From Caldisericum exile AZM16c01 (GTDB taxonomy: Bacteria; Caldisericota; Caldisericia; Caldisericales; Caldisericaceae): a DNA stretch of 64,000 nt. Position 1 is the first letter of the stretch. Every line of letters begins with the position of its first letter. This document shows, one piece after another, positions 1-64,000 of this stretch. Below the pieces are notes generated by a model, which was not told the origin of the DNA, did not search any database, and saw only the letters and a program-made list of their open reading frames with translations. The translations under genes were made by a program, and so were the position numbers. The stretch is from NCBI RefSeq assembly GCF_000284335.1, contig NC_017096.1, positions 1,116,001 to 1,180,000 of the forward strand, given 5' to 3'.

Positions 1-71
1 TTTTCAACTTCTTTCTCGACAATAGAAAGCAATTTTCCCTTAAATACAGTTTTTCTCCTTAAAACCTTCAT
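1..71 (-). CDS. N-terminus of a possible NUDIX hydrolase (partial)
   Basis: The last gene of the ATPase operon starts at an ATG at 71 and runs off the left edge, so only 23 complete codons are visible. The peptide (MKVLRRKTVFKGKLL...) is basic and then becomes EK-rich. It resembles the first strand of ADP-ribose pyrophosphatase-type NUDIX proteins, in which a short Arg/Lys-rich lead precedes a 'vfkGkll' strand. It begins 7 bases after the V-ATPase subunit D stop, with a GAGGA-like ribosome site inside the end of that gene. The frame and start are seen directly. The family call is a guess from very little sequence. Confidence 0.4.
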   Translation of the reverse strand, partial: MKVLRRKTVFKGKLLSIVEKEVE

Positions 72-78
72 TATTCGG

Positions 79-699
79 TTAATGTCCTCGGATGATATCT
101 TTAATCTTCAGAAGCCTTGAAATGTTCTCCCGATCCATCTCCTCCAATTTGCCCTCAATAAACTTTATTGTTTCCTCAAGATTTGGGATCATTACGTACT
201 CAAGGGCATTTACTCTTCTTCTTACCTTTGCAACCTCAAGTGCAATGGAATATAGTTCCTGTTCAATAGAAGCAAGTTCAATAATTCTTTCTATGAGTTT
301 GAGAATTTCAAGAAACGTATAATCAAGCATCACTGGTGTTAAAGAATAAGGATACGCAATAGGCGAACCACTTGTTTTTTCTAAAAATGTTGGATATTTA
401 ACATTCATTACATTCACAAGTTTATAGGATAAATCAATCTTAAAATTACTCCCTTCTAAAAGGGAGTCGAGGACTTCTTCGTTTATATCCTGGGTAGAAA
501 TTTCAAACTTTTTTAATGCAAGAACAAATTTTTCGTCGAAATCTTTCCTCAATTCAACATATCTTTTGGACACATCGAGGAAATTTTTCATCAAACCTTC
601 AAGTTTGTCTTTTAAAAGTTTATGTCCTCTTTTAGCAAGAACAAGCCTCTCCTTTAAACGGAGAAGCTCCATTCTTGTTGGATTTACATTAAGAAGCAT
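79..699 (-). CDS. atpD: V-type ATPase subunit D (central stalk)
   Basis: This 206-residue protein is the coiled-coil rotor shaft of the V/A-type ATPase, sitting inside the A3B3 head. The N-terminal [23 protein letters not shown] is the family signature: V/A-type D subunits start with 'PT+~L~~lk~~L~~a~~g~~LLK~K'. A second long helix near the C-terminus (about residues 140-195) completes the antiparallel coiled coil. Length is normal for the family. It is last of the V-ATPase genes, after subunit B, whose stop it overlaps by about 11 bases. The function is secure. Confidence 0.95.
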
Positions 700-2092
700 T
701 GCTCTCTACCTCTTTTTTAAGGTACTTCGAAAGATACTTTTCAATGAATTGAGGTTTAACTCTCTTAAGTTCTTCAACAGGAAGCATTGAAAGGAGTTTC
801 CAACCAATTTCAAGAGTTTCCTCTATAGACCTATTTTCATATTCGCCTTGTTTTACGAAGTTTCTTTCAAACTCATCTGCGAATTTTACGTGCATTAAGT
901 CAACGGGAGTTAATGCGCTTTCACCCAATACTGTTAGGAGTTCACGTGCTTCTCTTCCTCTTGCATAACTTGCAAAGAGCTGGTTCATAATACTTGCGTG
1001 ATCTTCTCTTGTTTTCCCAGGACCAATTCCTTTATCTTTTAGCCTCGACAAACTTGGCAAAACATCTATTGGTGGATAAATGCCTTGCTGATACAAACTT
1101 CTACTCAAGAAAATCTGCCCTTCGGTAATATAACCGGTTAAGTCTGGAATTGGGTGGGTTTTATCATCTTCTGGCATTGTTAAAACTGGTATTTGAGTAA
1201 TTGATCCTTTTTTACCTTTAATTCTTCCTGCTCTTTCATAAATTGTTGCAAGATCGGTATACATATATCCAGGATATCCTCTACGCCCAGGCACTTCCTT
1301 TCTTGCAGCAGAAATCTCACGGAGCGCTTCACAATAGTTAGTCATGTCAGTCATTATTACAAGGACATGCATTCCAAGTTCAAATGCAAGGTACTCTGCA
1401 GCAGTTAATCCAAACCTTGGAGTTGCAATTCTTTCAATTACAGGATCATTTCCTAAATTGATAAACATGACTGCTCTTTCCAATGCACCAGATTCCCTAA
1501 AACTCTTTATGAAAAAGTTTGCCTCTTCAAAGGTAATACCCATTGCCACAAAAACTACAGCAAATTTTTCCTCTTTACCTAAAACCTTTGCTTGCCTTGC
1601 TATTTGTGCGGCAAGTTGAGCATGTGGCAACCCAGATCCAGAAAATATTGGAAGTTTCTGACCTCGCACAAGAGTATTTAATCCATCAATTGCAGAAATA
1701 CCTGTTTGTATGAATTCAGATGGATAGTCTCTTGCATATGGATTGATAGGACTTCCATTAATGTCAAATTTCTTGTCTGGAATTAAAGGTGGTGCTCCAT
1801 CAATAGGCTTTCCAGAACCATCAAAAATTCTTCCTAAAATATCAGGCGAAACACCCAATTCAACACCGTGTCCCAAAAATTTTACTTTAACTTCTCCAAG
1901 GCTCAAGCCCGAAGTTCCTTCAAAAACCTGAATGAGAGCCATATTTCCATTAACTTCAAGGACTTGCCCTCTTTTTATTGTTCCGTCAGCGGTCTTTATT
2001 TCAACAATTTCATTGTAAGTTGCCTTTTCTACATTATCAACTAAAAGTAATGGACCTGCAATTTCTTTAGCAGTTGTATATTCCTTAGGCAT
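689..2092 (-). CDS. atpB: V-type ATPase subunit B (non-catalytic nucleotide-binding head subunit)
   Basis: Alternates with subunit A in the soluble A3B3 head. The length (467 residues from ATG 2092) and the run of conserved blocks ([61 protein letters not shown]) are those of V/A-ATPase B subunits. The usual P-loop of A is replaced by FSGSGLPH, as expected for the non-catalytic partner. A GTG codon at 2104 could extend it by four residues. ATG 2092 is preferred because AGGTGG lies just in front. The start overlaps the end of subunit A by 8 bases, implying translational coupling. Confidence 0.96.
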
Positions 2093-3860
2093 GTTCCACC
2101 TCACTTAAAAGAGACTCAAAGGATTGCTTAATTTTTTCCTCAAGTTCGTCAAATTTTTCAAGATTCTTTTCGGGGATAAATTTCGCCCTTGATATTTCAA
2201 CTCGTACGGGGAGGGTTATAATTTGTTCAAGTTCAACACTTTTCTTTAATGCATCTTCTGCAAGTTCCGCAAAGGCAAAAATTAACCTTATCATCCTATA
2301 TTGCTTCTTTAAAGAAGTGTATGTATCTTCTGGGTCAAATGCATCTTGCTGTAGGAAGTCCTCTCTTATGGAGCGGGCAATTTCAAGTGTAAGTCTATCA
2401 TGCGGGGAGAGTGCATCAATACCAACAAGCCTTACCATCTCTTGTAATTCTGCCTCTTTTCTTAAGATGGAAAGTGCTCTTGCCCTGTAATTAGTCCATC
2501 CAACTCCCGCGTTCTTATCATAAAATTCCTTTAACTGATCTGCATACAATGAATAACTTCTAAGCCAATGGATTGCAGGGAAGTGTCTTGCATACGCTAA
2601 AGATGCGTCAAGAGACCAGAAAACCCTTACAGTTCGAAGCGTCGCTTGAACTACTGGATCCGACAAATCTCCACCTGGTGGTGATACGGCACCAATAACA
2701 CTCAAGCTTGAAACTGCCTCATTTTTACCAAGGATATAAACCTTTCCTGCTCTTTCATAGAAAGAAGAAATACGTGATGCAAGATACGCTGGATATCCTT
2801 CTTCACCAGGCATTTCCTCAAGTCTTCCAGACATTTCTCTCATCGCCTCTGCCCAACGAGATGTTGAATCCGCCATTAGAGCAACATTATAACCCATATC
2901 TCTATAATACTCAGCAATAGTAATACCAGTGAATACTGACGCTTCTCTTGCTGCAACTGGCATATTTGAGGTATTTGCAACAAGGACAGTCCTTTCCATA
3001 AGAGGTCTACCAGATTTTGGGTCTTTGAGTTCGGGGAATTCAATGAGAACATCTGTCATTTCATTTCCTCTTTCTCCGCATCCAATAAACACAATAACGT
3101 CTGCGTCAGCCCATTTAGATAACTGATGCTGAACTACGGTTTTTCCGCTTCCAAAAGGCCCAGGGACACAAGCAGTTCCGCCTTTTGCAATGGGAAAGAA
3201 CATATCGATTGTTCTTTGACCAGTTACAAGTGGTTCATCTGGTGGAATACGAGTTTTAACAGGTCTTGCAAATCTTACAGGCCATTTATGATACATTTTT
3301 AATTCAATTTCCTTATCGCCATCTTTAAGGACTGCAACAACTGTTTCAATATTGTAATCACCCTCGCCTATAATTTTTATAACAGTGCCTTTTGTGTTTG
3401 GTGGTACAAGGATTTTATGCTTTATAATTGGAGTTTCCTGAACTTCACCTAAAACATCGTTTGAGGAAACTTCTTCACCAACCTTTGCAACAGGAACAAA
3501 GTGAAAGAGTTTTTCCCGATTAAGTGGTGTTGCGAAAATTCCTCTTTGGACAAACTCACCATACTTTGCCATTAGTTCATCAAGTGGTCTTTGAACACCG
3601 TCATATATTGAGCCGATAAGTCCAGGTCCAAGTTCAACACTAAGAGGCATACCTGTTGAATATACAGGCTCCCCTGGCCCGATACCTGATGTATCTTCAT
3701 AGACCTGAATTGAAGACAAATTACCCCTTACTTCAATTATTTCACCAAAGAGCCTCTTTTCCCCAACATACACCATTTCATACATTTTTGCGTTGGGTAT
3801 ATCACTTGCAACTACAAGAGGCCCAGCGACTTTTACAATCTTACCAATTCTTTCCTCCAT
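2085..3860 (-). CDS. atpA: V-type ATPase subunit A (catalytic)
   Basis: Catalytic ATP-hydrolysing or ATP-synthesising subunit, 591 residues as in other V/A-type A subunits. The Walker A loop GPFGSGKT is at residues 234-241. Further blocks include [13 protein letters not shown] and the family's inserted non-homologous region between about residues 110 and 200. It lies between subunits F and B with only 2 bases to F. No ATP-synthase F-type genes are present in the window, so this complex is the visible ATPase of the cell here. Whether it runs as a synthase or a pump cannot be read from the sequence. Confidence 0.97.
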
Positions 3861-3862
3861 AT

Positions 3863-4195
3863 CTATTTTCCTCCAACAGTTTTTCCCAAAATATTAATGC
3901 CAACTGCTTTCTCAACCACTTCGCCTATCATTTTTACAGTTTCTCCACTTTTTTCAATTGTTGGTAGCATCATGATTGTAGGAAGTGGTGCAGTCTTTTT
4001 ACTCACAATGTCTTTAACCACGTCTACATATATCTCTTCTGTCAGGATAATAGCATAATCGCCACTTTTTAAAATTTCTTTTAGCTTGCTTGCAAGTTCA
4101 GTGCTATTTTCGGCATAGTACATATCGATTCCAAAACTCTTCAAAAGTATTCCAAGTCTCTTTCTTCCTACAAAAGCAATTTTATTCATATGCAA
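3863..4195 (-). CDS. atpF: V-type ATPase subunit F
   Basis: Small (about 110 residues) CheY-like fold subunit that binds subunit D in the central stalk. Visible features are the initial strand KIAFVGRKRLGILLKSFGI, the pattern DYAIILTEEIYVDV and a glycine-rich tail, all typical of V/A-type F. It starts inside the end of subunit C; the ATG at 4195 or a second one at 4189 could be used, overlapping C by 14 or 8 bases. Its size, and its position between C and A, match the standard V/A operon order. Confidence 0.9.
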   Translation of the reverse strand: MHMNKIAFVGRKRLGILLKSFGIDMYYAENSTELASKLKEILKSGDYAIILTEEIYVDVVKDIVSKKTAPLPTIMMLPTIEKSGETVKMIGEVVEKAVGINILGKTVGGK

Positions 4196-5123
4196 ACTCC
4201 AACTCTGGAATTTCTTTAGGATCTACTCCATAGTAAAGAGCATAAGCAAGTTTCTGAAGAAGGCTTGCTTCATTGCTCAACTTTAGAAGGTAAACGAAAA
4301 TCGGCTCAATTCCCTCATTTAAATATTTTCCTTTAGAAAATGTCTCTCTCAAAGTATCTAATACAAGTGTTTCATATGATTCTACAAGATATTCCTCTGA
4401 ATACAACCCTTTCGATTCATTAAGAAACAATTCAAATTCCAAAAAGTCTTTAAATTTTGAAACAATTTCTGGGTATTTCAAACGTTCTTTTATGTAGGCT
4501 AATATTTTATTAAAATTCATCTCCGATATGAAATTGTTTTTTACGAAGTTGTAATTTCTCATAAGCGTAGAGAGAATAACATTTTTTGTATATGACTTAT
4601 AAAAGTTTAATAAAAACTCACTTTTGGTTTGCTCGGCGTTTCTCAGAAGAAAATTGAGGTAATATACATCGACTACCAAAGGTTTTAAATAAGAAGGATA
4701 GTCTCTCTTAAGTTCTTCAAAACATTCTGTAAATTCCGTAGGGAGACTTTGAGGTGATTCAAAAAGTAAATGGGTAAAATCATTTTCAATTACATTACCC
4801 AATGATATTTTCTTTAATAGTAAGAAGTATTCTTGCGTTTTAAAGAAAACATTTATGAAACTTTCAAGACCAAATTTGGAAAATTCTTCAAATTCTGTTT
4901 CCTTCCTTTTATCGATTGCATTTCTAACAGATTCAAAATCATCTGAAGTTAGAAAATTTTTGTAAGGATAATTTTGTAGCACCTCAATAAAACCCTTAAA
5001 ATCCTTCCTTACAAGTTCTTTAAATAAACTTTCGCTTATGAGGTTTGTTTCAAGAACCTTTACTCTACCGCAAAGGAAATCATAAAAACTTTTTGGCTCT
5101 ATTTTAAATGAAAAGTTAACCAT
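4182..5123 (-). CDS. atpC: V-type ATPase subunit C (AC39/d-like)
   Basis: A 313-residue, almost entirely helical protein that connects the membrane rotor ring with the central stalk (funnel-shaped V/A-type C subunit). Sequence conservation in this family is weak. The call rests on length, helical content, the repeated 'E...LR~~~~~~~~F~~SF' pattern and its exact position between E and F. It abuts subunit E with no gap (start 5123, E stop 5124) and overlaps F. I see no truncation. Confidence 0.85.
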   Translation of the reverse strand: MVNFSFKIEPKSFYDFLCGRVKVLETNLISESLFKELVRKDFKGFIEVLQNYPYKNFLTSDDFESVRNAIDKRKETEFEEFSKFGLESFINVFFKTQEYFLLLKKISLGNVIENDFTHLLFESPQSLPTEFTECFEELKRDYPSYLKPLVVDVYYLNFLLRNAEQTKSEFLLNFYKSYTKNVILSTLMRNYNFVKNNFISEMNFNKILAYIKERLKYPEIVSKFKDFLEFELFLNESKGLYSEEYLVESYETLVLDTLRETFSKGKYLNEGIEPIFVYLLKLSNEASLLQKLAYALYYGVDPKEIPELEFAYE

Positions 5124-5702
5124 TTATCCAAAAATCTCCTTTGCAATCTCTATTTCTTTTTCTTCCCTAAAACTCTCAATCAAAGAATCAAGCGAATCAT
5201 CAATTTCAAAATTTTCGGTTTTGATAACTAAACCACCGCTAATCGAAATAGGGACATCAGATACTTTAACATCCTTCAATTTTAGTTCATGAGTTATTAT
5301 TTTTTCTACATCCTTCTTGAATTTTTTAAGATCGTTTTCATTCAAGAAAATTGTAGATCCGTTAACTGCATCCTTCCTTTCAAGCGAAAACAACAAATTC
5401 TTGTAAGTATTCTCATCACTTAAAATTGTGGCTTTCAATTGTCTAAAAAATTCATCAAGAATTTTTTTCTTAAGTAAAAGTTTTTCTTTTTCTATTTTCG
5501 CAACTTCAATTGCTTTTGTACGTGCTATTTCCTCCTCAATTTCTTTTTTGAACTTTTCAATCTTTAAAATATATTCCTCTTCGAGTTTCTTTTTAAAATT
5601 CTCGAACTCTTTTTCTAATTCATTTTTCTCTGCCTCAATCATCTCATCTGCCTTTTTCTTTGCAGAATCGATAATGAGGTCTTTAACTTTTTCAAGTCCC
5701 AT
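5124..5702 (-). CDS. atpE: V-type ATPase subunit E (peripheral stalk)
   Basis: About 192 residues. The first half is a Lys/Glu coiled coil (residues 5-95) and the second half a compact alpha/beta domain ending in ISGGLVIKTEN, the hallmark of V/A-type E subunits. It pairs with subunit H/G to make the peripheral stalk that holds the head. ATG 5702 is chosen over a TTG six bases upstream at 5708. It follows subunit K directly and runs straight into C. The function is secure by motif and position. Confidence 0.9.
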   Translation of the reverse strand: MGLEKVKDLIIDSAKKKADEMIEAEKNELEKEFENFKKKLEEEYILKIEKFKKEIEEEIARTKAIEVAKIEKEKLLLKKKILDEFFRQLKATILSDENTYKNLLFSLERKDAVNGSTIFLNENDLKKFKKDVEKIITHELKLKDVKVSDVPISISGGLVIKTENFEIDDSLDSLIESFREEKEIEIAKEIFG

Positions 5703-5708
5703 AATCAA

Positions 5709-6194
5709 TTAGAACACTGCCTTTGAAACCCAAAGTGAAAGTAAAACACCAGAAAGTAATCCAAGAATAGCGTATGTTTCAACAAGTGCTGGAAGAAGAA
5801 TTGCACGCCCACTTTCTTCTGGTCTTTTCGCGGTGAGGTCTAATGCACCCAATGCAGAGTGTGCTTGGTCAAGTGCCGTTTTAAATTCTACAAAACCAAT
5901 GAGAATTCCTACAAGAAGCATTGCAATACCCTGTGGAAGGCTTGCCTTAGGAGTTCCTGCAATAAAACCGAAGAATTGAAGCATTAAAAACATGACGACA
6001 AGCGCATAAAAACCTTGTGTTCCAGGTAGCGCCATAAGGACAAGCATCTTACCAAAGAGTTCTGGTTTTTCAGAAAGTATTCCACCTGCATGTGCGGTCG
6101 TTCTTCCAATTCCGATACCTGAGCCAATTGCTCCCATAGCAGCAACAAAAGCAGCACCAATTGCAACGAACATTGCACCATTAATTACATTCAT
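5709..6194 (-). CDS. atpK: V-type ATPase subunit K, duplicated proteolipid of the rotor ring
   Basis: The 161 residues form four membrane helices, that is two fused hairpins. Hairpin 1 carries LPGTQGFYA (Thr59, Gln60) and lacks a carboxylate. Hairpin 2 has Glu103 in its first helix and the ion-binding Glu139 in LVETYAILG. A GTQG motif plus one essential Glu per four helices is the arrangement of the Na+-binding Enterococcus hirae K ring (known from that family), so Na+ coupling is possible here. AAGGAGG lies 9-15 bases before the ATG. The gene is well isolated by 14 bases from subunit I, perhaps because K is needed in many copies. Confidence 0.94.
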   Translation of the reverse strand: MNVINGAMFVAIGAAFVAAMGAIGSGIGIGRTTAHAGGILSEKPELFGKMLVLMALPGTQGFYALVVMFLMLQFFGFIAGTPKASLPQGIAMLLVGILIGFVEFKTALDQAHSALGALDLTAKRPEESGRAILLPALVETYAILGLLSGVLLSLWVSKAVF

Positions 6195-6208
6195 CTTACC
6201 TAACCTCC

Positions 6209-8206
6209 TTAATGTTTTTTGTTTAATCTAATATTTTTAAATTCAAACCCTAAGGGCTTGAATTCATAACCACCTAAATCATAAAATCTTCCAAAGAATT
6301 CGAGGAAATTCAAACGCATTGAGTGAATAAATGCACCTAACACATTCATAAATAATGCAAGCGCATGGAGTGCAAAAAGTACTAACAAAGTTACAAGTAT
6401 TCCAACGGGTCCAAGCATTTCGCCGATGACTTTGGCCATAAGGTTAAAGGAAGAAGCAAGAATTCCAGAACTTAATCCCAAAGCAAACAATCTGAGATAT
6501 GAAAGTGTATCTCCAAGGAAGCCAGAAATACCATAAGAACTTCTAATACCATAGAGGTTTACAAGAGCAGCGATAGGCTTAAATAGAGGCGTTCTTATTG
6601 ACATCCAACCTCCAATTAATATGAGCATAAGACCTACCGAAAGAAGGATATTATCAAGCAATTTAAGTGCCGGATTTAAACCAACAATTACAAGGAGAAC
6701 AAGGCCAGGCAAAAATAAAAGCCAACCCAATCCATTGAAGATTGCATCGAGATAACTTCTATTTTTAATTTTCACAATAATACTTATAAGAACACCAACC
6801 ATTTGCGATGTAAAACCAATGATTAGAGACAATACCATAAATTGAACAGATCCATTTGGAGAGGTTGGATCAATAACCTGTATCTTAGACATTAACTTTG
6901 AAAGAATAAAATTTGGGAAATATGTAGCAAAGAGATTCCCAAAAAACGAGTTTGTCAACAGCCCAATAATAATAGACGAAACTCCACCATAAAAGAGAAT
7001 CATAAAGAATTTCCATGCACCAATATTTCTCTTGTATTTCATTGCAAATAAAATTCCGAATAGGGCAACAATTAATCCGTATCCCGCATCGCCAAGTGCA
7101 AACCCAAAGAACGTTGTAAATAGAATTGCAACAACCATTGTTGGGTCAATATTTGAATAAGAAGGAAGGCCAAATAGCCTGATGAGAAATTCAAATGGTC
7201 TAAATATAGGAGAGTTCCTCAGACTTACCGGAACTAAATCGTTTGAATCTGTTTCAAGCTCAAAAGAAATGAAGTTTAGTTTACTTATAACTGATACAAA
7301 ACGTGTATATTGTTCTTCTTTTACATAACCTCTTACAACAAGAACTGTTTTCCCCTCAAGAAAATGAAGCATGGAACTTTCTTTCAAGTTAAGAGATCTA
7401 AAGTAATCCTCAAGAATTAAAAGTTTTCTTTTCTCGCTGTAAAATTCAGTTAGTTTAGATACAATTACATTCTGCTCTCCAGAAAGTTCCTGAAGTTTTT
7501 TTTCGATTCTCTGTGCTTCTTCTTCAAAATATCCCGAAAAACTCTCCAAAGGCATAAGAATTTCTATCGAGTAATCTTTAATAATTTGATCTACAAAATC
7601 TTTCTCATCTTTTACAAAAAGCACAAATACTTTGCTTTTATTTTTGTCACTTTCAAACACATGCACAAATAGATCTTGTGTCCTTACATCGCTTTGAAAC
7701 TTTGTTAGGTTTTTTGTATTTACCAAACCAATGAAAGACGATGTCTGTTTTGTCCCTTTTAGAATTGAAAACTGAAACGGAAAGTTAGAAAATAATGCCA
7801 AATTCTTTTTTTCTTCAAGGAGTTTTGATATTTCGCCTTCAAGTTCGTGATATCTATTCCTTAAAAATGTTATTTCTTTGTAAAGTTTATCAAGATTATA
7901 ATTGTTAACTACATCACTAAACTCTTCAATATCTACATCAAAGTCCTGGGGTAAGAAACCTTGAATAAAGCCCTGCTTTTCAAGATTAAATTCCTTAAAA
8001 ATTGAGAATATTACAGAAATTTTGTAAAGTTCGTCATCAAAAGTATGTTCTGGTATTGCTGTCTTAAAATTGTTGTAATTTGAAATAATCTCTTCCGAAA
8101 CGCTTTCAAGATGAAAAGTATTGAGGTCAAAAAGCGTATCTAAAAGTTCCTTTTTACGATCACTGGATCCTACTATTGCAATTTTCTTAACTTTCTCTAT
8201 TGCCAT
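6209..8206 (-). CDS. atpI: V-type ATPase subunit I (a-subunit, ion channel stator)
   Basis: A 665-residue stator subunit. The N-terminal half (about 1-340) is soluble and coiled-coil-rich and contacts the peripheral stalks. The C-terminal half has about 7-8 hydrophobic segments starting near residue 350 (NIDPTMVVAILFTTFFGFALGD). The conserved 'GDxGYG' (GDAGYG) and the late 'DTLSYLRLFALGLSS' block with its ring-facing Arg are visible; this Arg is the one that meets the rotor Glu. It overlaps the end of subunit H by 20 bases. Length is normal for the family. Confidence 0.95.
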   Translation of the reverse strand: MAIEKVKKIAIVGSSDRKKELLDTLFDLNTFHLESVSEEIISNYNNFKTAIPEHTFDDELYKISVIFSIFKEFNLEKQGFIQGFLPQDFDVDIEEFSDVVNNYNLDKLYKEITFLRNRYHELEGEISKLLEEKKNLALFSNFPFQFSILKGTKQTSSFIGLVNTKNLTKFQSDVRTQDLFVHVFESDKNKSKVFVLFVKDEKDFVDQIIKDYSIEILMPLESFSGYFEEEAQRIEKKLQELSGEQNVIVSKLTEFYSEKRKLLILEDYFRSLNLKESSMLHFLEGKTVLVVRGYVKEEQYTRFVSVISKLNFISFELETDSNDLVPVSLRNSPIFRPFEFLIRLFGLPSYSNIDPTMVVAILFTTFFGFALGDAGYGLIVALFGILFAMKYKRNIGAWKFFMILFYGGVSSIIIGLLTNSFFGNLFATYFPNFILSKLMSKIQVIDPTSPNGSVQFMVLSLIIGFTSQMVGVLISIIVKIKNRSYLDAIFNGLGWLLFLPGLVLLVIVGLNPALKLLDNILLSVGLMLILIGGWMSIRTPLFKPIAALVNLYGIRSSYGISGFLGDTLSYLRLFALGLSSGILASSFNLMAKVIGEMLGPVGILVTLLVLFALHALALFMNVLGAFIHSMRLNFLEFFGRFYDLGGYEFKPLGFEFKNIRLNKKH

Positions 8207-8519
8207 AGTTCAAAACCTCTTTAACGTATTTAGGAAGCAATTTGTCTAAGTTTTCTTTGGAAGTTTTTTCAAGATTTTTTAGTTCATTCTCAAAATTTGC
8301 TTTAAACGTCCCAATATCCTTCTTTAGAGTATTGAACTGCTCTTCCTTGAAACTTTCGAGTTCTCTTTCTAATTTCTTCTCAATTTCATCTTGAAGAGCA
8401 ACCATTTCTTTTCTATACTGTTCTTTCATTTCCCTTATCTTTTCTTGAGCATCCTTTAAAATCTTTTCTCCCTCTTCTTCAAACTCTCTAACCGTGTTTA
8501 AAAGGTCTCTTTCAAGCAT
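8187..8519 (-). CDS. V-type ATPase subunit H/G (peripheral-stalk coiled coil)
   Basis: A 110-residue, highly charged, almost purely helical protein (heptad-like Glu/Lys pattern throughout, few Pro or Gly). It sits first among the ATPase genes and directly before subunit I. This is the usual place and size for the H (G) subunit that forms a heterodimer with E. Low-complexity coiled coils give little sequence signal, so the assignment leans on position. It begins one base after the decarboxylase stop and uses an ATG. Confidence 0.8.
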   Translation of the reverse strand: MLERDLLNTVREFEEEGEKILKDAQEKIREMKEQYRKEMVALQDEIEKKLERELESFKEEQFNTLKKDIGTFKANFENELKNLEKTSKENLDKLLPKYVKEVLNYGNRES

Positions 8520-8520
8520 A

Positions 8521-9969
8521 TTACTCTCCTTTCACTACCCTTATTGCAATTTCACTTCCATATCTTATTGATCCTTGAACAAGACCGCCTTTTTCAAAAA
8601 CTTCCTGCGTAAATTCAATGCACTCTTCGTCTATAATCATACCAGGTGCAAGAACAGGAATTCCTGGTGGGTATGGGGCAACGATTCCCCAAGAAACTCT
8701 TCCTTTTGTCTCTCTTAGTGGAACAACCTCAAATTCTCTTTGGAATGCCTCAAATGGCAGCATTGCAAAAGAAGGTGCTTCGGGAAGTTTAGGCATTCTA
8801 ACAGTACTTTTTTCCTTTCTTGGCTCAATTCTTTTAAGGACAGATACAAGGGTGTCAATATCCCTTTTTGATGTACCAATTGTTATAAACAAAAGCACAT
8901 TTTGAAGATCTGCAAGTTCAATCTCAATTCCATTTTTATTTAATATGTGTTCAAATTCAAATCCTGAATATCCTAACTCTTGGACATTTATTGTAAGTTT
9001 AATAGGGTCAAATGCATAGACATCTTTTCCGTTTATTGTCTTATCCGTAATAACCTTGAATCCATCAAGTGCAGAAATTCTTTCTCTCGCGTATTCTGCA
9101 ACTTCTATCGCCTTATCCCACATTTCTTTTCCATGGAGAGCCATTTCACGCCTTGCAACATCAAGAGCAGTCATAAAAATATAAGAAGGGCTTGAACTTT
9201 CAATGATACTTAAAATTTGCTCAATTCGATCAACATTCACATCCTTAGACGGTATATGCAAAAATGAAGTTTGCGTTAAGGTAGGTAATGTCTTATGAGC
9301 ACTTTGCGTCACGAGATCTGCACCTAAATAGATAGCAGACTTTGGAAATTTGGAGTTAAATGGGAAATGTGCGCCATGCGCTTCATCAACAAGAGCACGC
9401 ATTCCATTTTCATGGACAATATCAATTATATCTTTAATTCTTCCCTGAAGTCCGTAATAGTTTGGAGTTGTTACAAGAACTGCCTTTGCATCAGGATTTT
9501 CTGTTATTGCCTTCTTTATTGATTCGGGAGTCACGTTTGTAATGATTCCAAACTCTTCATTAAATTCTGGTTGGACAAAAACAGGTTTAGCCTTTGCAAG
9601 TAAAATACCACCAATAACAGACCTGTGAGAATTTCTTCCTATGATTATCTTCTCATTTTCTCTTACAGAATCGAGGATCATTGCATGAACGCCTGCAGTT
9701 GTGCCGTTCACGAGGAATATTGTTGCCTCGGTTCCATAGAGACTACTTGCAAGATTCTCTGCTTCTCTTATAACGCCTTGAGCATAGTGCAGATAATCAA
9801 GGCCTGAAACTTCGGTTAAGTCAAAATCGAAAAATTTATCGCCGAAAAGCCTTTTTAAAATTTTTGGAGCCCCTTTCCCTTGTGAATGTCCTGGCATATG
9901 AAAGGGGATCATTTTACGCTTTATATATTTCGAGACTGCCTCATACAAAGGTGCCCGTTCTTGTTCCAC
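8521..9969 (-). CDS. speA: Orn/Lys/Arg decarboxylase, fold-type I PLP enzyme (probably arginine decarboxylase)
   Basis: A 482-residue pyridoxal-phosphate enzyme that decarboxylates a basic amino acid, most likely arginine to agmatine for polyamine synthesis. Motifs seen: FHMPGHSQGKG near the N-terminus, LVNGTTAG (about 87-93), VDEAHGAH (194-201) and the cofactor lysine in SAHKT (Lys226). The C-terminal small domain carries the proline-rich APYPPGIPVLAPGE-like block (PYPPGIP), typical of the short Gram-positive type rather than the long inducible E. coli enzymes. Substrate among Arg, Lys and Orn cannot be settled by eye. It heads the V-ATPase operon with 1 base to subunit H and lies 25 bases after a tRNA-Pro. 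Confidence 0.88.
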   Translation of the reverse strand: MEQERAPLYEAVSKYIKRKMIPFHMPGHSQGKGAPKILKRLFGDKFFDFDLTEVSGLDYLHYAQGVIREAENLASSLYGTEATIFLVNGTTAGVHAMILDSVRENEKIIIGRNSHRSVIGGILLAKAKPVFVQPEFNEEFGIITNVTPESIKKAITENPDAKAVLVTTPNYYGLQGRIKDIIDIVHENGMRALVDEAHGAHFPFNSKFPKSAIYLGADLVTQSAHKTLPTLTQTSFLHIPSKDVNVDRIEQILSIIESSSPSYIFMTALDVARREMALHGKEMWDKAIEVAEYARERISALDGFKVITDKTINGKDVYAFDPIKLTINVQELGYSGFEFEHILNKNGIEIELADLQNVLLFITIGTSKRDIDTLVSVLKRIEPRKEKSTVRMPKLPEAPSFAMLPFEAFQREFEVVPLRETKGRVSWGIVAPYPPGIPVLAPGMIIDEECIEFTQEVFEKGGLVQGSIRYGSEIAIRVVKGE

Positions 9970-9994
9970 CTATACCTCCATTCTTATCCTCAAA

Positions 9995-10072
9995 TGGTCG
10001 GGATGGTGGGATTCGAACCCACGACCTCTTGGTCCCGAACCAAGCGCTCTAACCAAACTGGGCCACATCCCG
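9995..10072 (-). tRNA. tRNA-Pro (anticodon CGG)
   Basis: Reads on the minus strand with a 7-bp acceptor stem CGGGATG/CATCCCG, discriminator A and an encoded CCA (9995-9997). The anticodon stem is CTTGG/CCAAG with loop TTCGGGA, giving anticodon CGG at 10037-10035. The T-arm is GTGGG-TTCGAAT-CCCAC. It is 78 bases long without an intron and lies 3 bases after the next tRNA-Pro, so the two are probably one precursor. Confidence 0.95.
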
Positions 10073-10075
10073 TAG

Positions 10076-10153
10076 TGGTCGGGGCGAGAAGATTCGAACT
10101 TCCGACCCCCTGCACCCCATGCAGGTGCGCTTACCAAACTGCGCCACGCCCCG
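10076..10153 (-). tRNA. tRNA-Pro (anticodon GGG)
   Basis: Acceptor stem CGGGGCG/CGCCCCG, discriminator A, encoded CCA at 10076-10078. The anticodon stem CCTGC/GCAGG encloses loop ATGGGGT, anticodon GGG. The T-arm is GGAAG-TTCGAAT-CTTCT. It is first in the two-tRNA transcript, with a clear promoter 26 bases upstream. The TGG isoacceptor is not in this window. Confidence 0.95.
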
Positions 10154-10178
10154 ACAATATACTTAATTGACCCGATAA

Positions 10179-10206
10179 ATTATATGAAAACTTTCTAAAT
10201 TTGCAA
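10179..10206 (-). promoter_or_regulatory. Promoter of the tRNA-Pro pair (and possibly the decarboxylase/ATPase operon)
   Basis: On the minus strand TTGCAA (10206-10201), a 16-base spacer and a perfect TATAAT (10184-10179). The predicted start is near 10172, about 19 bases before the first tRNA. No other good promoter is visible in the 25 bases between tRNA-Pro(CGG) and the decarboxylase, so the operon may be transcribed through the tRNAs from here. Confidence 0.75.
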
Positions 10207-10214
10207 CACTTTAA

Positions 10215-10557
10215 AGGCCTTAAGTAAGGAATAAGCCGGATTCTGTATCTCGAAGCCGAGATGGTAGTCATTTATCTAAGCGGCCAACCCGGTAGCATGA
10301 GGGGAGCACTCTTAAGCTACCCTATTTGGCCTTGCTCCGGGTGGGGTTTGCCATGCGTAGCCCTGTCACCAGGACTACCGGTGGTCTCTTACACCACCTT
10401 TTCACCCTTGCTAACTCAAAAGTTAGCGGTCTATTTTCTGTGGCACTTTCCCTGGGGTCACCCCCGCTTGGATTTCCCAAGCACCCTGCTCCCAGGAGTC
10501 CGGACTTTCCTCAGAAGGGTGTTGCCCTTCTGCGACTACCTTCCTTACTTAAGGCCT
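10215..10557 (-). ncRNA. rnpB: RNase P RNA (catalytic RNA for tRNA 5' processing)
   Basis: Minus-strand RNA closed by a perfect helix: positions 10216-10231 pair with 10541-10556 (P1). Inside are the conserved bacterial RNase P blocks: GAGGAAAGTCCGGACTCC near the 5' end, AGGGTGAAA...GGTGGTGTAAGAGACCACC in the middle, and ACAGAATCCGGCTTA at the 3' side. The stretch is unusually GC-rich for this window, as expected for a structured RNA of a heat-loving organism. Open frames on the opposite strand here are fortuitous. The ends are taken from the P1 helix and may be off by a few bases. Confidence 0.95.
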
Positions 10558-10561
10558 AAAA

Positions 10562-11275
10562 CTACTCTATCTTTAAGTATAGTATTTTTCCACAAATTTC
10601 GCAACGTAAAATTTTATTACCTTTTGTTTCCTTAAGAAATTCAACGAATTCTATAGGAAGTTTTACGCCACAATTACCACAATGGCCATGATCAACTTCA
10701 GTTATTGCACCATCTGGAAAATCTTCCCTTATTGACAAATACTCTCTTGTAAATTCTAAAGGCAATGTTGATAGGACATTCTCAAACTCCTTATCTAACG
10801 TTCCTTTTTCTTCTTTAATTTCTTTTTCAAGTTTCTTGTATTCCTCTTGGATGCTCTCATATCTGTTTTTAAGTTTTATAATATTATCACTTATTTCCTT
10901 TATCTTTTTGTCTTTGTCTGATATTTCAGATTCCACAAAAGATAAACTCTTTTTAAGTTCTTCTAACCTTGAAGTTAAGTTTTCCTCACTTTTTTTTGCT
11001 GCTTTAAGTTCTTTCTGAGTCTTAAATTGGTTTGAATCAATTGCGTTTTGAATACTTCTTAGTTCTCTTTCGGTTTCTTCGATCTCACGTTCTATTTCAT
11101 TTTTTCTTTTAACAAATCCAGATTTAGAAAGAGTTATTTCATCTATTTCACCACTTAAAGTTTTTATTTGATCTTCTATCTTTAGTTCTTCTTCGATTTC
11201 TTTGACACGTTTTTCTTTTTCGCGGGTTAATGTCAATTTGGTTTCTATTTCATAAAGTTTCTCAAGGTATGACAT
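10562..11275 (-). CDS. Coiled-coil protein with C-terminal C4 zinc ribbon
   Basis: A 237-residue protein of unknown cell function. Residues 1-180 are a long Glu/Lys coiled coil with a central turn (hairpin), followed by a zinc ribbon with paired cysteines HCGNCGVKLP and LRCEICGKIL near the C-terminus. This is the architecture of the bacterial C4-type zinc-ribbon coiled-coil family (Helicobacter CT398/HP0958-like), tied in other species to flagella and RNA handling. The ATG at 11275 is chosen since a perfect GGAGG lies 6 bases before it. An upstream in-frame start would fall inside the tRNA-Met gene. The stop is 5 bases from rnpB. Confidence 0.8.
   Translation of the reverse strand: MSYLEKLYEIETKLTLTREKEKRVKEIEEELKIEDQIKTLSGEIDEITLSKSGFVKRKNEIEREIEETERELRSIQNAIDSNQFKTQKELKAAKKSEENLTSRLEELKKSLSFVESEISDKDKKIKEISDNIIKLKNRYESIQEEYKKLEKEIKEEKGTLDKEFENVLSTLPLEFTREYLSIREDFPDGAITEVDHGHCGNCGVKLPIEFVEFLKETKGNKILRCEICGKILYLKIE
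10576..10604 (-). promoter_or_regulatory. Likely rnpB promoter inside the zinc-ribbon gene
   Basis: TTGCGA (10604-10599), 17-base spacer, TATACT (10581-10576) on the minus strand. The predicted start is about 10569, a dozen bases before the P1 helix of rnpB. The whole element lies inside the end of the upstream coding region. Confidence 0.5.
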
Positions 11276-11287
11276 AATATTCCTCCA

Positions 11288-11362
11288 TGGTGGGCCCGCT
11301 TGGATTCGAACCAAGAACCAATTGGTTATGAGCCAACCGCTCTGCCGTTGAGCTACGGGCCC
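11288..11362 (-). tRNA. tRNA-Met (anticodon CAT)
   Basis: Acceptor stem GGGCCCG/CGGGCCC with discriminator A and encoded CCA (11288-11290). The anticodon arm GTTGG-CTCATAA-CCAAT gives CAT. The T-arm is CTTGG-TTCGAAT-CCAAG. The perfectly paired first base pair argues for the elongator type rather than the initiator. A CAT anticodon could also belong to tRNA-Ile modified by TilS, which cannot be told by eye. Confidence 0.9.
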
Positions 11363-11380
11363 AAATTCAGGTGCATAACT

Positions 11381-11408
11381 ATTTTACACAAAAGCAATTT
11401 TTAGTCAA
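11381..11408 (-). promoter_or_regulatory. Promoter of tRNA-Met and the zinc-ribbon gene
   Basis: TTGACT (11408-11403), 16-base spacer, TAAAAT (11386-11381) on the minus strand. The predicted start is around 11374, about 12 bases before the tRNA. It lies just downstream of the terminator of the transporter operon. Confidence 0.7.
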
Positions 11409-11413
11409 GAGCA

Positions 11414-11441
11414 AACCGAGGGGAAAAGTATCCCCTCGGTT
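11414..11441 (-). terminator. Terminator of the peptide-transporter operon
   Basis: An 11-bp inverted repeat (AACCGAGGGGA / TCCCCTCGGTT, arms 11414-11424 and 11431-11441) with a 6-base loop, 20 bases after the ATPase stop. The following minus-strand T-run is short, so termination may be helped by other factors. Confidence 0.75.
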
Positions 11442-11461
11442 ATATAAATTCACAGAAAAAT

Positions 11462-12454
11462 TTACTTTGAATATTCAACTACTTTACCTTCTTTTACAAA
11501 ATGGCATGCAACATAATGACCTGAACCTACATCAATTAGCGGCGGCTCTTTCTCTGCGCAGATGTCCTTTGCAAACCTGCAACGAGTTCTAAATCTACAT
11601 CCTGATGGTGGATTAATCGGTGAAGGAATATCTCCCTGAAGAAGAATTCTTTCTTTTTTAATTTCTGGATCTGGAATTGGTATTGCAGAAAGGAGCGCCT
11701 GTGTATAGGGATGAAGAGGCGTTGTAAATAACTCTTTTGTTTCGGCAACTTCAACGAGTTTACCAAGATACATTACACCAATTCTATCTGAAACGTGTCT
11801 AACAACAGCGAGGTTATGTGCAACAAGCAAGTATGTAAGTGCTAATTTTTGCTGTAACTCAAGAAGAAGATTTAAAACCTGTGCTTGAATTGAAGCATCA
11901 AGAGCAGAAACAGGCTCGTCCGCCACAACAAATTTTGGATTCAAAACTATCGCACGTGCAATCCCAATTCTCTGTCTCTGTCCACCTGAGAATTCGTGAG
12001 GATATCTTCTAAGGTATTCAGGACGCAAGCCTACGAGTTTCATTATTTCAACCACTCTTTCTTCTTGCTCTTTTCTATCCCCAATGCCATGCACTAAAAG
12101 TGGCTCACGGATTATTTCTCCAATTGGCATTCTTGGGTTAAGCGATCCATACGGATCCTGGAAAATAATTTGCATTTCCCTTCTTATTGGTCTCAATTGG
12201 TTTTCGGGCAACTTAGTTATATCTTTCCCATCAAAAATAATTTTGCCTTTCGTTGGCTCGATTAACCTTATAATTGTTTTGCCAGCAGTTGTTTTACCGC
12301 TTCCACTTTCACCTACAAGCCCAAAAGTCTCACCTTCGAAGATGTGGAAACTCACATCATCAACTGCCTTTACCCATCCTACTGGTCGCGAAAAAACACC
12401 ACCAAGAACAGGAAAGTATTTTACTAAATTTTGAACCTCAACAAGTTTTTTCAT
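11462..12454 (-). CDS. Oligopeptide/dipeptide ABC transporter ATPase (OppF/DppF type)
   Basis: A 330-residue cytoplasmic ATPase powering peptide uptake. Walker [10 protein letters not shown] (about 48-56), signature [11 protein letters not shown], Walker [13 protein letters not shown] and the switch histidine in LVAHNLAVV are all present. The C-terminal Opp/Dpp extension has a cysteine cluster ([14 protein letters not shown]...C) that in homologues binds an Fe-S cluster. Its start overlaps the partner ATPase stop by 4 bases. Substrate could be peptides or, as in some thermophiles, oligosaccharides. Confidence 0.93.
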
Positions 12455-13452
12455 GATACAGCCTCCTTCTCAACAGCAACTGGGTGGAAACACCTCACAA
12501 GATGACCTGACTCAATCTCTGCAAGTTCTGGCATTTCTTTTCTACAACGTTCAGTTGCGAAAGGACATCTTGGGTTAAAGTGACATCCGTTAGGCATTCT
12601 ATATGGATTTGGCACCATTCCTTCAATTGCAGGAAGAGGAGTTTTAGTTTTTTCCGTCTTCAAACTTGGCACAGAACTCAATAGACCGTAAGTGTAAGGA
12701 TGTCTTGGTCTCTTGAAGATTTGATATACATCTCCGTATTCCACAATCTTTCCAGTGTAGGCAACCGCAACTGAATTAGCCATTTCAGCAACGAGTGCAA
12801 GATCGTGAGTTATGAATAAAATCGCCATACCAGTCCTCTTTTGTAGATCCTTCATAAGTTCAAGAATCTGCGCTTGAATCGTTACATCTAATGCAGTGGT
12901 TGCCTCATCCGAAATAAGAAGATCAGGGTTGCATGACATTGCCATTGCAATCATGACTCTTTGTCTCATTCCACCACTCAACTCATGTGGATATTGGTTA
13001 AACCTTCTTTCAGGCTCTGGAATTCCGACAAGCCTTAGAAGTTCTATTGTCCTCTTCTTTGCTTCTTCTTCACTTACATCCTGATGTATAAGGATTGCTT
13101 CCATTATTTGGTCGCCAACAGTATAAACCGGGTTTAAGGATGTCATTGGCTCTTGGAAGATCATTGCAATCTCTGCACCTCTAATTTTCCTCATTTGTTC
13201 AGGCGTCTTTTTAACAAGATCTTCTCCTTTAAAAATAATTTCCCCACCAACAATTTTTCCAGGGGCATCAATGAGTTGCATTATTGAAAGAGATGCAACT
13301 GACTTTCCGCATCCACTTTCCCCAACAAGTCCAAGTACTTCTCCTTTATGAATTGTGAAATTCATCCCGTCAACTGCTTTAACAACACCGTCATCAGTGA
13401 AAAAATACGTTTTTAAATCTCTTACATCAAGTAGTACTTCTTCCCTTTCCAT
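12451..13452 (-). CDS. Oligopeptide/dipeptide ABC transporter ATPase (OppD/DppD type)
   Basis: A 333-residue second ATPase of the same importer. Walker [10 protein letters not shown], signature [14 protein letters not shown], Walker [13 protein letters not shown] and the [10 protein letters not shown] switch are intact. The C-terminal extension holds the paired cysteines [14 protein letters not shown]. It pairs with the downstream OppF-like ATPase as a heterodimer, the usual Opp/Dpp arrangement. It starts 7 bases after the OppC-like permease. Complete, with no missing catalytic residue. Confidence 0.93.
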
Positions 13453-13459
13453 TTCTCAC

Positions 13460-14353
13460 CTACCTATAAAGTTTAGGATCCATTGCATCACGCAATCCAT
13501 CACCAAGGTAATTAAATGCAAGAACAGTTATAAACATAGCCAAACCTGGAGACCAAACAAGCCATGGTGCAATTGCCATTGCATACTGTGCATTTTGGAG
13601 CATGTTTCCCCAAGATGGTGTTGGTGGCATAACCCCAAATCCAAGATAACTCAACGCCGCTTCGTATATGATATTTCCACCAACTCCTAATGTAGCAGAT
13701 ACGATAATTGGAGCAAGAGAATTTGGAAGTATATGTCGCCATATGATTCTATTGTTTGAAACACCAATTGCTCTTGCAGCTTCGACATATTCATTTTCTC
13801 TCAAGGAGAGGAACATACCTCTTACAATTCTTGCGTCGGTCATCCAACCAAAGATTGCAATTACTAAAATGATTTTCCAGACACCTGCACCTGGAATAAC
13901 TGATGCTAACACTATTAAAAGAGGAAGGACTGGTATTGAAAACATAATGTCAGTAAATCTCATAAGAATTGTATCAAGCACTCCACCATAATATCCCGCG
14001 TATGCACCCACTATAATGCCAACAGCCAAAGCGGAAACAACCGATGCAAAACCAACCAAAAGCGAAATTCTTCCTCCGTAGAATAAACGCGTCAAAACGT
14101 CTCTTCCAAGTTCATCTGTCCCAAGTAAGTGCCTTAAATTTGGTGCCTGTAAGACTTCTTCAGTCGAGCCAAGTTCAGCAACCTTGTATGGAGAAAGATA
14201 AGGTCCTACGATACACGCAAGAATTATTAATATTAGAACGACAAGAGAAAGCATTGCAAGTTTATGCTTTCTTAGTCTTTTTCCGACAAGATACCAATAA
14301 GTTTCCACTCTACCTGTAACTATCTCTTCTATTTTTGTAACTTCAACCGCCAT
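13460..14353 (-). CDS. Peptide ABC transporter permease, OppC/DppC type
   Basis: A 297-residue inner-membrane permease with about six helices. The N-terminal tail (1-30) is cytoplasmic, then comes the long 'LLGTDELGRDVLTRLFYGGRISL' block typical of the C-type permeases. The EAA loop that docks on the ATPases is EAARAIGVSNNRIIWRHILPN. It ends in DAMDPKLYR, also characteristic. It follows the B-type permease by 10 bases and uses an ATG preceded by GGAGGTAACC. Confidence 0.93.
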   Translation of the reverse strand: MAVEVTKIEEIVTGRVETYWYLVGKRLRKHKLAMLSLVVLILIILACIVGPYLSPYKVAELGSTEEVLQAPNLRHLLGTDELGRDVLTRLFYGGRISLLVGFASVVSALAVGIIVGAYAGYYGGVLDTILMRFTDIMFSIPVLPLLIVLASVIPGAGVWKIILVIAIFGWMTDARIVRGMFLSLRENEYVEAARAIGVSNNRIIWRHILPNSLAPIIVSATLGVGGNIIYEAALSYLGFGVMPPTPSWGNMLQNAQYAMAIAPWLVWSPGLAMFITVLAFNYLGDGLRDAMDPKLYR

Positions 14354-14363
14354 AGGTTACCTC

Positions 14364-15332
14364 CTAACTATACCTTATACGAGGGTCAACAACAGCGTAT
14401 AGTAAATCTGCGATTAAATTCCCAATAATAAGAAGACTCGATTCCAAAAGAAGACACACCATTGCAACAGGATAATCATTTGAAAGCATTGCATCAACTG
14501 TTAGTCTTCCCATGCCGGGAATACTAAATACAGTTTCGGTAATTGTTGCGCCAGAAATTATGCCAGGAAGAGAAAGACCCAATAATGTGACTATAGGGAT
14601 AAGGGCGTTTCTCAAAGCATGTTTAAATATAACTGTTCTTTCGGGAAGTCCTTTTGCTCTTGCAGTTCTAACGTAGTCCATTCTTATTACTTCAAGCATT
14701 GAACTTCTTGCATAACGCATCCACGAAGCCATACTGAACAAAGAAAGAACTATAACTGGCAAAATCATGTATTTTGCCTGGTCGAAGAATCTAACCACAA
14801 ATGGCGCGGTTTCTATTCCCGGTGTCATTACGCCACCAATTGGAAGCCAACCAAGCCTAAGGCCAAAAATCATCATCAAAATAAAACCAAACCAGAACGT
14901 TGGCATTGACATTCCAAAAAATGCAAAGAATGTGAAGAAATAGTCAAAAAATGTATACTGGTGTAATGCAGAGTAAATTCCAATAGGAACACCAATGATA
15001 AATGCAAGAACAAGAGATGCAATAGAAAATCTCAAAGTGTAAGTTATCGCTCGTCCTACAAGTTCTGTTACAGGTTTTCCACCTGCAAAAATGGAAACAC
15101 CCCAATTTCCTGTTATCATAGACCAGAACCACTTAAAGAACCTCAAGTACCATGGAAGGTCAAAACCCCATGCGTGTTTTAATCTTGCAATGTCTTCTGG
15201 TCTAATTCTTGGGTTTATTGCCATTTGTGCAAATGGATCGCCTACCAAACTCAAGACTCCAAATGTTACAAGAGCTACCCCTAAGAAAAGCGGGATCATC
15301 TGCAAAATTCTCCTAATTAAGTAGTTTCTCAC
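14364..15332 (-). CDS. Peptide ABC transporter permease, OppB/DppB type
   Basis: A 322-residue permease beginning with the family lead MRNYLIRRILQMIPLFLGV and a GTG start preceded by AAGGAGG. The EAA-like loop YVRTARAKGLPERTVIFKHALRN is intact, and the end (LIADLLYAVVDPRIRY) is typical. It is first of the four transporter genes after the hairpin behind the binding-protein gene, and so is probably made in smaller amount than that protein. Confidence 0.93.
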   Translation of the reverse strand: MRNYLIRRILQMIPLFLGVALVTFGVLSLVGDPFAQMAINPRIRPEDIARLKHAWGFDLPWYLRFFKWFWSMITGNWGVSIFAGGKPVTELVGRAITYTLRFSIASLVLAFIIGVPIGIYSALHQYTFFDYFFTFFAFFGMSMPTFWFGFILMMIFGLRLGWLPIGGVMTPGIETAPFVVRFFDQAKYMILPVIVLSLFSMASWMRYARSSMLEVIRMDYVRTARAKGLPERTVIFKHALRNALIPIVTLLGLSLPGIISGATITETVFSIPGMGRLTVDAMLSNDYPVAMVCLLLESSLLIIGNLIADLLYAVVDPRIRYS

Positions 15333-15362
15333 TTTTTCCTAAGCCTCCTTACCTTAAAAATA

Positions 15363-15386
15363 GGGGGCCTCTTTGCGGAGGCCCCC
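15363..15386 (-). terminator. Leaky terminator between binding protein and permeases
   Basis: A GC-rich hairpin: arms 15363-15371 and 15378-15386 (GGGGGCCTC/GAGGCCCCC) with a 6-base loop, followed on the minus strand by TATTTTTA. It lies 24 bases after the solute-binding gene stop and before the OppB-type permease, with no new promoter seen. It probably sets a high binding-protein to permease ratio. Confidence 0.75.
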
Positions 15387-15409
15387 GCAAAGTCAAATTA
15401 AATTTTTAT

Positions 15410-17635
15410 CTATTTCTTCTCCCAATACCAGAGTTCGGAGTTATAAGTATATCCAATTGAAGATGACATTACATAATCAAATCCTGCCATTGCAAGGTTC
15501 TTCTTTGGAGTATAAACATCAGTCCAGAGGTTCAACCCAACTTGAGGGACAAGATCTACAATACGCTGTTCTGCAATATAGTAGTTCTTCTGACGAACCG
15601 CTGGGTCAACTTCGTGAGTTGCCTTATAAATTGCATCGTCAAGCGTTGGATCTGAAATACCAGTGTAGTTCTGACCCTGCCAACCATTTTCCTCGGTTGG
15701 GATTTGTGAGGAGTGGTAGAGTGTAAATCCACCTGGATCAAGTGGGTCACCGCCCCAAGCAAACATTGCAAGTTGGAACATCCTGTGAGTTGTATAGGTG
15801 CCAAAGAAATAACTTGCTGCTAAGAACTTTGTCTGGATATCAATTCCAATTTTCTTGAGTTGTGCTTGCAAAACAACTGCTTCATCCTTTCTATCCTGAC
15901 GTGTTGTTGTTGAAAGTTCAAGTGTTAATTTCTTTCCATCTTTATACCTGTAACCATCTGAACCCATCTTCCAACCTGCTTCATCAAGGAGCTTATTAGC
16001 CATTGCTGGATCATATTTTGGCATTACAGCCTTTGGATTTCTGTAAAATTCGTTAAAGAGTGCGATGTATGGATAGTAGAGGTTCTTCCTAACACCAAGG
16101 TGAACACGCATGTTAAGGTCATCATAATCAATTCCATATGCAAGTGCTTTACGAACTCTTACATCTGATAGAATTGGATCAGTAACATTAATCTCAAAGT
16201 GTTCCCAGAATGTTGATGGAATCTTTTGGACTTTGATTGTTGGAATCTTTTCTGCCTGTTGTGCTTCTTTGGAACCAAGACCAATAAGTGTCAAATCAAC
16301 TTTACCTGCAAGAACGTTCATAAGCATGGTGTTTGTATCAGGAATCCACTGATATACAAATTTCTGAATAAGTGGTTTTGCTCCTGCCCAACCAAACCAG
16401 TACGGATTGGGAACCAATGATATATAGGATCCTTCAACCCATTGATCAATCTTGTAAGGGCCAGCATGAATTGGCTTTTTTGCTAAATCTGAAGAAGTGA
16501 TCTGTTCAAGTGGCACCTTACTATAGAAGTGCTTTGGATAAATTGGAAGCCCAAGGTTTGCATAAGGAGTTGTGTCTTTCCATGTGACAACCATCGTATA
16601 TGGGTCAGGGAATTCAATTTTTTCAATCTTATCATATGGATCAGTTGTTGGAATTTGTTCAATCTTTCCTGAAAGATAAATATCAAAAACAGCAAAATTA
16701 ATGTCATCTTTGTAGTTTACAGGAGTGCCATCGGACCACTTTACACCTTTCCTAAGGTAGTATGTAGTTTTCATCCAAGTTTTTCCATCTGGTCCTTTGT
16801 AAGTTGTCCAAGTGCCGTCCTTAAAGTTGGGGACATTAAGTGCCATACGAGGTACTACTGTTCCATTGGGGAATTCCATAATAAGACCATCTTCATACTG
16901 CATTGCAATATTACGCTGTGCCATCATTGATGTTGCAAACGACATCAATGCATCTGGCTCCTGTGTTTGTGCAACGACAACTTGTCCACCTACTTGTGGA
17001 GGAACCATGATCTTATAAATTGCATATGCGCATTCTGCCCTTGTTGCTGCCATTGTCGGATCAACGGTGCCTTCTTTTGTGTGGTATGTGAGAATTTGAA
17101 TATCAGGCCTGTATGCAAGCGTTACTGCTCCAACTGCCCAAGATGCGATCTTTTTCCAGTCATTTGCCCAAACAATTGGCTCGCCTTTCCAAGCATTTGC
17201 CTCTGCTTCTTTCCCAACAACTCTTACGCCAAGAACTGCAAGTTCTTGCCTTGAAATGGAGTTTGCAGGCTTAAATGTACCATCAGCATACCCCTTGATA
17301 TAACCTGCTTTTACTGCTGCTTCAACGTAACCATAAGACCAACGATCTGCTGGCACATCCTTGAATGTTGGCGTTGCAGGTTTGTACTCCTTCAAGCCTT
17401 TTGCAATGCAAATCATCTTTGCAAATTGCTCTCTTGTAACTGGATTCTCAGGCTTGAATGTGCCATCTGAAAAACCTGCGATAACACCCTTTGAAACGAG
17501 GTAATCAATCTGGTCTTTCGCCCAGTAGTCTGCAGAAACATCTTTAAACCCTGCAGCATTAACGCTCAATGGTCTTACTGCAAAAAGCGTTAAGACCATT
17601 GCCAATGCTACTACCACTACTAATACTTTCTTCAT
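15410..17635 (-). CDS. S-layer-homology / extracellular solute-binding protein fusion (SBP family 5)
   Basis: A 741-residue exported peptide-binding protein. A signal peptide (MKKVLVVVVALAMVLTLF...VNAA, cleavage after about residue 27-28) is followed by two clear SLH repeats (FKDVSADYWAKDQIDYL; FKDVPADRWSYGYVEAAV with GYADGTFKP) and a third degenerate one to about residue 205. The rest is an SBP_bac_5 domain as in OppA/DppA. No lipobox cysteine is present, so anchoring is by SLH rather than lipid. ATG 17635 with GGAGG seven bases ahead is chosen. An in-frame TTG at 17692 with its own strong AAAGGAGGTG would add a basic 19-residue lead. The first gene of the transporter set, it probably feeds the permeases downstream. 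Confidence 0.93.
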   Translation of the reverse strand: MKKVLVVVVALAMVLTLFAVRPLSVNAAGFKDVSADYWAKDQIDYLVSKGVIAGFSDGTFKPENPVTREQFAKMICIAKGLKEYKPATPTFKDVPADRWSYGYVEAAVKAGYIKGYADGTFKPANSISRQELAVLGVRVVGKEAEANAWKGEPIVWANDWKKIASWAVGAVTLAYRPDIQILTYHTKEGTVDPTMAATRAECAYAIYKIMVPPQVGGQVVVAQTQEPDALMSFATSMMAQRNIAMQYEDGLIMEFPNGTVVPRMALNVPNFKDGTWTTYKGPDGKTWMKTTYYLRKGVKWSDGTPVNYKDDINFAVFDIYLSGKIEQIPTTDPYDKIEKIEFPDPYTMVVTWKDTTPYANLGLPIYPKHFYSKVPLEQITSSDLAKKPIHAGPYKIDQWVEGSYISLVPNPYWFGWAGAKPLIQKFVYQWIPDTNTMLMNVLAGKVDLTLIGLGSKEAQQAEKIPTIKVQKIPSTFWEHFEINVTDPILSDVRVRKALAYGIDYDDLNMRVHLGVRKNLYYPYIALFNEFYRNPKAVMPKYDPAMANKLLDEAGWKMGSDGYRYKDGKKLTLELSTTTRQDRKDEAVVLQAQLKKIGIDIQTKFLAASYFFGTYTTHRMFQLAMFAWGGDPLDPGGFTLYHSSQIPTEENGWQGQNYTGISDPTLDDAIYKATHEVDPAVRQKNYYIAEQRIVDLVPQVGLNLWTDVYTPKKNLAMAGFDYVMSSSIGYTYNSELWYWEKK

Positions 17636-17667
17636 GCTCTTACCTCCTTCTTTTAGTTTTTTAAACG

Positions 17668-17684
17668 AAACTTTTCGAAAGTTT
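17668..17684 (-). repeat. Hairpin between the two alternative start sites of the SLH/SBP gene
   Basis: A perfect 7-bp inverted repeat AAACTTT/AAAGTTT with a 3-base loop, lying between the upstream Shine-Dalgarno/TTG (17692) and the main Shine-Dalgarno/ATG (17635). It could be an operator or an RNA element controlling start choice. Confidence 0.45.
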
Positions 17685-17704
17685 TTTGCCAACTTTCACC
17701 TCCT

Positions 17705-18133
17705 TTAATGTAAGGTTTCCAATCCTAACGGTGCTTGCAAACTCCATATATAATTATACAGAAATTGTCGAGATTGCAAATATGAATAAAACTTAATTTT
17801 ATAGAATATCTTATCGCTACTTTTGTAAACCTCCCTAAGAGTCAAATGTTCGTTGTTATTAACAGGAGATACATCAAAAAGTAGTCCAAAAATATCAAAC
17901 ATAAACGAAAATAAACTCTGGTTTTGAGAAGAGGAAGCAACCGTCTCCCTAAAAAGATTCAAAGATTTTTCGAATATCTTTTCCTTGGATAAATTTGGAT
18001 TTTCACGTTTTTCTTTCAAAAGAAGTGCAACTTCAAAAAGTTCGGCCTCTTCCTCTGATAATCCGTTAACGAACTTTTCTTCTTTTAGAAATTTTTCAAG
18101 TATACTATCAAATCTTTCTTCTATGTTATCCAT
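17705..18133 (-). CDS. Hypothetical acidic protein downstream of an ECF sigma factor (possible soluble sigma regulator)
   Basis: 142 residues, helical and acidic, with no membrane segment and no zinc-binding HxxxCxxC. The first 60 residues (ERFDSILEKFLKEEKF...LSEEEAELFEVALLLKE) resemble the N-terminal helix pattern of proteins encoded just after ECF sigma genes in Chloroflexi-like bacteria ('~~LE~~L~~~~~~~~~~~~~~~EL~~LL~~A~~L'). It overlaps the sigma gene by 8 bases, so the two are made together. An anti-sigma role is inferred from position and this weak likeness only. Confidence 0.45.
   Translation of the reverse strand: MDNIEERFDSILEKFLKEEKFVNGLSEEEAELFEVALLLKEKRENPNLSKEKIFEKSLNLFRETVASSSQNQSLFSFMFDIFGLLFDVSPVNNNEHLTLREVYKSSDKIFYKIKFYSYLQSRQFLYNYIWSLQAPLGLETLH
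17753..17780 (-). promoter_or_regulatory. Internal promoter for the SLH/SBP gene
   Basis: TTTGCA (17780-17775), 16-base spacer, perfect TATAAT (17758-17753) on the minus strand, within the end of the hypothetical gene. The predicted start is near 17746, leaving a leader of about 54 bases to the TTG start or 111 to the ATG. Confidence 0.6.
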
Positions 18134-18680
18134 TAATCATCTCCTCGATAATTTCTTTAAGCCTCTTTAAAGCCCTGAATTGCAAAACTTTCGTTGCAAC
18201 TTCTGTTTTCCCTAAGATATCTGCAATTTCTTTTATTCCCTTGTTTTCATAAAATCTCATTTTTATTATTTCTTTATATTGCTCAGGCAATTTCTCAAGA
18301 GCCTCAATTATAGTTTTACTTATGAATTCATTTGCAAATGATTCGTATGGGTCCCTAAGAAGGGGTTCATATGCTCTATCAAACTTCTCTTCAAGATCCA
18401 ATGTATCTTTGTGAAGATTCCTTCTGAACCAATCTCTTATCAGGTTTCGCTCAATTGCATAAAGCCATGTATCAATGTGGTAACCTTCCTTTAGTTCAAA
18501 GTTAGGAAGTGATTTTATGAACTTGTAAAATGTTTCCGAAGTAATATCTTCTGCTATTTCCTTCATCTTTATTCTTCTATAAGCATAATTAAAAATCCTA
18601 TCGTAATAAAACTCAAAGAATTCTTTGAATACAATTTCATCACCACTTTTAAGTCTTTCTATTACCTTCCTTTCGTCCAA
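18126..18680 (-). CDS. ECF-type RNA polymerase sigma factor (sigma-70 family)
   Basis: A 184-residue alternative sigma factor with regions 2 and 4 only. Region 2 is EFYYDRIFNYAYRRIKMKEIAEDITSETFYKF with the WLYAIERNLIRDWFRR tail; region 4 has LPEQYKEIIKMRFYENKGIKEIADILGKTEVATKV, a clear helix-turn-helix. The start is a TTG at 18680 with AGGAG ahead. An ECF-style promoter lies immediately upstream, suggesting self-activation. Genes downstream (hypothetical, SLH/SBP, transporter) are plausible members of its operon. Confidence 0.92.
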   Translation of the reverse strand: MDERKVIERLKSGDEIVFKEFFEFYYDRIFNYAYRRIKMKEIAEDITSETFYKFIKSLPNFELKEGYHIDTWLYAIERNLIRDWFRRNLHKDTLDLEEKFDRAYEPLLRDPYESFANEFISKTIIEALEKLPEQYKEIIKMRFYENKGIKEIADILGKTEVATKVLQFRALKRLKEIIEEMING

Positions 18681-18694
18681 ACCTTTCTCCTATA

Positions 18695-18720
18695 TACGCA
18701 AAAATTCTAAAAAAGTTACA
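18695..18720 (-). promoter_or_regulatory. ECF sigma-type promoter (TGTAAC-N16-CGTA) before its sigma gene
   Basis: On the minus strand TGTAAC (18720-18715), 16-base spacer, CGTA (18698-18695). This matches the architecture of Bacillus SigW/SigX-class promoters (TGAAAC or TGTAAC, N16-17, CGTA/CGAC), known from that family. It starts at the base adjoining the stop of the HlyD-like gene. Confidence 0.65.
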
Positions 18721-19584
18721 CTAAAAATTTCCAACGATTTCCCCAATCTTAAAAATTTTTGGAGTAAGCACAACAATAAGAGAAGAGAAGTTGTTAAAAT
18801 CAGGTTCTTCAACCTTTACCACTGCAAATTTAGAGTCAGAATCAAAAACTGTTACTTTTATTTCTTTAATCGAATTTCCATTAACAATATAAACAAAAGT
18901 TCCATCCGACTTTTTCACTAAAGCATCTTTTGGAATTCTGAGACCATAAACAATTTTTTCCAATATTTTAAACGAGCTCTTTGTTGAAAGAATTTCTGGA
19001 AAAAATTCAGAAACCTCATAGAATCCATAATCCTCATTGTAATAAATTAGATTTGCCTCTGTCTTAACAAATTCATTAATATAAATGCTAATGGTGTTTT
19101 CGCTTTCTCCACAAAGAGGGACGGAAATTATTAAATTAGATAAAATAATTGAGGCAAATGGGATATTCTTTGAAACTTTTGTACTCTTTATCCACGAAAA
19201 TTCAAAGTCCTTTTGGCTTTTTAAAAGTTGAGAAATACTCTCGCATTCATTGTTTACAAATCCCTTAATGAAGTACCCGTTTGCTGGTGCAAAGACATTT
19301 TTAATTCCATCCTTTGTAGAAAGCAAACCTATGGTTTCGCCCTTACGAACAAAATCAAAATCATCTTTAAGAAATTGAATGTTACCCTCATCTTCAGCGG
19401 TGATATTTTTAGCGCAGAACAGGGTTTTTCCTTTTATATCCTTGTATATTTCATAGTATCCAAAATTTGCAGTATAGAATTTAGCAAGGCTTTTCCTAAT
19501 AAATGCCCTTATATCATTAATAAGTCCCAAAATAAGAACAATAATAATGACTATAGAAATAACTACAATAATTTTCTTTTGCAT
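18721..19584 (-). CDS. Membrane-anchored HlyD/adaptor-like protein at the end of the dcw cluster
   Basis: 287 residues with one N-terminal membrane helix (about 4-24) and the rest outside. A lipoyl-like segment (GYFIKGFVNNECESISQLL) precedes a membrane-proximal domain with IPKDALVKKSDGTFVYIVNGN, a pattern typical of HlyD-family adaptor proteins. Similar proteins sit after ftsZ in various Firmicutes. No partner efflux genes are adjacent. It follows ftsZ by 3 bases, so co-expression with division is likely. The exact role is unknown. Confidence 0.6.
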   Translation of the reverse strand: MQKKIIVVISIVIIIVLILGLINDIRAFIRKSLAKFYTANFGYYEIYKDIKGKTLFCAKNITAEDEGNIQFLKDDFDFVRKGETIGLLSTKDGIKNVFAPANGYFIKGFVNNECESISQLLKSQKDFEFSWIKSTKVSKNIPFASIILSNLIISVPLCGESENTISIYINEFVKTEANLIYYNEDYGFYEVSEFFPEILSTKSSFKILEKIVYGLRIPKDALVKKSDGTFVYIVNGNSIKEIKVTVFDSDSKFAVVKVEEPDFNNFSSLIVVLTPKIFKIGEIVGNF

Positions 19585-19587
19585 TCA

Positions 19588-20640
19588 CTATTGTTTTCTT
19601 TTCCTTAGGAATGCAGGTATTTCAAAATCCCCGGTATCGAAATTTTCATCAAATTTTATTACTTTTTCTTTAGGTTTTTCCTCGCTTATTTTGTCAAATC
19701 CTGCTGCTATAAGTGAAACCCTTACCTCATCTTCGAGGGTTTCTTCCAAAACTGTTCCAAATATAAGATTTGCATTTTCACCAACAGTATCTCTTACAAA
19801 CGTTGAAGCTTCATTAACCTCATAAAGCGTTAAATTTTTACCACCTGTAATATTTAATAGAACTCTCGTTGCTCCAGTTATTGAATATTCAAGTAGTGGA
19901 CTTGAAATTGCTTGTTTCGCAGCATCAACTGCACGATTTTCACCACGGCCTGCTCCAATTCCAAACCATGCATTGCCTGCACCAGTTAATGTTGTTCTTA
20001 CATCAGCAAAATCAACGTTAATAAGTCCAGGTTTTGTTATAATTTCTGATATTCCTTTTACTGCATAAAAAAGAACGTTATCAGCAATTCTAAATGCTTC
20101 ACTTATTGGCGTCTTCTTATCAATTATTCTAAGGAGTTTATCATTCGAGATAATAATAAGGGTATCAACAAATTGAAGTAATGCTTTTATTCCTTCCTCT
20201 GCCTGCTGCATCCTTTGCCTTCCCTCAAAGGTAAAAGGACGCGTCACTACCGCAACTGTAAGGATATTTAGTTCTTTTGCAATTGAAGCAATCACAGGAG
20301 ATGCACCCGTCCCAGTTCCACCACCCATACCTGCGGTAATAAAAACTAAATCCGCACCTTCCATAACTTTTCTTAATTCGTCCTTACTTTCTTCAGCAGA
20401 CTTCCGCCCAATTTCTGGATAGCTTCCGGCGCCAAGCCCACCTGTTGTTCTGGGGCCAATTTGAACCTTCTTTTCTGCTTTGTTGAGAGAAAGCACTTGA
20501 ACATCAGTGTTTATAGCAATAAATTCAACGCCATCAATACCTTCATCTATCATTCTATTGATGGCATTTCCTCCGCCCCCTCCAACTCCTAACACTTTTA
20601 TTCTTGCCTGTGCTACCTTCCACGGATCCATATCAAACAT
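19588..20640 (-). CDS. ftsZ: Cell-division GTPase FtsZ
   Basis: The 350-residue tubulin homologue that forms the Z ring. The N-terminal [13 protein letters not shown] glycine run and the tubulin signature [10 protein letters not shown] are intact, as is the catalytic loop NVDFADVR. The C-terminal linker is short (about 25 residues) and ends in [12 protein letters not shown], a good match to the FtsA-binding tail. It follows ftsA by 9 bases with a GGAGGT site. Confidence 0.98.
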
Positions 20641-20649
20641 ACATACCTC

Positions 20650-21852
20650 CTATTCGAATATATCCTTAAGCCAAGATAATCCCGAAAATGGGTTTCTTGA
20701 CTTTGCGTGTTCGCTTCCTTCCGAAATAGCATAAAGAATTAAACCTATTGAGGTTGCATATTCAGGATCGCTTAAGATATCAGAGAATGTATATTCCCCT
20801 CGTGGAATACCCAATCTTGCAGGTATTTCTAAGATATCACTTGCTCTCCTTATAAAATTCTTAAGTTTAGCACAACCACCCGTAAAAACAACACCTGAAT
20901 GTAATGCACCCCAGTAGCCAGACTTTATTAATTCAAGTTTTATAGATTGTAGAATTTCATCAACCCGTGCCGTTATAACATCAGATAGATACGAAGTATC
21001 TATTGTTATTTTTTCATCAGATCCAATTCGTGAAACTTCGATGGTTTCACCTGTAGGCACGCTATCACTCTGTGCGAATCCAAAATCCTTCTTAATTCTT
21101 TCTGCCTCTTCAATGGAAATTCTTAAAGCGTATGCAATATCTTTTGTTATATACTCTCCCCCTATTGGGAGAACTGATGTGTGCGCAATACTTCCATTTA
21201 CAAAGATTGCAATGTCGCCAGTTCCTGCACCTATGTCAACAAGTGCAACGCCAAGTTCCTTTTCCTGCTCTTTTAAAGCTGATAAAGATGAGGCAAGTGA
21301 CTGAAGAACAAAGGCCTCTTTTTTAAGATCAACCATCGAAATCACCTTTTCAATATTGTATAAAACAGTAGAAGAGCCCGTAACAATATGAACTTCTTCT
21401 TCAAGTTTAATGCCCGACATTCCAATAGGATTCCTTATTCCACCTTGTCCATCGATTATGTATTGCCTTGGAATGGAGTGAATTACTTTTTGGTTTGGCT
21501 GAAGTAATAGCACTCTTGCTGATTCTTCAACTCTTTTTATATCGTCTCTTGATATTTCTCTTCCCTCTTTTGAAACGATAATACTTCCTTTGTTATTTAG
21601 AGAAAATATATGAGTTCCCGAAACTGAAACATAAACGTTCTGTGCTTTTTTCCCGGCCATTGTTTCTGCAACTTTTTTTGCTTGAATTACTGCTTCAGAG
21701 GCCTTGTTTAAGTCAATTACAACTCCTTTACTTACACTCTTGGACGGAACAGTACCGACGCCAATGATAGAAGCATTACCATCACTTATTTCTCCAATGA
21801 GAAACTTTATCGTTTGGCTACCTAAGTCGAGCGCTGAAATTATTCTATCCAT
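20650..21852 (-). CDS. ftsA: Cell-division actin homologue FtsA
   Basis: 400 residues; tethers FtsZ to the membrane. The actin-fold phosphate motifs ALDLGSQTIKFLIGE (phosphate 1) and ALVDIGAGTGDIAIF (phosphate 2) and the adenosine motif VVFTGGCAKL are seen. The end NPFSGLSWLKDIFE can form the amphipathic membrane-targeting helix. Overlaps ftsQ by 8 bases. Confidence 0.96.
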   Translation of the reverse strand: MDRIISALDLGSQTIKFLIGEISDGNASIIGVGTVPSKSVSKGVVIDLNKASEAVIQAKKVAETMAGKKAQNVYVSVSGTHIFSLNNKGSIIVSKEGREISRDDIKRVEESARVLLLQPNQKVIHSIPRQYIIDGQGGIRNPIGMSGIKLEEEVHIVTGSSTVLYNIEKVISMVDLKKEAFVLQSLASSLSALKEQEKELGVALVDIGAGTGDIAIFVNGSIAHTSVLPIGGEYITKDIAYALRISIEEAERIKKDFGFAQSDSVPTGETIEVSRIGSDEKITIDTSYLSDVITARVDEILQSIKLELIKSGYWGALHSGVVFTGGCAKLKNFIRRASDILEIPARLGIPRGEYTFSDILSDPEYATSIGLILYAISEGSEHAKSRNPFSGLSWLKDIFE

Positions 21853-22453
21853 TTTCCCTCCAAGCTATTACTGCTTGCAAATTAAATCGCAAATCAATGG
21901 ATTTTATATGCTTTACCCTTTTTGATAAAATCTCTAATGCCTTAATGTATTCATTCATTTTTAGCTCATAGTCCCCTTTACCTATTATAACTAAAATACC
22001 ATTTTTATCTACGAATGCAACATCTCCACCAAAAATTTCTAAACTTTTTATTATATTTAGTAAATTGTTATCCTTGCAATATATAATTAAACTACCCATT
22101 AATTTATTGTAAGAGGAGGAAGAAAAATTTGCAAAAGTGAGAGGTAAATTTAAGTTCCCTTTTTCAATCAGAAACCCAGTTTTCGTTAAAGCAAAAATTC
22201 CATCCTTAAATTGAATATTTATAACTGGCTCTTCATAATAAGTTATTTCAAGTCTAAATAGTTTCCTTGTAATTTGAATCTCTCTTAGAGGCGCAACACC
22301 AAGATAAAAGGGGCCGACTTTTCTTAAAAGGTCGTCTACTTTTACAGGCACATTTGATACAATTTTAATATTTTCTGAAAATGCAAAAATAGGATAAAGA
22401 AACAAGAAAAAAATTGAACCTGCTATAATTAAAAATATAATTAATTTTTTCAC
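21845..22453 (-). CDS. ftsQ: FtsQ/DivIB-like cell-division protein
   Basis: A 202-residue bitopic protein with an N-terminal membrane segment (3-24), a short POTRA-like stretch and the closing IDLRFNLQAVIAW, which matches the beta-strand ending of FtsQ/DivIB. It is shorter than most family members and divergent. Position between ddl and ftsA is the standard place and carries much of the call. Overlaps ddl by 4 bases. Confidence 0.82.
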   Translation of the reverse strand: MKKLIIFLIIAGSIFFLFLYPIFAFSENIKIVSNVPVKVDDLLRKVGPFYLGVAPLREIQITRKLFRLEITYYEEPVINIQFKDGIFALTKTGFLIEKGNLNLPLTFANFSSSSYNKLMGSLIIYCKDNNLLNIIKSLEIFGGDVAFVDKNGILVIIGKGDYELKMNEYIKALEILSKRVKHIKSIDLRFNLQAVIAWRENG

Positions 22454-23379
22454 CTTTTCCTTTGAAGTGCCTCTTGCACTATAAAATCAACCAAATCTTC
22501 AAAGGAAATATTTTCTGCTTTTGCTGCATCTGGCACAAGGCTTGTTTCCGTAAATCCTGGGATTGTATTAACTTCAAGGACATACACATCAGAAGAATTT
22601 GCAATCATATCAATTCGAGCAAAATCTCTTAATCCAAACTCTTTATAAATTCTTTTTGCATATTCCTCAGCAAGAGCCTTTTCATAGGTGCTTATTCTTG
22701 CAGGGATTATATGCTTAGACATTGAAGGCAAATATTTTGATTCAAAGTCGTAGAATTCGTGTGCTGGAACAATTTCAATTATAGGAAGAACATGTATGTC
22801 AGGATAGTTCCCAATAATTGCAACTGTTATTTCTGTTCCCTTGATGTAATCTTCAACAATCACTAAATCGCTTAATTCGAATGCTTTTGCAAGCCCATCA
22901 TTATACGCTTCCTCATTTCTTGCAATTGTGACACCAATCGTAGATCCTTGGTCAACTGGTTTGATAACAAGAGTGCTATTGCCTAAAAGTTCCGAGACAT
23001 AAGAATACGGGAGAGTATTATCTCTTCCAAAATACGCAAAAGAAGGTGTTTTTACATCAATCTCTCTAAACATAAATTTAGAAAACAACTTATTCATACA
23101 AAGAGCACTTGCAAAAACAGATGAGCCTGTGTAGGGAATATTCAAAAGTTCCAATGCACCTTGCACTGTTCCATCTTCACCGAATTTTCCATGAAGTGCA
23201 ATAAACACAACATCTGGATTTGTTTCTTTTACTACATCTTCAATATGGTTTTGAAAATCATGTTCTATAACGTTATACCCCTTTTTTCTCAAAGCATCCG
23301 AAACTGCCTTACCACTTTTAATTGAAATTTCTCTCTCTGTGGATTTTCCACCATATAGAACAAGAACCTTAGTACTCAT
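22450..23379 (-). CDS. ddl: D-alanine--D-alanine ligase
   Basis: A 309-residue ATP-grasp enzyme that makes the D-Ala-D-Ala end of the peptidoglycan stem. GGKSTEREISIKSG at the N-terminus, LHGKFGEDGTVQGALELLNIPYTGS and the metal-binding ARIDM...VLEVNTIPGFT are present. It lies between murB and ftsQ with 4-base overlaps on both sides. The length is normal. Confidence 0.96.
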   Translation of the reverse strand: MSTKVLVLYGGKSTEREISIKSGKAVSDALRKKGYNVIEHDFQNHIEDVVKETNPDVVFIALHGKFGEDGTVQGALELLNIPYTGSSVFASALCMNKLFSKFMFREIDVKTPSFAYFGRDNTLPYSYVSELLGNSTLVIKPVDQGSTIGVTIARNEEAYNDGLAKAFELSDLVIVEDYIKGTEITVAIIGNYPDIHVLPIIEIVPAHEFYDFESKYLPSMSKHIIPARISTYEKALAEEYAKRIYKEFGLRDFARIDMIANSSDVYVLEVNTIPGFTETSLVPDAAKAENISFEDLVDFIVQEALQRKR

Positions 23380-24308
23380 TTTTTCCTCTCAAGCAAATTC
23401 AAATTTCTAAATTTTCCAACAAGTTTTATTTCAAGTTCAAGTATGAGGTCCTTATGCTTATAAACCCTTAACTGCGCCTCTCTTATAAGATTTACAACAT
23501 CCTGAGCAGTGGCATTGCCAAGATTAACAATAAAATTTGCGTGCTTTTCCGAAATCAAAGCATCACCAAAACGTAGGCCTTTACATCCAGATTCCTCAAG
23601 CACTTTCCCTGCATATGTTGTAGGTGGATTTTTGAAAACACTGCCTGCACACGGAAGGTCATAAGGCTGCTTTTCTAATCTTCCTTTTATACTTTTTTCC
23701 TTTTCTTTTAAAATTTCATCAAAAGGTTTCCGCTCAAAATTAAGGACTGCGTTAAGGAGTATAAGTGGTTCTTCCTGTAAAATGGAATATCTGTAATCAA
23801 AATAGAAATCATCGTGCTTAAACCGGTAAATTTTGCCATTATAATCAATCACCTCGGCATATTCAATTCTTGTACTTATATAATGAGAATTTGTGCCAGC
23901 GTTCATCGCTATTGCACCACCCAAGGCACCAGGTATTCCAAAGGCAAATTCAAATCCACCAAGATTTTTTTTAGAGGCCTCTTCTATGAGTCTTTGTAGG
24001 TGTACCCCTGCTTCTGCCAAAGCAAGATTGTTATCAAATTCTAATCTTGAAAATCCTTCAGCCATTTTAATAACAAGTCCTTCTATGCCGTCGTCGGAAA
24101 CAAGTATATTTGTTCCATTTCCAATAACAGTTATGGGTAATTTTTCTCTTCTTGCAAATTCAAGAAGTTTTTTCAAATCATCGACATCTAATGGAATTGC
24201 TAAAATTTCTGCGGGTCCTCCTATTTTAAATGAGGTATGTTTTGTCATTGGTTCATTAAAATAAACACGCCCTTTTATAAGTTCCTTAATATTTTCTTGT
24301 ATTTTCAT
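23376..24308 (-). CDS. murB: UDP-N-acetylmuramate dehydrogenase MurB
   Basis: 310 residues; FAD enzyme reducing UDP-GlcNAc-enolpyruvate with NADPH. The PCMH-type FAD domain (GNGTNILVSDDGIEGLVIKM; GIPGALGGAIAMNAGTNSHYIS) and C-terminal CAGSVFKNPP (with the Ser proton donor) and EKHANFIVN are present. It is the type II (short) form, lacking the E. coli insertions. Four-base overlaps join it with murC and ddl. Confidence 0.96.
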   Translation of the reverse strand: MKIQENIKELIKGRVYFNEPMTKHTSFKIGGPAEILAIPLDVDDLKKLLEFARREKLPITVIGNGTNILVSDDGIEGLVIKMAEGFSRLEFDNNLALAEAGVHLQRLIEEASKKNLGGFEFAFGIPGALGGAIAMNAGTNSHYISTRIEYAEVIDYNGKIYRFKHDDFYFDYRYSILQEEPLILLNAVLNFERKPFDEILKEKEKSIKGRLEKQPYDLPCAGSVFKNPPTTYAGKVLEESGCKGLRFGDALISEKHANFIVNLGNATAQDVVNLIREAQLRVYKHKDLILELEIKLVGKFRNLNLLERKK

Positions 24309-25660
24309 TTTTCTCCTCTTAATTTTAGCATTATTGTGTCAATTGCCAAATATACATCACCTGGCCCAAGAGTTATAACAATATCTCCTGGTTTTGCAAT
24401 TCTTGAAACAAGATCTGCGGCAGTCTCAAACTTTGAAGCGAAAAATACGTTTTTATTAGGATTTAAAGTTTTAATCCAATCAAAAACTTTTTCATTTGTA
24501 ATCCCCTCGATGGGATTTTCAAACGCAGAATATATAGGTAGTACAATAACAAAGTCAGCAAGATAAAAAGGCTTTGCAATGGTTTCTTTAAGAGAAAACA
24601 CACGTGTGTATCTATGAGGTTGAAAGATAGCAATAATCGAAGATCTGGGGAAATGAGTTCTTAACGCATTTAGAGTTGCTTCAACTTCGGTCGGATGGTC
24701 AGCATGGTCATCAAAAATATGAATACCTTTAACATTTCCTTTATACTCAAGCCTTCGTTTAGGTAGAGAAAAACTCATTAAAGATGCCTCTATTTCATCA
24801 AATGAAATGTTTAGCATTCGTCCCACAAGTATAGATGCAAGCGCATTCGAAAGGTTCTGCACTCCAAAAACATTTAACTTAAGAAGAGGCGAATTCTTTT
24901 CTAAAACTTTTGCTCTAAACGATATTCCGTCCTTATCAAACGAATAATCGATTATGGTTGCATGTGCTTTCGTGTCCTTTATGCTATAATAAAAAGGCGT
25001 TTTTGAAAGACGCTCTGAAACTTCAAAAGAGGGCTTATCATCTTTATTTACTACAACCATTTCTGAGTGTTCCATAAACTCGAAGAATGCATTTTTTAGA
25101 TTTTCAAAATCCCAATCATAAGCATTTAAATGATCTTTGTCTATATTTGTAACTACACCTATATGCGGTTTAAAAAGCAAAAATGTTTTATCGCTTTCAT
25201 CAGACTCAATAACAAAATATTCTGCAGATGGTAAAAAACGGCCGTTTTGCTTATGGTCACCACCGATATAGGCATTTACAGGTATTCTTTTGCTCAAAAT
25301 TTCTGAAATAAGTGATGTAGTTGTAGTTTTCCCATGGGTGCCAGCAACAACTATACTTTTGTAATCTTTTGCAATATTAGCAAGCGCCTCACCACGCCTT
25401 TCAATCGGAATACCAAGTTCCTTTGCTTTTAATAAATAGAAATCGTCTTTTCGTATTGCTGAAGAGAAAATAACCTTATCAATTGATTTATCTACCTCAA
25501 ATTCCTTTGGGTTTACATCAACACCAATCCCTTTAAGGTAATGTGTTGTTTCGTTTTCTTTCATGTCAATTCCCAATACTTTATACCCAAGCGCCATATA
25601 AATTTCTGCAAGTCGCTTCATCCCAACTCCTGCTACTCCAAGTAAAAGCACTTTTTTCAT
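24305..25660 (-). CDS. murC: UDP-N-acetylmuramate--L-alanine ligase MurC
   Basis: 451 residues; adds the first amino acid of the stem peptide. The Mur ligase P-loop VVAGTHGKTTTTSLI, the NAYIGGDH strand, IESDESD and DDHADHPTEV are the MurC hallmarks. Downstream of murG with a 4-base overlap. No missing catalytic residue. Confidence 0.97.
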   Translation of the reverse strand: MKKVLLLGVAGVGMKRLAEIYMALGYKVLGIDMKENETTHYLKGIGVDVNPKEFEVDKSIDKVIFSSAIRKDDFYLLKAKELGIPIERRGEALANIAKDYKSIVVAGTHGKTTTTSLISEILSKRIPVNAYIGGDHKQNGRFLPSAEYFVIESDESDKTFLLFKPHIGVVTNIDKDHLNAYDWDFENLKNAFFEFMEHSEMVVVNKDDKPSFEVSERLSKTPFYYSIKDTKAHATIIDYSFDKDGISFRAKVLEKNSPLLKLNVFGVQNLSNALASILVGRMLNISFDEIEASLMSFSLPKRRLEYKGNVKGIHIFDDHADHPTEVEATLNALRTHFPRSSIIAIFQPHRYTRVFSLKETIAKPFYLADFVIVLPIYSAFENPIEGITNEKVFDWIKTLNPNKNVFFASKFETAADLVSRIAKPGDIVITLGPGDVYLAIDTIMLKLRGEK

Positions 25661-26709
25661 TTATCTTCCTCTAATAATTCTACAATTCTTTTTTCAGCAT
25701 CTCTTGGATAAAATTTTGCGCATTCCAAATTTATTATATGAAAATCGTTTTTAAAATCCACTATTTTTTTAACTAATATGTCTTTGGTCAGGTCTTCTTC
25801 TTTTATAACACTTACACATCCGTAATTTTCAAAATATTTTGCATTATAAAATTGATGATTATCCCTTGCGTAAGGGAAAGGCACAACAATTGAATAAACA
25901 TTATTGAGAATCAATTCAGATAAAGTCATTGCACCACCTCTTGTTACTGCAACGGTAGAAACTGCATATGCATATCCCATTTCATCAAGATACGGATAAA
26001 TTCGTAGATTTTTATGATTGCTTAAACTTTTAAATTCATCAAAAAATTTGACACCAGTTATGAAAATTATCTGAATCTCATTCTCAATGAGCTCTGGTAT
26101 TGCTTCGGCTATTATTTTATTTAACTTGTATGCGCCACCACTCCCGCCAAATGCAAGAAGTGTAAACTTATCCTCAAATTTAAAGAATTCAAGTGCTGTT
26201 TTTTTATCTTGATTTATAACTTCTTTACGCACAGGGTTCCCAACGAAAACTCCTTTTGAACCAAAATGGTTTTTTATATCCTCAAAACCCAAAAAAACCA
26301 ACCTTGCAAATCTTGAGAATATAAGATTTGTCCTACCAGGTATTGTATTTTGTTCATATAGATATACAGGCACACCTTTTAGTATACCTGCAAGTAAAAT
26401 CGGAAGTGACACATATCCTCCCCCACCAAGGATTTTATCAGGCTTTGTCTTTCCCACAATTTTTAAAGCATCAAAAAAACCATTTATAGAAAAAATTGCA
26501 AACTTTACAAACTTTAGAATGTTAAGATCAAAAAGTGATGCTCTAACATATTGAACGGTAAAGCCGTATTTTTTTGCAACTCTTTCTTCGATACTTTCGC
26601 GTCTTCCAATAAATATAACTTCATGTCCGTGCTTTCTTAATTCTTCTCCTACGGGTATTAAAGGGTAAATATGCCCCCCTGTGCCACCGCCTGCAATAAG
26701 TATTTTCAT
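25657..26709 (-). CDS. murG: Undecaprenyldiphospho-muramoylpentapeptide GlcNAc transferase MurG
   Basis: 350 residues, GT28 family; makes lipid II from lipid I at the inner face of the membrane. N-terminal AGGGTGGHIYPLIPV, the middle YLYEQNTIPGRTN and the C-domain TRGGAMTLSELILN are diagnostic. Four-base overlaps with ftsW and murC. Confidence 0.97.
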   Translation of the reverse strand: MKILIAGGGTGGHIYPLIPVGEELRKHGHEVIFIGRRESIEERVAKKYGFTVQYVRASLFDLNILKFVKFAIFSINGFFDALKIVGKTKPDKILGGGGYVSLPILLAGILKGVPVYLYEQNTIPGRTNLIFSRFARLVFLGFEDIKNHFGSKGVFVGNPVRKEVINQDKKTALEFFKFEDKFTLLAFGGSGGAYKLNKIIAEAIPELIENEIQIIFITGVKFFDEFKSLSNHKNLRIYPYLDEMGYAYAVSTVAVTRGGAMTLSELILNNVYSIVVPFPYARDNHQFYNAKYFENYGCVSVIKEEDLTKDILVKKIVDFKNDFHIINLECAKFYPRDAEKRIVELLEEDK

Positions 26710-27767
26710 AAGTTTTCCTCTGTTCTTGAAATGTTTATTAAAATTCCAATTGATATAAAGTTTGCAAGCATGTTATTACCACCAAAACTAACAAAGGGAA
26801 GTGGAACTCCTGTTGTTGGCATCAAACCTAAATTCACTGCAATGTTGATAATTGCAAAATATGCAATGCCAAGCGTAAGACCAAGCGCAAGAATTCTTGA
26901 AAAAGTCGATCTTGCATCATTTGCAATCTTAAAGCCCGTATAGATTAATAACAGGTATGCAAGCATAAGAAGAATCACAAAAACTGCACCAAATTCTTCA
27001 CCAATTACAGGAAGTATAAAATCGGATATCGATACAGGTAAAACGGAAGGATATTTAAAAATACCTTTCATAAATCCCACGCCCGTTATCCCCCCTCTAG
27101 CAAAGGCTCTAAGGGACTGAAGTGTTTGAAGTGCTTCATCGCTTGCATGTGCATATGGATTTAAAAATGCAACAACTCGTCTGTGCCATTCACTATTTAA
27201 AGGTATCATTAGGATAACTCCAAGAAAACTTAAAACACCAAATCCGACAAACTCAATTAAAGGCATTCCAATAATTCCAAGCAAAGTAAATCCTGTCAAA
27301 AACACCTGTGCTGCACTTCCCATATCGGGTTCAAAAGCAATGAGTATCGCAATAATGCCGACAAGAGCAAATGCCAATGCATAAACTTTTGGAATATACT
27401 CTTCATTTATTTTGTCCCTAAATATACGTGCGATAAGCAATGAAACTACTATATATGCAAACTGAGATGGCTGAAAAGAAAAGTGTCCGAAGTGTACAAA
27501 ACGTGAAACACTTCTATTAACAAGCAGATACAAAAGTAAAGAAAATAAAAAAATATAACCAATCTTTGAAAGGGAAGCAAGTTTACTATGATTGAAAAAC
27601 GCAAAAAATAACAAAAGCAAAATTCCTAAAATAAATGAGATTACCTGCTTCACAATGAGATTCGGATAAACAATGCTTAAACTACCGCTTACAAGTATTC
27701 CAAATAAACTGAGCGAAAGTGAAACAAAGAGAAGCGAAATAGAATACGGATTTATTAATTTTTTCAT
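26706..27767 (-). CDS. ftsW: Lipid II polymerase / division protein FtsW
   Basis: 353 residues with about ten membrane helices, SEDS family. Typical blocks: HFGHFSFQPSQFAYI, AFEPDMGSAAQVFLTGF (with the conserved catalytic Asp after 'EPD'), SLRAFARGGITGVGF, DFILPVIGEEFG and the terminal GVPLPFVSFGGNNMLANF. In the dcw cluster it is the FtsW rather than the RodA paralogue by position. Confidence 0.95.
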   Translation of the reverse strand: MKKLINPYSISLLFVSLSLSLFGILVSGSLSIVYPNLIVKQVISFILGILLLLFFAFFNHSKLASLSKIGYIFLFSLLLYLLVNRSVSRFVHFGHFSFQPSQFAYIVVSLLIARIFRDKINEEYIPKVYALAFALVGIIAILIAFEPDMGSAAQVFLTGFTLLGIIGMPLIEFVGFGVLSFLGVILMIPLNSEWHRRVVAFLNPYAHASDEALQTLQSLRAFARGGITGVGFMKGIFKYPSVLPVSISDFILPVIGEEFGAVFVILLMLAYLLLIYTGFKIANDARSTFSRILALGLTLGIAYFAIINIAVNLGLMPTTGVPLPFVSFGGNNMLANFISIGILINISRTEENL

Positions 27768-29110
27768 AGTTCACTTACTATTTCCTTAAATTGCTCTCCC
27801 CTGTCTTCAAAGTCTCTGAACATATCAAAACTTGCACATGCAGGAGAAAGAAGCACTATATCGCCTGCTTTCGCAATATTTCGTGCAAAAGTTATCGCCT
27901 CTTTGAGACTTCCCACAATTGCAAAGTCATGAAAGTCTGCTTTTGTTGATGCCTCCTTCAATTGATGTGCAGTTTGCCCCAAAAGGATCAAAAATTTCAC
28001 CTTATCTCTAAACATCTTCGCAAGTTGCGTAAAATCGTTATTTTTACTGCTACCGCCTGCAATGAGAATGACCTTTTGGTTGAAGGATTCAAGTGCTTTT
28101 ATTGTCGAGTCAGGTGTGGTAGATTTTGAATCGTTTATGAAAATTACACCATTAACTTCTCGAACAAATTCAAGTCTATGCGGTAAACCTTTAAAGGTCC
28201 TAATTCCATCCCTTATAACTTCTACTGGCACCCCCATTACGATAGAACACAAAATACTTGCAAGAGTATTTTGAACATTGTGAAGTCCCAAAAGTGGTAT
28301 CTCTTCTTTTTCAATAATTTCCTTAGGTTTACTAAATTTGTCCTCCCTAAAGTAAATCTTATTATCTTTCAAAAAAGCACCGCTTTCAATACTTTCCTTT
28401 AAAGAAAAGTAATAAACTTGTGGCTTAATTTCCTTAGAAAGATTTTTTACAACCTCATCATCATAATTAAGAATTGCAAAATCAGATTCTGTCTGATTAA
28501 TGAAGATTCGTTTCTTTGCTTTAAGGTAATCTTCCATTGAAGTGTACCTGTCGAGATGGTCTTCAGTAAAATTGAGAAAAACAGATACCTCTGGATGGTA
28601 TTGCTCAATTGTCTCAAGTTGGAAACAACTTGTTTCAAGAACTGCATATTCAGGGTTAGGATTTTCAAGTAGTAATTCTGAATATGGCGTCCCTAAATTA
28701 CCACCAACAACTGTATTTTGATTAAATAATTTGAAAATATGTCCTGTAAGAGCGGTTGTCGTGCTCTTACCGTTTGTCCCTGTAATTGCAATAATTTTTG
28801 TGTTTGGCGAAAACATGTTTGCAAATTCAAGTTCACCGATAATTTTTATCCCTTTTGATTCAAGATCTTTTACAATAGGAGCACTCATTGGAATACCGGG
28901 AGAAAGTACTGCAAGATCAAAATTTGAAAATTTTTCAAAGGAGTGTTTTCCAATCTCGTAAGGAATGTTGTACTTTTTAAGAAGTGGCTCAAAAGACCTA
29001 ACCTCACTATTTTCGGCCTTCTCCGTTAAAAATACTTCAAAGCCATGCAACTTTCCGAGGATGCTTGCAAATACTCCAGACCTTCTTGCACCAACAACAA
29101 GAATTTTCAT
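27764..29110 (-). CDS. murD: UDP-N-acetylmuramoylalanine--D-glutamate ligase MurD
   Basis: 448 residues. Nucleotide loop AITGTNGKSTTTALTG, LETSCFQLETIEQYHPEVSVFLNFTEDHLDRY and the C-domain FINDSKSTTPDSTIKALESF and SPACASFDMFRDFEDRGEQF are the MurD series. The last motif is almost identical across bacteria. 12 bases separate it from mraY. Confidence 0.97.
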   Translation of the reverse strand: MKILVVGARRSGVFASILGKLHGFEVFLTEKAENSEVRSFEPLLKKYNIPYEIGKHSFEKFSNFDLAVLSPGIPMSAPIVKDLESKGIKIIGELEFANMFSPNTKIIAITGTNGKSTTTALTGHIFKLFNQNTVVGGNLGTPYSELLLENPNPEYAVLETSCFQLETIEQYHPEVSVFLNFTEDHLDRYTSMEDYLKAKKRIFINQTESDFAILNYDDEVVKNLSKEIKPQVYYFSLKESIESGAFLKDNKIYFREDKFSKPKEIIEKEEIPLLGLHNVQNTLASILCSIVMGVPVEVIRDGIRTFKGLPHRLEFVREVNGVIFINDSKSTTPDSTIKALESFNQKVILIAGGSSKNNDFTQLAKMFRDKVKFLILLGQTAHQLKEASTKADFHDFAIVGSLKEAITFARNIAKAGDIVLLSPACASFDMFRDFEDRGEQFKEIVSEL

Positions 29111-29122
29111 TATATACCTCCG

Positions 29123-30112
29123 CTACAAACCTATAATTTTCAAAACAATTATTAGTATAACCATAAATGCCGTAATAATGCTAAATCTAAAATCAATCTT
29201 TGCTTCTGACCAACCTAAAATTTCAAAATGATGATGAATTGGGGTCATTTTAAAAACCCTCTTCCCATGAGTTGCTTTAAAATAAGCAATCTGTATGAAA
29301 ATTGAAATCGCTTCAATTACTGGAATAATTGCGATAAAGGGAAGATATAACTCTGTCTTAAAAACTATCGATAAAGAGGCAATTGCACCACCGAGAGCTG
29401 ATGCGCCTAAATCACCCATAAATATCGATGCCTTTGGACTGTTAAACCACAAAAACACAAGAATAGAAATAAGCAAAGACAAAGTAAAGAAAAGAAGAGG
29501 CAAATTTTTTGTGAGATACGAAAGCACTATAAAAGTTATAAGTATGATACTTCCAACACTTCCAAGTAGCCCATCAACTCCGTCTGTTAGGTTAAAGGCA
29601 TTAACAGAACCAACCATGATCACAAAAAAAAGTATGAAGTAAAGGAACGGCCCGACGTTAAAATTTGATCCAAGAAACATTACATTAAAAGTCATGATAT
29701 CTTTGAAAGTAGCAAAGAGAACAATAGTTGCAAGTGAGAAAAGAATGAGTTTACTTCTTATTGAGAGACCTTCAGAAGAAGATTTTCTCGATGTTAGAAC
29801 ATCATCAATAAGACCAATAAGTCCAAATAAAACTGTTGAAAAGAACACAAAAAAAAGTTGCCTCAAAACATGGTAAGGAATCTTTAAAGTAAAAATAAGA
29901 GGAAGTATAAAAATAGTCGAGATTAAAAATACGATACCACCACCACGAGGAGTTCCCTCTTTCTTTTTATGCGACTCAATTAACTCCTCTCGCACATGTT
30001 GGACAAGATTTTTTTCCTTAAGAAAATATATGAGAAACTTCTCAAAAAATAGCAAAATAAAAAATTCTACAAACAAATAGATAGGCAAAACAATTTCAGC
30101 TTTCATCTCCAT
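29123..30112 (-). CDS. mraY: Phospho-MurNAc-pentapeptide transferase MraY
   Basis: 329 residues, about ten membrane helices; makes lipid I. The catalytic aspartates lie in GLIDDVL, and NAFNLTDGVDGLLG and the cytoplasmic MTPIHHHFEILGWSE loop are intact. The start overlaps the murF stop by 17 bases (ATG 30112) or 11 (ATG 30106). Confidence 0.96.
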   Translation of the reverse strand: MEMKAEIVLPIYLFVEFFILLFFEKFLIYFLKEKNLVQHVREELIESHKKKEGTPRGGGIVFLISTIFILPLIFTLKIPYHVLRQLFFVFFSTVLFGLIGLIDDVLTSRKSSSEGLSIRSKLILFSLATIVLFATFKDIMTFNVMFLGSNFNVGPFLYFILFFVIMVGSVNAFNLTDGVDGLLGSVGSIILITFIVLSYLTKNLPLLFFTLSLLISILVFLWFNSPKASIFMGDLGASALGGAIASLSIVFKTELYLPFIAIIPVIEAISIFIQIAYFKATHGKRVFKMTPIHHHFEILGWSEAKIDFRFSIITAFMVILIIVLKIIGL

Positions 30113-31451
30113 ACCTCTCTTTCAAAACTTGGACAAATTGTTCCATTTTCATACCACGGGAGCCCTTTACCAAAAAATATGTGCCTTCTTTAAAATTATA
30201 AGTCTTCAAAAATTGAGAAAGGAGATTGCTATCTTCAAAATGATATTTAATTGTTGCAGATCCTTTTTCGTTTATAAACTTTGAGAAATTTCCATAGGTA
30301 ATAAGAGCGTAAGGATTAACTTTGGAAATACTTTCTCCAACTTTTTCATGGAGTGTTTTTGAATATTCGCCAAGTTCAAGCATATCTCCAAGGATTAAAA
30401 CAACAGGGCCTTTTACTCCCTTTAACCTTTCGAGTGCAAGGTTCATTGAGATGGGATTTGAGTTATATGTATCGTCAATGATAGTCATGCTTCCCAGTTT
30501 TATTTTCTCTCCCCTTCCTTTGTATGGTTTGAATTCTCTCAGTGCTGAAACCACATAATCGGGATCAACTCCAACATAGACTGATGAAGCAAAAATTAAT
30601 CCCACATTGTAGGCAAATCCATTATAGGGAACGGTAAATTCAAAAATCCTATCTTGAACATTAATTTTTAATTTCATTGAATCAAAACTTTCTTCAAGAA
30701 TCGTAAGCCTAAAATCGTTTTCCTTATTAAACCCTACCTTAAATACACCTTTTAATCCGTTTGATGCAGAATACAAAAGTTCATCATCTCCATTTATAAA
30801 ACACACACCGCCTAAATCTAAAACAAATCTTACGAGTTTAAATTTTTCGTTCAAGACACCTTTTCTATCTTTCAAATATTCAAGATGAGAATCTCCAACA
30901 TTTGTTATAATGCCATAATGTGGCCTTACAATATCAAGTAAAATATTCATATCGTTTGGTTTTTGAACGCCCATCTCAACGACAACAAAGTCTTCAAGAT
31001 TCGTAATTTCATTTGCAAAAAATAGAGGAAGAGAAACATCAGTATTAATATTTCCTTCAGTTTTGATCACATTAAAGCGTTTTGATAAAGCAAGATATAA
31101 ACCCTCTTTTGTAGTTGTCTTTCCTGCACTTCCAGTTATTCCAAAAATTGCACTATTTACTTTTTTTCGTGCAAAATTCCCCAAATATTTCAAAAATTCG
31201 AAAGTTGAATTAACTTTAACAACACGCCCATCTACTTTCAAGTCATTCTCAACAACTGCAAAAATAGCACCTCTTTCAAGTGCATCGGATACAAAATTAT
31301 GTCCGTCAGTTGTATTCCCCTTTAATGCAATGAAAATATCGCCTTTTACAACTTCACGAGAGTCAATTACGAATCTATTGTAGTCATGTGGTAAGGAAAA
31401 AGTTTTTTCATGATAAATATCTTTAAACAATTCTTGCAAGTCAATCTTCAT
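30096..31451 (-). CDS. murF: UDP-N-acetylmuramoyl-tripeptide--D-alanyl-D-alanine ligase MurF
   Basis: 451 residues. FIALKGNTTDGHNFVSDALERGA (N-domain), P-loop GITGSAGKTTTKE, NVGDSHLEYL and the C-domain DDTYNSNPISMNLALE mark MurF. Overlaps murE by 11 bases. Confidence 0.96.
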   Translation of the reverse strand: MKIDLQELFKDIYHEKTFSLPHDYNRFVIDSREVVKGDIFIALKGNTTDGHNFVSDALERGAIFAVVENDLKVDGRVVKVNSTFEFLKYLGNFARKKVNSAIFGITGSAGKTTTKEGLYLALSKRFNVIKTEGNINTDVSLPLFFANEITNLEDFVVVEMGVQKPNDMNILLDIVRPHYGIITNVGDSHLEYLKDRKGVLNEKFKLVRFVLDLGGVCFINGDDELLYSASNGLKGVFKVGFNKENDFRLTILEESFDSMKLKINVQDRIFEFTVPYNGFAYNVGLIFASSVYVGVDPDYVVSALREFKPYKGRGEKIKLGSMTIIDDTYNSNPISMNLALERLKGVKGPVVLILGDMLELGEYSKTLHEKVGESISKVNPYALITYGNFSKFINEKGSATIKYHFEDSNLLSQFLKTYNFKEGTYFLVKGSRGMKMEQFVQVLKERYGDES

Positions 31452-32880
31452 GAAACACCTCTTTTACAATGTCTATATCCCTAAAGCGCAAAATTTCACC
31501 ATTAGGCATATGCATTTTAGATTCAACCCCTCTTCCCAAGATTGCTATAACATCGTTTTCTTTCGCTTCATTCAGTGCATATTTTATCGCTTCAATTCTA
31601 TCGGGTATAACCTTGTGCTTAATTGAAACAGAAGACGCAACATCCTTAATTATTGATTCAATATCGTGTCCACGTGGATCATCAGAAGTAACAACGCAAA
31701 AATCAGCAAACTTACTCACTGATGCTCCCATTGAAACTCTTTTTTCTTTTTCTGATGTTCCAACAGCACCAAAAACAACAATCAGTCGGTTGCCTATGTT
31801 CTTGATACTTTCAAGCACACTTTCAATCTCATCAGGATTGTGAGCATAGTCGATAACAACCTTTATTCCTTTAAATGTGTAAATTTCCATTCTTCCTGGA
31901 ACTAAAGCATTTTTTGCAAAATCCTTTATGTCTGAAAAGTTAGCACCCTCTAACATTGCGCACGATAAAACTGCCAAAAAGTTATAGGCGTTGTATCTAC
32001 CAAGAATAGGTAAATCTATAGCCCCAAGGGCAGTCCCTTTTTGATACACATCAAAATAAATTGAAGTCCCATGAGTTTTTAGGTTTTGAAAGGAATAGTC
32101 AAATATTTCATCACCACCATAAAAAATTGGGTCCTTTGATACCTCAATAAACCTATCTATATAAAGCGAATTTCCATTGAGTATAGGAGAAGTGAATCCA
32201 TCAAAAAATGAAACTTTCGTTTTAATGTAATCTTCAAGCGATTTGTGGTATTCTATGTGATCTGTTCCCATAGTTCCAAGGATCTTTCTTTTAAAATTTA
32301 TACCATATATTCTTTTGTCCTTAATTCCGTGGGAAGAAACCTCCATGAAAACGTACTTTACACCATCGTCCAACATTGTTTTTAGGTATCTGTGAAGATC
32401 GAAAGGAAATGGTGTTGTTGGAGGCTCAAGGTCAACCAAAGAGAAGTTGTCTTTAATGCCAATACCAATGGTACCGATAAATCCCGATGGCACCCCTAAG
32501 TAGTTGAAAAGCCTATAAAGAAGATAAGTTATAGTTGTTTTTCCCATTGTACCCGTAACGCCTATTAAAGTTAACCTGTCTGATGGATCTCCAAAAAAGA
32601 AGGAAGAAATTTTTGCAAATGCTTCTCTTGAGTTGTGAGTCTTAATAACAAGAATATCTTCGTTAATTTCTAAATCCTTTTCGATAATTACTCCAACTGC
32701 ACCTCTTTTTACTGCATCAAATACAAAATCATGTCCGTCAAAATTTTCCCCCTTTAATGCAACAAACAAATCTCCATTCTCTATAACTCTTGAATCAGTT
32801 TTTATTCCAAAAAAAACTCTTTCCAGATTTCCGTAAATTTCAAAATCTTTAAATTTTTCTTTTAAAATTCGTCCATTCAT
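31441..32880 (-). CDS. murE: UDP-N-acetylmuramoyl-tripeptide synthetase MurE
   Basis: 479 residues; adds the third, diamino, residue of the stem. P-loop GVTGTMGKTTITYLL, EVSSHGI and DYAHNPDEIESVL are canonical. The specificity motif reads DDPRGHD rather than the DNPR usual in diaminopimelate-adding enzymes. DDPR is found in Thermotoga maritima MurE, which uses lysine (known from that enzyme as I recall it). The substrate should therefore not be assumed to be mDAP. Four-base overlap with the PBP gene. Confidence 0.95.
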   Translation of the reverse strand: MNGRILKEKFKDFEIYGNLERVFFGIKTDSRVIENGDLFVALKGENFDGHDFVFDAVKRGAVGVIIEKDLEINEDILVIKTHNSREAFAKISSFFFGDPSDRLTLIGVTGTMGKTTITYLLYRLFNYLGVPSGFIGTIGIGIKDNFSLVDLEPPTTPFPFDLHRYLKTMLDDGVKYVFMEVSSHGIKDKRIYGINFKRKILGTMGTDHIEYHKSLEDYIKTKVSFFDGFTSPILNGNSLYIDRFIEVSKDPIFYGGDEIFDYSFQNLKTHGTSIYFDVYQKGTALGAIDLPILGRYNAYNFLAVLSCAMLEGANFSDIKDFAKNALVPGRMEIYTFKGIKVVIDYAHNPDEIESVLESIKNIGNRLIVVFGAVGTSEKEKRVSMGASVSKFADFCVVTSDDPRGHDIESIIKDVASSVSIKHKVIPDRIEAIKYALNEAKENDVIAILGRGVESKMHMPNGEILRFRDIDIVKEVFHED

Positions 32881-34568
32881 TTTTCAATCCTTAGGTATTT
32901 TACAAGAAATGTCCCTATTTCAGAAAATAGCGGTGCAGATACAGTCGTAGAATATTGCGGGATAGAAGTTTCATTTATGGAAACTATAACGGAGACCCTT
33001 GGATCTGGATAGGGAATAGCACCAAAGAAACTGTATATTAGTTTAGTATGCGAATATCCCCCACCAGGGTTTGGCTTTTGAGCAGTACCAGTCTTGCCCA
33101 TAACCTTGTAGCCTTCTATTTTTGCCTTTGGAGCACCAATTTCTACAACTTCTACCATTGCACTTTTAATAAGACCAAGATTTGTTTTACTTCCTATTGT
33201 TCTTCGAAGAATTGGCTCTGAAGAATAAACGACATTTCCATCTGGACTTTTAATCTCTTTAACGAGACGCGGTGTATAAAGTTTCCCGCCATTTACAATT
33301 GCATTTAGTGCCGACACCATCTGGATTTGCGTTACAGCGACACCCTGTCCAAAGCCCATATTTGCAACTTCTACATCTCCGATATTTTTAGGTGATGGAA
33401 CAATTCCCCTTTCCTCGCCGTAAAGTTCAATTTGAGTTTTATCGCCAAAACCAAAAAGTTTAAAATATTTTAGAAGTGAATCCTTTTGAAGTCTTAGTGC
33501 AATTTGAGCAAATGCAACATCGCAAGAGTTAACAAGAATATCGGAAAGCCCATGTTCCTCTCCATGCTTTTTCCAACAAGAAATAACCGTATCCTTAACT
33601 TTTATTGAGCCACTACAGTAAAAGTTGTCATCTATCTTTAACTTTCCCTCTTCAAGTGCAGCAAGTGCAACAATTGGTTTCATTATTGAACCAGGCTCAT
33701 AATTAAATGTTGTTGGAAGATTTTGCATAATTTTATTAAAGTTTGTTGGGTCAAACGAAGGATAGGTTACCATTGCAAGAACCTCGTTAGATTCTGGATC
33801 CGTTACTATCGCAAAACCATTTTTTGCATGAAATTCTTCAACATATTTTTTAACAAGTTCATAAACTTTTGCTTGAATATTAATATCGATAGTAAGTGTT
33901 ATGTTATTTCCTTTGACGGGATTGAGCACATATGTTGGTGCACCTAACACATCGGGTTCTGCAAAATTATATGTTCTGAAAGATCTCCCATTTCTCCCCT
34001 TAAGATAATCGTCCAGAGATAATTCAAGTCCTGTAAGGCCTGTTCCTTCTGCACCAACAATTCCAATAAGAGGTGAAATTATTTCTCCATATGGATATAC
34101 TCTTTTGTATGTCTTTGTAAAAACAACTCCATCTTTTAAATTAAGTGCATCAATCTTTTCTTTTGTATCTTTAGAAACCGATGTTGAAACAAGGACATAT
34201 GATTTTGCGCTCAAAAGTTTATTAAGTTCTTCATTAGAAAACTTAAGGTCTCTTTTTAAAATGCTTCTTATTTTTGAGAGATTCGCACTATCGATAATAT
34301 TTGGATTAATATCAAGTTCAAATGTTAGTTCGTTTGTTGCAAGTTTTACGCCGGATCTGTCAAGAATTTCGCCTCGCTCAGCCCTCAGGATATCATAACT
34401 TGGTACGACCTGAGGAGCAAATTCTGCAAGAAGTTTACCTCTATTAAAAACGCTTAAATCTATAACTCTGCCTATAAATGTAGCAAAGACAAACACGAAA
34501 AGTAAAAAAGTGACTAAAAGTCTTTTTTTAAAAATATCTTCGCTACTTTGCTCTGATTTCCACGACAT
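32877..34568 (-). CDS. ftsI: Division transpeptidase (penicillin-binding protein, FtsI type)
   Basis: A 563-residue class B PBP with one N-terminal membrane helix (about 15-35), a PBP-dimer domain (about 50-220) and the transpeptidase. Catalytic motifs: SIMK with Ser in PGSIMKP, NSCD as the second motif (Cys-Asp where many FtsI have Ser-Asn, but common in PBP2/MrdA), and MGKTGTAQKP. No PASTA domain. Overlaps the small FtsL-like gene by 26 bases and lies in the usual ftsI position. Confidence 0.92.
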   Translation of the reverse strand: MSWKSEQSSEDIFKKRLLVTFLLFVFVFATFIGRVIDLSVFNRGKLLAEFAPQVVPSYDILRAERGEILDRSGVKLATNELTFELDINPNIIDSANLSKIRSILKRDLKFSNEELNKLLSAKSYVLVSTSVSKDTKEKIDALNLKDGVVFTKTYKRVYPYGEIISPLIGIVGAEGTGLTGLELSLDDYLKGRNGRSFRTYNFAEPDVLGAPTYVLNPVKGNNITLTIDINIQAKVYELVKKYVEEFHAKNGFAIVTDPESNEVLAMVTYPSFDPTNFNKIMQNLPTTFNYEPGSIMKPIVALAALEEGKLKIDDNFYCSGSIKVKDTVISCWKKHGEEHGLSDILVNSCDVAFAQIALRLQKDSLLKYFKLFGFGDKTQIELYGEERGIVPSPKNIGDVEVANMGFGQGVAVTQIQMVSALNAIVNGGKLYTPRLVKEIKSPDGNVVYSSEPILRRTIGSKTNLGLIKSAMVEVVEIGAPKAKIEGYKVMGKTGTAQKPNPGGGYSHTKLIYSFFGAIPYPDPRVSVIVSINETSIPQYSTTVSAPLFSEIGTFLVKYLRIEK

Positions 34569-34806
34569 AGAAATCTTTAACCTCAGTCATGTAAAGTTTT
34601 TTTCTTGCAATACTTTCAATGTATGCTGGATCTTGTAAATCAAGATATTGAGACTCAAGGTTTTGATTTTCGGTTTGAAGAATTTCGATTTTTACATCCA
34701 AATCTGCAATATTCTTTTTTATACGAACGGTCGAAAAGAATAATACACTATAAACTGCAATAAGAATTAAGAGGATAATTAATAAAGTTAATGTTTTTAC
34801 TTTCAT
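34543..34806 (-). CDS. ftsL: FtsL-like small bitopic division protein
   Basis: 87 residues: one N-terminal membrane helix (5-26), then a coiled coil (IADLDVKIEILQTENQNLESQYLDL) and a short tail. Sequence identity in this family is low. The topology, the size and the place between rsmH and ftsI identify it. It overlaps rsmH by 4 bases and ftsI by 26. Confidence 0.78.
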   Translation of the reverse strand: MKVKTLTLLIILLILIAVYSVLFFSTVRIKKNIADLDVKIEILQTENQNLESQYLDLQDPAYIESIARKKLYMTEVKDFYVVEIRAK

Positions 34807-35678
34807 CCAACCTTCTCCGCAACTCTTAACTTTGCACTCCGAGCACGCCTGTTAGTTGCAATCTCTTCTTCTTTTGGTTTAATTACATGTTTATTAACCA
34901 ACTTCAAGGTTGGATTATTCTTAAACGATTGCTTCACTAACCTATCTTCAAGTGAATGATATGTAATAATTGCAATGCGTCCCATAGATTCCAATACTGT
35001 TGGTGCATTTTCTAAAAAACCTTTTAGGTTATCCAATTCTCTATTTATGTAAATACGGAGTGCTTGAAATGTCCTTGTTGCAGGATGGATTCTGTAGTAT
35101 CCTTTAGGATAAACGCTCTTTACAATCTCTGCAAGTTGGGTTGTTGTCTCAATTGGGTGTTTTTTTCTTTCTTCAGTGATACGTTTTGCGATTTTAGAAG
35201 CAAATGGATCTTCACCATAATATAGGATAATATCTCTAAGTTCACTTTCCTCAAAATTATTAATGATGTCGTATGCAGTGTATCTCGTGCATGGTCTACA
35301 CATTCGCATATCAAGGGGGCCTTCCTTCATAAATGAAAAACCACGAGATTCATCTTCAAGTTGTAAACTTGATACTCCTAAATCTGCAAGAATATGGGTC
35401 ACACTCTTTGCAAAAGGAAGAATAAGTGAATTAATTTCCTTAAAGTTTCCAGGAACTATAACAAAGTTATCTCTCACTTGAAGGAGTCTTTGTCGAGCTC
35501 TCTCAATAGTTTCATAGTCCATGTCAATTCCAATAAGAAGACCCTTAGGAATCCTTTTGAGAATCTCAACTGAATGCCCGCCTTCCCCAAGGGTTGCATC
35601 AACTACTATAGAGTTTTCTTTTAAATTCAACAGTTCAATTGTCTCATTTAATAATACTGGTATATGATGTATTTCCAT
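34803..35678 (-). CDS. rsmH: 16S rRNA m4C1402 methyltransferase RsmH (MraW)
   Basis: 291 residues, SAM-dependent. HIPVLLNETIELL at the start, DATLGEGGHSVEIL (SAM loop), DLGVSSLQLEDESRGFSF, GPLDMRM and the late ITYHSLEDRLVK are the RsmH blocks. It begins the dcw transcript. ATG 35678 is chosen; a TTG three bases upstream is possible. A TATAAT only 14 bases ahead of the ATG implies a leader of about 2 bases and so no Shine-Dalgarno use. mraZ, common just before it, is absent. Confidence 0.96.
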   Translation of the reverse strand: MEIHHIPVLLNETIELLNLKENSIVVDATLGEGGHSVEILKRIPKGLLIGIDMDYETIERARQRLLQVRDNFVIVPGNFKEINSLILPFAKSVTHILADLGVSSLQLEDESRGFSFMKEGPLDMRMCRPCTRYTAYDIINNFEESELRDIILYYGEDPFASKIAKRITEERKKHPIETTTQLAEIVKSVYPKGYYRIHPATRTFQALRIYINRELDNLKGFLENAPTVLESMGRIAIITYHSLEDRLVKQSFKNNPTLKLVNKHVIKPKEEEIATNRRARSAKLRVAEKVG

Positions 35679-35686
35679 CAATTGAT

Positions 35687-35692
35687 ATTATA
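35687..35692 (-). promoter_or_regulatory. -10 box of the dcw operon promoter
   Basis: Perfect TATAAT on the minus strand (35692-35687), 14 bases before the rsmH ATG. No convincing -35 was found at 16-17 bases. The predicted start is about 35680, making the message practically leaderless. Confidence 0.5.
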
Positions 35693-35713
35693 TTTGAATT
35701 TTACTTTTTTTGA

Positions 35714-36448
35714 TTATTGCAAGATTCTTTCAGGATGAGTATAGATATTGAAACGGTTGCCCCTTAAAAATCCTACAAGAGTTATACCGAGAGAATCAGC
35801 ACTTTTAATCGCAAGACTTGAAACTGCCGATTGTGATACAATTATTTTTGAATTAACTTTGGAAGCGATTTGAACAATGTTGTAATTAATTCTTCCTGAT
35901 GTAAAAAGTATCGTTTCTTTATAAATTTCATTCTCAACTAAAAAACCTACAATTTTCAAAACGGCTGAGAGCCTTGATATGTCCTCAAAATAAGTAAGAA
36001 GACGCTCTACGGTTGCAACTGCTACAATATGAGTGCCCCCAGTTACTTGAAATGTATCTGAGTGTGTTAGCATTTCTTTCATTAATTTAAAAAATACGTC
36101 ACCTTTAACTGGAGAAATTTTTCCATATTCACTACCGTTTAATGTTTCTTTCCTTTTTGAATCAATTTCGAAATATAAATTTGTAGAAAAATCGTTTTCC
36201 TTTTTTGAATAATTAATGATTTCGCTTTTTGAGGAAATAACGTCATTATAAAAAAGCACACCTATGCCAAGATAAAATTCGTTTCCATTAGAATAAAAAA
36301 TAGATTGAACAAAATGGTTATTTGCATACACATTGAGAATCCTTTCTTCAACAACAAGATCATCTACTTTATGAACTTTCCCGTTTTCAAAACGCAAAAT
36401 CGGTAACTTTTTCATTCTCCAATATTTTACAGATTTTATCAAAATCAT
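35714..36448 (-). CDS. fdhD: FdhD-like formate dehydrogenase accessory protein lacking all cysteines
   Basis: 244 residues. FdhD passes sulfur from a cysteine desulfurase to the molybdenum cofactor of formate dehydrogenases. The C-terminal family blocks are clear (TFQVTGGTHIVAVA, IIVSQSAVSSLAIKSADSLGITLVGFLRGNRFNIYTHPER). The loop that normally holds the sulfur-carrying CxxC reads LNGSEYGK here (about 103-110), and the whole protein has no Cys. The usual EDxGRHNAxDK is EDISRLSAVLK. Start at 36448 or at an internal ATG 36415; both overlap mobA. Either a non-catalytic variant or one that uses another mechanism. Confidence 0.8.
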   Translation of the reverse strand: MILIKSVKYWRMKKLPILRFENGKVHKVDDLVVEERILNVYANNHFVQSIFYSNGNEFYLGIGVLFYNDVISSKSEIINYSKKENDFSTNLYFEIDSKRKETLNGSEYGKISPVKGDVFFKLMKEMLTHSDTFQVTGGTHIVAVATVERLLTYFEDISRLSAVLKIVGFLVENEIYKETILFTSGRINYNIVQIASKVNSKIIVSQSAVSSLAIKSADSLGITLVGFLRGNRFNIYTHPERILQ

Positions 36449-36995
36449 TCTTTGTATTTATGTTGAGAAATGTTAGGAGTTCTGGGTCAATACTTTTTAT
36501 TTCGTCTGAGTAAACATATTGAACATTTTCATCTAAAAGACTTCTCAACTTTAAATTGTTAACTTCAATATTTCTTTCAATCTTTGGTAGAAGTTTCTTA
36601 CTATAAAAAGCAAAAAGTGGCTCTATATAGCCATTTTCAAGTTTAGGGACACATGCATAAGTATTTCTGTCTAAATTTTCCATCATGAATTTCAGGACTT
36701 CTCTATTTATAAAAGGCATATCGCACGCTGTTAGAAAGACAAAATCGGTGTTGAAATAATTAAAGGCAGTATATAGACCACCAATAGGGCCTAAATTAGG
36801 AATCAAATCTTCTATAAATTCGTAATTTTTTATGGGAGCCTGCCTCCCAACGAAGACAGGCTCCTTTTGAAAAACATCTTTAAGGATTCTATATGTTCTT
36901 TCGAAAATTAAGTTACCATTTATGGTTAGAAAGAACTTATCGCTTCCAAAACGTCTACTTTTACCGCCAACAAGGATTACAGGTTTAGTATTCAT
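36387..36995 (-). CDS. mobA: Molybdenum cofactor guanylyltransferase MobA
   Basis: 202 residues. The N-terminal nucleotide-binding loop ILVGGKSRRFGSDK is a good match to the family LAGGxSxRMGxDK, and LIPNLGPIGGLYTAF and TACDMPFINREV follow. It attaches GMP to molybdopterin to make the bis-MGD type cofactor needed by the formate dehydrogenase upstream. It lies 3 bases after focA. Confidence 0.9.
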   Translation of the reverse strand: MNTKPVILVGGKSRRFGSDKFFLTINGNLIFERTYRILKDVFQKEPVFVGRQAPIKNYEFIEDLIPNLGPIGGLYTAFNYFNTDFVFLTACDMPFINREVLKFMMENLDRNTYACVPKLENGYIEPLFAFYSKKLLPKIERNIEVNNLKLRSLLDENVQYVYSDEIKSIDPELLTFLNINTKNDFDKICKILENEKVTDFAF

Positions 36996-36998
36996 TAT

Positions 36999-37835
36999 TT
37001 ATTTCTTAGTATTCATTAAATAAACAACCCAATAGATAAATCCAACAAAGAATGCACCACCAACAAGGTTTCCAAGAGTAACAGGTATGAGGTTAACAGT
37101 GAAAAGTGTTCCCCAATTAAGATTTGCAACATCTGCAATTGTTTTCCCTGCTGCTTCAAGGACTTTGGGATTGCTCTTCAAAAAGATTCCATATGGAATA
37201 AAGAACATGTTTGCAACTGAGTGTTCAAAACCAGATGCCACAAATGCCATAATCGGAAAATAGATTGCAAATAACTTTCCAATTACATCCTTTGACGCCA
37301 TAGCCATCCAAACTGCCATGCAAACAAGCCAGTTACAAAGAATGCCCCTGAAGAATGCTTGCGCAAATGTAAGTGAAGTCTTAGATAAGGCAACTTTCAA
37401 GGCATTTGCTCCAACAAGAGTGTTATTGAAAGACCAAGTTCCACCCCACAAAAGGAATGCAGCAATGAGAATTGAACCAACAAAATTCCCAATGTACACG
37501 ACAACCCAGTTTTTGAGAAGTTCTACCCAAGCAACCTTTTTGTCAAGGGCTGCGATAAGCACAAGGTTATTCCCTGTAAAAAGTTCCGCACCACCCACCA
37601 CAACCATCATGAGACCAACGGTAAAGACAGAAGCAGAAAGAAACCTTGCAAAACCAAAACCGAGAGTAGAATCAGAACCTACTAATAAAAATAGTTGAGC
37701 ACCAAAAGCAATGTAAACACCTGCAAGAATTGCAAGTAAAAACATCTTGAGGAGTGGAAGTTTGCATTTCCCAACCCCTGCCTCACACATCTTGGCAGCA
37801 ACATCTTTCGGTGGAAAGAAGTTTACGTCGTTCAT
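36999..37835 (-). CDS. focA: Formate/nitrite channel (FocA/FNT family)
   Basis: 278 residues, six membrane helices. FNT signatures include GAQLFLLVGSD, GGAELFTGNNLVL and FVASGFEHSVANMFFIPYGI. The last carries the 'GFEHSVANM' helix break with the central His of the pore. Its position right after formate dehydrogenase points to formate rather than nitrite. Complete, with GGAGG in front of the ATG. Confidence 0.93.
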   Translation of the reverse strand: MNDVNFFPPKDVAAKMCEAGVGKCKLPLLKMFLLAILAGVYIAFGAQLFLLVGSDSTLGFGFARFLSASVFTVGLMMVVVGGAELFTGNNLVLIAALDKKVAWVELLKNWVVVYIGNFVGSILIAAFLLWGGTWSFNNTLVGANALKVALSKTSLTFAQAFFRGILCNWLVCMAVWMAMASKDVIGKLFAIYFPIMAFVASGFEHSVANMFFIPYGIFLKSNPKVLEAAGKTIADVANLNWGTLFTVNLIPVTLGNLVGGAFFVGFIYWVVYLMNTKK

Positions 37836-37852
37836 AAATGCCTCCTTTTATC

Positions 37853-40567
37853 TTAAATTTTTTCTATTGCACACGCACATGCCTTGTATTCTGGAATTCT
37901 TGCAACTGGATCAAGTGCATTAATCGTTAAAATATTTGCATTTGCCTCTGAGAAGTGGAAACTCACAAAAACTACACCTTTCTTAGGCTTTTGTGAAATT
38001 TTTGCCTTAACAACAATCTCTCCCCTTCTCGTTTTAACTTTCACATTGTCTCCATCCTTAATATTGAGGGCCTCAGCATCTTCTGGATTTATCTCAACAA
38101 AGTTTTCAGGAACAAAACTTTCAAGCACTTTAACCCTTCTTGTTTCATTTCTTGAATGATAATGGAAAAGAATTCTCCCTGTTGTAAGGACAAATGGATA
38201 CTCATTATCGGGTATTTCAACAGGTGGCTCAAACTCAACACCTGTAATTAGAGCCTTAGAGTTTGGACGCTTAAAGTTTCCGCCGTAGTGAAGGATCTTT
38301 GTTCCAGGGTGAGTTATATCTGGGCATGGCCATTGCAAAGAATTTTCTTTTAACCTCTTGTATGTAATACCCTTGAAAGATGGGGTAACTTCTCTTATTT
38401 CTTCCCATATTTCTTCCGCATCTTTATAATGCATCGGATAGCCCATTTTAGTTGCTACTTCACAAACAATTTCCCAATCATCTTTAACGTTTGGGTGAGG
38501 CGTTCTTGCAGGTTTTAAAAGTTGCACTCTTCTTTCAGTGTTTGTAAATGTTCCAAATTTTTCGTAGGCTGCCTTTGCTGGAAATACAACATCTGCAATT
38601 TGTGCTGTTTCTGAAAGGAAAATATCCTGTACTGCAAGGAACTCTAATTTTTCAAAACCCTCTTTAACATGTCTTACATCTGCTTCAGTTACAAGAGGAT
38701 TTTCGCCCATTGCATAAACAGCCTTCAGTTTTCCATCGAGAGCAAGGTCGCCAAACTGAGAAACCGCATAACCAACCTTGTCTGGGAGTTTAACCTTCCA
38801 GAATTCTTCGAATTTCTTTCTAACTGTTTCGTCAGTTACCTTTTGGTATCCCGTGTAAACATCAGGCAGTGCTCCCACATCGCATGCACCTTGTACATTT
38901 GCTTGACCTCTTAAAGGATCAATACCATTACCAACTTTTCCTATGTGTCCTGTAATTAAAGCAAGATTTGCAATGCTCAAAACGTTATCAACTCCAACGT
39001 GGTGTTGTGTAATTCCCATTGTGTAGAAAATCATCGAATTCGGGCCTTTTGCATAGGTAATTGCAGCACTTTCAATGAGCTTCTTGTCAACACCTGTTAT
39101 TTTTGAAACCTTATCAAGATCGTAGTTTTTGAGAACTTTCAAAAGATCCTCAAAACCTTCTGTATGATTTTCAATAAATTCCTTATCGATAAGACCGTTA
39201 TCAACAATAACCTTCATCATGCCGTTTAGGAGGGCAACATCAGTTCCTGGATAGTGTTGAATAAAGATGTCTGCGTATTGTGCAAGATCAATGTTTCTTG
39301 GATCACAAACAATAAGTTTCGCTCCTCTTTTCTTTTTGTTTTCTTTTATGAACTGCGCAATAACTGGGTGAGTTTCAGTTGTATTTGAACCAATAACAAA
39401 CATTACATCTGCGTTCTTTATGTCATCTATTGGATTTGTTGCCGCACCTGCTCCAAGCGCCTTACCCAGTCCTGCAACAGTTGAAGCATGGCATAACCTT
39501 GCACAGTGGTCTATGTTGTTTGTCCCAATTACGGCACGAGCAAATTTTTGAACAATATAATTATCTTCGTTGGTACAACGTGCAGACCCAAGAACACCAA
39601 TTGCATCAGGCCCGTACTTTTCCTTAATTTCAAGTAATCTTTTTGCAGTATAATCGATAGCCTCTTCCCACGTTGCCTCTCTAAAAACGCCATTTTCCTT
39701 TATAAGAGGTGTGGTAAGTCTTTCATTAGAATTTACATATTCATATCCGTATCTTCCTTTTACACAGAGCCTTCCATTATTTGGTTCTTTATCTATACCC
39801 CTTGCCATAACAAGGTTATTATTTTTATCTTTATATAACTCCACATTACACCCAACACCACAATAAGCACATATAGTATCAGTGCTTTCAAAGTTGAAAA
39901 TTTTTCCTTTGCCTATACGAGGCTTTTCAATCAGCGCACCTGTTGGGCACGCCTGAACACATTCAGCACAAAATTGGCAATTAGTTTGTTCCAAAGGCAA
40001 ATTAAACGGCGTTGATACAACCGACTTATAACCTCGCATTGCAATACCAATTGCTTCAACTATTGCTTGGTTTTCGCAGGCATCAACACAACGCCTGCAG
40101 AGAATACATTTTTGCGGGTCAAACTGAATGAACGGATTTGTATCCCAAGGAGTTTCCTTCGGATAAACAAATACATCACTCTCATCGAGGAATTGACTTT
40201 TCTTAATCCCAAATTGATACGCAAGATCCTGAAGAACGCAATCTCCATCTTTATCACATGTCATACAGTCGAGAGGGTGGTGTGCAAGTGCAAGTTCAAG
40301 ATTTGTTTTTCTTGCTTCATTTACTAATTCCGAATTTGTTGTTATTTCCATTCCCTCTGTAACTTCCGTGATACATGCTCTTTGAAGCGTGCGTGAGCCT
40401 TTTACCTCAACGACACACATACCACATGAACCTTCCTCTGCAATACCTTCAAGATAGCAAAGAGTTGGAATTTCTATACCAATCGACTTACATGCCTTTA
40501 AAATCGTGGTGCCTTTTTCAAATTGATAAGGCTTACCATCGATTTTCACATTCACTAACTCACTCAT
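37853..40567 (-). CDS. fdhA: Formate dehydrogenase, catalytic subunit with NuoG-like N-terminus (Cys-type)
   Basis: 904 residues. Residues 1-75 are a [2Fe-2S] domain (Cys26, 37, 48, 51, 65). HHPLDCMTCDKDGDC (96-110) is the His/Cys [4Fe-4S] site. Two more [4Fe-4S] sites follow (CILCRRCVDAC and CQFCAECVQAC). Then comes the molybdopterin domain with CAYCGVGC (233-240) and the catalytic Cys359-His360 in ARLCHASTVAGL, where many enzymes have selenocysteine. The C-terminal cofactor-binding domain starts near residue 790. The N-terminal clusters indicate electron exchange with NuoE/F-type partners, which are encoded just upstream with an 8-base overlap. Substrate is inferred from focA/mobA/fdhD next door. 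Confidence 0.9.
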   Translation of the reverse strand: MSELVNVKIDGKPYQFEKGTTILKACKSIGIEIPTLCYLEGIAEEGSCGMCVVEVKGSRTLQRACITEVTEGMEITTNSELVNEARKTNLELALAHHPLDCMTCDKDGDCVLQDLAYQFGIKKSQFLDESDVFVYPKETPWDTNPFIQFDPQKCILCRRCVDACENQAIVEAIGIAMRGYKSVVSTPFNLPLEQTNCQFCAECVQACPTGALIEKPRIGKGKIFNFESTDTICAYCGVGCNVELYKDKNNNLVMARGIDKEPNNGRLCVKGRYGYEYVNSNERLTTPLIKENGVFREATWEEAIDYTAKRLLEIKEKYGPDAIGVLGSARCTNEDNYIVQKFARAVIGTNNIDHCARLCHASTVAGLGKALGAGAATNPIDDIKNADVMFVIGSNTTETHPVIAQFIKENKKKRGAKLIVCDPRNIDLAQYADIFIQHYPGTDVALLNGMMKVIVDNGLIDKEFIENHTEGFEDLLKVLKNYDLDKVSKITGVDKKLIESAAITYAKGPNSMIFYTMGITQHHVGVDNVLSIANLALITGHIGKVGNGIDPLRGQANVQGACDVGALPDVYTGYQKVTDETVRKKFEEFWKVKLPDKVGYAVSQFGDLALDGKLKAVYAMGENPLVTEADVRHVKEGFEKLEFLAVQDIFLSETAQIADVVFPAKAAYEKFGTFTNTERRVQLLKPARTPHPNVKDDWEIVCEVATKMGYPMHYKDAEEIWEEIREVTPSFKGITYKRLKENSLQWPCPDITHPGTKILHYGGNFKRPNSKALITGVEFEPPVEIPDNEYPFVLTTGRILFHYHSRNETRRVKVLESFVPENFVEINPEDAEALNIKDGDNVKVKTRRGEIVVKAKISQKPKKGVVFVSFHFSEANANILTINALDPVARIPEYKACACAIEKI

Positions 40568-42203
40568 TTGATACCTCCTCCGTTATTTCTTCAAATTCAC
40601 AAACATTTGCCTTACATTTTCTTTCTTTTATATGTTCAAGCCACTCGTCCCTGTATTTCACAAGCGATTGAGCAATGATATTAGGAGCAGTTTGTCCTAA
40701 ACCACAAAAAGAAGTTAGTTTCATCGATGTAGAAAGTTTTTCAAGCCTTGTAAGGTCGCTTTCTTCACCAAGACCTCGTGAAATATAATCAATTATCTTG
40801 TACATCTCTTCTGTACCAACTCTACAAGGTGTGCACTTTCCACAGGATTCGTGTCTAAAGAAATAGGCTATATTTTTTGCAATATCAACAATACATCGAT
40901 CCTCACTGAGAACAACAATTGAGCCTGATCCGGGTCCTGCTTCAATTTTAGCAAGCGAGTTAAAATCAACAGGAGTATCTAACTCAGCAGGCGTTATAAG
41001 GCTTCCTGAAACTCCACCAAGGATTACCCCCTTAAGTTTCTTGCCACCTTTTACACCAAAACCAACATCATTTATTATTGACGAAAGTTTTTCCCCAAAG
41101 GGAATTTCAATTACACCTTTGTAATTTACATCTCCCATCAAACTGAAAAGTTTCGTCCCGTACGAACCAGGAACGCCAAATTTCTTAAACCACTCAGCAC
41201 CGTTAACAACAATTGGCGGAATATTTGCAAGCGTTTCAACGTTGTTAATAACAGTGGGTTTCCCCCAAAGGCCATAAGTGGGTGGATATGGTGGTTTCTT
41301 CCTTGGTTCGCCACGCTTTCCCTCTATTGATTCGATGAGGGCAGTTTCCTCGCCACAAATATAAGCACCTGCACCTTTTTTTATTTCTATATCAAAATTA
41401 AAACCTGACCCTAAAATATTTTCTCCAAGGAATCCATATGATCTTGCTTGTTCTATAGCCTTTTGAAGTCGCTTGATTGAAAGATCATATTCTCCTCGAA
41501 TGTATATATAACCATAATTTGCACCTGTTGCATACCCTGCAAGGACCATTCCCTCGATAAGAAGATTAGGGTCTCCTTCCATTATTACCCTGTCTTTAAA
41601 TGTTCCAGGTTCTCCTTCATCTGCATTACAAATTACGTATTTTAAGTCACTTTTTGCTCTTGCAGTAAATTCCCATTTCTTACCTGTAGGGAATCCTGCA
41701 CCACCCCTTCCTCTTAACTCAGATGCTTTAACTTCTTCCAAAACCCACTCTGGTCCATTTTCTATTGCTTTTTCAAGAGCCATATAGCCATCTTCTGCAA
41801 TATATTCTTCAATCGATTCAGGATTTATAACACCAACTCTTTTAAGTAAAACCCTTTCTTGAATCGAAAGGACACGCTCTGCGCGAGTCTCTTTAAGAGT
41901 TACGTCTCTTTTTCCAATTTCATGTGCAAGTTCTTTAACAACTCGCCCTTTTAATAGGTGCTCTTTTACAATATAAGGAATATCGCTTGGTTTAACGGGT
42001 GCATATATCACACCATCAGGATATACTGCAATTGCAACGCCTAAGTCTTCAAAGCCAAGGCTTCCGGTTGGGGCAACGAGTACTTCATTTTCCAAACCCA
42101 AGTTTCTTATCTCCTTTGTCAATAGTTCTTCTATTTCCTTTGCACCTTTTGAAAGACTCTTTGAATCCTCTGCAACCAGTATATGGCTTCTATAGAGTTT
42201 CAT
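40560..42203 (-). CDS. NuoF-like flavoprotein, second copy, with a cysteine-less thioredoxin-like domain
   Basis: 547 residues. A Trx-like N-domain (1-90) precedes a NuoF core: FMN/NADH sites GRGGAGFPTGKKWEF and CNADEGEPGTFKDR, and the [4Fe-4S] site ESCGKCTPCR plus CGLGQTAPN. The N-domain has lost all four expected cluster cysteines (Ala11, Ser16, Ser48, Glu52) relative to the paralogue at 42594. The C-terminal two-cluster ferredoxin of hydrogenase-type HndC/HydB proteins is absent; it ends soon after KCKANVC. It should bind NAD(H) and FMN for the formate dehydrogenase. Overlaps fdhA by 8 bases. Confidence 0.88.
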   Translation of the reverse strand: MKLYRSHILVAEDSKSLSKGAKEIEELLTKEIRNLGLENEVLVAPTGSLGFEDLGVAIAVYPDGVIYAPVKPSDIPYIVKEHLLKGRVVKELAHEIGKRDVTLKETRAERVLSIQERVLLKRVGVINPESIEEYIAEDGYMALEKAIENGPEWVLEEVKASELRGRGGAGFPTGKKWEFTARAKSDLKYVICNADEGEPGTFKDRVIMEGDPNLLIEGMVLAGYATGANYGYIYIRGEYDLSIKRLQKAIEQARSYGFLGENILGSGFNFDIEIKKGAGAYICGEETALIESIEGKRGEPRKKPPYPPTYGLWGKPTVINNVETLANIPPIVVNGAEWFKKFGVPGSYGTKLFSLMGDVNYKGVIEIPFGEKLSSIINDVGFGVKGGKKLKGVILGGVSGSLITPAELDTPVDFNSLAKIEAGPGSGSIVVLSEDRCIVDIAKNIAYFFRHESCGKCTPCRVGTEEMYKIIDYISRGLGEESDLTRLEKLSTSMKLTSFCGLGQTAPNIIAQSLVKYRDEWLEHIKERKCKANVCEFEEITEEVSNE

Positions 42204-42628
42204 AGAGCACCCTCCCTGACTTTTTTAAGGATAAGCGGTATGTCTTCTTCCTTTAAGTTTCCAAAAGGCACGTCATCAATCATCATTGAAGGCGCAACTG
42301 AGCACATTCCAAGGCAACTTGACTCTTCGAGTGTAAATTCTTTATCTTCGGTTGTTTCTCCAAAATCTATACCCAACTCTTCTTTCAATTTCTTTATAAT
42401 CTTTTCTCCATCTGCAAGATGGCACGACAAACTCCTGCAAACTCTTATGATGTGTTTACCTCTTGGTATTGAAGAGAACATCGTATAAAAGGTAAGCACT
42501 CCATAGACCTTTGCAGGTGTTGTTTTAAAAGTCTGTGAAACTTTAATTGCCAAATTTTCTGGAATGTAATTCTCAGGATTAGTCTCCTGAACATCATGCA
42601 GGACGTCTATTAAGGACTTTCCTTTCAT
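42200..42628 (-). CDS. NuoE-like thioredoxin-fold [2Fe-2S] protein
   Basis: 142 residues. The four cluster ligands are present as VCRSLSCHL and SSCLGMCSVAP. The N-terminal helical part (NPENYIPENLAIKVSQTF...VYGVLTFYTMF) is typical of NuoE. It sits between two NuoF-like genes and probably partners the second. Overlaps the NuoF-like gene ahead by 35 bases, unusually long for this operon. Confidence 0.9.
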   Translation of the reverse strand: MKGKSLIDVLHDVQETNPENYIPENLAIKVSQTFKTTPAKVYGVLTFYTMFSSIPRGKHIIRVCRSLSCHLADGEKIIKKLKEELGIDFGETTEDKEFTLEESSCLGMCSVAPSMMIDDVPFGNLKEEDIPLILKKVREGAL

Positions 42629-44249
42629 GTCTCTCCCCCTTCATTGTGCAAACATTTGCAGGACATTTCTTGCCCTTTATATGCGCTATATACTCATCTT
42701 TGAAATATCTAAGCGTTGATAAAACAGGATTTGGTGCTGTTTGTCCCAGTCCGCATAGTGAAGTTAGTTTTATTACATTGCCAAGCCTTTCAAGTCTATC
42801 AAGGTCCTCCATTGTGCCATTCCCTGAAGTAATTTTTTCCAAAATATTAAGCATTTGGCGTGTTCCCTCTCTACATGGAGTGCATTTCCCGCATGATTCA
42901 TCAACGGTAAATTTCAAAAAGAATTTTGCAACATCAACCATACAACTTGTTTCATCCATAATAATAAGCCCACCAGAACCCATTATTGTTCCAAGTTGCG
43001 GAAGATTTTCATAGTCCATTGGAACATCAAGATGCTCTGCAGGGATTACCCCACCCGAAGGACCTCCAGTTTGCGCGGCCTTAAATGTATGACCTTCAGG
43101 AATACCACCACCAATATCAAAGACTATGGTCCTAAGAGGAGTCCCAAGGGGCACTTCAACCAAACCTGTAATGTTCACCTTTCCTGCAAGTGCAAATACT
43201 TTTGTACCAGGGCTTTTTTCAGTACCAAATTTTCGGAAGAAAGATGCTCCTTTTCCAACAATAACCGGAATGTTTGCAAGTGTCTCCACATTATTAATAA
43301 CTGTTGGTTTTCCAAAAACACCTCTTTCAACCGGGAAGGGAGGCTTCTTCCTCGGTTCACCACGTTTTCCTTCAATAGAGTTTATCAAGGCTGTTTCCTC
43401 TCCACAAACAAATGCCCCTGCACCCATTCTTAATTCAATATCAAAGGAAAAGTTCGTGCCTAGAATATTTTTTCCAAGTAAACCTGATGCTCTTGCCTGT
43501 TTAATTGCTATTTCAAGTCTTTTTATTGCAAGAGGATACTCGGCCCTAATGTAAATATAACCCTTTTGAGCCTGAACTGCATATCCTGCAATAGCCATTC
43601 CCTCAAGAACAGAGTGCGGGTCTCCTTCCAAAATTGACCTGTCCATATAGGCGCCAGGATCTCCTTCGTCTGCATTACATATTATGTATTTAGTGTCGGA
43701 TTTTTGCTTATAAGCAAGTTCCCATTTGAGTCCCGTGGGAAATCCTGCTCCGCCACGTCCTCGCAGTCCAGAATCCTTAACTACCTTAATAACCTCTTCT
43801 CTTGTCATTTCTGTTATCGCTTTTGCAAGGGCTTCATATCCGCCTTGAGCAATATATTCGGTAATATCTTCTGGATTAATAATCCCGCAATTTCTCAAGA
43901 CAATTTTTGTTTGTTTTGCAAAAAACGGCACTTCGCTTAATGTTGGAAATTGTTTCTCTTCTTGTCTCCAAAGAAGCCTTTTAACAGGACGACCTTTGAG
44001 GAAGTGTTCTTCAACAATTTCCTTTGCATCTTCTGGTTTTACTTTTGTATAAATTACTCCTTCCGGATACACAACCATCAGAGGACCCAATTGGCAAGAG
44101 CCCATACAACCTGTTTCAACAATATTTACCTCCTCAGTTAGGTCGTGTTTTTTAAGTTCTTCTTTAAGTGCATCCTCAAAACCGTTACCACCCGCAGCAA
44201 GACACTGTGCTCCAGCGCAAATAAGTGCATGAATTCTGTAAATTTTCAT
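42594..44249 (-). CDS. NuoF-like NADH-binding flavoprotein with intact [2Fe-2S] domain
   Basis: 551 residues. The Trx-like N-domain keeps Cys11, Cys16, Cys48 and Cys52. The FMN/NADH core has GRGGAGFPTGLKWE and CNADEGDPGAYMDR, and the [4Fe-4S] site is ESCGKCTPCREG. The C-terminal ferredoxin domain of the Hnd/Hyd type is missing (ends after CPANVC plus 17 residues). Two NuoF-like paralogues in one operon are reminiscent of bifurcating complexes, but no [FeFe]-hydrogenase is encoded here; the acceptor module is a formate dehydrogenase. Confidence 0.9.
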   Translation of the reverse strand: MKIYRIHALICAGAQCLAAGGNGFEDALKEELKKHDLTEEVNIVETGCMGSCQLGPLMVVYPEGVIYTKVKPEDAKEIVEEHFLKGRPVKRLLWRQEEKQFPTLSEVPFFAKQTKIVLRNCGIINPEDITEYIAQGGYEALAKAITEMTREEVIKVVKDSGLRGRGGAGFPTGLKWELAYKQKSDTKYIICNADEGDPGAYMDRSILEGDPHSVLEGMAIAGYAVQAQKGYIYIRAEYPLAIKRLEIAIKQARASGLLGKNILGTNFSFDIELRMGAGAFVCGEETALINSIEGKRGEPRKKPPFPVERGVFGKPTVINNVETLANIPVIVGKGASFFRKFGTEKSPGTKVFALAGKVNITGLVEVPLGTPLRTIVFDIGGGIPEGHTFKAAQTGGPSGGVIPAEHLDVPMDYENLPQLGTIMGSGGLIIMDETSCMVDVAKFFLKFTVDESCGKCTPCREGTRQMLNILEKITSGNGTMEDLDRLERLGNVIKLTSLCGLGQTAPNPVLSTLRYFKDEYIAHIKGKKCPANVCTMKGERHERKVLNRRPA

Positions 44250-44252
44250 ACA

Positions 44253-44621
44253 CTACTCCTTTGCGATAACCCAGTCGCTAACGATTTGCCCATTAATAAC
44301 GTGTGAAGCAACTATTTCTCTTGCCATTTCGGGGGTAACGTGCCCATAATACACTTTCACACCGTCTCTTTCAACTGCAACAACTGGCTCTTCAATATCA
44401 AGCCCCATTGAGCCTCTCTCAATAATTTGCACATCTGTGAAATTTCTCTTTTGAAGTTCATCAAGAATTGCAAGGAGAACATCTCTTGCACCTGCTGCTA
44501 TGCCAACTGTTCCCATACTGATGTAGATCTTTACTTTTGCTTCTCCTTGTCTTGCTTTAAGGAATGATTGTGCAGTTTCTCTTAGCTTTCGCAACTCTTC
44601 GATTGACTTGATTTTGTCCAT
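44253..44621 (-). CDS. Ferredoxin-like Trx-fold protein without cluster cysteines (HndB family)
   Basis: 122 residues. It aligns by eye to the small [2Fe-2S] ferredoxins next to NADP-reducing hydrogenases (HndB type), where GMGTCGIAAGAR and TGCIGLCxxEP carry the ligands. Here these read SMGTVGIAAGAR (Val39) and RGSMGLDIEEP (Ser71, Asp75), and the protein contains no cysteine at all, so it cannot bind a [2Fe-2S] cluster in the usual way. The rest (VTPEMAREIVASHVINGQIVSDWVI) is conserved, arguing for a structural role. Position between the ATPase-fold gene and NuoF is kept. Confidence 0.85.
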   Translation of the reverse strand: MDKIKSIEELRKLRETAQSFLKARQGEAKVKIYISMGTVGIAAGARDVLLAILDELQKRNFTDVQIIERGSMGLDIEEPVVAVERDGVKVYYGHVTPEMAREIVASHVINGQIVSDWVIAKE

Positions 44622-45167
44622 CTAAGCACCTCCATGCAGATCTTTTATTTGTTCATTTAAAAACCCTCTAATTCCATTTAACACTAAAGGTGTACAAATT
44701 GTTTCACTGCAAATTTTTCTCAAATCTTCAGTTGAGATTTCAAATACCTTTTGGTTGACTTCGTGCCTGTAGTGGAGGTTAACCTCTGGATGCGTTGCAA
44801 GAACTGAAACAATTGTACTTGCGATATCACCAAGGGGAGGTGTATCCACATGAGACTTTCTAAAACAAATCTTAACCGTTGTGCCCTTCCCCTTTTCGCT
44901 TTCAATAAAAATTCCACCATCGCACGATTCTGCTTCAAGTTTTAGGAGTGGCAAACCTAATCCAACTTTCTTATTTGCAGAAGTAGTTGTAAAAGGATCA
45001 AACACCCTCTTTAACAAATCTTCATCCATTCCAACGCCATCGTCCTTTATTTCGATTAATAGCAAATCTTTATTATCATCTTCAATAATATTAACTTCAA
45101 TATTTTTCGCGTTGGCTTTCAACGAATTTTCAATAATATCAAGAATATTTAGGGAAAGTTCTTCCAC
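44622..45167 (-). CDS. HATPase-fold protein (histidine-kinase-like ATPase domain) of hydrogenase/Fdh operons
   Basis: 181 residues. N box (LDIIENSLKANAKNIEV), G1 box (KDDGVGMDEDLLKRVFDPF) and G2 box (VGLGLPLLKLEAES) are intact, but no phospho-acceptor histidine domain exists. Such stand-alone ATPase domains are commonly found in operons of NADH-dependent hydrogenases in anaerobes, with unknown function. It overlaps the NuoE-like gene by 1 base. The last 60 residues are poorly conserved. Confidence 0.8.
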   Translation of the reverse strand: MEELSLNILDIIENSLKANAKNIEVNIIEDDNKDLLLIEIKDDGVGMDEDLLKRVFDPFTTTSANKKVGLGLPLLKLEAESCDGGIFIESEKGKGTTVKICFRKSHVDTPPLGDIASTIVSVLATHPEVNLHYRHEVNQKVFEISTEDLRKICSETICTPLVLNGIRGFLNEQIKDLHGGA

Positions 45168-45631
45168 TAACTATACCTCTCGAGTATTTCAAGAGCCTTT
45201 TCCGGGGTTAATTTCCCATAGATATCTTTTCCATCAATTGCTATGGCAGGGGCAAGACCACAACAACCTAAACAGCGTACAATTCTAACTGCAAATTTTC
45301 CGTCAGAGGTTATTTGATTCGGCTTAACTCCCAACTTTTCGCATAAGGCGTTCAATACTGCTTCCCCTCCTTTTACATAGCAAGCAGTCCCCATACAAGT
45401 CATAATAACATGTTCAGCATCCTTTGAAAGTTTAAAGAAGTTATAAAAAGTTACAACACCATAAACTTTTGAAAGCGGTACTTTTAACTTTTCTGAAATG
45501 TATGCAAGCACTTCTTTCGGTAAATAACCCAATGCTTCTTGGGTGCCATGCAAAACTTGAATGAGAGATTCAGGATTTGCTCCCCATTTTCTAATCTCCA
45601 TGTCTACTGCAGGAAAATTTTTATTCTCCAT
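45167..45631 (-). CDS. NuoE-like [2Fe-2S] subunit (HndA type), first of two
   Basis: 154 residues. Helical N-part (NPESLIQVLHGTQEALGYLP, VYGVVTFYNFF) and cluster ligands TCMGTACYVKG and RCLGCCGLAPA are as in NuoE/HndA. It is the first enzyme gene of the operon, 18 bases after the ArsR-like regulator, with AGGAGG ahead of its ATG. Confidence 0.93.
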   Translation of the reverse strand: MENKNFPAVDMEIRKWGANPESLIQVLHGTQEALGYLPKEVLAYISEKLKVPLSKVYGVVTFYNFFKLSKDAEHVIMTCMGTACYVKGGEAVLNALCEKLGVKPNQITSDGKFAVRIVRCLGCCGLAPAIAIDGKDIYGKLTPEKALEILERYS

Positions 45632-45649
45632 TTTTCCTCCTTTCGGAAA

Positions 45650-45980
45650 TTATATACTCACTTTCTTTTCTTTTGATACATAAAGGTCACTTATCTGTTC
45701 TATTATTTCTTTATATTTTTCACTTTTGAGTCTATAATATACATTTCTTCTAACTTTCCTGCGTGTAACCCATCCTGCTCTATAAAGCCTATATAAGTTA
45801 AGTGATACAGTTGGCTCTTTCATATTTAACTTTTCTACAATTTCCTTTACGGTTTTTTCGCCTGTTGTTAAATAACACACAATCGCAACTCTTATAGGAT
45901 TCCCAATTGCTGAAAGAAATTCGGATGCCTTTATGCATTTACTATAACTGTCGCAAAGTAATTTCCTTTTTTTCTTCCAT
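45650..45980 (-). CDS. ArsR/SmtB-type repressor, interrupted by a one-base frame break in an A7 run
   Basis: Winged helix-turn-helix regulator. Uninterrupted reading from a GTG at 45880 gives only 76 residues (TVKEIVEKLNMKEPTVSLNLYRLYRAGWV is the recognition part), but the same frame upstream still encodes typical ArsR sequence (KASEFLSAIGNPIRVAIV) without a start codon. An ATG at 45980 (MEEK...) is one base out of frame. Dropping one A from the run of seven at 45967-45973 joins both into a 109-residue protein of normal length. Possible explanations are slippage, a sequencing error or a decaying gene. It leads the Fdh operon. Confidence 0.75.
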
Positions 45981-45988
45981 CACCTATT

Positions 45989-46016
45989 ATTTTATACAAA
46001 AATGAAAATATTGCAA
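45989..46016 (-). promoter_or_regulatory. Promoter of the ArsR-formate dehydrogenase operon
   Basis: TTGCAA (46016-46011), 16-base spacer, TAAAAT (45994-45989) on the minus strand. The predicted start is about 45982, two bases before the ATG at 45980, which has only an overlapping AGGTG in front. It strongly favours ATG 45980 as the true start of the regulator. Confidence 0.65.
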
Positions 46017-46026
46017 TAGTTTGTTA

Positions 46027-46046
46027 TATTATTTCACAACATAATA
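46027..46046. promoter_or_regulatory. Possible operator: TATTAT-N8-ATAATA inverted repeat
   Basis: A 6-bp inverted repeat with an 8-base centre lies between the divergent arsR and DRTGG promoters. ArsR-family operators are often AT-rich imperfect palindromes of this size. In an AT-rich spacer such a repeat can arise by chance. Confidence 0.25.
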
Positions 46047-46127
46047 CCATATCTATAGTTCTATTTATCTTTATTTAATGTGTTTATCATATGAATTATA
46101 TAATGTGAACATCTTAACTATTAAACT

Positions 46128-46155
46128 TTGCATAAATTTTAGAATGTGATAAAAT
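46128..46155 (+). promoter_or_regulatory. Promoter of the DRTGG/anti-sigma pair
   Basis: TTGCAT (46128-46133), 16-base spacer, extended -10 TGATAAAAT (TG at 46147-46148, TAAAAT 46150-46155). The predicted start, 6-7 bases on, is the A of ATG 46162. Confidence 0.7.
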
Positions 46156-46161
46156 ATTGTG

Positions 46162-46530
46162 ATGAAAGTTGAAGAAATTATTAAAATAGCAAATGCTGAA
46201 GTCCTGCAAGATGTTGGAAATTGGGACGCAAATATAAAGTATGGCTTTGCCGCAGATCTACTATCAGACACACTATTCGTAATAAGTAGAGAAGAGGAAG
46301 CAATTCTTCTAATTACTGGCGTTACTAATCCATCGGTTATTAAAACTGCGAAAATACTGGACATTCCTGTAGTTCTTATTGTTAGAGGAAAGCCTGTAGA
46401 ACAGGTAACTATTGACCTTGCAAGAAAAGAAAAAATAATACTTTTAAAAACGAAACATATAATGTTTGTTACATGTGGGCTTCTCTATAAAGAAGGTCTT
46501 GAAGGAGCACCTTGGAAACTACAATATTAA
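46162..46530 (+). CDS. DRTGG-domain protein
   Basis: 122 residues, a stand-alone DRTGG-type alpha/beta domain (VEEIIKIANAEVLQD at the start; LLITGVTNPSVIKTAKILDIPVVLIVRGKPVEQVTIDLARKEKIILLKTKHIMF). In anaerobes such proteins are encoded with anti-sigma-type ATPases and hydrogenase genes; their ligand is not established. No Shine-Dalgarno precedes the ATG, which coincides with the predicted transcription start. The next gene starts inside its end. Confidence 0.8.
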   Translation: MKVEEIIKIANAEVLQDVGNWDANIKYGFAADLLSDTLFVISREEEAILLITGVTNPSVIKTAKILDIPVVLIVRGKPVEQVTIDLARKEKIILLKTKHIMFVTCGLLYKEGLEGAPWKLQY

Positions 46531-47345
46531 TTTCTGAATTTTTTGTATTTGGAGACGATTTTGAACACTTAGGAGATGGCACTCTGAAGACAAGGGAAAC
46601 ACTTGAAAAAGCGCTTGATGGATTCGAATTTTTTAAAAGGCATCAATCTCTTAAAAAAGAAAATCTGAGGAAGCTTGGTGTTTGCTCATATGAAGCAGAA
46701 TCAAACATAGTAATACACGCAAAATTCGGTATTATAAAAACTTACGCAAATGAGAACAAAATAAAGACCATAGCAAAAGATATAGGACCAGGGATCCCGA
46801 AATTACTTCTTGCACTAACCCCAGGATTTTCTACCGCATCCGATAAAGCAAGAAAATTAGGGTTTGGTGCAGGAATGGGTTTAAAAAATATCCAAAAGAT
46901 TTCAGATTTTTTTGTTATAACTTCAAAATTTGGAAAAGGAACATACCTAACATTCGAGATATGGAATGAAGAAATAAACAAGGAGGGAACAAAAATGAAA
47001 ATAAAACACCTTATAAAAGAACTGCAATTAGAAGTCCTTACCAAATATAACGAAGAAATCCTTGAGAAAATAATCAAAGATGCCTATGCATGCGATCTTT
47101 TGAGTAGAGTTCTTGCAAAAGCAAACGAAGATAGTGCTTGGATTACGATTCAAACAAATGTAAATGTCGTAGGCGTTGCAGTAATAAAGAGGGTACCAAT
47201 CATAATTATAACAGAAGGAGAATTTGTTCCTGAAGAAACAATAAAAAAAGCAGAAGAAAATTCAATAATAATAGCAAGAACTACACATACAACATTTGAA
47301 TTGTCAGGCAAGTTATACACACTTCTCGAACCTGAAACTAAATAA
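46512..47345 (+). CDS. Anti-sigma-type ATPase fused in frame to a second DRTGG-like domain
   Basis: 277 residues from a TTG start at 46512 with AAGGAG four bases ahead. Residues about 25-155 are a GHKL/RsbW-like ATPase: N box YEAESNIVIHAKFG, KDIGPGIPKLL, and GFGAGMGLKNIQKISD. Residues 162-277 form a DRTGG-like domain (MKIKHLIKELQLEVL... ARTTHTTFELSGKLY). At the join, an ATG at 46995 is preceded by GGAGG eight bases back, as if two adjacent genes have lost the stop between them. Both full fusion and a separate 116-residue C-part could be made. Likely senses redox or energy state for the Fdh operon (inference). Confidence 0.8.
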   Translation: METTILISEFFVFGDDFEHLGDGTLKTRETLEKALDGFEFFKRHQSLKKENLRKLGVCSYEAESNIVIHAKFGIIKTYANENKIKTIAKDIGPGIPKLLLALTPGFSTASDKARKLGFGAGMGLKNIQKISDFFVITSKFGKGTYLTFEIWNEEINKEGTKMKIKHLIKELQLEVLTKYNEEILEKIIKDAYACDLLSRVLAKANEDSAWITIQTNVNVVGVAVIKRVPIIIITEGEFVPEETIKKAEENSIIIARTTHTTFELSGKLYTLLEPETK

Positions 47346-50300
47346 TTTCGTCTAAAGAATAGATGTTAATTCCTTGATAGTTTTTGAGTTTTGGCTTATC
47401 ATCTACTACTATATCTGTAAGTCTTAACTTTTTTGCAATGAGAATTGCTTCGCCTGTGGTATATTTTCCTGATACTCTCCTTGCTATATCCTCTGCAAGC
47501 CTTTCCTCAATTGTTGTAAGACCAATAACGGTTATACGGAACCGCCCTTCAACGATGTCTATAACTTCACTTTTTTGAGAAGCCGAAATACATGCTTTCG
47601 AAAGTAAGTCATTTCTGATTTCCTGGGGAAGGCCTGAACTTTCATAAATTTTTCTTAAAGAAGACGCATCAGAAACATACTTTGTCTTAAGTTCAATTTT
47701 TGTGAAATGTTTTGTTTCAGGAATTGCAGGCTTAGATTCAAGTTCGACATTCTCTTCATTTGTTGGGACTTTTTCAACTTTTTCTTCTCGCTTTTTCCGA
47801 TTTTCCTCTTCAAGTTTTCTTAGAAGTTCTTCAAAAGTCGATTTAAATTCTTCCTTTTTACTCTTTTCTTCAATATGTTCTTCGCTTACAACTTTTTCTC
47901 TATATGGAGCTACTTTTTCCTTTTCACTTTTTTCTTCAATTTCTTGAATTTCTTCGAGATTTGGCTGTGCAAAATCCGCAAAGGAAACCTCATGCTCCTC
48001 TTCCTTTACTTCCTTACTAACCTCAACTGGTGGCTTATGGACAATTTCTTTGTTTTCGACTTTTTCAATTTCTTCCTTGGGAACAGTCTGTTCATATAAA
48101 GTTTTCTCTTCGGGCGGTTTCAAAACTTCCTCAGGTTTTCCTTCAATAATTTCCTCTGTTATTTTGCTACTTATAGTTTTTCTCTCAAACTCTTTTTTCT
48201 CAGTTTCTGGAATTTTTTCTTCGGGTTTCGTTACCTCTTCTTCCTTTACCAGCTTTTCTTCTACCTCAATTTCAGGTTTTTGTTCCTGAGGAACTTTTTC
48301 TTGGGGTGTTTCTATCTTTTGTTTTTCAATTGTTAATTTTTCAGTTCTTCTTGGAGGAGCTGGTCTAAAGACTCTATGAGTTAGTTCAATTTCTTCTTTT
48401 GGAGTTTCTTTTATGACATCCTCGGGTGGTCTAATAGGAATTGTTTTAACTTTTGGAATTTCTTCATGAATCTCCCCGGGCGTTGCCTTAATCTCCTCAA
48501 CTTGCGTACCTTCTTTAACTTCAAGATCCTTAACATTAAATGCAATTGGCTTTTTCTTAACTTCTTCTACATTTACAACGGGGATTCTTTCTTTTTTGCC
48601 TTTCGGTACAAGGAGAATTATAATTAGTAAGATAAAAAGAGCAAATATGGCAGATGAAATTATATCAACTGTTAATCCCGGAATATAGTTAGAAATATAT
48701 TGGTAAATTTTTTCAGAGATCGGTCTCAAGAAACCCAAAATATTAGTTGCAACTCCTTTAAAGAAAGTTTTTATAACATCAAGAATATTATTTACATTAC
48801 TTTGTGTGAAAATTCCTGTAAAAAAAACTGAAACATTCTTTAAAATGCCTGAAAGATAATTCTTAACTTCGTCAAAAAAGTTATCTTTGTTTGTTGTTCC
48901 TTGGTTAGTGTTCACATTTGGAGTCGTTTGTCCAGTTCCATTTGTTTGGGTTCCACCGTTAGTAATAAGAGTTACATTTACAGTGTTCGGCGAGTCAAGA
49001 GGTAAAAGGGTCGTAAAAATCTCTTTATTTCCTTCGATTCCGAGATCAAAAACGGCAATAGGTTTACTTGAGGTAATATTTACTGAAGAAAAACTATCCT
49101 TAAAAAGAAAAGTCTTTGATTTATAACTATTTAACGAAAAGTTATTTCCGTTGAGGTTTATGTTGGTGTTCTCTTCGCTACCAACAATAACAACGCGCCT
49201 TTGTCTTTCTCCATATATTTTTGTTACAATACCTGTATGGAATTTAAAAATAGTTCCGTCATTAAATGAAGGTATCTGTTCACCGTCAACATTTCCATAT
49301 TGAGAATACGTATATATTAGTACAGGCTTTGAAAAACTAAGAGAAACTTCTTTATATTCAGTAGTATTTGGTTTGAATTCGCTGGGACTTAAAACATCCA
49401 AGTATTTAAAATCATTTGCCTTTTCAAGAGTAAACGTGCTTGTCTTATCGTCAAGTTTGACAGAAACTGTCGTGTTATCAAAAATAGATGAAATCCCAAG
49501 ACCACCAAATAAGATAACATTTGTAGAGTATATACCATAAAGCGTAGAAAACACATTATCATCTGCATAACCATACTCGACTAAAACAGGGTGATCTGCT
49601 GTAATCGTGTAGACACCTTCAGCTAATTTAGTATTAGCGTAAAAAGAATTAGCCTTTAGTAAAGTATCAAATACAGTATTTCCATTGCTATCAGTAATTT
49701 TTAGGTTGGTATCTGTTATTGATGTTACAAACAAAACTTTCGGAATATACAATTTGAAAAATGTTCCAAAAACTGCACTTACATCATCGGAAGAATTCTT
49801 ATCAAAAGGTGGGGTAAGGGTAGAAAATTCCGCAAAACATTGTTTTGTTGAATTAAGTGCAAATATTGAATCATATGTTAAGTCAACAGATGTAAAGTTA
49901 AGGGCATCAAGATCCTTTTCGAAAATAACCTTATTTGACCTGGTATCTACAATTGAAATTTGGTTACCATCCTCATAAGAGACGATAAAAATTTTACCTT
50001 TTTGTGGAATAACAAAGTGCGTGCCAATGAAATTAGGTATATAGAAATCTTTCTTTGAAAAGTTACTGCCTTCTGGAACTAACTTTAAAACCTTTTTTTC
50101 TTTTGCTCCTAATGATAAGGCAGTCTTAAAAGTAACTTCATTATTATCTTCACTAAAATAGAGAGGAAGGGGAACCCCATTATTTAAAAGCGAAAAGCTT
50201 TGTGCATTAGGGAGAACGTCTTTTTTTACTTTAAACGTTATCACTCTGAAAATTGGAATATTTAAAGTATTTTCAAAAGAAACACTAATACCTTCTTCCC

Positions 50301-50367
50301 CCTTTAAGGGAGAGCTCAAAGTAAGCACCAAAGTTAGAACAACCACCAAAGTCAAAAACTTTTTCAC
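47338..50367 (-). CDS. Large single-pass membrane protein with outer beta-rich region and cytoplasmic PIN-like domain
   Basis: 1009 residues from a GTG with AAGGGG ahead. Signal peptide 1-23; an extracytoplasmic beta-rich region (about 25-465) with repeated 'vtS~~DT~~~i~d~~Gn~~f' strands like surface adhesins; an N/T/G-rich linker (470-494); one membrane helix (568-588, followed by KGKKER); a 300-residue Glu/Lys/Pro-rich cytoplasmic spacer; and a C-terminal domain (897-1009) that looks PIN-like. In the last, Asp900 (SDASS), Glu973 (TGEAILIAKKL) and Asp989/Asp990 (VVDDKPKL) fall in the order of PIN nuclease acids. No homologous system is known to me. It overlaps the plus-strand fusion gene by 8 bases end to end. 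Confidence 0.75.
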   Translation of the reverse strand: MKKFLTLVVVLTLVLTLSSPLKGEEGISVSFENTLNIPIFRVITFKVKKDVLPNAQSFSLLNNGVPLPLYFSEDNNEVTFKTALSLGAKEKKVLKLVPEGSNFSKKDFYIPNFIGTHFVIPQKGKIFIVSYEDGNQISIVDTRSNKVIFEKDLDALNFTSVDLTYDSIFALNSTKQCFAEFSTLTPPFDKNSSDDVSAVFGTFFKLYIPKVLFVTSITDTNLKITDSNGNTVFDTLLKANSFYANTKLAEGVYTITADHPVLVEYGYADDNVFSTLYGIYSTNVILFGGLGISSIFDNTTVSVKLDDKTSTFTLEKANDFKYLDVLSPSEFKPNTTEYKEVSLSFSKPVLIYTYSQYGNVDGEQIPSFNDGTIFKFHTGIVTKIYGERQRRVVIVGSEENTNINLNGNNFSLNSYKSKTFLFKDSFSSVNITSSKPIAVFDLGIEGNKEIFTTLLPLDSPNTVNVTLITNGGTQTNGTGQTTPNVNTNQGTTNKDNFFDEVKNYLSGILKNVSVFFTGIFTQSNVNNILDVIKTFFKGVATNILGFLRPISEKIYQYISNYIPGLTVDIISSAIFALFILLIIILLVPKGKKERIPVVNVEEVKKKPIAFNVKDLEVKEGTQVEEIKATPGEIHEEIPKVKTIPIRPPEDVIKETPKEEIELTHRVFRPAPPRRTEKLTIEKQKIETPQEKVPQEQKPEIEVEEKLVKEEEVTKPEEKIPETEKKEFERKTISSKITEEIIEGKPEEVLKPPEEKTLYEQTVPKEEIEKVENKEIVHKPPVEVSKEVKEEEHEVSFADFAQPNLEEIQEIEEKSEKEKVAPYREKVVSEEHIEEKSKKEEFKSTFEELLRKLEEENRKKREEKVEKVPTNEENVELESKPAIPETKHFTKIELKTKYVSDASSLRKIYESSGLPQEIRNDLLSKACISASQKSEVIDIVEGRFRITVIGLTTIEERLAEDIARRVSGKYTTGEAILIAKKLRLTDIVVDDKPKLKNYQGINIYSLDEII

Positions 50368-50383
50368 TTCTTCCCCTTCCTAT

Positions 50384-50411
50384 ATAATACTACATATTGC
50401 TATTTTTTCAA
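50384..50411 (-). promoter_or_regulatory. Promoter of the 1009-residue membrane protein gene
   Basis: TTGAAA (50411-50406), 16-base spacer, TATTAT (50389-50384) on the minus strand, directly after the rnfB stop. The predicted start is about 50377, leaving a 9-10-base leader that holds AAGGGG. Confidence 0.65.
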
Positions 50412-50412
50412 C

Positions 50413-50700
50413 TTATGCACTCTTTGCCTTCTCCATTATCTCTCTTACCTTTTGTTCAACTTCCTTTCCACCAACAGGGCATGCATCGTATCCTGCTCTA
50501 CCCTCTGCAATGGCCTCAGCACATGGATGACATCCTGGAAAACCACACGCACCACATTCCCCATGCGGTAAAACCTCATATATTGCTTGAACTAAAGGAT
50601 CTTCTTCCACCTTAAATTTCTCATTAAATACACCAAGTAATACACCAAAAAGAACTCCCAATACTCCCAAAGTAGAAACCGATATTAAAATATCCTTCAT
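50413..50700 (-). CDS. rnfB: Short RnfB (N-terminal helix and one [4Fe-4S] site only)
   Basis: 95 residues. A membrane helix (5-27) is followed by the RnfB cluster motif GECGACGFPGCHPCAEAI...DACPVGG. Other RnfB proteins continue for 150 or more residues with further ferredoxin domains; here the frame stops and a new promoter and gene begin within 50 bases. It ends the rnfCDGEAB run. Electron entry may depend on a separate ferredoxin. Confidence 0.88.
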   Translation of the reverse strand: MKDILISVSTLGVLGVLFGVLLGVFNEKFKVEEDPLVQAIYEVLPHGECGACGFPGCHPCAEAIAEGRAGYDACPVGGKEVEQKVREIMEKAKSA

Positions 50701-50713
50701 ATCACACCTCTAA

Positions 50714-51304
50714 TTATTTGATCATACCACTAAATCCAAGAAACGCTAAAGACAAAATACCTGAAATCATGAAAGCAATCGCCTTTCCTTTAAAGAAAGC
50801 AGGCACATCGGAATTTCTCAATCTTTCCCTAATGCCTGCAAGAAGAAGCATCGCTATTGCATATCCAAAGGCAATACCAAATCCAGAAACAATTGACTCA
50901 ACAAAATCATACTTGTTCATTGAGTTTATAAATGTTGCTCCGAGAATAAGACAGTTTGTTGCAATCAAAGGAAGGTAAATGCCCATCGCCTTATATAGAT
51001 TTGGCGATGCCTTTTTAATGTAAATTTCAACAAGTCCTACAAAAGAACCTATAACAAGGATAAATGATGTGATTTGAAGTGCAGGCTGTAAACCCGCTGG
51101 AATAAGAATCCAGTTATCAATCATCCACGCAAGAATTGAAGAGGAAACTGTTACAAAAATTACAGCAAAACTCATACCTATTGATGAAGAGAGACTATCA
51201 GTAAGCCCTATATATGAACAAAGCCCCAAAAACTGAATAAGGATAATATTATTTATTACAGACGACGATACAAAAATTTTAAGAAGATTTTCTAAGTAAT
51301 TCAT
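50714..51304 (-). CDS. rnfA: Rnf complex subunit A
   Basis: 196 residues, six membrane helices, homologous to NqrE. Blocks FLGLCSYIGLTDSL, PLIATNCLILGATF (with the conserved Cys in a half-channel) and FGIAFGYAIAMLLLAGIRERL are characteristic. It pairs with RnfE to hold a buried iron-sulfur site in homologues. Overlaps rnfE by 4 bases. Confidence 0.95.
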   Translation of the reverse strand: MNYLENLLKIFVSSSVINNIILIQFLGLCSYIGLTDSLSSSIGMSFAVIFVTVSSSILAWMIDNWILIPAGLQPALQITSFILVIGSFVGLVEIYIKKASPNLYKAMGIYLPLIATNCLILGATFINSMNKYDFVESIVSGFGIAFGYAIAMLLLAGIRERLRNSDVPAFFKGKAIAFMISGILSLAFLGFSGMIK

Positions 51305-51903
51305 TTTTTACCCTCCTTACGCTTCAGGTAAGTTTCAAGCGCCCCAACAAGTATCCCAATCATAATAAAACCAGCAGGGGGTAGTATCATTAAAAGCATT
51401 GGTTGATAACTTTCAGGCATTATCTGGATTCCCGCAAGTGTCCCTTTACCAATCAATTCCCTTATAATTGCGATTGCTACAAGCACAATACCATAACCAA
51501 TAGTATTACCAATTCCATCAAGGAACGAATCAAAAACACCATTTTGATAAGCAAATGCCTCAGCCCTTCCTATAATAATACAATTTACAACTACAAGAAG
51601 AATGTAAAGCTTAATGATTTGATATACTGAGTTAAAATATGCCTGTGAAAGAAGTGCTGCAATTGTGGTAAATGCCGCGATAACAGATACAAATATAGGA
51701 ACTCTTATCTCATGAGGAATTATTTTTCTCATTGCAGAAACTATAATATTTGATGGTATCTGAACCATTGCAAAGGCAAAAGTCATAAGTAATGCACTCT
51801 GCACAGAATTTGAAACTGCAATTACAGAACACAAACCGATTGAAATTATAAGTACAGGGTTATTTGGTATTATTGCATTCCAGATTATTTTCAATTTGTT
51901 CAT
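51301..51903 (-). CDS. rnfE: Rnf complex subunit E
   Basis: 200 residues, NqrD-like six-helix membrane protein. Typical segments are GLCSVIAVSNSVQSALLM, LLVVNCIIIGRAEAFA (conserved Cys) and DGIGNTIGYGIVLVAIAIIREL. Four-base overlaps with rnfG and rnfA. Confidence 0.95.
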   Translation of the reverse strand: MNKLKIIWNAIIPNNPVLIISIGLCSVIAVSNSVQSALLMTFAFAMVQIPSNIIVSAMRKIIPHEIRVPIFVSVIAAFTTIAALLSQAYFNSVYQIIKLYILLVVVNCIIIGRAEAFAYQNGVFDSFLDGIGNTIGYGIVLVAIAIIRELIGKGTLAGIQIMPESYQPMLLMILPPAGFIMIGILVGALETYLKRKEGKK

Positions 51904-52499
51904 TGCCCTGCCTCCTTAAGATAAGCAACCATTGCCTCTCCTGCAACTTTCACTCCCTTTGAAACCGCCGAAGATGTAATTGTTGCACCCGTCATTGCAA
52001 TAACGTCTTGTTTAGGTATCAATTTATCTTTTATAACATTTTTATCAATAAACTGTCCCAGAAAAGTGATTTTATTTTTCTTATCAACATAATATTTAGG
52101 ATTGTCCGCATTCGCACCGAGTCCTGCGGTTTCATTTAATTTAAGAATTTTTACCCCGGAAACTGATCCGTCACTTTTAACTCCTACAAGCATTTCAATC
52201 GGCGCTTGAGATCCAGGTACAGTTACCCTTGAAACCATTCCAACTGGCTTGCCACTTGCCTTATCTTTAACAAGATAGCACTCTGTAATTTGAACAGATG
52301 GATCCTGGGCTGTGATTGGTTTATCTAATTTCAAAAACTCATAGTCTCCTGGAAATATTTCTGATAAACCCTGTTCCAATGCTTTTGCATCTTGTGCTGC
52401 GATGATTGGCTTAGTGATCTTGTAAACAATTGCAAGTGCAAATCCAGTTATTGCGGCAATAAGACCCAAAGTAATTGCAAATTTAACAATACTTTTCAT
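51900..52499 (-). CDS. rnfG: Rnf complex subunit G (FMN-carrying)
   Basis: 199 residues. One N-terminal membrane helix (8-29), then an FMN-binding domain outside the membrane. The flavin-attachment motif is TGATITSSAV near residue 170, where the second Thr would bind FMN covalently; NETAGLGANAD is also conserved. The flavin transferase ApbE is not in the window. Confidence 0.94.
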   Translation of the reverse strand: MKSIVKFAITLGLIAAITGFALAIVYKITKPIIAAQDAKALEQGLSEIFPGDYEFLKLDKPITAQDPSVQITECYLVKDKASGKPVGMVSRVTVPGSQAPIEMLVGVKSDGSVSGVKILKLNETAGLGANADNPKYYVDKKNKITFLGQFIDKNVIKDKLIPKQDVIAMTGATITSSAVSKGVKVAGEAMVAYLKEAGQ

Positions 52500-53506
52500 T
52501 TTGCCACCTCTTTTTTAGGCAAAACGCCATAGACTTTTGGCATAATTTTATCAAAATATGGGACGAAGGCATTTCCTAAAAGAATCGAAAACATAACACC
52601 TTCGGGGTAGGATCCAAATTGACGTATAAGAACCGTGAGAAAACCAATAAAAAGCGCATAATAAACCTTTCCCATCGGCGTAATAGGCGATGAACTATAA
52701 TCAGTTGCCATAAAAAACGCACCTAAAAATAGCCCACCTGCAAGTATTGAAAAAATTGGATCTCTTCCAAAAAGAGGTGAAAGAACAAAAACTGTTGCAA
52801 TGTAAATAACAGGTATTTTCCAGTCGATAACCTTTCTTGCCATAAGATACAAGCCACCAATTAAAAGAAGTAATGCAGAAGTTTCACCTAAACTACCCCC
52901 TACCGTGCCAAGGAAAAGTGCTTTGTATAAATTCGCTTTTGATCCAAAATCAGAAATAAGTTGAGAATAACTTTGTAATTTAACTATGTTTAATGGTGTT
53001 GCAGTTGTAATTGAATCAACTGGACTTGCTTGAGAAATATTTTGTAATCCAATCATTATCTGTGGCTTTATCCACGTTGTCATATATGTAGGCCACGAAA
53101 CCATCAACACTGCTCTCCCCACAAGAGCAGGGTTAAATGGGTTTGAACCGATTCCACCGAAAATCATCTTTCCTAAGAGGATACCCGAAAATGCTCCAAC
53201 TACAACCATCCACCAAGGAGATGATGGAGGCAAAGTCATTGCAAGAAGCAATCCTGTAACGGAAGCAGAAAGATCATTTAAAGAAGGTTTTTTATGGAAA
53301 AGAACATTACCTAACATCTCTGCTAAAATTGATGAGATAACAGATACCACTATTACCAAAAGAGATTTTAAACCAAATATAAAAATGCTTCCAATAAGTG
53401 CAGGAGTAATCGCAATTATAACATCACGCATAATAAAAGCGGTAGTAACTTTATCTCTTATATGTGGTGCAGAAGTAACCACAAGATCAATGTCGTAGTT
53501 AGCCAT
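52496..53506 (-). CDS. rnfD: Rnf complex subunit D (FMN-carrying, membrane)
   Basis: 336 residues, NqrB-like, with about nine membrane helices. PPSSPWWMVVVGAFSGILLGKMIFGGIGSNPFNPALVGRAVLMVSWP is the family core, and DSITTATPL is the flavin-attachment loop. It ends in GNAFVPYFDK. It overlaps rnfC by 8 bases. Confidence 0.95.
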   Translation of the reverse strand: MANYDIDLVVTSAPHIRDKVTTAFIMRDVIIAITPALIGSIFIFGLKSLLVIVVSVISSILAEMLGNVLFHKKPSLNDLSASVTGLLLAMTLPPSSPWWMVVVGAFSGILLGKMIFGGIGSNPFNPALVGRAVLMVSWPTYMTTWIKPQIMIGLQNISQASPVDSITTATPLNIVKLQSYSQLISDFGSKANLYKALFLGTVGGSLGETSALLLLIGGLYLMARKVIDWKIPVIYIATVFVLSPLFGRDPIFSILAGGLFLGAFFMATDYSSSPITPMGKVYYALFIGFLTVLIRQFGSYPEGVMFSILLGNAFVPYFDKIMPKVYGVLPKKEVAK

Positions 53507-54911
53507 TTTTCGCCTCCTTTTGGGAGTTTTCCTTTTCTTTTGCTCGCTGTGCTTTTAGTTTTTCAAACGCTGCTTGTTTTGCTGCTTCTATCTTCTTTTG
53601 TTTTATAATTGCCTGTTTAACTTTCTTTATATTCTCAGTTAAGTGTCTTTTTGCTGGACACACATAGGAACATACACCACACTCAATGCAGTCAAGCGCA
53701 CGGAGGGTCTCTGCCGTTTTAAGGTCGTTCTTTCTTGATGCATGGTCAATTAAAACCGGCATAAGCCCCATTGGGCACGAATCAACACAACTTGCACATC
53801 TTATGCAAGGAGACTCATCCTGAGGTGCCATTTCCAATGCTTCTTCACCAAACATAAGTATCCCAGAAGTGCCTTTTATTACTGGAACTTCAATTGTGGA
53901 CTGTGCAATACCAGTCATAGGTCCGCCAAAAATAAGTTTTCTTAATTTACGATTGAGTCCAAGTGTATCAATAATAAATGATGCTGGAGTTCCAATTCTT
54001 ATAATGTAATTTCCTGGTTTAGAGATAGCATTCCCAGAAACTGTGACTCCTCTCTCAATTAATGGTTTATCTTCAAGGATTGCCTCGGTAATCGCTTTTA
54101 AGGTGCCAACATTCTGTACTACAACACCAACATCAAGTGGTAATCCACCTGATGGAACTTCTCTTTTAAGAACAGCTTTTATAAGTTGCTTTTCTCCACC
54201 TTGAGGGTATTTTGTTTTTACCAATACAACCTCAACATTATCTACACCCATATCTTTTATTTTTTGTTCAAGGAGATTTGCTGCATCAATCTTGTTTTCT
54301 TCTACTGCAATTATTCCCCTCTTTGCACCGGTTATCTTCATTTCAATAAGAATGCCTGTAATAATCTTCTCGGGATACTCAAGCATATTTCTATGGTCTA
54401 CAGTAAGATATGGTTCACATTCTGCTCCATTTCCAATAATTGTGTCTATAACTTTGCCTTTTGGTGGAGTTAATTTTACCGCTGTTGGAAATGCCGCTCC
54501 ACCTAAACCTACAATACCATGCTCTCTTATAATTTTCACAAGTTCCTCAGGTGTTAGATCTTCAAAAGACTTTCTTGGAGAGAGTTCCACCCACTCATCA
54601 TTGTAATCGTTTTCAATAACTACACTTTGAATTTTTGCGCCTGTTGGACACAATCTCTCTTCAATTGCAATTACTTTTCCAGAAACAGTTGCATGAACTG
54701 GTGCAGAAACAGTCTGCGTGGAATCACCAATTTTCTGTCCAACCTTTACATAGTCGCCAACTTGTACCAAGGGTGTATTTGGAGCGCCTGTATGTTGCTG
54801 GAGAGGAATAACTGCAATTGGAGGAGACTTAAACACTTCAAAGGGCAAGTTTTTTGTTAACTTGCTTTCATCTGGATGAATGCCACCAGGTGAGTAAGTA
54901 AAGACCTTCAT
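53499..54911 (-). CDS. rnfC: Rnf complex subunit C (NADH/FMN and two [4Fe-4S])
   Basis: 470 residues. An N-terminal barrel-sandwich-like lead (GGIHPDESK, QHTGAPNTPLVQVGDYVKVGQKIG) is followed by a NuoF-like NADH/FMN domain (GLGGAAFPTAVKL, GNGAECEPYLTVDHRNM) and two [4Fe-4S] sites (CIRCASCVDSCP and CIECGVCSYVCPAKR). The C-terminal tail (430-470) is Lys-rich. First of the six rnf genes. Confidence 0.96.
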   Translation of the reverse strand: MKVFTYSPGGIHPDESKLTKNLPFEVFKSPPIAVIPLQQHTGAPNTPLVQVGDYVKVGQKIGDSTQTVSAPVHATVSGKVIAIEERLCPTGAKIQSVVIENDYNDEWVELSPRKSFEDLTPEELVKIIREHGIVGLGGAAFPTAVKLTPPKGKVIDTIIGNGAECEPYLTVDHRNMLEYPEKIITGILIEMKITGAKRGIIAVEENKIDAANLLEQKIKDMGVDNVEVVLVKTKYPQGGEKQLIKAVLKREVPSGGLPLDVGVVVQNVGTLKAITEAILEDKPLIERGVTVSGNAISKPGNYIIRIGTPASFIIDTLGLNRKLRKLIFGGPMTGIAQSTIEVPVIKGTSGILMFGEEALEMAPQDESPCIRCASCVDSCPMGLMPVLIDHASRKNDLKTAETLRALDCIECGVCSYVCPAKRHLTENIKKVKQAIIKQKKIEAAKQAAFEKLKAQRAKEKENSQKEAKNG

Positions 54912-54914
54912 ATT

Positions 54915-55394
54915 TCACTCCTTTCGTTCTTCAAAAATAAATCCACAATAAGGACAAATTTTTGCATCTTTCTCAATTACGCTACCACAGTTTGGACATT
55001 TCTTTTTAAGTTGTGTAAAGCAGTGAGGACAAAAAAGATATTCATTTTTAACTTCTTCACCACAAACAGGACACTGGTGAATCTCTTTTTTTATCTGTAA
55101 TTCATAGTATCTTCTCTGTAGTTCTAACACCTCCTTTCGCTCTTTCTCTTCCTTAATTTCTTCGAGGGTATAAGGACTTCTTATCATAAGGTAGAAAACA
55201 AAGGGAAGAATACCGCCAAATACGATTGTTGCAATTAACCAGCCTAAAGCATTTCCACCTCTTAATTTACTGTCGTTATATACATAGATTGCTATGATTA
55301 ATATAAGTGCGACAAGTGAAGCAAATATGACTAAAATATCAGTTGTTGAAAGACTTGGCAAAATTGTTTTAATAAAATCAATAATTTTTCCCAT
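54915..55394 (-). CDS. Small membrane protein with double zinc ribbon
   Basis: 159 residues. Two membrane helices (about 20-39 and 49-70) separated by a short loop NDSKLRGG, as in PLDc_N-like segments, then a charged helix and a double zinc ribbon (CPVCGEEV / FCPHCF; CPNCGSV / ICPYCGF). Function unknown. It lies 3 bases before rnfC and 14 after folC. Confidence 0.7.
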   Translation of the reverse strand: MGKIIDFIKTILPSLSTTDILVIFASLVALILIIAIYVYNDSKLRGGNALGWLIATIVFGGILPFVFYLMIRSPYTLEEIKEEKERKEVLELQRRYYELQIKKEIHQCPVCGEEVKNEYLFCPHCFTQLKKKCPNCGSVIEKDAKICPYCGFIFEERKE

Positions 55395-55408
55395 TCCTAA
55401 TAATTATA

Positions 55409-56728
55409 TTAATTTCTTGAAAAAGTAAAAATATTTTCAAGAGTTCTTACAAAGCCAACAAGGTAAAGTGATCCCGTTACTAAAAGTGGAAACTTATTTA
55501 AAGAAAATTCCTTTGCTCTAAAATATGCCCTTCTTGGATCTTTCTCTATGAAAATTTGATCTTTTGAAAAAAACTCCCTTGCAAAAGCATAGAGCATCTC
55601 AACATTCATCGCGCGTGAGTATGAATTAGGCGTAGTTGTAATAAACAAGTATGAAGTAATTTCCCTAATGTTTGAAAGAAAAGTCCTTACATCCTTATCA
55701 GAAAGCATTGAGAAAAGAACTACAAATTTTGTATCAAAACTTCCCTGAAGCGATTCCTTCAAAACCTTTGAAGAAGCATCATTATGCGCTCCATCAAGTA
55801 TAACAAGTGGAGATTTTAAAATAACCTCTAAGCGCCCTGGCCAAAATGCCTTTAAAACACCATCTTTAATTGCATTTACATTGTAATTAATCCCACTTAC
55901 AAGAAGAGCCTGAATTGATAATGCTGCATCAATAATTTGGTAATCTCCTATACCTCTTATTTTTATCCCCTCAAAAATTGCTTTCGGGTTTTTGGATATA
56001 AAATCAAATTCGCTAAAACTTCCAAATTTCCTTACGTTAGATACATAAAAGTCTTTACCAAATTCGTAAAAAGGTGAGTTATTACTTTTTGCTTCTTCTA
56101 CGATAACTTTATATGCTTCACCACTCCTTACATTAAAAACAACTGGGGAACCGCTTTTTATTATTTTAGATTTCTCAAAGGCGATATCCTTTAGGGTACT
56201 TCCAAGGTATTTTTGATGGTCAAAACTTATGTCTGTAATAACAGAAACAACTGGTTTTTCAATTACGTTTGTTGCATCAAGCCTTCCACCTAAACCAACT
56301 TCCAATACTCCATAATCAACATTCTCATCAAAAAAATACTGGAAAGCCATTATAGTAAAAGTTTCAAAAGTAGAAGGAAGTTCGTTTTCTTTTAGATCCT
56401 CATAAAGGGTTTTTAACATTTTCCAATACCGTACAAATTCTTTAGGACTTATTAAATTTCCGTCAATACTTATTCTTTCAAGAGTTGATATAAGAGAGGG
56501 AGATATATAAAGGCCGGTCTTATACTTATGTTCCCTCAAAATTGATGTAATATAATTTGAAGTTGAACCTTTCCCCTTTGTTCCTGTAATATGAAAATAG
56601 GGCACTTTCCTTTCTGGGTTTTGAAGAATGGAAAGCACCCTTTTAATATTTGTTAGCCCATATTTGTCGGGCTGATTTATTCTTCCACCTAATGTAAAAA
56701 TGTCGTCCAGACACTCTGAAAGTTTCAC
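55409..56728 (-). CDS. folC: Folylpolyglutamate synthase / dihydrofolate synthase
   Basis: 439 residues, Mur-ligase-like. P-loop ITGTKGKGSTSNYI, GLYISPSLISTLERISIDGNLIS, LEVGLGGRLDATNVI and ILDGAHNDASS are the FolC blocks. It adds glutamate to folates. It overlaps valS by one base, a gene pair often seen together. Confidence 0.94.
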   Translation of the reverse strand: MKLSECLDDIFTLGGRINQPDKYGLTNIKRVLSILQNPERKVPYFHITGTKGKGSTSNYITSILREHKYKTGLYISPSLISTLERISIDGNLISPKEFVRYWKMLKTLYEDLKENELPSTFETFTIMAFQYFFDENVDYGVLEVGLGGRLDATNVIEKPVVSVITDISFDHQKYLGSTLKDIAFEKSKIIKSGSPVVFNVRSGEAYKVIVEEAKSNNSPFYEFGKDFYVSNVRKFGSFSEFDFISKNPKAIFEGIKIRGIGDYQIIDAALSIQALLVSGINYNVNAIKDGVLKAFWPGRLEVILKSPLVILDGAHNDASSKVLKESLQGSFDTKFVVLFSMLSDKDVRTFLSNIREITSYLFITTTPNSYSRAMNVEMLYAFAREFFSKDQIFIEKDPRRAYFRAKEFSLNKFPLLVTGSLYLVGFVRTLENIFTFSRN

Positions 56729-59364
56729 TAACCCTCAAGATCTTCGATATGGCTTAAAAGTGCAGCCTTTGTCTTCTCCAATTCTTTTTGTCTTTCTCTG
56801 TCCTTATTTATGACTTCAGCAGTTGCTTTTTCGAGAAATACAGGGTTCATAAGTCTCGAGTTTATAGATTTAAGTTCTGCATCGATTTCTTTTAACTTCT
56901 TAAGGAAACGCTCTTTTTCTTTTTGCAAATCAACATCGAAGGGAAGTTCCATATAGACCGTAGAACCTTGAACGACTGTTTTTAAAACTCTTTCCGGTTT
57001 CTTTTCCACATACTCAAGGCTTGTTAAATGGGCAAGTTTTAAAATTTTATCGTTTTCTTCTTTTACAAGACTAACTTCATTTTCGTCAATTGAATTAAAA
57101 TAAGCATTAAGTGGAGTTCCGACAGGTATCCCCAATTCTGCTTTAAGGCTTCTTATACCCCTTATAATTCCGAAAACAAATTCAGCATCTTTTTCTATTT
57201 TATCGTTTATAAACGCCTCATTTACATTGGGAAAATCTGACTTAATTAAAGGCTTTTCGACAAATGGGATATGAGAATATATTTCTTCTGTTGCAAAAGG
57301 CATGTATGGATGTAGCATCTTAAGAATCGATACAAGAGATTTCCACAAGAGGTATTGCGCGGTCTTTTTCTTTTTATCATCATCGCCATATAACCTTACC
57401 TTTGAAAGTTCTATATACCAATCGCAAAATTCTCCCCAAACAAATTCGTAGATCTTCCTTGCTGCTTCACCAAGATCGTAATTTTTAAGATACTCAATCT
57501 CCATCTTCAAGTGTTTGTTAAGCCTGCTTAAAAACCATTTATCTTCAAGTTCCAACTCTAAGTTTGTTTCATCAATCTCCTCTGGGTTAAATCCTTCAAG
57601 GTTCATAAGCACAAAACGAGAAGCATTCCAGATTTTATTAACAAAATTTCTTGATGCTTTAAGTTTCTCCTTTGAAAGATTTATATCCTGCCCTCCAACT
57701 GTGGTAAGGGAAGCAAGAGTAAAGCGTAATGCATCTGCCCCATACTCTTCAATAAGATCCAAAGGATCAACGATATTCTTAAGGGACTTGCTCATCTTTC
57801 TGCCTTTTTCATCTCTTACAAGTCCATGAAGCATTACTGTATAGAACGGCTCCTTTTTCATGAAATGCATACCGCTCCAAATCATTCTTGCAACCCAGAA
57901 GAAAAGTATATCGTAACCTGTTATAAGAAGTGTTGTTGGATAGTAGTAGTTTAACTCGGCAGTGTCCTCTGGCCAACCGAGTGTTGCAAATGGCCATAGT
58001 GCTGATGAAAACCATGTGTCGAGGACATCATCATCTTGTTTTATATGAGTGCTTCCGCACTTGGGACATTTTACGACAGGCTCTTTTGAGACAATAATTT
58101 CGCCACAATCTTCACAATAATATGCAGGAATCCTATGTCCCCACCAAAGTTGTCTTGAAACACACCAATCTCTAATATTATTCAACCAATCATAATAGAC
58201 CTTTACCCATTTTTCTGGTGTAATTTTAACTTTGCCTACTTTCACCGCCTCTTTTGCTTCTTCTGCAAGTGATTTCATGGACAGAAACCACTGCTTTGAA
58301 ATAAGAGGTTCAACCACAGTGTGGCACCTTTGACAGTGCCCTACCGAATGAATATAATCCTCAACTTTAACAAGGTATCCTTGATTTTTTAAATCTTCCA
58401 CAACACGGTCTCTTGCCTCAGCTGTTGTAAGCCCAAGGTATTGTTCAGGCACATTTATCATTCGTGCAACATCGTTAATAACATCCAAAAATTCAAGATT
58501 ATGTCTTTTTGCAATCTCAAAATCATCTGGAGAGTGCGATGGTGTTACTTTTACTGCACCTGTTCCAAACTGAGGATCAACTGCATCATCTGCAATTATT
58601 GGAATTCTTCTTCCAACAAGAGGAAGAATTACATATTTTCCAATAAGATTTTTGTATCTTTCGTCTCTGGGATGCACTGCAACTGCCGTATCTCCAAGCA
58701 TCGTTTCGGGACGCGTTGTTGCGACAGTAATAAATTCTTCGCTTCCTTCGAGAGGATATTTAATGTAATAAAGCTTGCCCTTTTCTTCCTCGTATTCAAC
58801 CTCTATGTCCGAAAGTGCAGTATGACATCGGGGACACCAGTTTATTATTCTTTCACCTCGGTAGAGCAATCCCTCATTGTAATATCTAATAAATGCCTCT
58901 AACACTGAGTTTACATACTTTTCATCAAGGGTAAATCGGAGTCTTCTCCAGTCTGCTGAAACGCCAAGCTTTTTTGATTGCTCAATAATGGTATTACCAT
59001 ATTTTTCCTTCCACTTCCAAACTTCTTCGAGGAACTTTTCTCTTCCAAGATCGTCCTTCTTTATCCCTTTTGAGAGTAATTCCCTTTCAACGACAGACTG
59101 TGTTGCAATACCTGCATGGTCAATACCAGGGAGCCATAATGTCTCTTTTCCAAACATTCTATTGAATCTTACAAAGATATCCTGGAGGGTAAAGTTTAGT
59201 GCATGCCCTATGTGAAGTTTTCCAGTTACATTTGGTGGAGGCATAACAATAACAAAATTCTCCTTTTCGGGTCGAATTTCCGAGTCGAAATAATTGCCCT
59301 CCTCCCACATCTTATATATTTTGTCTTCTACGTCCTTGTGGTTATATTCCTTTGCAAGTTCCAT
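56728..59364 (-). CDS. valS: Valyl-tRNA synthetase
   Basis: 878 residues, class I. HIGH box PPPNVTGKLHIGHALN, the editing domain with TTRPETMLGDTAVAVHP, a metal-binding-like insert (YYCEDCGEI / KCPKCGSTH), KMSKS box KMSKSLKNIVDP, anticodon domain and a C-terminal coiled coil. Complete, normal length. 12 bases after the PPC-domain gene. Confidence 0.98.
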   Translation of the reverse strand: MELAKEYNHKDVEDKIYKMWEEGNYFDSEIRPEKENFVIVMPPPNVTGKLHIGHALNFTLQDIFVRFNRMFGKETLWLPGIDHAGIATQSVVERELLSKGIKKDDLGREKFLEEVWKWKEKYGNTIIEQSKKLGVSADWRRLRFTLDEKYVNSVLEAFIRYYNEGLLYRGERIINWCPRCHTALSDIEVEYEEEKGKLYYIKYPLEGSEEFITVATTRPETMLGDTAVAVHPRDERYKNLIGKYVILPLVGRRIPIIADDAVDPQFGTGAVKVTPSHSPDDFEIAKRHNLEFLDVINDVARMINVPEQYLGLTTAEARDRVVEDLKNQGYLVKVEDYIHSVGHCQRCHTVVEPLISKQWFLSMKSLAEEAKEAVKVGKVKITPEKWVKVYYDWLNNIRDWCVSRQLWWGHRIPAYYCEDCGEIIVSKEPVVKCPKCGSTHIKQDDDVLDTWFSSALWPFATLGWPEDTAELNYYYPTTLLITGYDILFFWVARMIWSGMHFMKKEPFYTVMLHGLVRDEKGRKMSKSLKNIVDPLDLIEEYGADALRFTLASLTTVGGQDINLSKEKLKASRNFVNKIWNASRFVLMNLEGFNPEEIDETNLELELEDKWFLSRLNKHLKMEIEYLKNYDLGEAARKIYEFVWGEFCDWYIELSKVRLYGDDDKKKKTAQYLLWKSLVSILKMLHPYMPFATEEIYSHIPFVEKPLIKSDFPNVNEAFINDKIEKDAEFVFGIIRGIRSLKAELGIPVGTPLNAYFNSIDENEVSLVKEENDKILKLAHLTSLEYVEKKPERVLKTVVQGSTVYMELPFDVDLQKEKERFLKKLKEIDAELKSINSRLMNPVFLEKATAEVINKDRERQKELEKTKAALLSHIEDLEG

Positions 59365-59376
59365 ATTTAAATCTCC

Positions 59377-59796
59377 TTATGCAGGATTTAGACCTTTTAG
59401 TCCTGTAGATTCGTCTTTTCGAAGAAGGGATATATTGTGGAGCCTCTCAATGAAAATTTCTCCGTTATACATAACAGCATTTACAAGATGCCCACCTACT
59501 ACCGAGTAATCATGCAGTGCAATTGCAGTATGCACGTGTATTACAATGTCTCCTTCTTTCTCGGTTACACTTATATTACCTTGCAGGGATACGATTTCTG
59601 AAAGGCCATCAAAAACTCTTTTAACATACTCATGACCATTCCAGTACCCTATCTCAACACTTCTAAACATACCGATGCCTGAAAAAACTGCGCTTTCAAT
59701 CTTATAGTTCTTACAGGCAGTTTTCAGAGACTCCATAAAGTCCTCTCCATCGTACATTCTTATTGCAATTGTGCTATTTCCTTCTTTTATCGTCAT
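59377..59796 (-). CDS. PPC/DUF296-domain protein
   Basis: 139 residues, one PPC domain. The metal-binding histidines are in VIHVHTAIALHDYSVVGGHL (HxH...GGHL). In plants the domain joins AT-hook DNA-binding motifs; bacterial stand-alone forms have no established function. It uses an ATG with AGGAGGT ahead and probably starts the valS-folC-rnf transcript. Confidence 0.85.
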   Translation of the reverse strand: MTIKEGNSTIAIRMYDGEDFMESLKTACKNYKIESAVFSGIGMFRSVEIGYWNGHEYVKRVFDGLSEIVSLQGNISVTEKEGDIVIHVHTAIALHDYSVVGGHLVNAVMYNGEIFIERLHNISLLRKDESTGLKGLNPA

Positions 59797-59824
59797 ATCT
59801 TACCTCCTCTGTTATACAAGGTAT

Positions 59825-59852
59825 ATTATACTATATAGCGATAGTAAAAACA
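59825..59852 (-). promoter_or_regulatory. Promoter of the PPC-valS-folC-rnf operon
   Basis: TATAAT (59830-59825) on the minus strand, 29 bases before the ATG, with a weak TGTTTT at a 16-base spacing (59852-59847). The leader holds AGGAGGT. The transcript could reach the end of rnfB, as all gene gaps are under 20 bases. Confidence 0.5.
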
Positions 59853-59861
59853 AAATTAATA

Positions 59862-59890
59862 TTTCAAAAAGAGAACAATTTGTGTAAAAT
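59862..59890 (+). promoter_or_regulatory. Promoter of the lspA-rluD-smpB-amidase operon
   Basis: TTTCAA (59862-59867), 17-base spacer, TAAAAT (59885-59890). The predicted start lies at or one base before ATG 59897, so GAGGT seen just before the ATG would be upstream of or at the transcript end. Confidence 0.5.
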
Positions 59891-59896
59891 TGAGGT

Positions 59897-60337
59897 ATGA
59901 AAAATGATAGGTATTTTTATATTATCGCACTTTCCGTGCTAATTATTGACCAACTCTCTAAAATTATTGTGAGAAAAACAATCCCCACAGGAAAAGAAAT
60001 TCCACTAATTAAAGGGATTTTTTCTCTCACTCACATTACAAATTCGGGATCACTCTTTGGAATGTTTCAAAACGCAACATCAATTCTAATTGTTTCAAGT
60101 TTTTTCGTCACCTTCCTCATAATATATATCGAAAGAAAAATAAATCTTCCTTATAAGGAAGTTGCGTTTGGGCTAATTATGGGGGGAATTTTAGGAAACC
60201 TTATTGACAGAATTATTTTTAGGCAGGTAACTGATTTTTTGTTTTTAAAACATTGGCCAGTTTTTAATATTGCTGATGCTTCAATTGATATTGGTATAGC
60301 AATATTTATAATATCGTATTTAAAACATGGAAAATAA
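59897..60337 (+). CDS. lspA: Lipoprotein signal peptidase (signal peptidase II)
   Basis: 146 residues, four membrane helices, aspartyl protease that cleaves prolipoproteins. IIDQLSKIIVRK, ITNSGSLFGMF, GGILGNLIDRIIF and the catalytic FNIADASIDIG are intact. Overlaps rluD by 11 bases. Confidence 0.96.
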   Translation: MKNDRYFYIIALSVLIIDQLSKIIVRKTIPTGKEIPLIKGIFSLTHITNSGSLFGMFQNATSILIVSSFFVTFLIIYIERKINLPYKEVAFGLIMGGILGNLIDRIIFRQVTDFLFLKHWPVFNIADASIDIGIAIFIISYLKHGK

Positions 60338-61238
60338 ATTTGTTGTTGAAAGAACTGACAGGCTTGACAAAGTTATTGAAGATAAACTTCCTAATCTCAG
60401 TAGGAGCTATATACAGAAATTGATAAAGGAAGGTTATGTGCTTGTAAATGGTAGTATAGTTGAAAAGCCATCACACAAGGTAAAAGTAAACGATATTGTT
60501 GAAGTTAAGGAAAAGGAGGCAGAAGTACTTCAGGTTGAAAAAGAAGATAAACCAATAAAAATAGTTTACGAAGATGAATACCTTTTAATAATTGATAAAG
60601 AAGCAGGATTAACTGTGCATCCGGTTGGCAGTAAAACAACTAACACGCTTGTAAACAGGCTTCTATACCATATTGAGGATCTTTCGCAAATTGGTGGAAT
60701 CATTAGACCAGGCATAGTACACAGGCTTGATAGAGATACATCTGGCCTTATGGTTGTTGCAAAAAATGATACGGCACACAGAGCATTAAGTGAAATGTTA
60801 AAAAGGCACGAAATTAAGAGAAAATATATTTGCCTTGTGAAGGGCAATTTTAAAGAAAAAGTTGGCATAATTAACTTGCCTCTAAAAAGAGAGCAGGGAA
60901 CAACAAGAATGCGTGTGTCAGTCATGGGAAAAGAGGCAATAACCCATTTTAAAGTGCTTGAATCGATTGGTCCATATACACTTCTTCAAGTAGAACTTGA
61001 AACAGGACGAACTCACCAAATTAGAGTTCATATGGCACATATCGGACATCCTCTTGTTGGTGATACCATATATGGTAAAAGGGATAAAAATATAAATCTT
61101 GAAAGACAATTTCTGCATTCTTATGAAATTTCGTTTAAACATCCTATAATTGATAAGGAGTTGAGACTTGTTTCAGAATTACCATGTGATTTAAAGAAAG
61201 TGCTTTGGGAGTTAAGAGAAAAATGGAAGAAAAAGTAA
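60327..61238 (+). CDS. rluD: Large-subunit pseudouridine synthase, RluD/RluA family
   Basis: 303 residues: an N-terminal S4 RNA-binding domain (about 10-70) and the synthase domain with the catalytic Asp in HRLDRDTSGLMVVAKN and ETGRTHQIRVHMAHIGHPLVGD. Next to lspA, as in many bacteria. RluD versus another RluA-family paralogue cannot be settled by eye. Confidence 0.93.
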   Translation: MENKFVVERTDRLDKVIEDKLPNLSRSYIQKLIKEGYVLVNGSIVEKPSHKVKVNDIVEVKEKEAEVLQVEKEDKPIKIVYEDEYLLIIDKEAGLTVHPVGSKTTNTLVNRLLYHIEDLSQIGGIIRPGIVHRLDRDTSGLMVVAKNDTAHRALSEMLKRHEIKRKYICLVKGNFKEKVGIINLPLKREQGTTRMRVSVMGKEAITHFKVLESIGPYTLLQVELETGRTHQIRVHMAHIGHPLVGDTIYGKRDKNINLERQFLHSYEISFKHPIIDKELRLVSELPCDLKKVLWELREKWKKK

Positions 61239-61657
61239 TATCGGTAAACAAAAAGGTTTTAAGAGACTTCGAGATACTCGACAAACTTGAGGTAGGTATT
61301 GAATTAAAAGGATTTGAAGTAAAGTCCATAAGGGAAGGAAAAGTTAGCCTTGATGGAGCATATGTAAAGGAATCAAACGGCGAATTCTATATATACAAAA
61401 TGTTTGTTCAAATTCCGCCATCGATTCATACAAATATAAGCGAAAAAAGGAAAAGAAAACTACTCATGCATAAAAATGAAATCATAAGATGGAGCACAAG
61501 AGTAAAAGAAAGAGGTCTTACAATACTTCCAATTGATGTTCATACAGCGAATAACAGAATAAAATTAACGATTGCGCTTGTTAGAAAAAAGGTGCTTCAC
61601 GGAAACAAAAAGAAATTAGAAGAGAAAATTGCAAAAAGGGAAATGAGGAAGTACTAA
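61223..61657 (+). CDS. smpB: SsrA-binding protein SmpB
   Basis: 144 residues from ATG 61223, chosen over an in-frame TTG at 61205. VNKKVLRDFEILDKLEVGIELKGFEVKSIREGKVSLDGAYV is the family core; the tail (KKLEEKIAKREMRKY) is short. Works with tmRNA in rescue of stalled ribosomes; tmRNA is not in the window. It overlaps rluD by 16 bases and shares TAATG with the amidase gene. Confidence 0.95.
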   Translation: MEEKVISVNKKVLRDFEILDKLEVGIELKGFEVKSIREGKVSLDGAYVKESNGEFYIYKMFVQIPPSIHTNISEKRKRKLLMHKNEIIRWSTRVKERGLTILPIDVHTANNRIKLTIALVRKKVLHGNKKKLEEKIAKREMRKY

Positions 61658-64000
61658 TGAAAAAAATAATTATAATTTCGATGCTTATAATTTATTCGCT
61701 TGTAGTGGTTTTTGTAGCACAAGCAGTTTACTCGGAAACAAGGCAAGAGTTTTTGTCAATTAATGCTGATGGTACAAATGTAAGAAGTGCTCCTGGCACA
61801 TACAATCCTGTCCTTTTTAAGTTAAACAAAGGTACTTATGTCCTTAATTTAGGAACAGGAAAGGACAAAAATGGTGGCTTGTGGTATAAGATTTACGATT
61901 TCAATTCTGGAAAAATTGGATTTGTTGCAAATTATCTTTGCAACAAAACGGGAATTTTAGTTACTGGAGAAGATAAAACCTTTACAGCAAAGGTTAATAC
62001 AGATTACCTAAACGTAAGAGCTGGCCCTGGCACAGAATTTAACCTTGTTAAAAGGCTTAATTACGGAACGAAAATAAGCGTCACACGTTTAATAACAAGA
62101 AGCGACTCTCAGATTTGGTATAAGTATAAAGATGGAAATAACTTTTATTTTGTTGCAAGTTGGTTCACCGTGAAGGTGGAGGAAACAAAACCTAACAATC
62201 AGGACAATAACTCTTCCAATAATAACTCAAATCAAAATAATAGTGGAACACAAAATAATACACAACCAAAAGATAATCTTACAATTCCTGCAACTTCAAC
62301 GGATTTTGTGAATTTAAGAGAAGGGCCATCAACTGATTACGGAAAAATTACTCTTATAAATAAAGGTGACCAAATTACAATAATAGGTTTTGCAAAAAAC
62401 CACAACGGGGAATTGTGGCTCCAGTGCAGATACAACGACAAAATAGGATTTGTTATAAGCGACTATTTCAAGTTTGATGCAAATAAAATTGCTCTGGATA
62501 TTTCGACAATAGGAAGTGATGCAAAGACAAACGACTCTACAAATCTAAGGGAAGGTCCTTCTACATCATACAATGTCCTCAAAGTAGTACCTACAAATAC
62601 CACATTTAACATAGTTGGTGTTTGTCTAAATAAAGATAAAGAGATGTGGTTTGAGGTAAATTTAGATGGAACAAATTATTGGGTTAGAAGCGATACAATT
62701 ACATTTGCTAAAAAAGAAAAGGGTATTCTTGAAAGCGCCTTGTGGAAAATAACAGAAGACGGCATTGACATCCAAATTGGCGGTAAAAACTTGCCAAAGC
62801 CAAATATTAATACATTGAGCGATCCAATAAGATTGGTTCTTACATACAATAACACCAATTTACTTGATACACCAAAACAAGCAGACCTCAACATCTATCC
62901 TTTTACAAGATATACTCTTCACGCTGACAACAACAATACAGTTGTTACGATTTATTTACTTTCGGAAATTCCATACCAATTTGAGGTAAAGGATAATCAA
63001 CATTTAATTCATTTCAAACTTCCTAAGGTTAATCAAGAAATTGTGGAAATAGGAGGGAGCGTAACATTCATAAATATTGAGAAGACTAATAATATTACAT
63101 ATATAAGCCTCGATGACTTCTTGAACTTTTTCAACCTAAATATGGATAACTATGCTTTAAACTTCTTTGGCAAAACCATTAAAATAAACAATGAGGACAT
63201 AATTAATTCTAAAGGTGAAAACTTTATCTCTTTAGAGAATTTGGCAAAGTATTTTAATGTTTCAATTATACAAACAAGCAACGAAATATATATAGATCCG
63301 CTTCTTCTTGATTTTAAGAAGGATGGCTCGTCAACAATACTTACCTTCAGTTTTCCATTCAAAGCGAAAAAGATTAATGAAAATAACAAAGATTTTCTTG
63401 TGATTTTTGCAGAAAATCCGCTAAATATACCTTACAAAAGTACAAAAAGAGAAACAACAACTGCTCCTCAAATTATTATTGAACTTGGAAATATTTCGTA
63501 TAGTGCAAAAGACAATACGCTAACCTTGGCTCAAATAAAAACCGGAAATTCAAATTTACTTTCAAACAGAATTATAGTTATTGATCCAGGACATGGAAGC
63601 TATTCTGGTCAATACCTTGATGTAGGTGCAATTGGTTTCTCTGGAACAAAAGAAGCTTACATAGTGCTTGATATTGCACTACGCCTTAAAAAATTATTGG
63701 AGGATGCAGGTGCCAAAGTCATAATAACTCATAACACTGTAGATAATCCAAACAATCCAACACTAAAAGGAAGAGTAGATATTGCAAACTCATCTGGTGG
63801 AGATCTATTTATTTCAATACACCTAAATTCAAGTATAAATAGTGACGCTTCTGGCACAGAAACATACTACTGGTATGACTCTTCAAAACGTCTTGCAGAT
63901 ACAATACAATCATCACTTGTAAAGACTTTAGGCACTTATGATAGAGGAATAAAAAAGGATTATCTATATGTATTGAGAGGAGTGACAACAATGCCTGCAA
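61657..64000 (+). CDS. N-acetylmuramoyl-L-alanine amidase with four bacterial SH3 repeats (partial at 3' end)
   Basis: Open for 781 codons to the window edge. Signal/anchor helix 1-26; SH3b-like repeats around NVRSAPGTYNPV, NVRAGPGTEFNL, NLREGPSTDYGK and NLREGPSTSYNV; an Asn/Gln-rich linker between repeats 2 and 3; then a beta-rich region resembling copper-amine-oxidase-type N-domains (about 480-570) and the start of an Amidase_3 domain: VIDPGHG (zinc His), TKEAYIVLDIA (zinc Glu) and ISIHLNS (zinc His). Hydrolyses the bond between glycan and stem peptide. Start ATG overlaps the smpB stop. The end is missing. Confidence 0.9.
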   Translation, partial: MKKIIIISMLIIYSLVVVFVAQAVYSETRQEFLSINADGTNVRSAPGTYNPVLFKLNKGTYVLNLGTGKDKNGGLWYKIYDFNSGKIGFVANYLCNKTGILVTGEDKTFTAKVNTDYLNVRAGPGTEFNLVKRLNYGTKISVTRLITRSDSQIWYKYKDGNNFYFVASWFTVKVEETKPNNQDNNSSNNNSNQNNSGTQNNTQPKDNLTIPATSTDFVNLREGPSTDYGKITLINKGDQITIIGFAKNHNGELWLQCRYNDKIGFVISDYFKFDANKIALDISTIGSDAKTNDSTNLREGPSTSYNVLKVVPTNTTFNIVGVCLNKDKEMWFEVNLDGTNYWVRSDTITFAKKEKGILESALWKITEDGIDIQIGGKNLPKPNINTLSDPIRLVLTYNNTNLLDTPKQADLNIYPFTRYTLHADNNNTVVTIYLLSEIPYQFEVKDNQHLIHFKLPKVNQEIVEIGGSVTFINIEKTNNITYISLDDFLNFFNLNMDNYALNFFGKTIKINNEDIINSKGENFISLENLAKYFNVSIIQTSNEIYIDPLLLDFKKDGSSTILTFSFPFKAKKINENNKDFLVIFAENPLNIPYKSTKRETTTAPQIIIELGNISYSAKDNTLTLAQIKTGNSNLLSNRIIVIDPGHGSYSGQYLDVGAIGFSGTKEAYIVLDIALRLKKLLEDAGAKVIITHNTVDNPNNPTLKGRVDIANSSGGDLFISIHLNSSINSDASGTETYYWYDSSKRLADTIQSSLVKTLGTYDRGIKKDYLYVLRGVTTMPA

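Follow-up and report, generated by a model that had tools for sequence, protein, structure and literature searches.

Few RNases are as common in prokaryotes as PIN domains, which usually occur as soluble toxins or processing enzymes. What, then, would such a domain be doing at the end of a large membrane protein, and would it be a nuclease there? The question is raised by a gene of Caldisericum exile AZM16c01, whose genome is one contig of 1,558,103 bases (RefSeq NC_017096.1). The gene lies in the window analysed here, a stretch of 64,000 nucleotides (contig positions 1,116,001 to 1,180,000); coordinates below are those of the window. A preliminary description had read the gene product as a new kind of receptor, a surface sensor wired to an internal PIN-like nuclease.

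The 1009-residue frame of that description is real (Table 1). It is not a chance open reading frame, because 42 distinct homologous C-domains were found and the order of domains recurs. The class to which the window belongs, that of Caldisericum and relatives, is represented by 49 genomes, and 43 of them carry one homologue each; the first homologue search, of 54 genomes of the phylum, had found relatives in 43. A profile of the C-domain matched 43 of 386 genomes, all of the same class and each with a single match, with none in the phylum's other class and none in 332 genomes outside the phylum; homologues numbered zero in ∼340 genomes outside the window's class. Among the genomes searched the protein family appears restricted to one class, whose families are denoted f1, f2 and so on in what follows, and genera g1 and g9. 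A close homologue is present in the record labelled Caldisericum exile ZAV-07. In a protein tree (quick method, several long branches) the members cluster by family, as expected for vertical inheritance. The gene encodes a bitopic membrane protein that is specific to the class of Caldisericum and present in single copy: a new architecture made of known parts, near-universal in a little-studied class.

Table 1. Features of the gene and its surroundings (window coordinates; aa, residues of the 1009-residue protein)
Feature	Coordinates	Strand	Basis and remarks
Complete CDS	47338..50367	minus	1009 aa plus stop, GTG start at 50367; homologues in 43 genomes
Predicted promoter TTGAAA-N16-TATTAT	50384..50411	minus	In the gap between rnfB and the gene; conserved in family f1
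Putative ribosome-binding site GGAAGGGG	50373..50380	minus	Read from the sequence; good/strong
Predicted signal peptide, about aa 1-23	50299..50367	minus	Hydropathy; hydrophobic N-terminus in most complete homologues
Exported all-beta domain (predicted), aa 25-466	48970..50295	minus	AlphaFold pLDDT 89.9, pTM 0.91
Single strong membrane helix (predicted), about aa 568-590	48598..48666	minus	Hydropathy; KGKKER directly after, on the predicted cytoplasmic side
Charged linker, aa 591-890	47698..48597	minus	Glu+Lys+Pro = 52%
C-terminal PIN-fold domain (predicted), aa 891-1009	47341..47697	minus	AlphaFold pLDDT 92.3; Foldseek; DUF3368 profile
D900, first PIN acid	47668..47670	minus	Invariant, 41/41
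E934, aligned with second PIN acid	47566..47568	minus	Acid restricted to three species of g1, the whole of f2 and one other genus of f1
E954, not a canonical PIN acid	47506..47508	minus	Acidic in 42/42
E973, third PIN acid	47449..47451	minus	Kept in 32/42; lost in f4, f6 and congeners G010 and G012
K980, not a canonical PIN position	47428..47430	minus	Lys or Arg in 42/42
D989/D990, fourth PIN acid	47398..47403	minus	Position 990: Asp in all f1, Glu in f2, non-acidic in f3, f4 and f6
Upstream rnf operon, order C-D-G-E-A-B	50413..54911	minus	Same strand as the gene; context only

Readable homologues share the order hydrophobic N-terminus, optional ectodomain, membrane helix, basic patch, linker and terminal C-domain (L028, L032 and L043, affected by contig ends or likely draft frameshifts, were left out of this comparison). 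The succession of signal peptide, exported beta part, one membrane helix and charged spacer first described for the window protein holds, and the homologue search found this domain order conserved in the class, with the ectodomain optional. Basic residues lie C-terminal to the membrane helix in nearly all homologues, and by the positive-inside rule the C-domain would be cytoplasmic. In the window protein 26% of linker residues are Glu, 17% Lys and 9% Pro; wherever linker length could be measured in homologues, the linker is Glu/Lys/Pro-rich and spans 117-433 aa. Between close species conservation is highest in the C-domain (89%), followed by the ectodomain (73%) and the linker (55%). No description of this architecture was found in the open-access literature.

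With rnfB ending 45 bp upstream on the same strand, the gene does not stand alone as had been claimed; the other half of that claim, a promoter of its own, stood. The promoter call rests on conservation across f1 loci rather than on the single region, where a sigma-70 scan did no better than on shuffles. Over 17 f1 loci the mean best score was 9.59, compared with a shuffle null of 7.36 (sd 0.25, maximum 8.12, n = 300), a test that overstates independence because the loci are related; one of them, L062, was read from a wrong start, which lowers rather than raises the mean. TTGAAA is the top −35 call at similar distance in 12 of the 17. The gene has its own predicted promoter, conserved in its f1 relatives.

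That the C-domain has a PIN fold, as proposed earlier from the order of its acids, is confirmed by two independent computational tests: a fold search with a predicted model, and a profile comparison. The AlphaFold model, built with 40 sequences, reached pLDDT 92.3 and pTM 0.87, and its modelled order b1-a1-a2-b2-a3-b3-a4-a5-b4-b5 is that of PIN domains. When this model was searched against the PDB with Foldseek, ranks 1-34 were VapC/PIN proteins with the exception of rank 8 (a CbCas9-PcrIIC1 entry, unchecked), the first plainly non-PIN structure coming at rank 35. The top match was E. coli F-plasmid VapC (E 8.2e-4, probability 1.00, with a moderate TM of 0.59). In the profile comparison, hhalign aligned the family with 33 DUF3368-type PIN proteins over 86 columns with a score of 31.9 (P 8.7e-5); control scores were at most 21.6 for 60 column shuffles and at most 14.7 for 13 unrelated neighbourhood families. 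Single C-domain sequences compared with Pfam, NCBIfam and the PDB gave no PIN match; Mig-14 and DacZ_A, the best weak Pfam names, match few members and were rejected. Nothing was found by an earlier hhalign comparison with 10 mixed PIN proteins of the phylum, whose alignment was small and badly aligned.

DUF3368 proteins (PF11848, PIN superfamily) share with the C-domain its fold order and, in register, the first Asp, the second Glu, the GE motif and the DD/DE motif. Those examined are small (about 150-200 aa) with a C-terminal tail, whereas the domain described here ends a large membrane protein, falls short of the Pfam threshold and, in several families, is missing acids that were once there. 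VapC toxins (PF01850 PIN) supply the best solved-structure matches (9h6a, 5ecw and 3tnd, at a moderate TM of 0.58-0.60), but VapC is a free toxin accompanied by VapB, while our domain is tethered, chromosomal and class-wide, mostly with rnf neighbours. A membrane-anchored PIN domain is also found in proteins of ∼370 aa in f2, which we take to be PIN-TRAM proteins of the YacL type; these carry a hydrophobic N-terminal region right before the PIN domain and an extra C-terminal part, and neither an ectodomain nor a long linker was seen in them.

In the hhalign register the four acid positions of PIN domains are occupied by D900, E934, E973 and D989/D990. The translation has D900, E973, D989 and D990 where the preliminary description placed them; E934, at the second acid position, had been missed. 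The window species and two of its congeners have an acid at each of the four, as does f2, whereas class-wide only D900 of the four is universal. Within f1, D900 is conserved in 18/18, E973 in 16/18 and D990 in 18/18, and 26 of the 119 columns, positions 900, 954, 960, 973, 980 and 990 among them, show identical residues in at least 16 of 18 members. Given this distribution across families, most of f1, and f2, may plausibly have retained a complete site of three or four acids; outside these groups, and in G010 and G012, the domain would be a pseudo-nuclease. The losses in f3, f4, f6, G010 and G012 argue against catalysis as the conserved job, and the reading of a working nuclease finds no support as a property of the family: E973 is lost in f4, f6 and the two congeners, position 990 is non-acidic in f3, f4 and f6, and the second acid is present in a minority. 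That the window domain itself is an active nuclease we judge possible, if somewhat doubtful. An inactive PIN domain can still be functional: that of SMG5 completes the active site of SMG6 (PMC12923823). The SMG5/SMG6 pair consists of two soluble eukaryotic proteins; here the C-domain profile found one copy per genome.

The ectodomain comprises four related repeat units (about aa 110-184, 194-272, 273-359 and 379-454), and of the unit pairs the first and second gave the lowest P in profile comparison (1.8e-17). Adhesin or S-layer folds had been suggested as comparisons for residues 25-465. The all-beta model is confident, but a PDB fold search returned no whole-domain match (query TM at most 0.16 among the matches listed), and the evidence speaks neither for nor against an adhesin or S-layer assignment. 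The four-unit beta region weakly resembles the Pfam family IgGFc_binding (PF17517), which 16 of the 28 members match (E 1.5e-9 at best); the window member itself scores 19.3 bits (E 7e-4), under the curated cut-off of 25.6 bits. A WD-40 profile match was dropped, as no stretch passed by itself, and RodZ_C matches, which in the window protein span no more than a small part of a single repeat, were not used for naming. Strong matches to the ectodomain profile are confined to the same class; a few weak, partial matches occur in three distant genomes. Although present in most families, the ectodomain is missing from genus g9 and from almost every f3 member (G036 is the one to keep it), where membrane helix, linker and PIN-like domain are all kept.

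We propose that the constant core of the protein is a DUF3368-type PIN fold, which a single helix and a long, charged and flexible linker keep at the inner membrane face, with a four-unit beta ectodomain usually, though not always, added outside. At the membrane the tethered domain would bind RNA. It would probably also cut RNA in the window species and in f2, with metal ions on D900, E934, E973 and D989/D990; in f3, f4, f6 and the two congeners, where the site is incomplete, it would be a binding module only. On the sequence and model evidence we give about even chances to this proposal, of a membrane-tethered, PIN-derived module that binds RNA and, with the full acid set, probably cuts it; a protein as ligand in place of RNA is equally possible. 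The PIN domain here is part of an envelope protein that occurs, in single copy, almost throughout a bacterial class; it sits on a linker hundreds of residues long and is encoded by a gene with its own conserved, predicted promoter. Variation within the class provides a natural series, with the acid set full, partial or absent and the ectodomain present or absent, which makes it testable whether a tethered PIN domain serves as RNase, RNA binder or scaffold, and whether it is under the control of the ectodomain.

The chief rival to an RNA-binding or RNA-cutting module is a pseudo-nuclease scaffold, in which the PIN fold would have been re-used for protein binding and would cut no RNA. On this reading, which we regard as rather unlikely, the protein would be a structural tether in the manner of bitopic proteins such as ZipA or RodZ, its long linker joining a ligand in the envelope or cell wall to a partner in the cytoplasm. 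Such a role fits the Glu/Lys/Pro-rich linker itself, the single copy inherited vertically by family, and a pattern of conservation in which the canonical acids are not kept class-wide while D900, an acid at 954 and a base at 980 are universal. A pure scaffold would not, however, need the f1 acids at 900, 973 and 990, which are among the most conserved columns there, nor acidic residues at all four positions in f2. The receptor of the preliminary description would instead use the IgGFc-like beta-repeat domain to sense an outside signal and switch the tethered, metal-dependent PIN RNase in the same chain, the domain being a pseudo-enzyme in some families. Its formal counterpart is eukaryotic IRE1, which joins an outside sensor through one membrane helix to an inside RNase; the domains of IRE1 (KEN RNase and kinase) are unrelated to those found here, and the analogy is one of layout only. 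Ectodomain, single helix and PIN-fold domain do occur in one chain across several families, and the window species has all four acids. Control by a surface sensor is nonetheless improbable: g9 and most of f3 lost the ectodomain and kept the remainder, f4 and f6 lost acids and kept the ectodomain, so that the two losses are independent, and a flexible linker of such variable length is ill-suited to conformational coupling, though not to clustering. Nor is any signalling gene linked to the gene across the class.

Position suggests one further reading, that of an accessory to the Rnf complex, whose genes lie immediately upstream, with a role in its assembly, anchoring or regulation. The gene directly follows rnfB on the same strand in f1, f2 and f6 and comes close behind it in f3, and in f6 it is followed by ApbE. 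Five of five f4 genomes, however, keep the gene while RnfC is absent from all five; a role strictly tied to Rnf is therefore unlikely, and an obligate Rnf partner was rejected. The conserved f1 promoter and the unrelated Memo/AMMECR1 genes that follow in f2 also count against an Rnf accessory, which we consider very improbable. In f4 the gene is preceded by a zinc-ribbon gene and followed by an AMMECR1-sized gene (AMMECR1 in the one case scanned), and the order zinc ribbon - (rnf) - gene points to long-standing proximity more than to a common function. We likewise rejected toxin-antitoxin and defence readings, as no antitoxin-like partner lies next to the gene and PADLOC gave no match. The neighbours are rnfB and a convergent plus-strand gene (46512-47345), which overlaps the gene tail-to-tail by 8 bp and carries HATPase and HPr-kinase-N-like regions.

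The genome of C. exile AZM16c01 as a whole gave no matches to the Pfam families PIN (PF01850) or DUF3368 (PF11848), and some relatives do carry such matches; the membrane-tethered C-domain may be the only PIN-like copy of these kinds in this genome. In family f2 a further PIN protein, distinct from the target and YacL-like, is anchored in the membrane; it is ∼370 aa long and hydrophobic at its N-terminus (L076, L077, L085). At one homologue locus, L032, the C-domain lies on a long contig within a short frame of 278 aa that has no membrane helix; the G037 assembly is a draft, and a frameshift in it is the probable cause.

In Caldisericaceae (f1) RnfB is a short protein of 95–103 aa consisting of a membrane helix and the PF04060 Fe-S domain, a form common to all loci of the family (e.g. 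L050–L063), whereas in families f2, f3 and f6 it reaches 270–280 aa with additional 4Fe-4S domains; the ferredoxin part is missing from the Caldisericaceae protein. The leader behind the promoter is very short in the window and at the 16 related loci, and the promoter is possibly the general sigma-A form of the class. One of the two genes convergent with the target contains HATPase and HPr-kinase-N-like (DRTGG-type) regions.

Features at the target gene and its homologue loci
Feature	Position	Strand	Remark
Convergent genes (two)	window 46159–46530 and 46512–47345	+	kept beside target in genera g1 and g9
Promoter TTGAAA-N16-TATNAT	window 50384–50411, and 16 related loci	-	conserved across Caldisericaceae genera
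RnfB	window 50413–50700	-	
Short C-domain frame	L032:8124–8957
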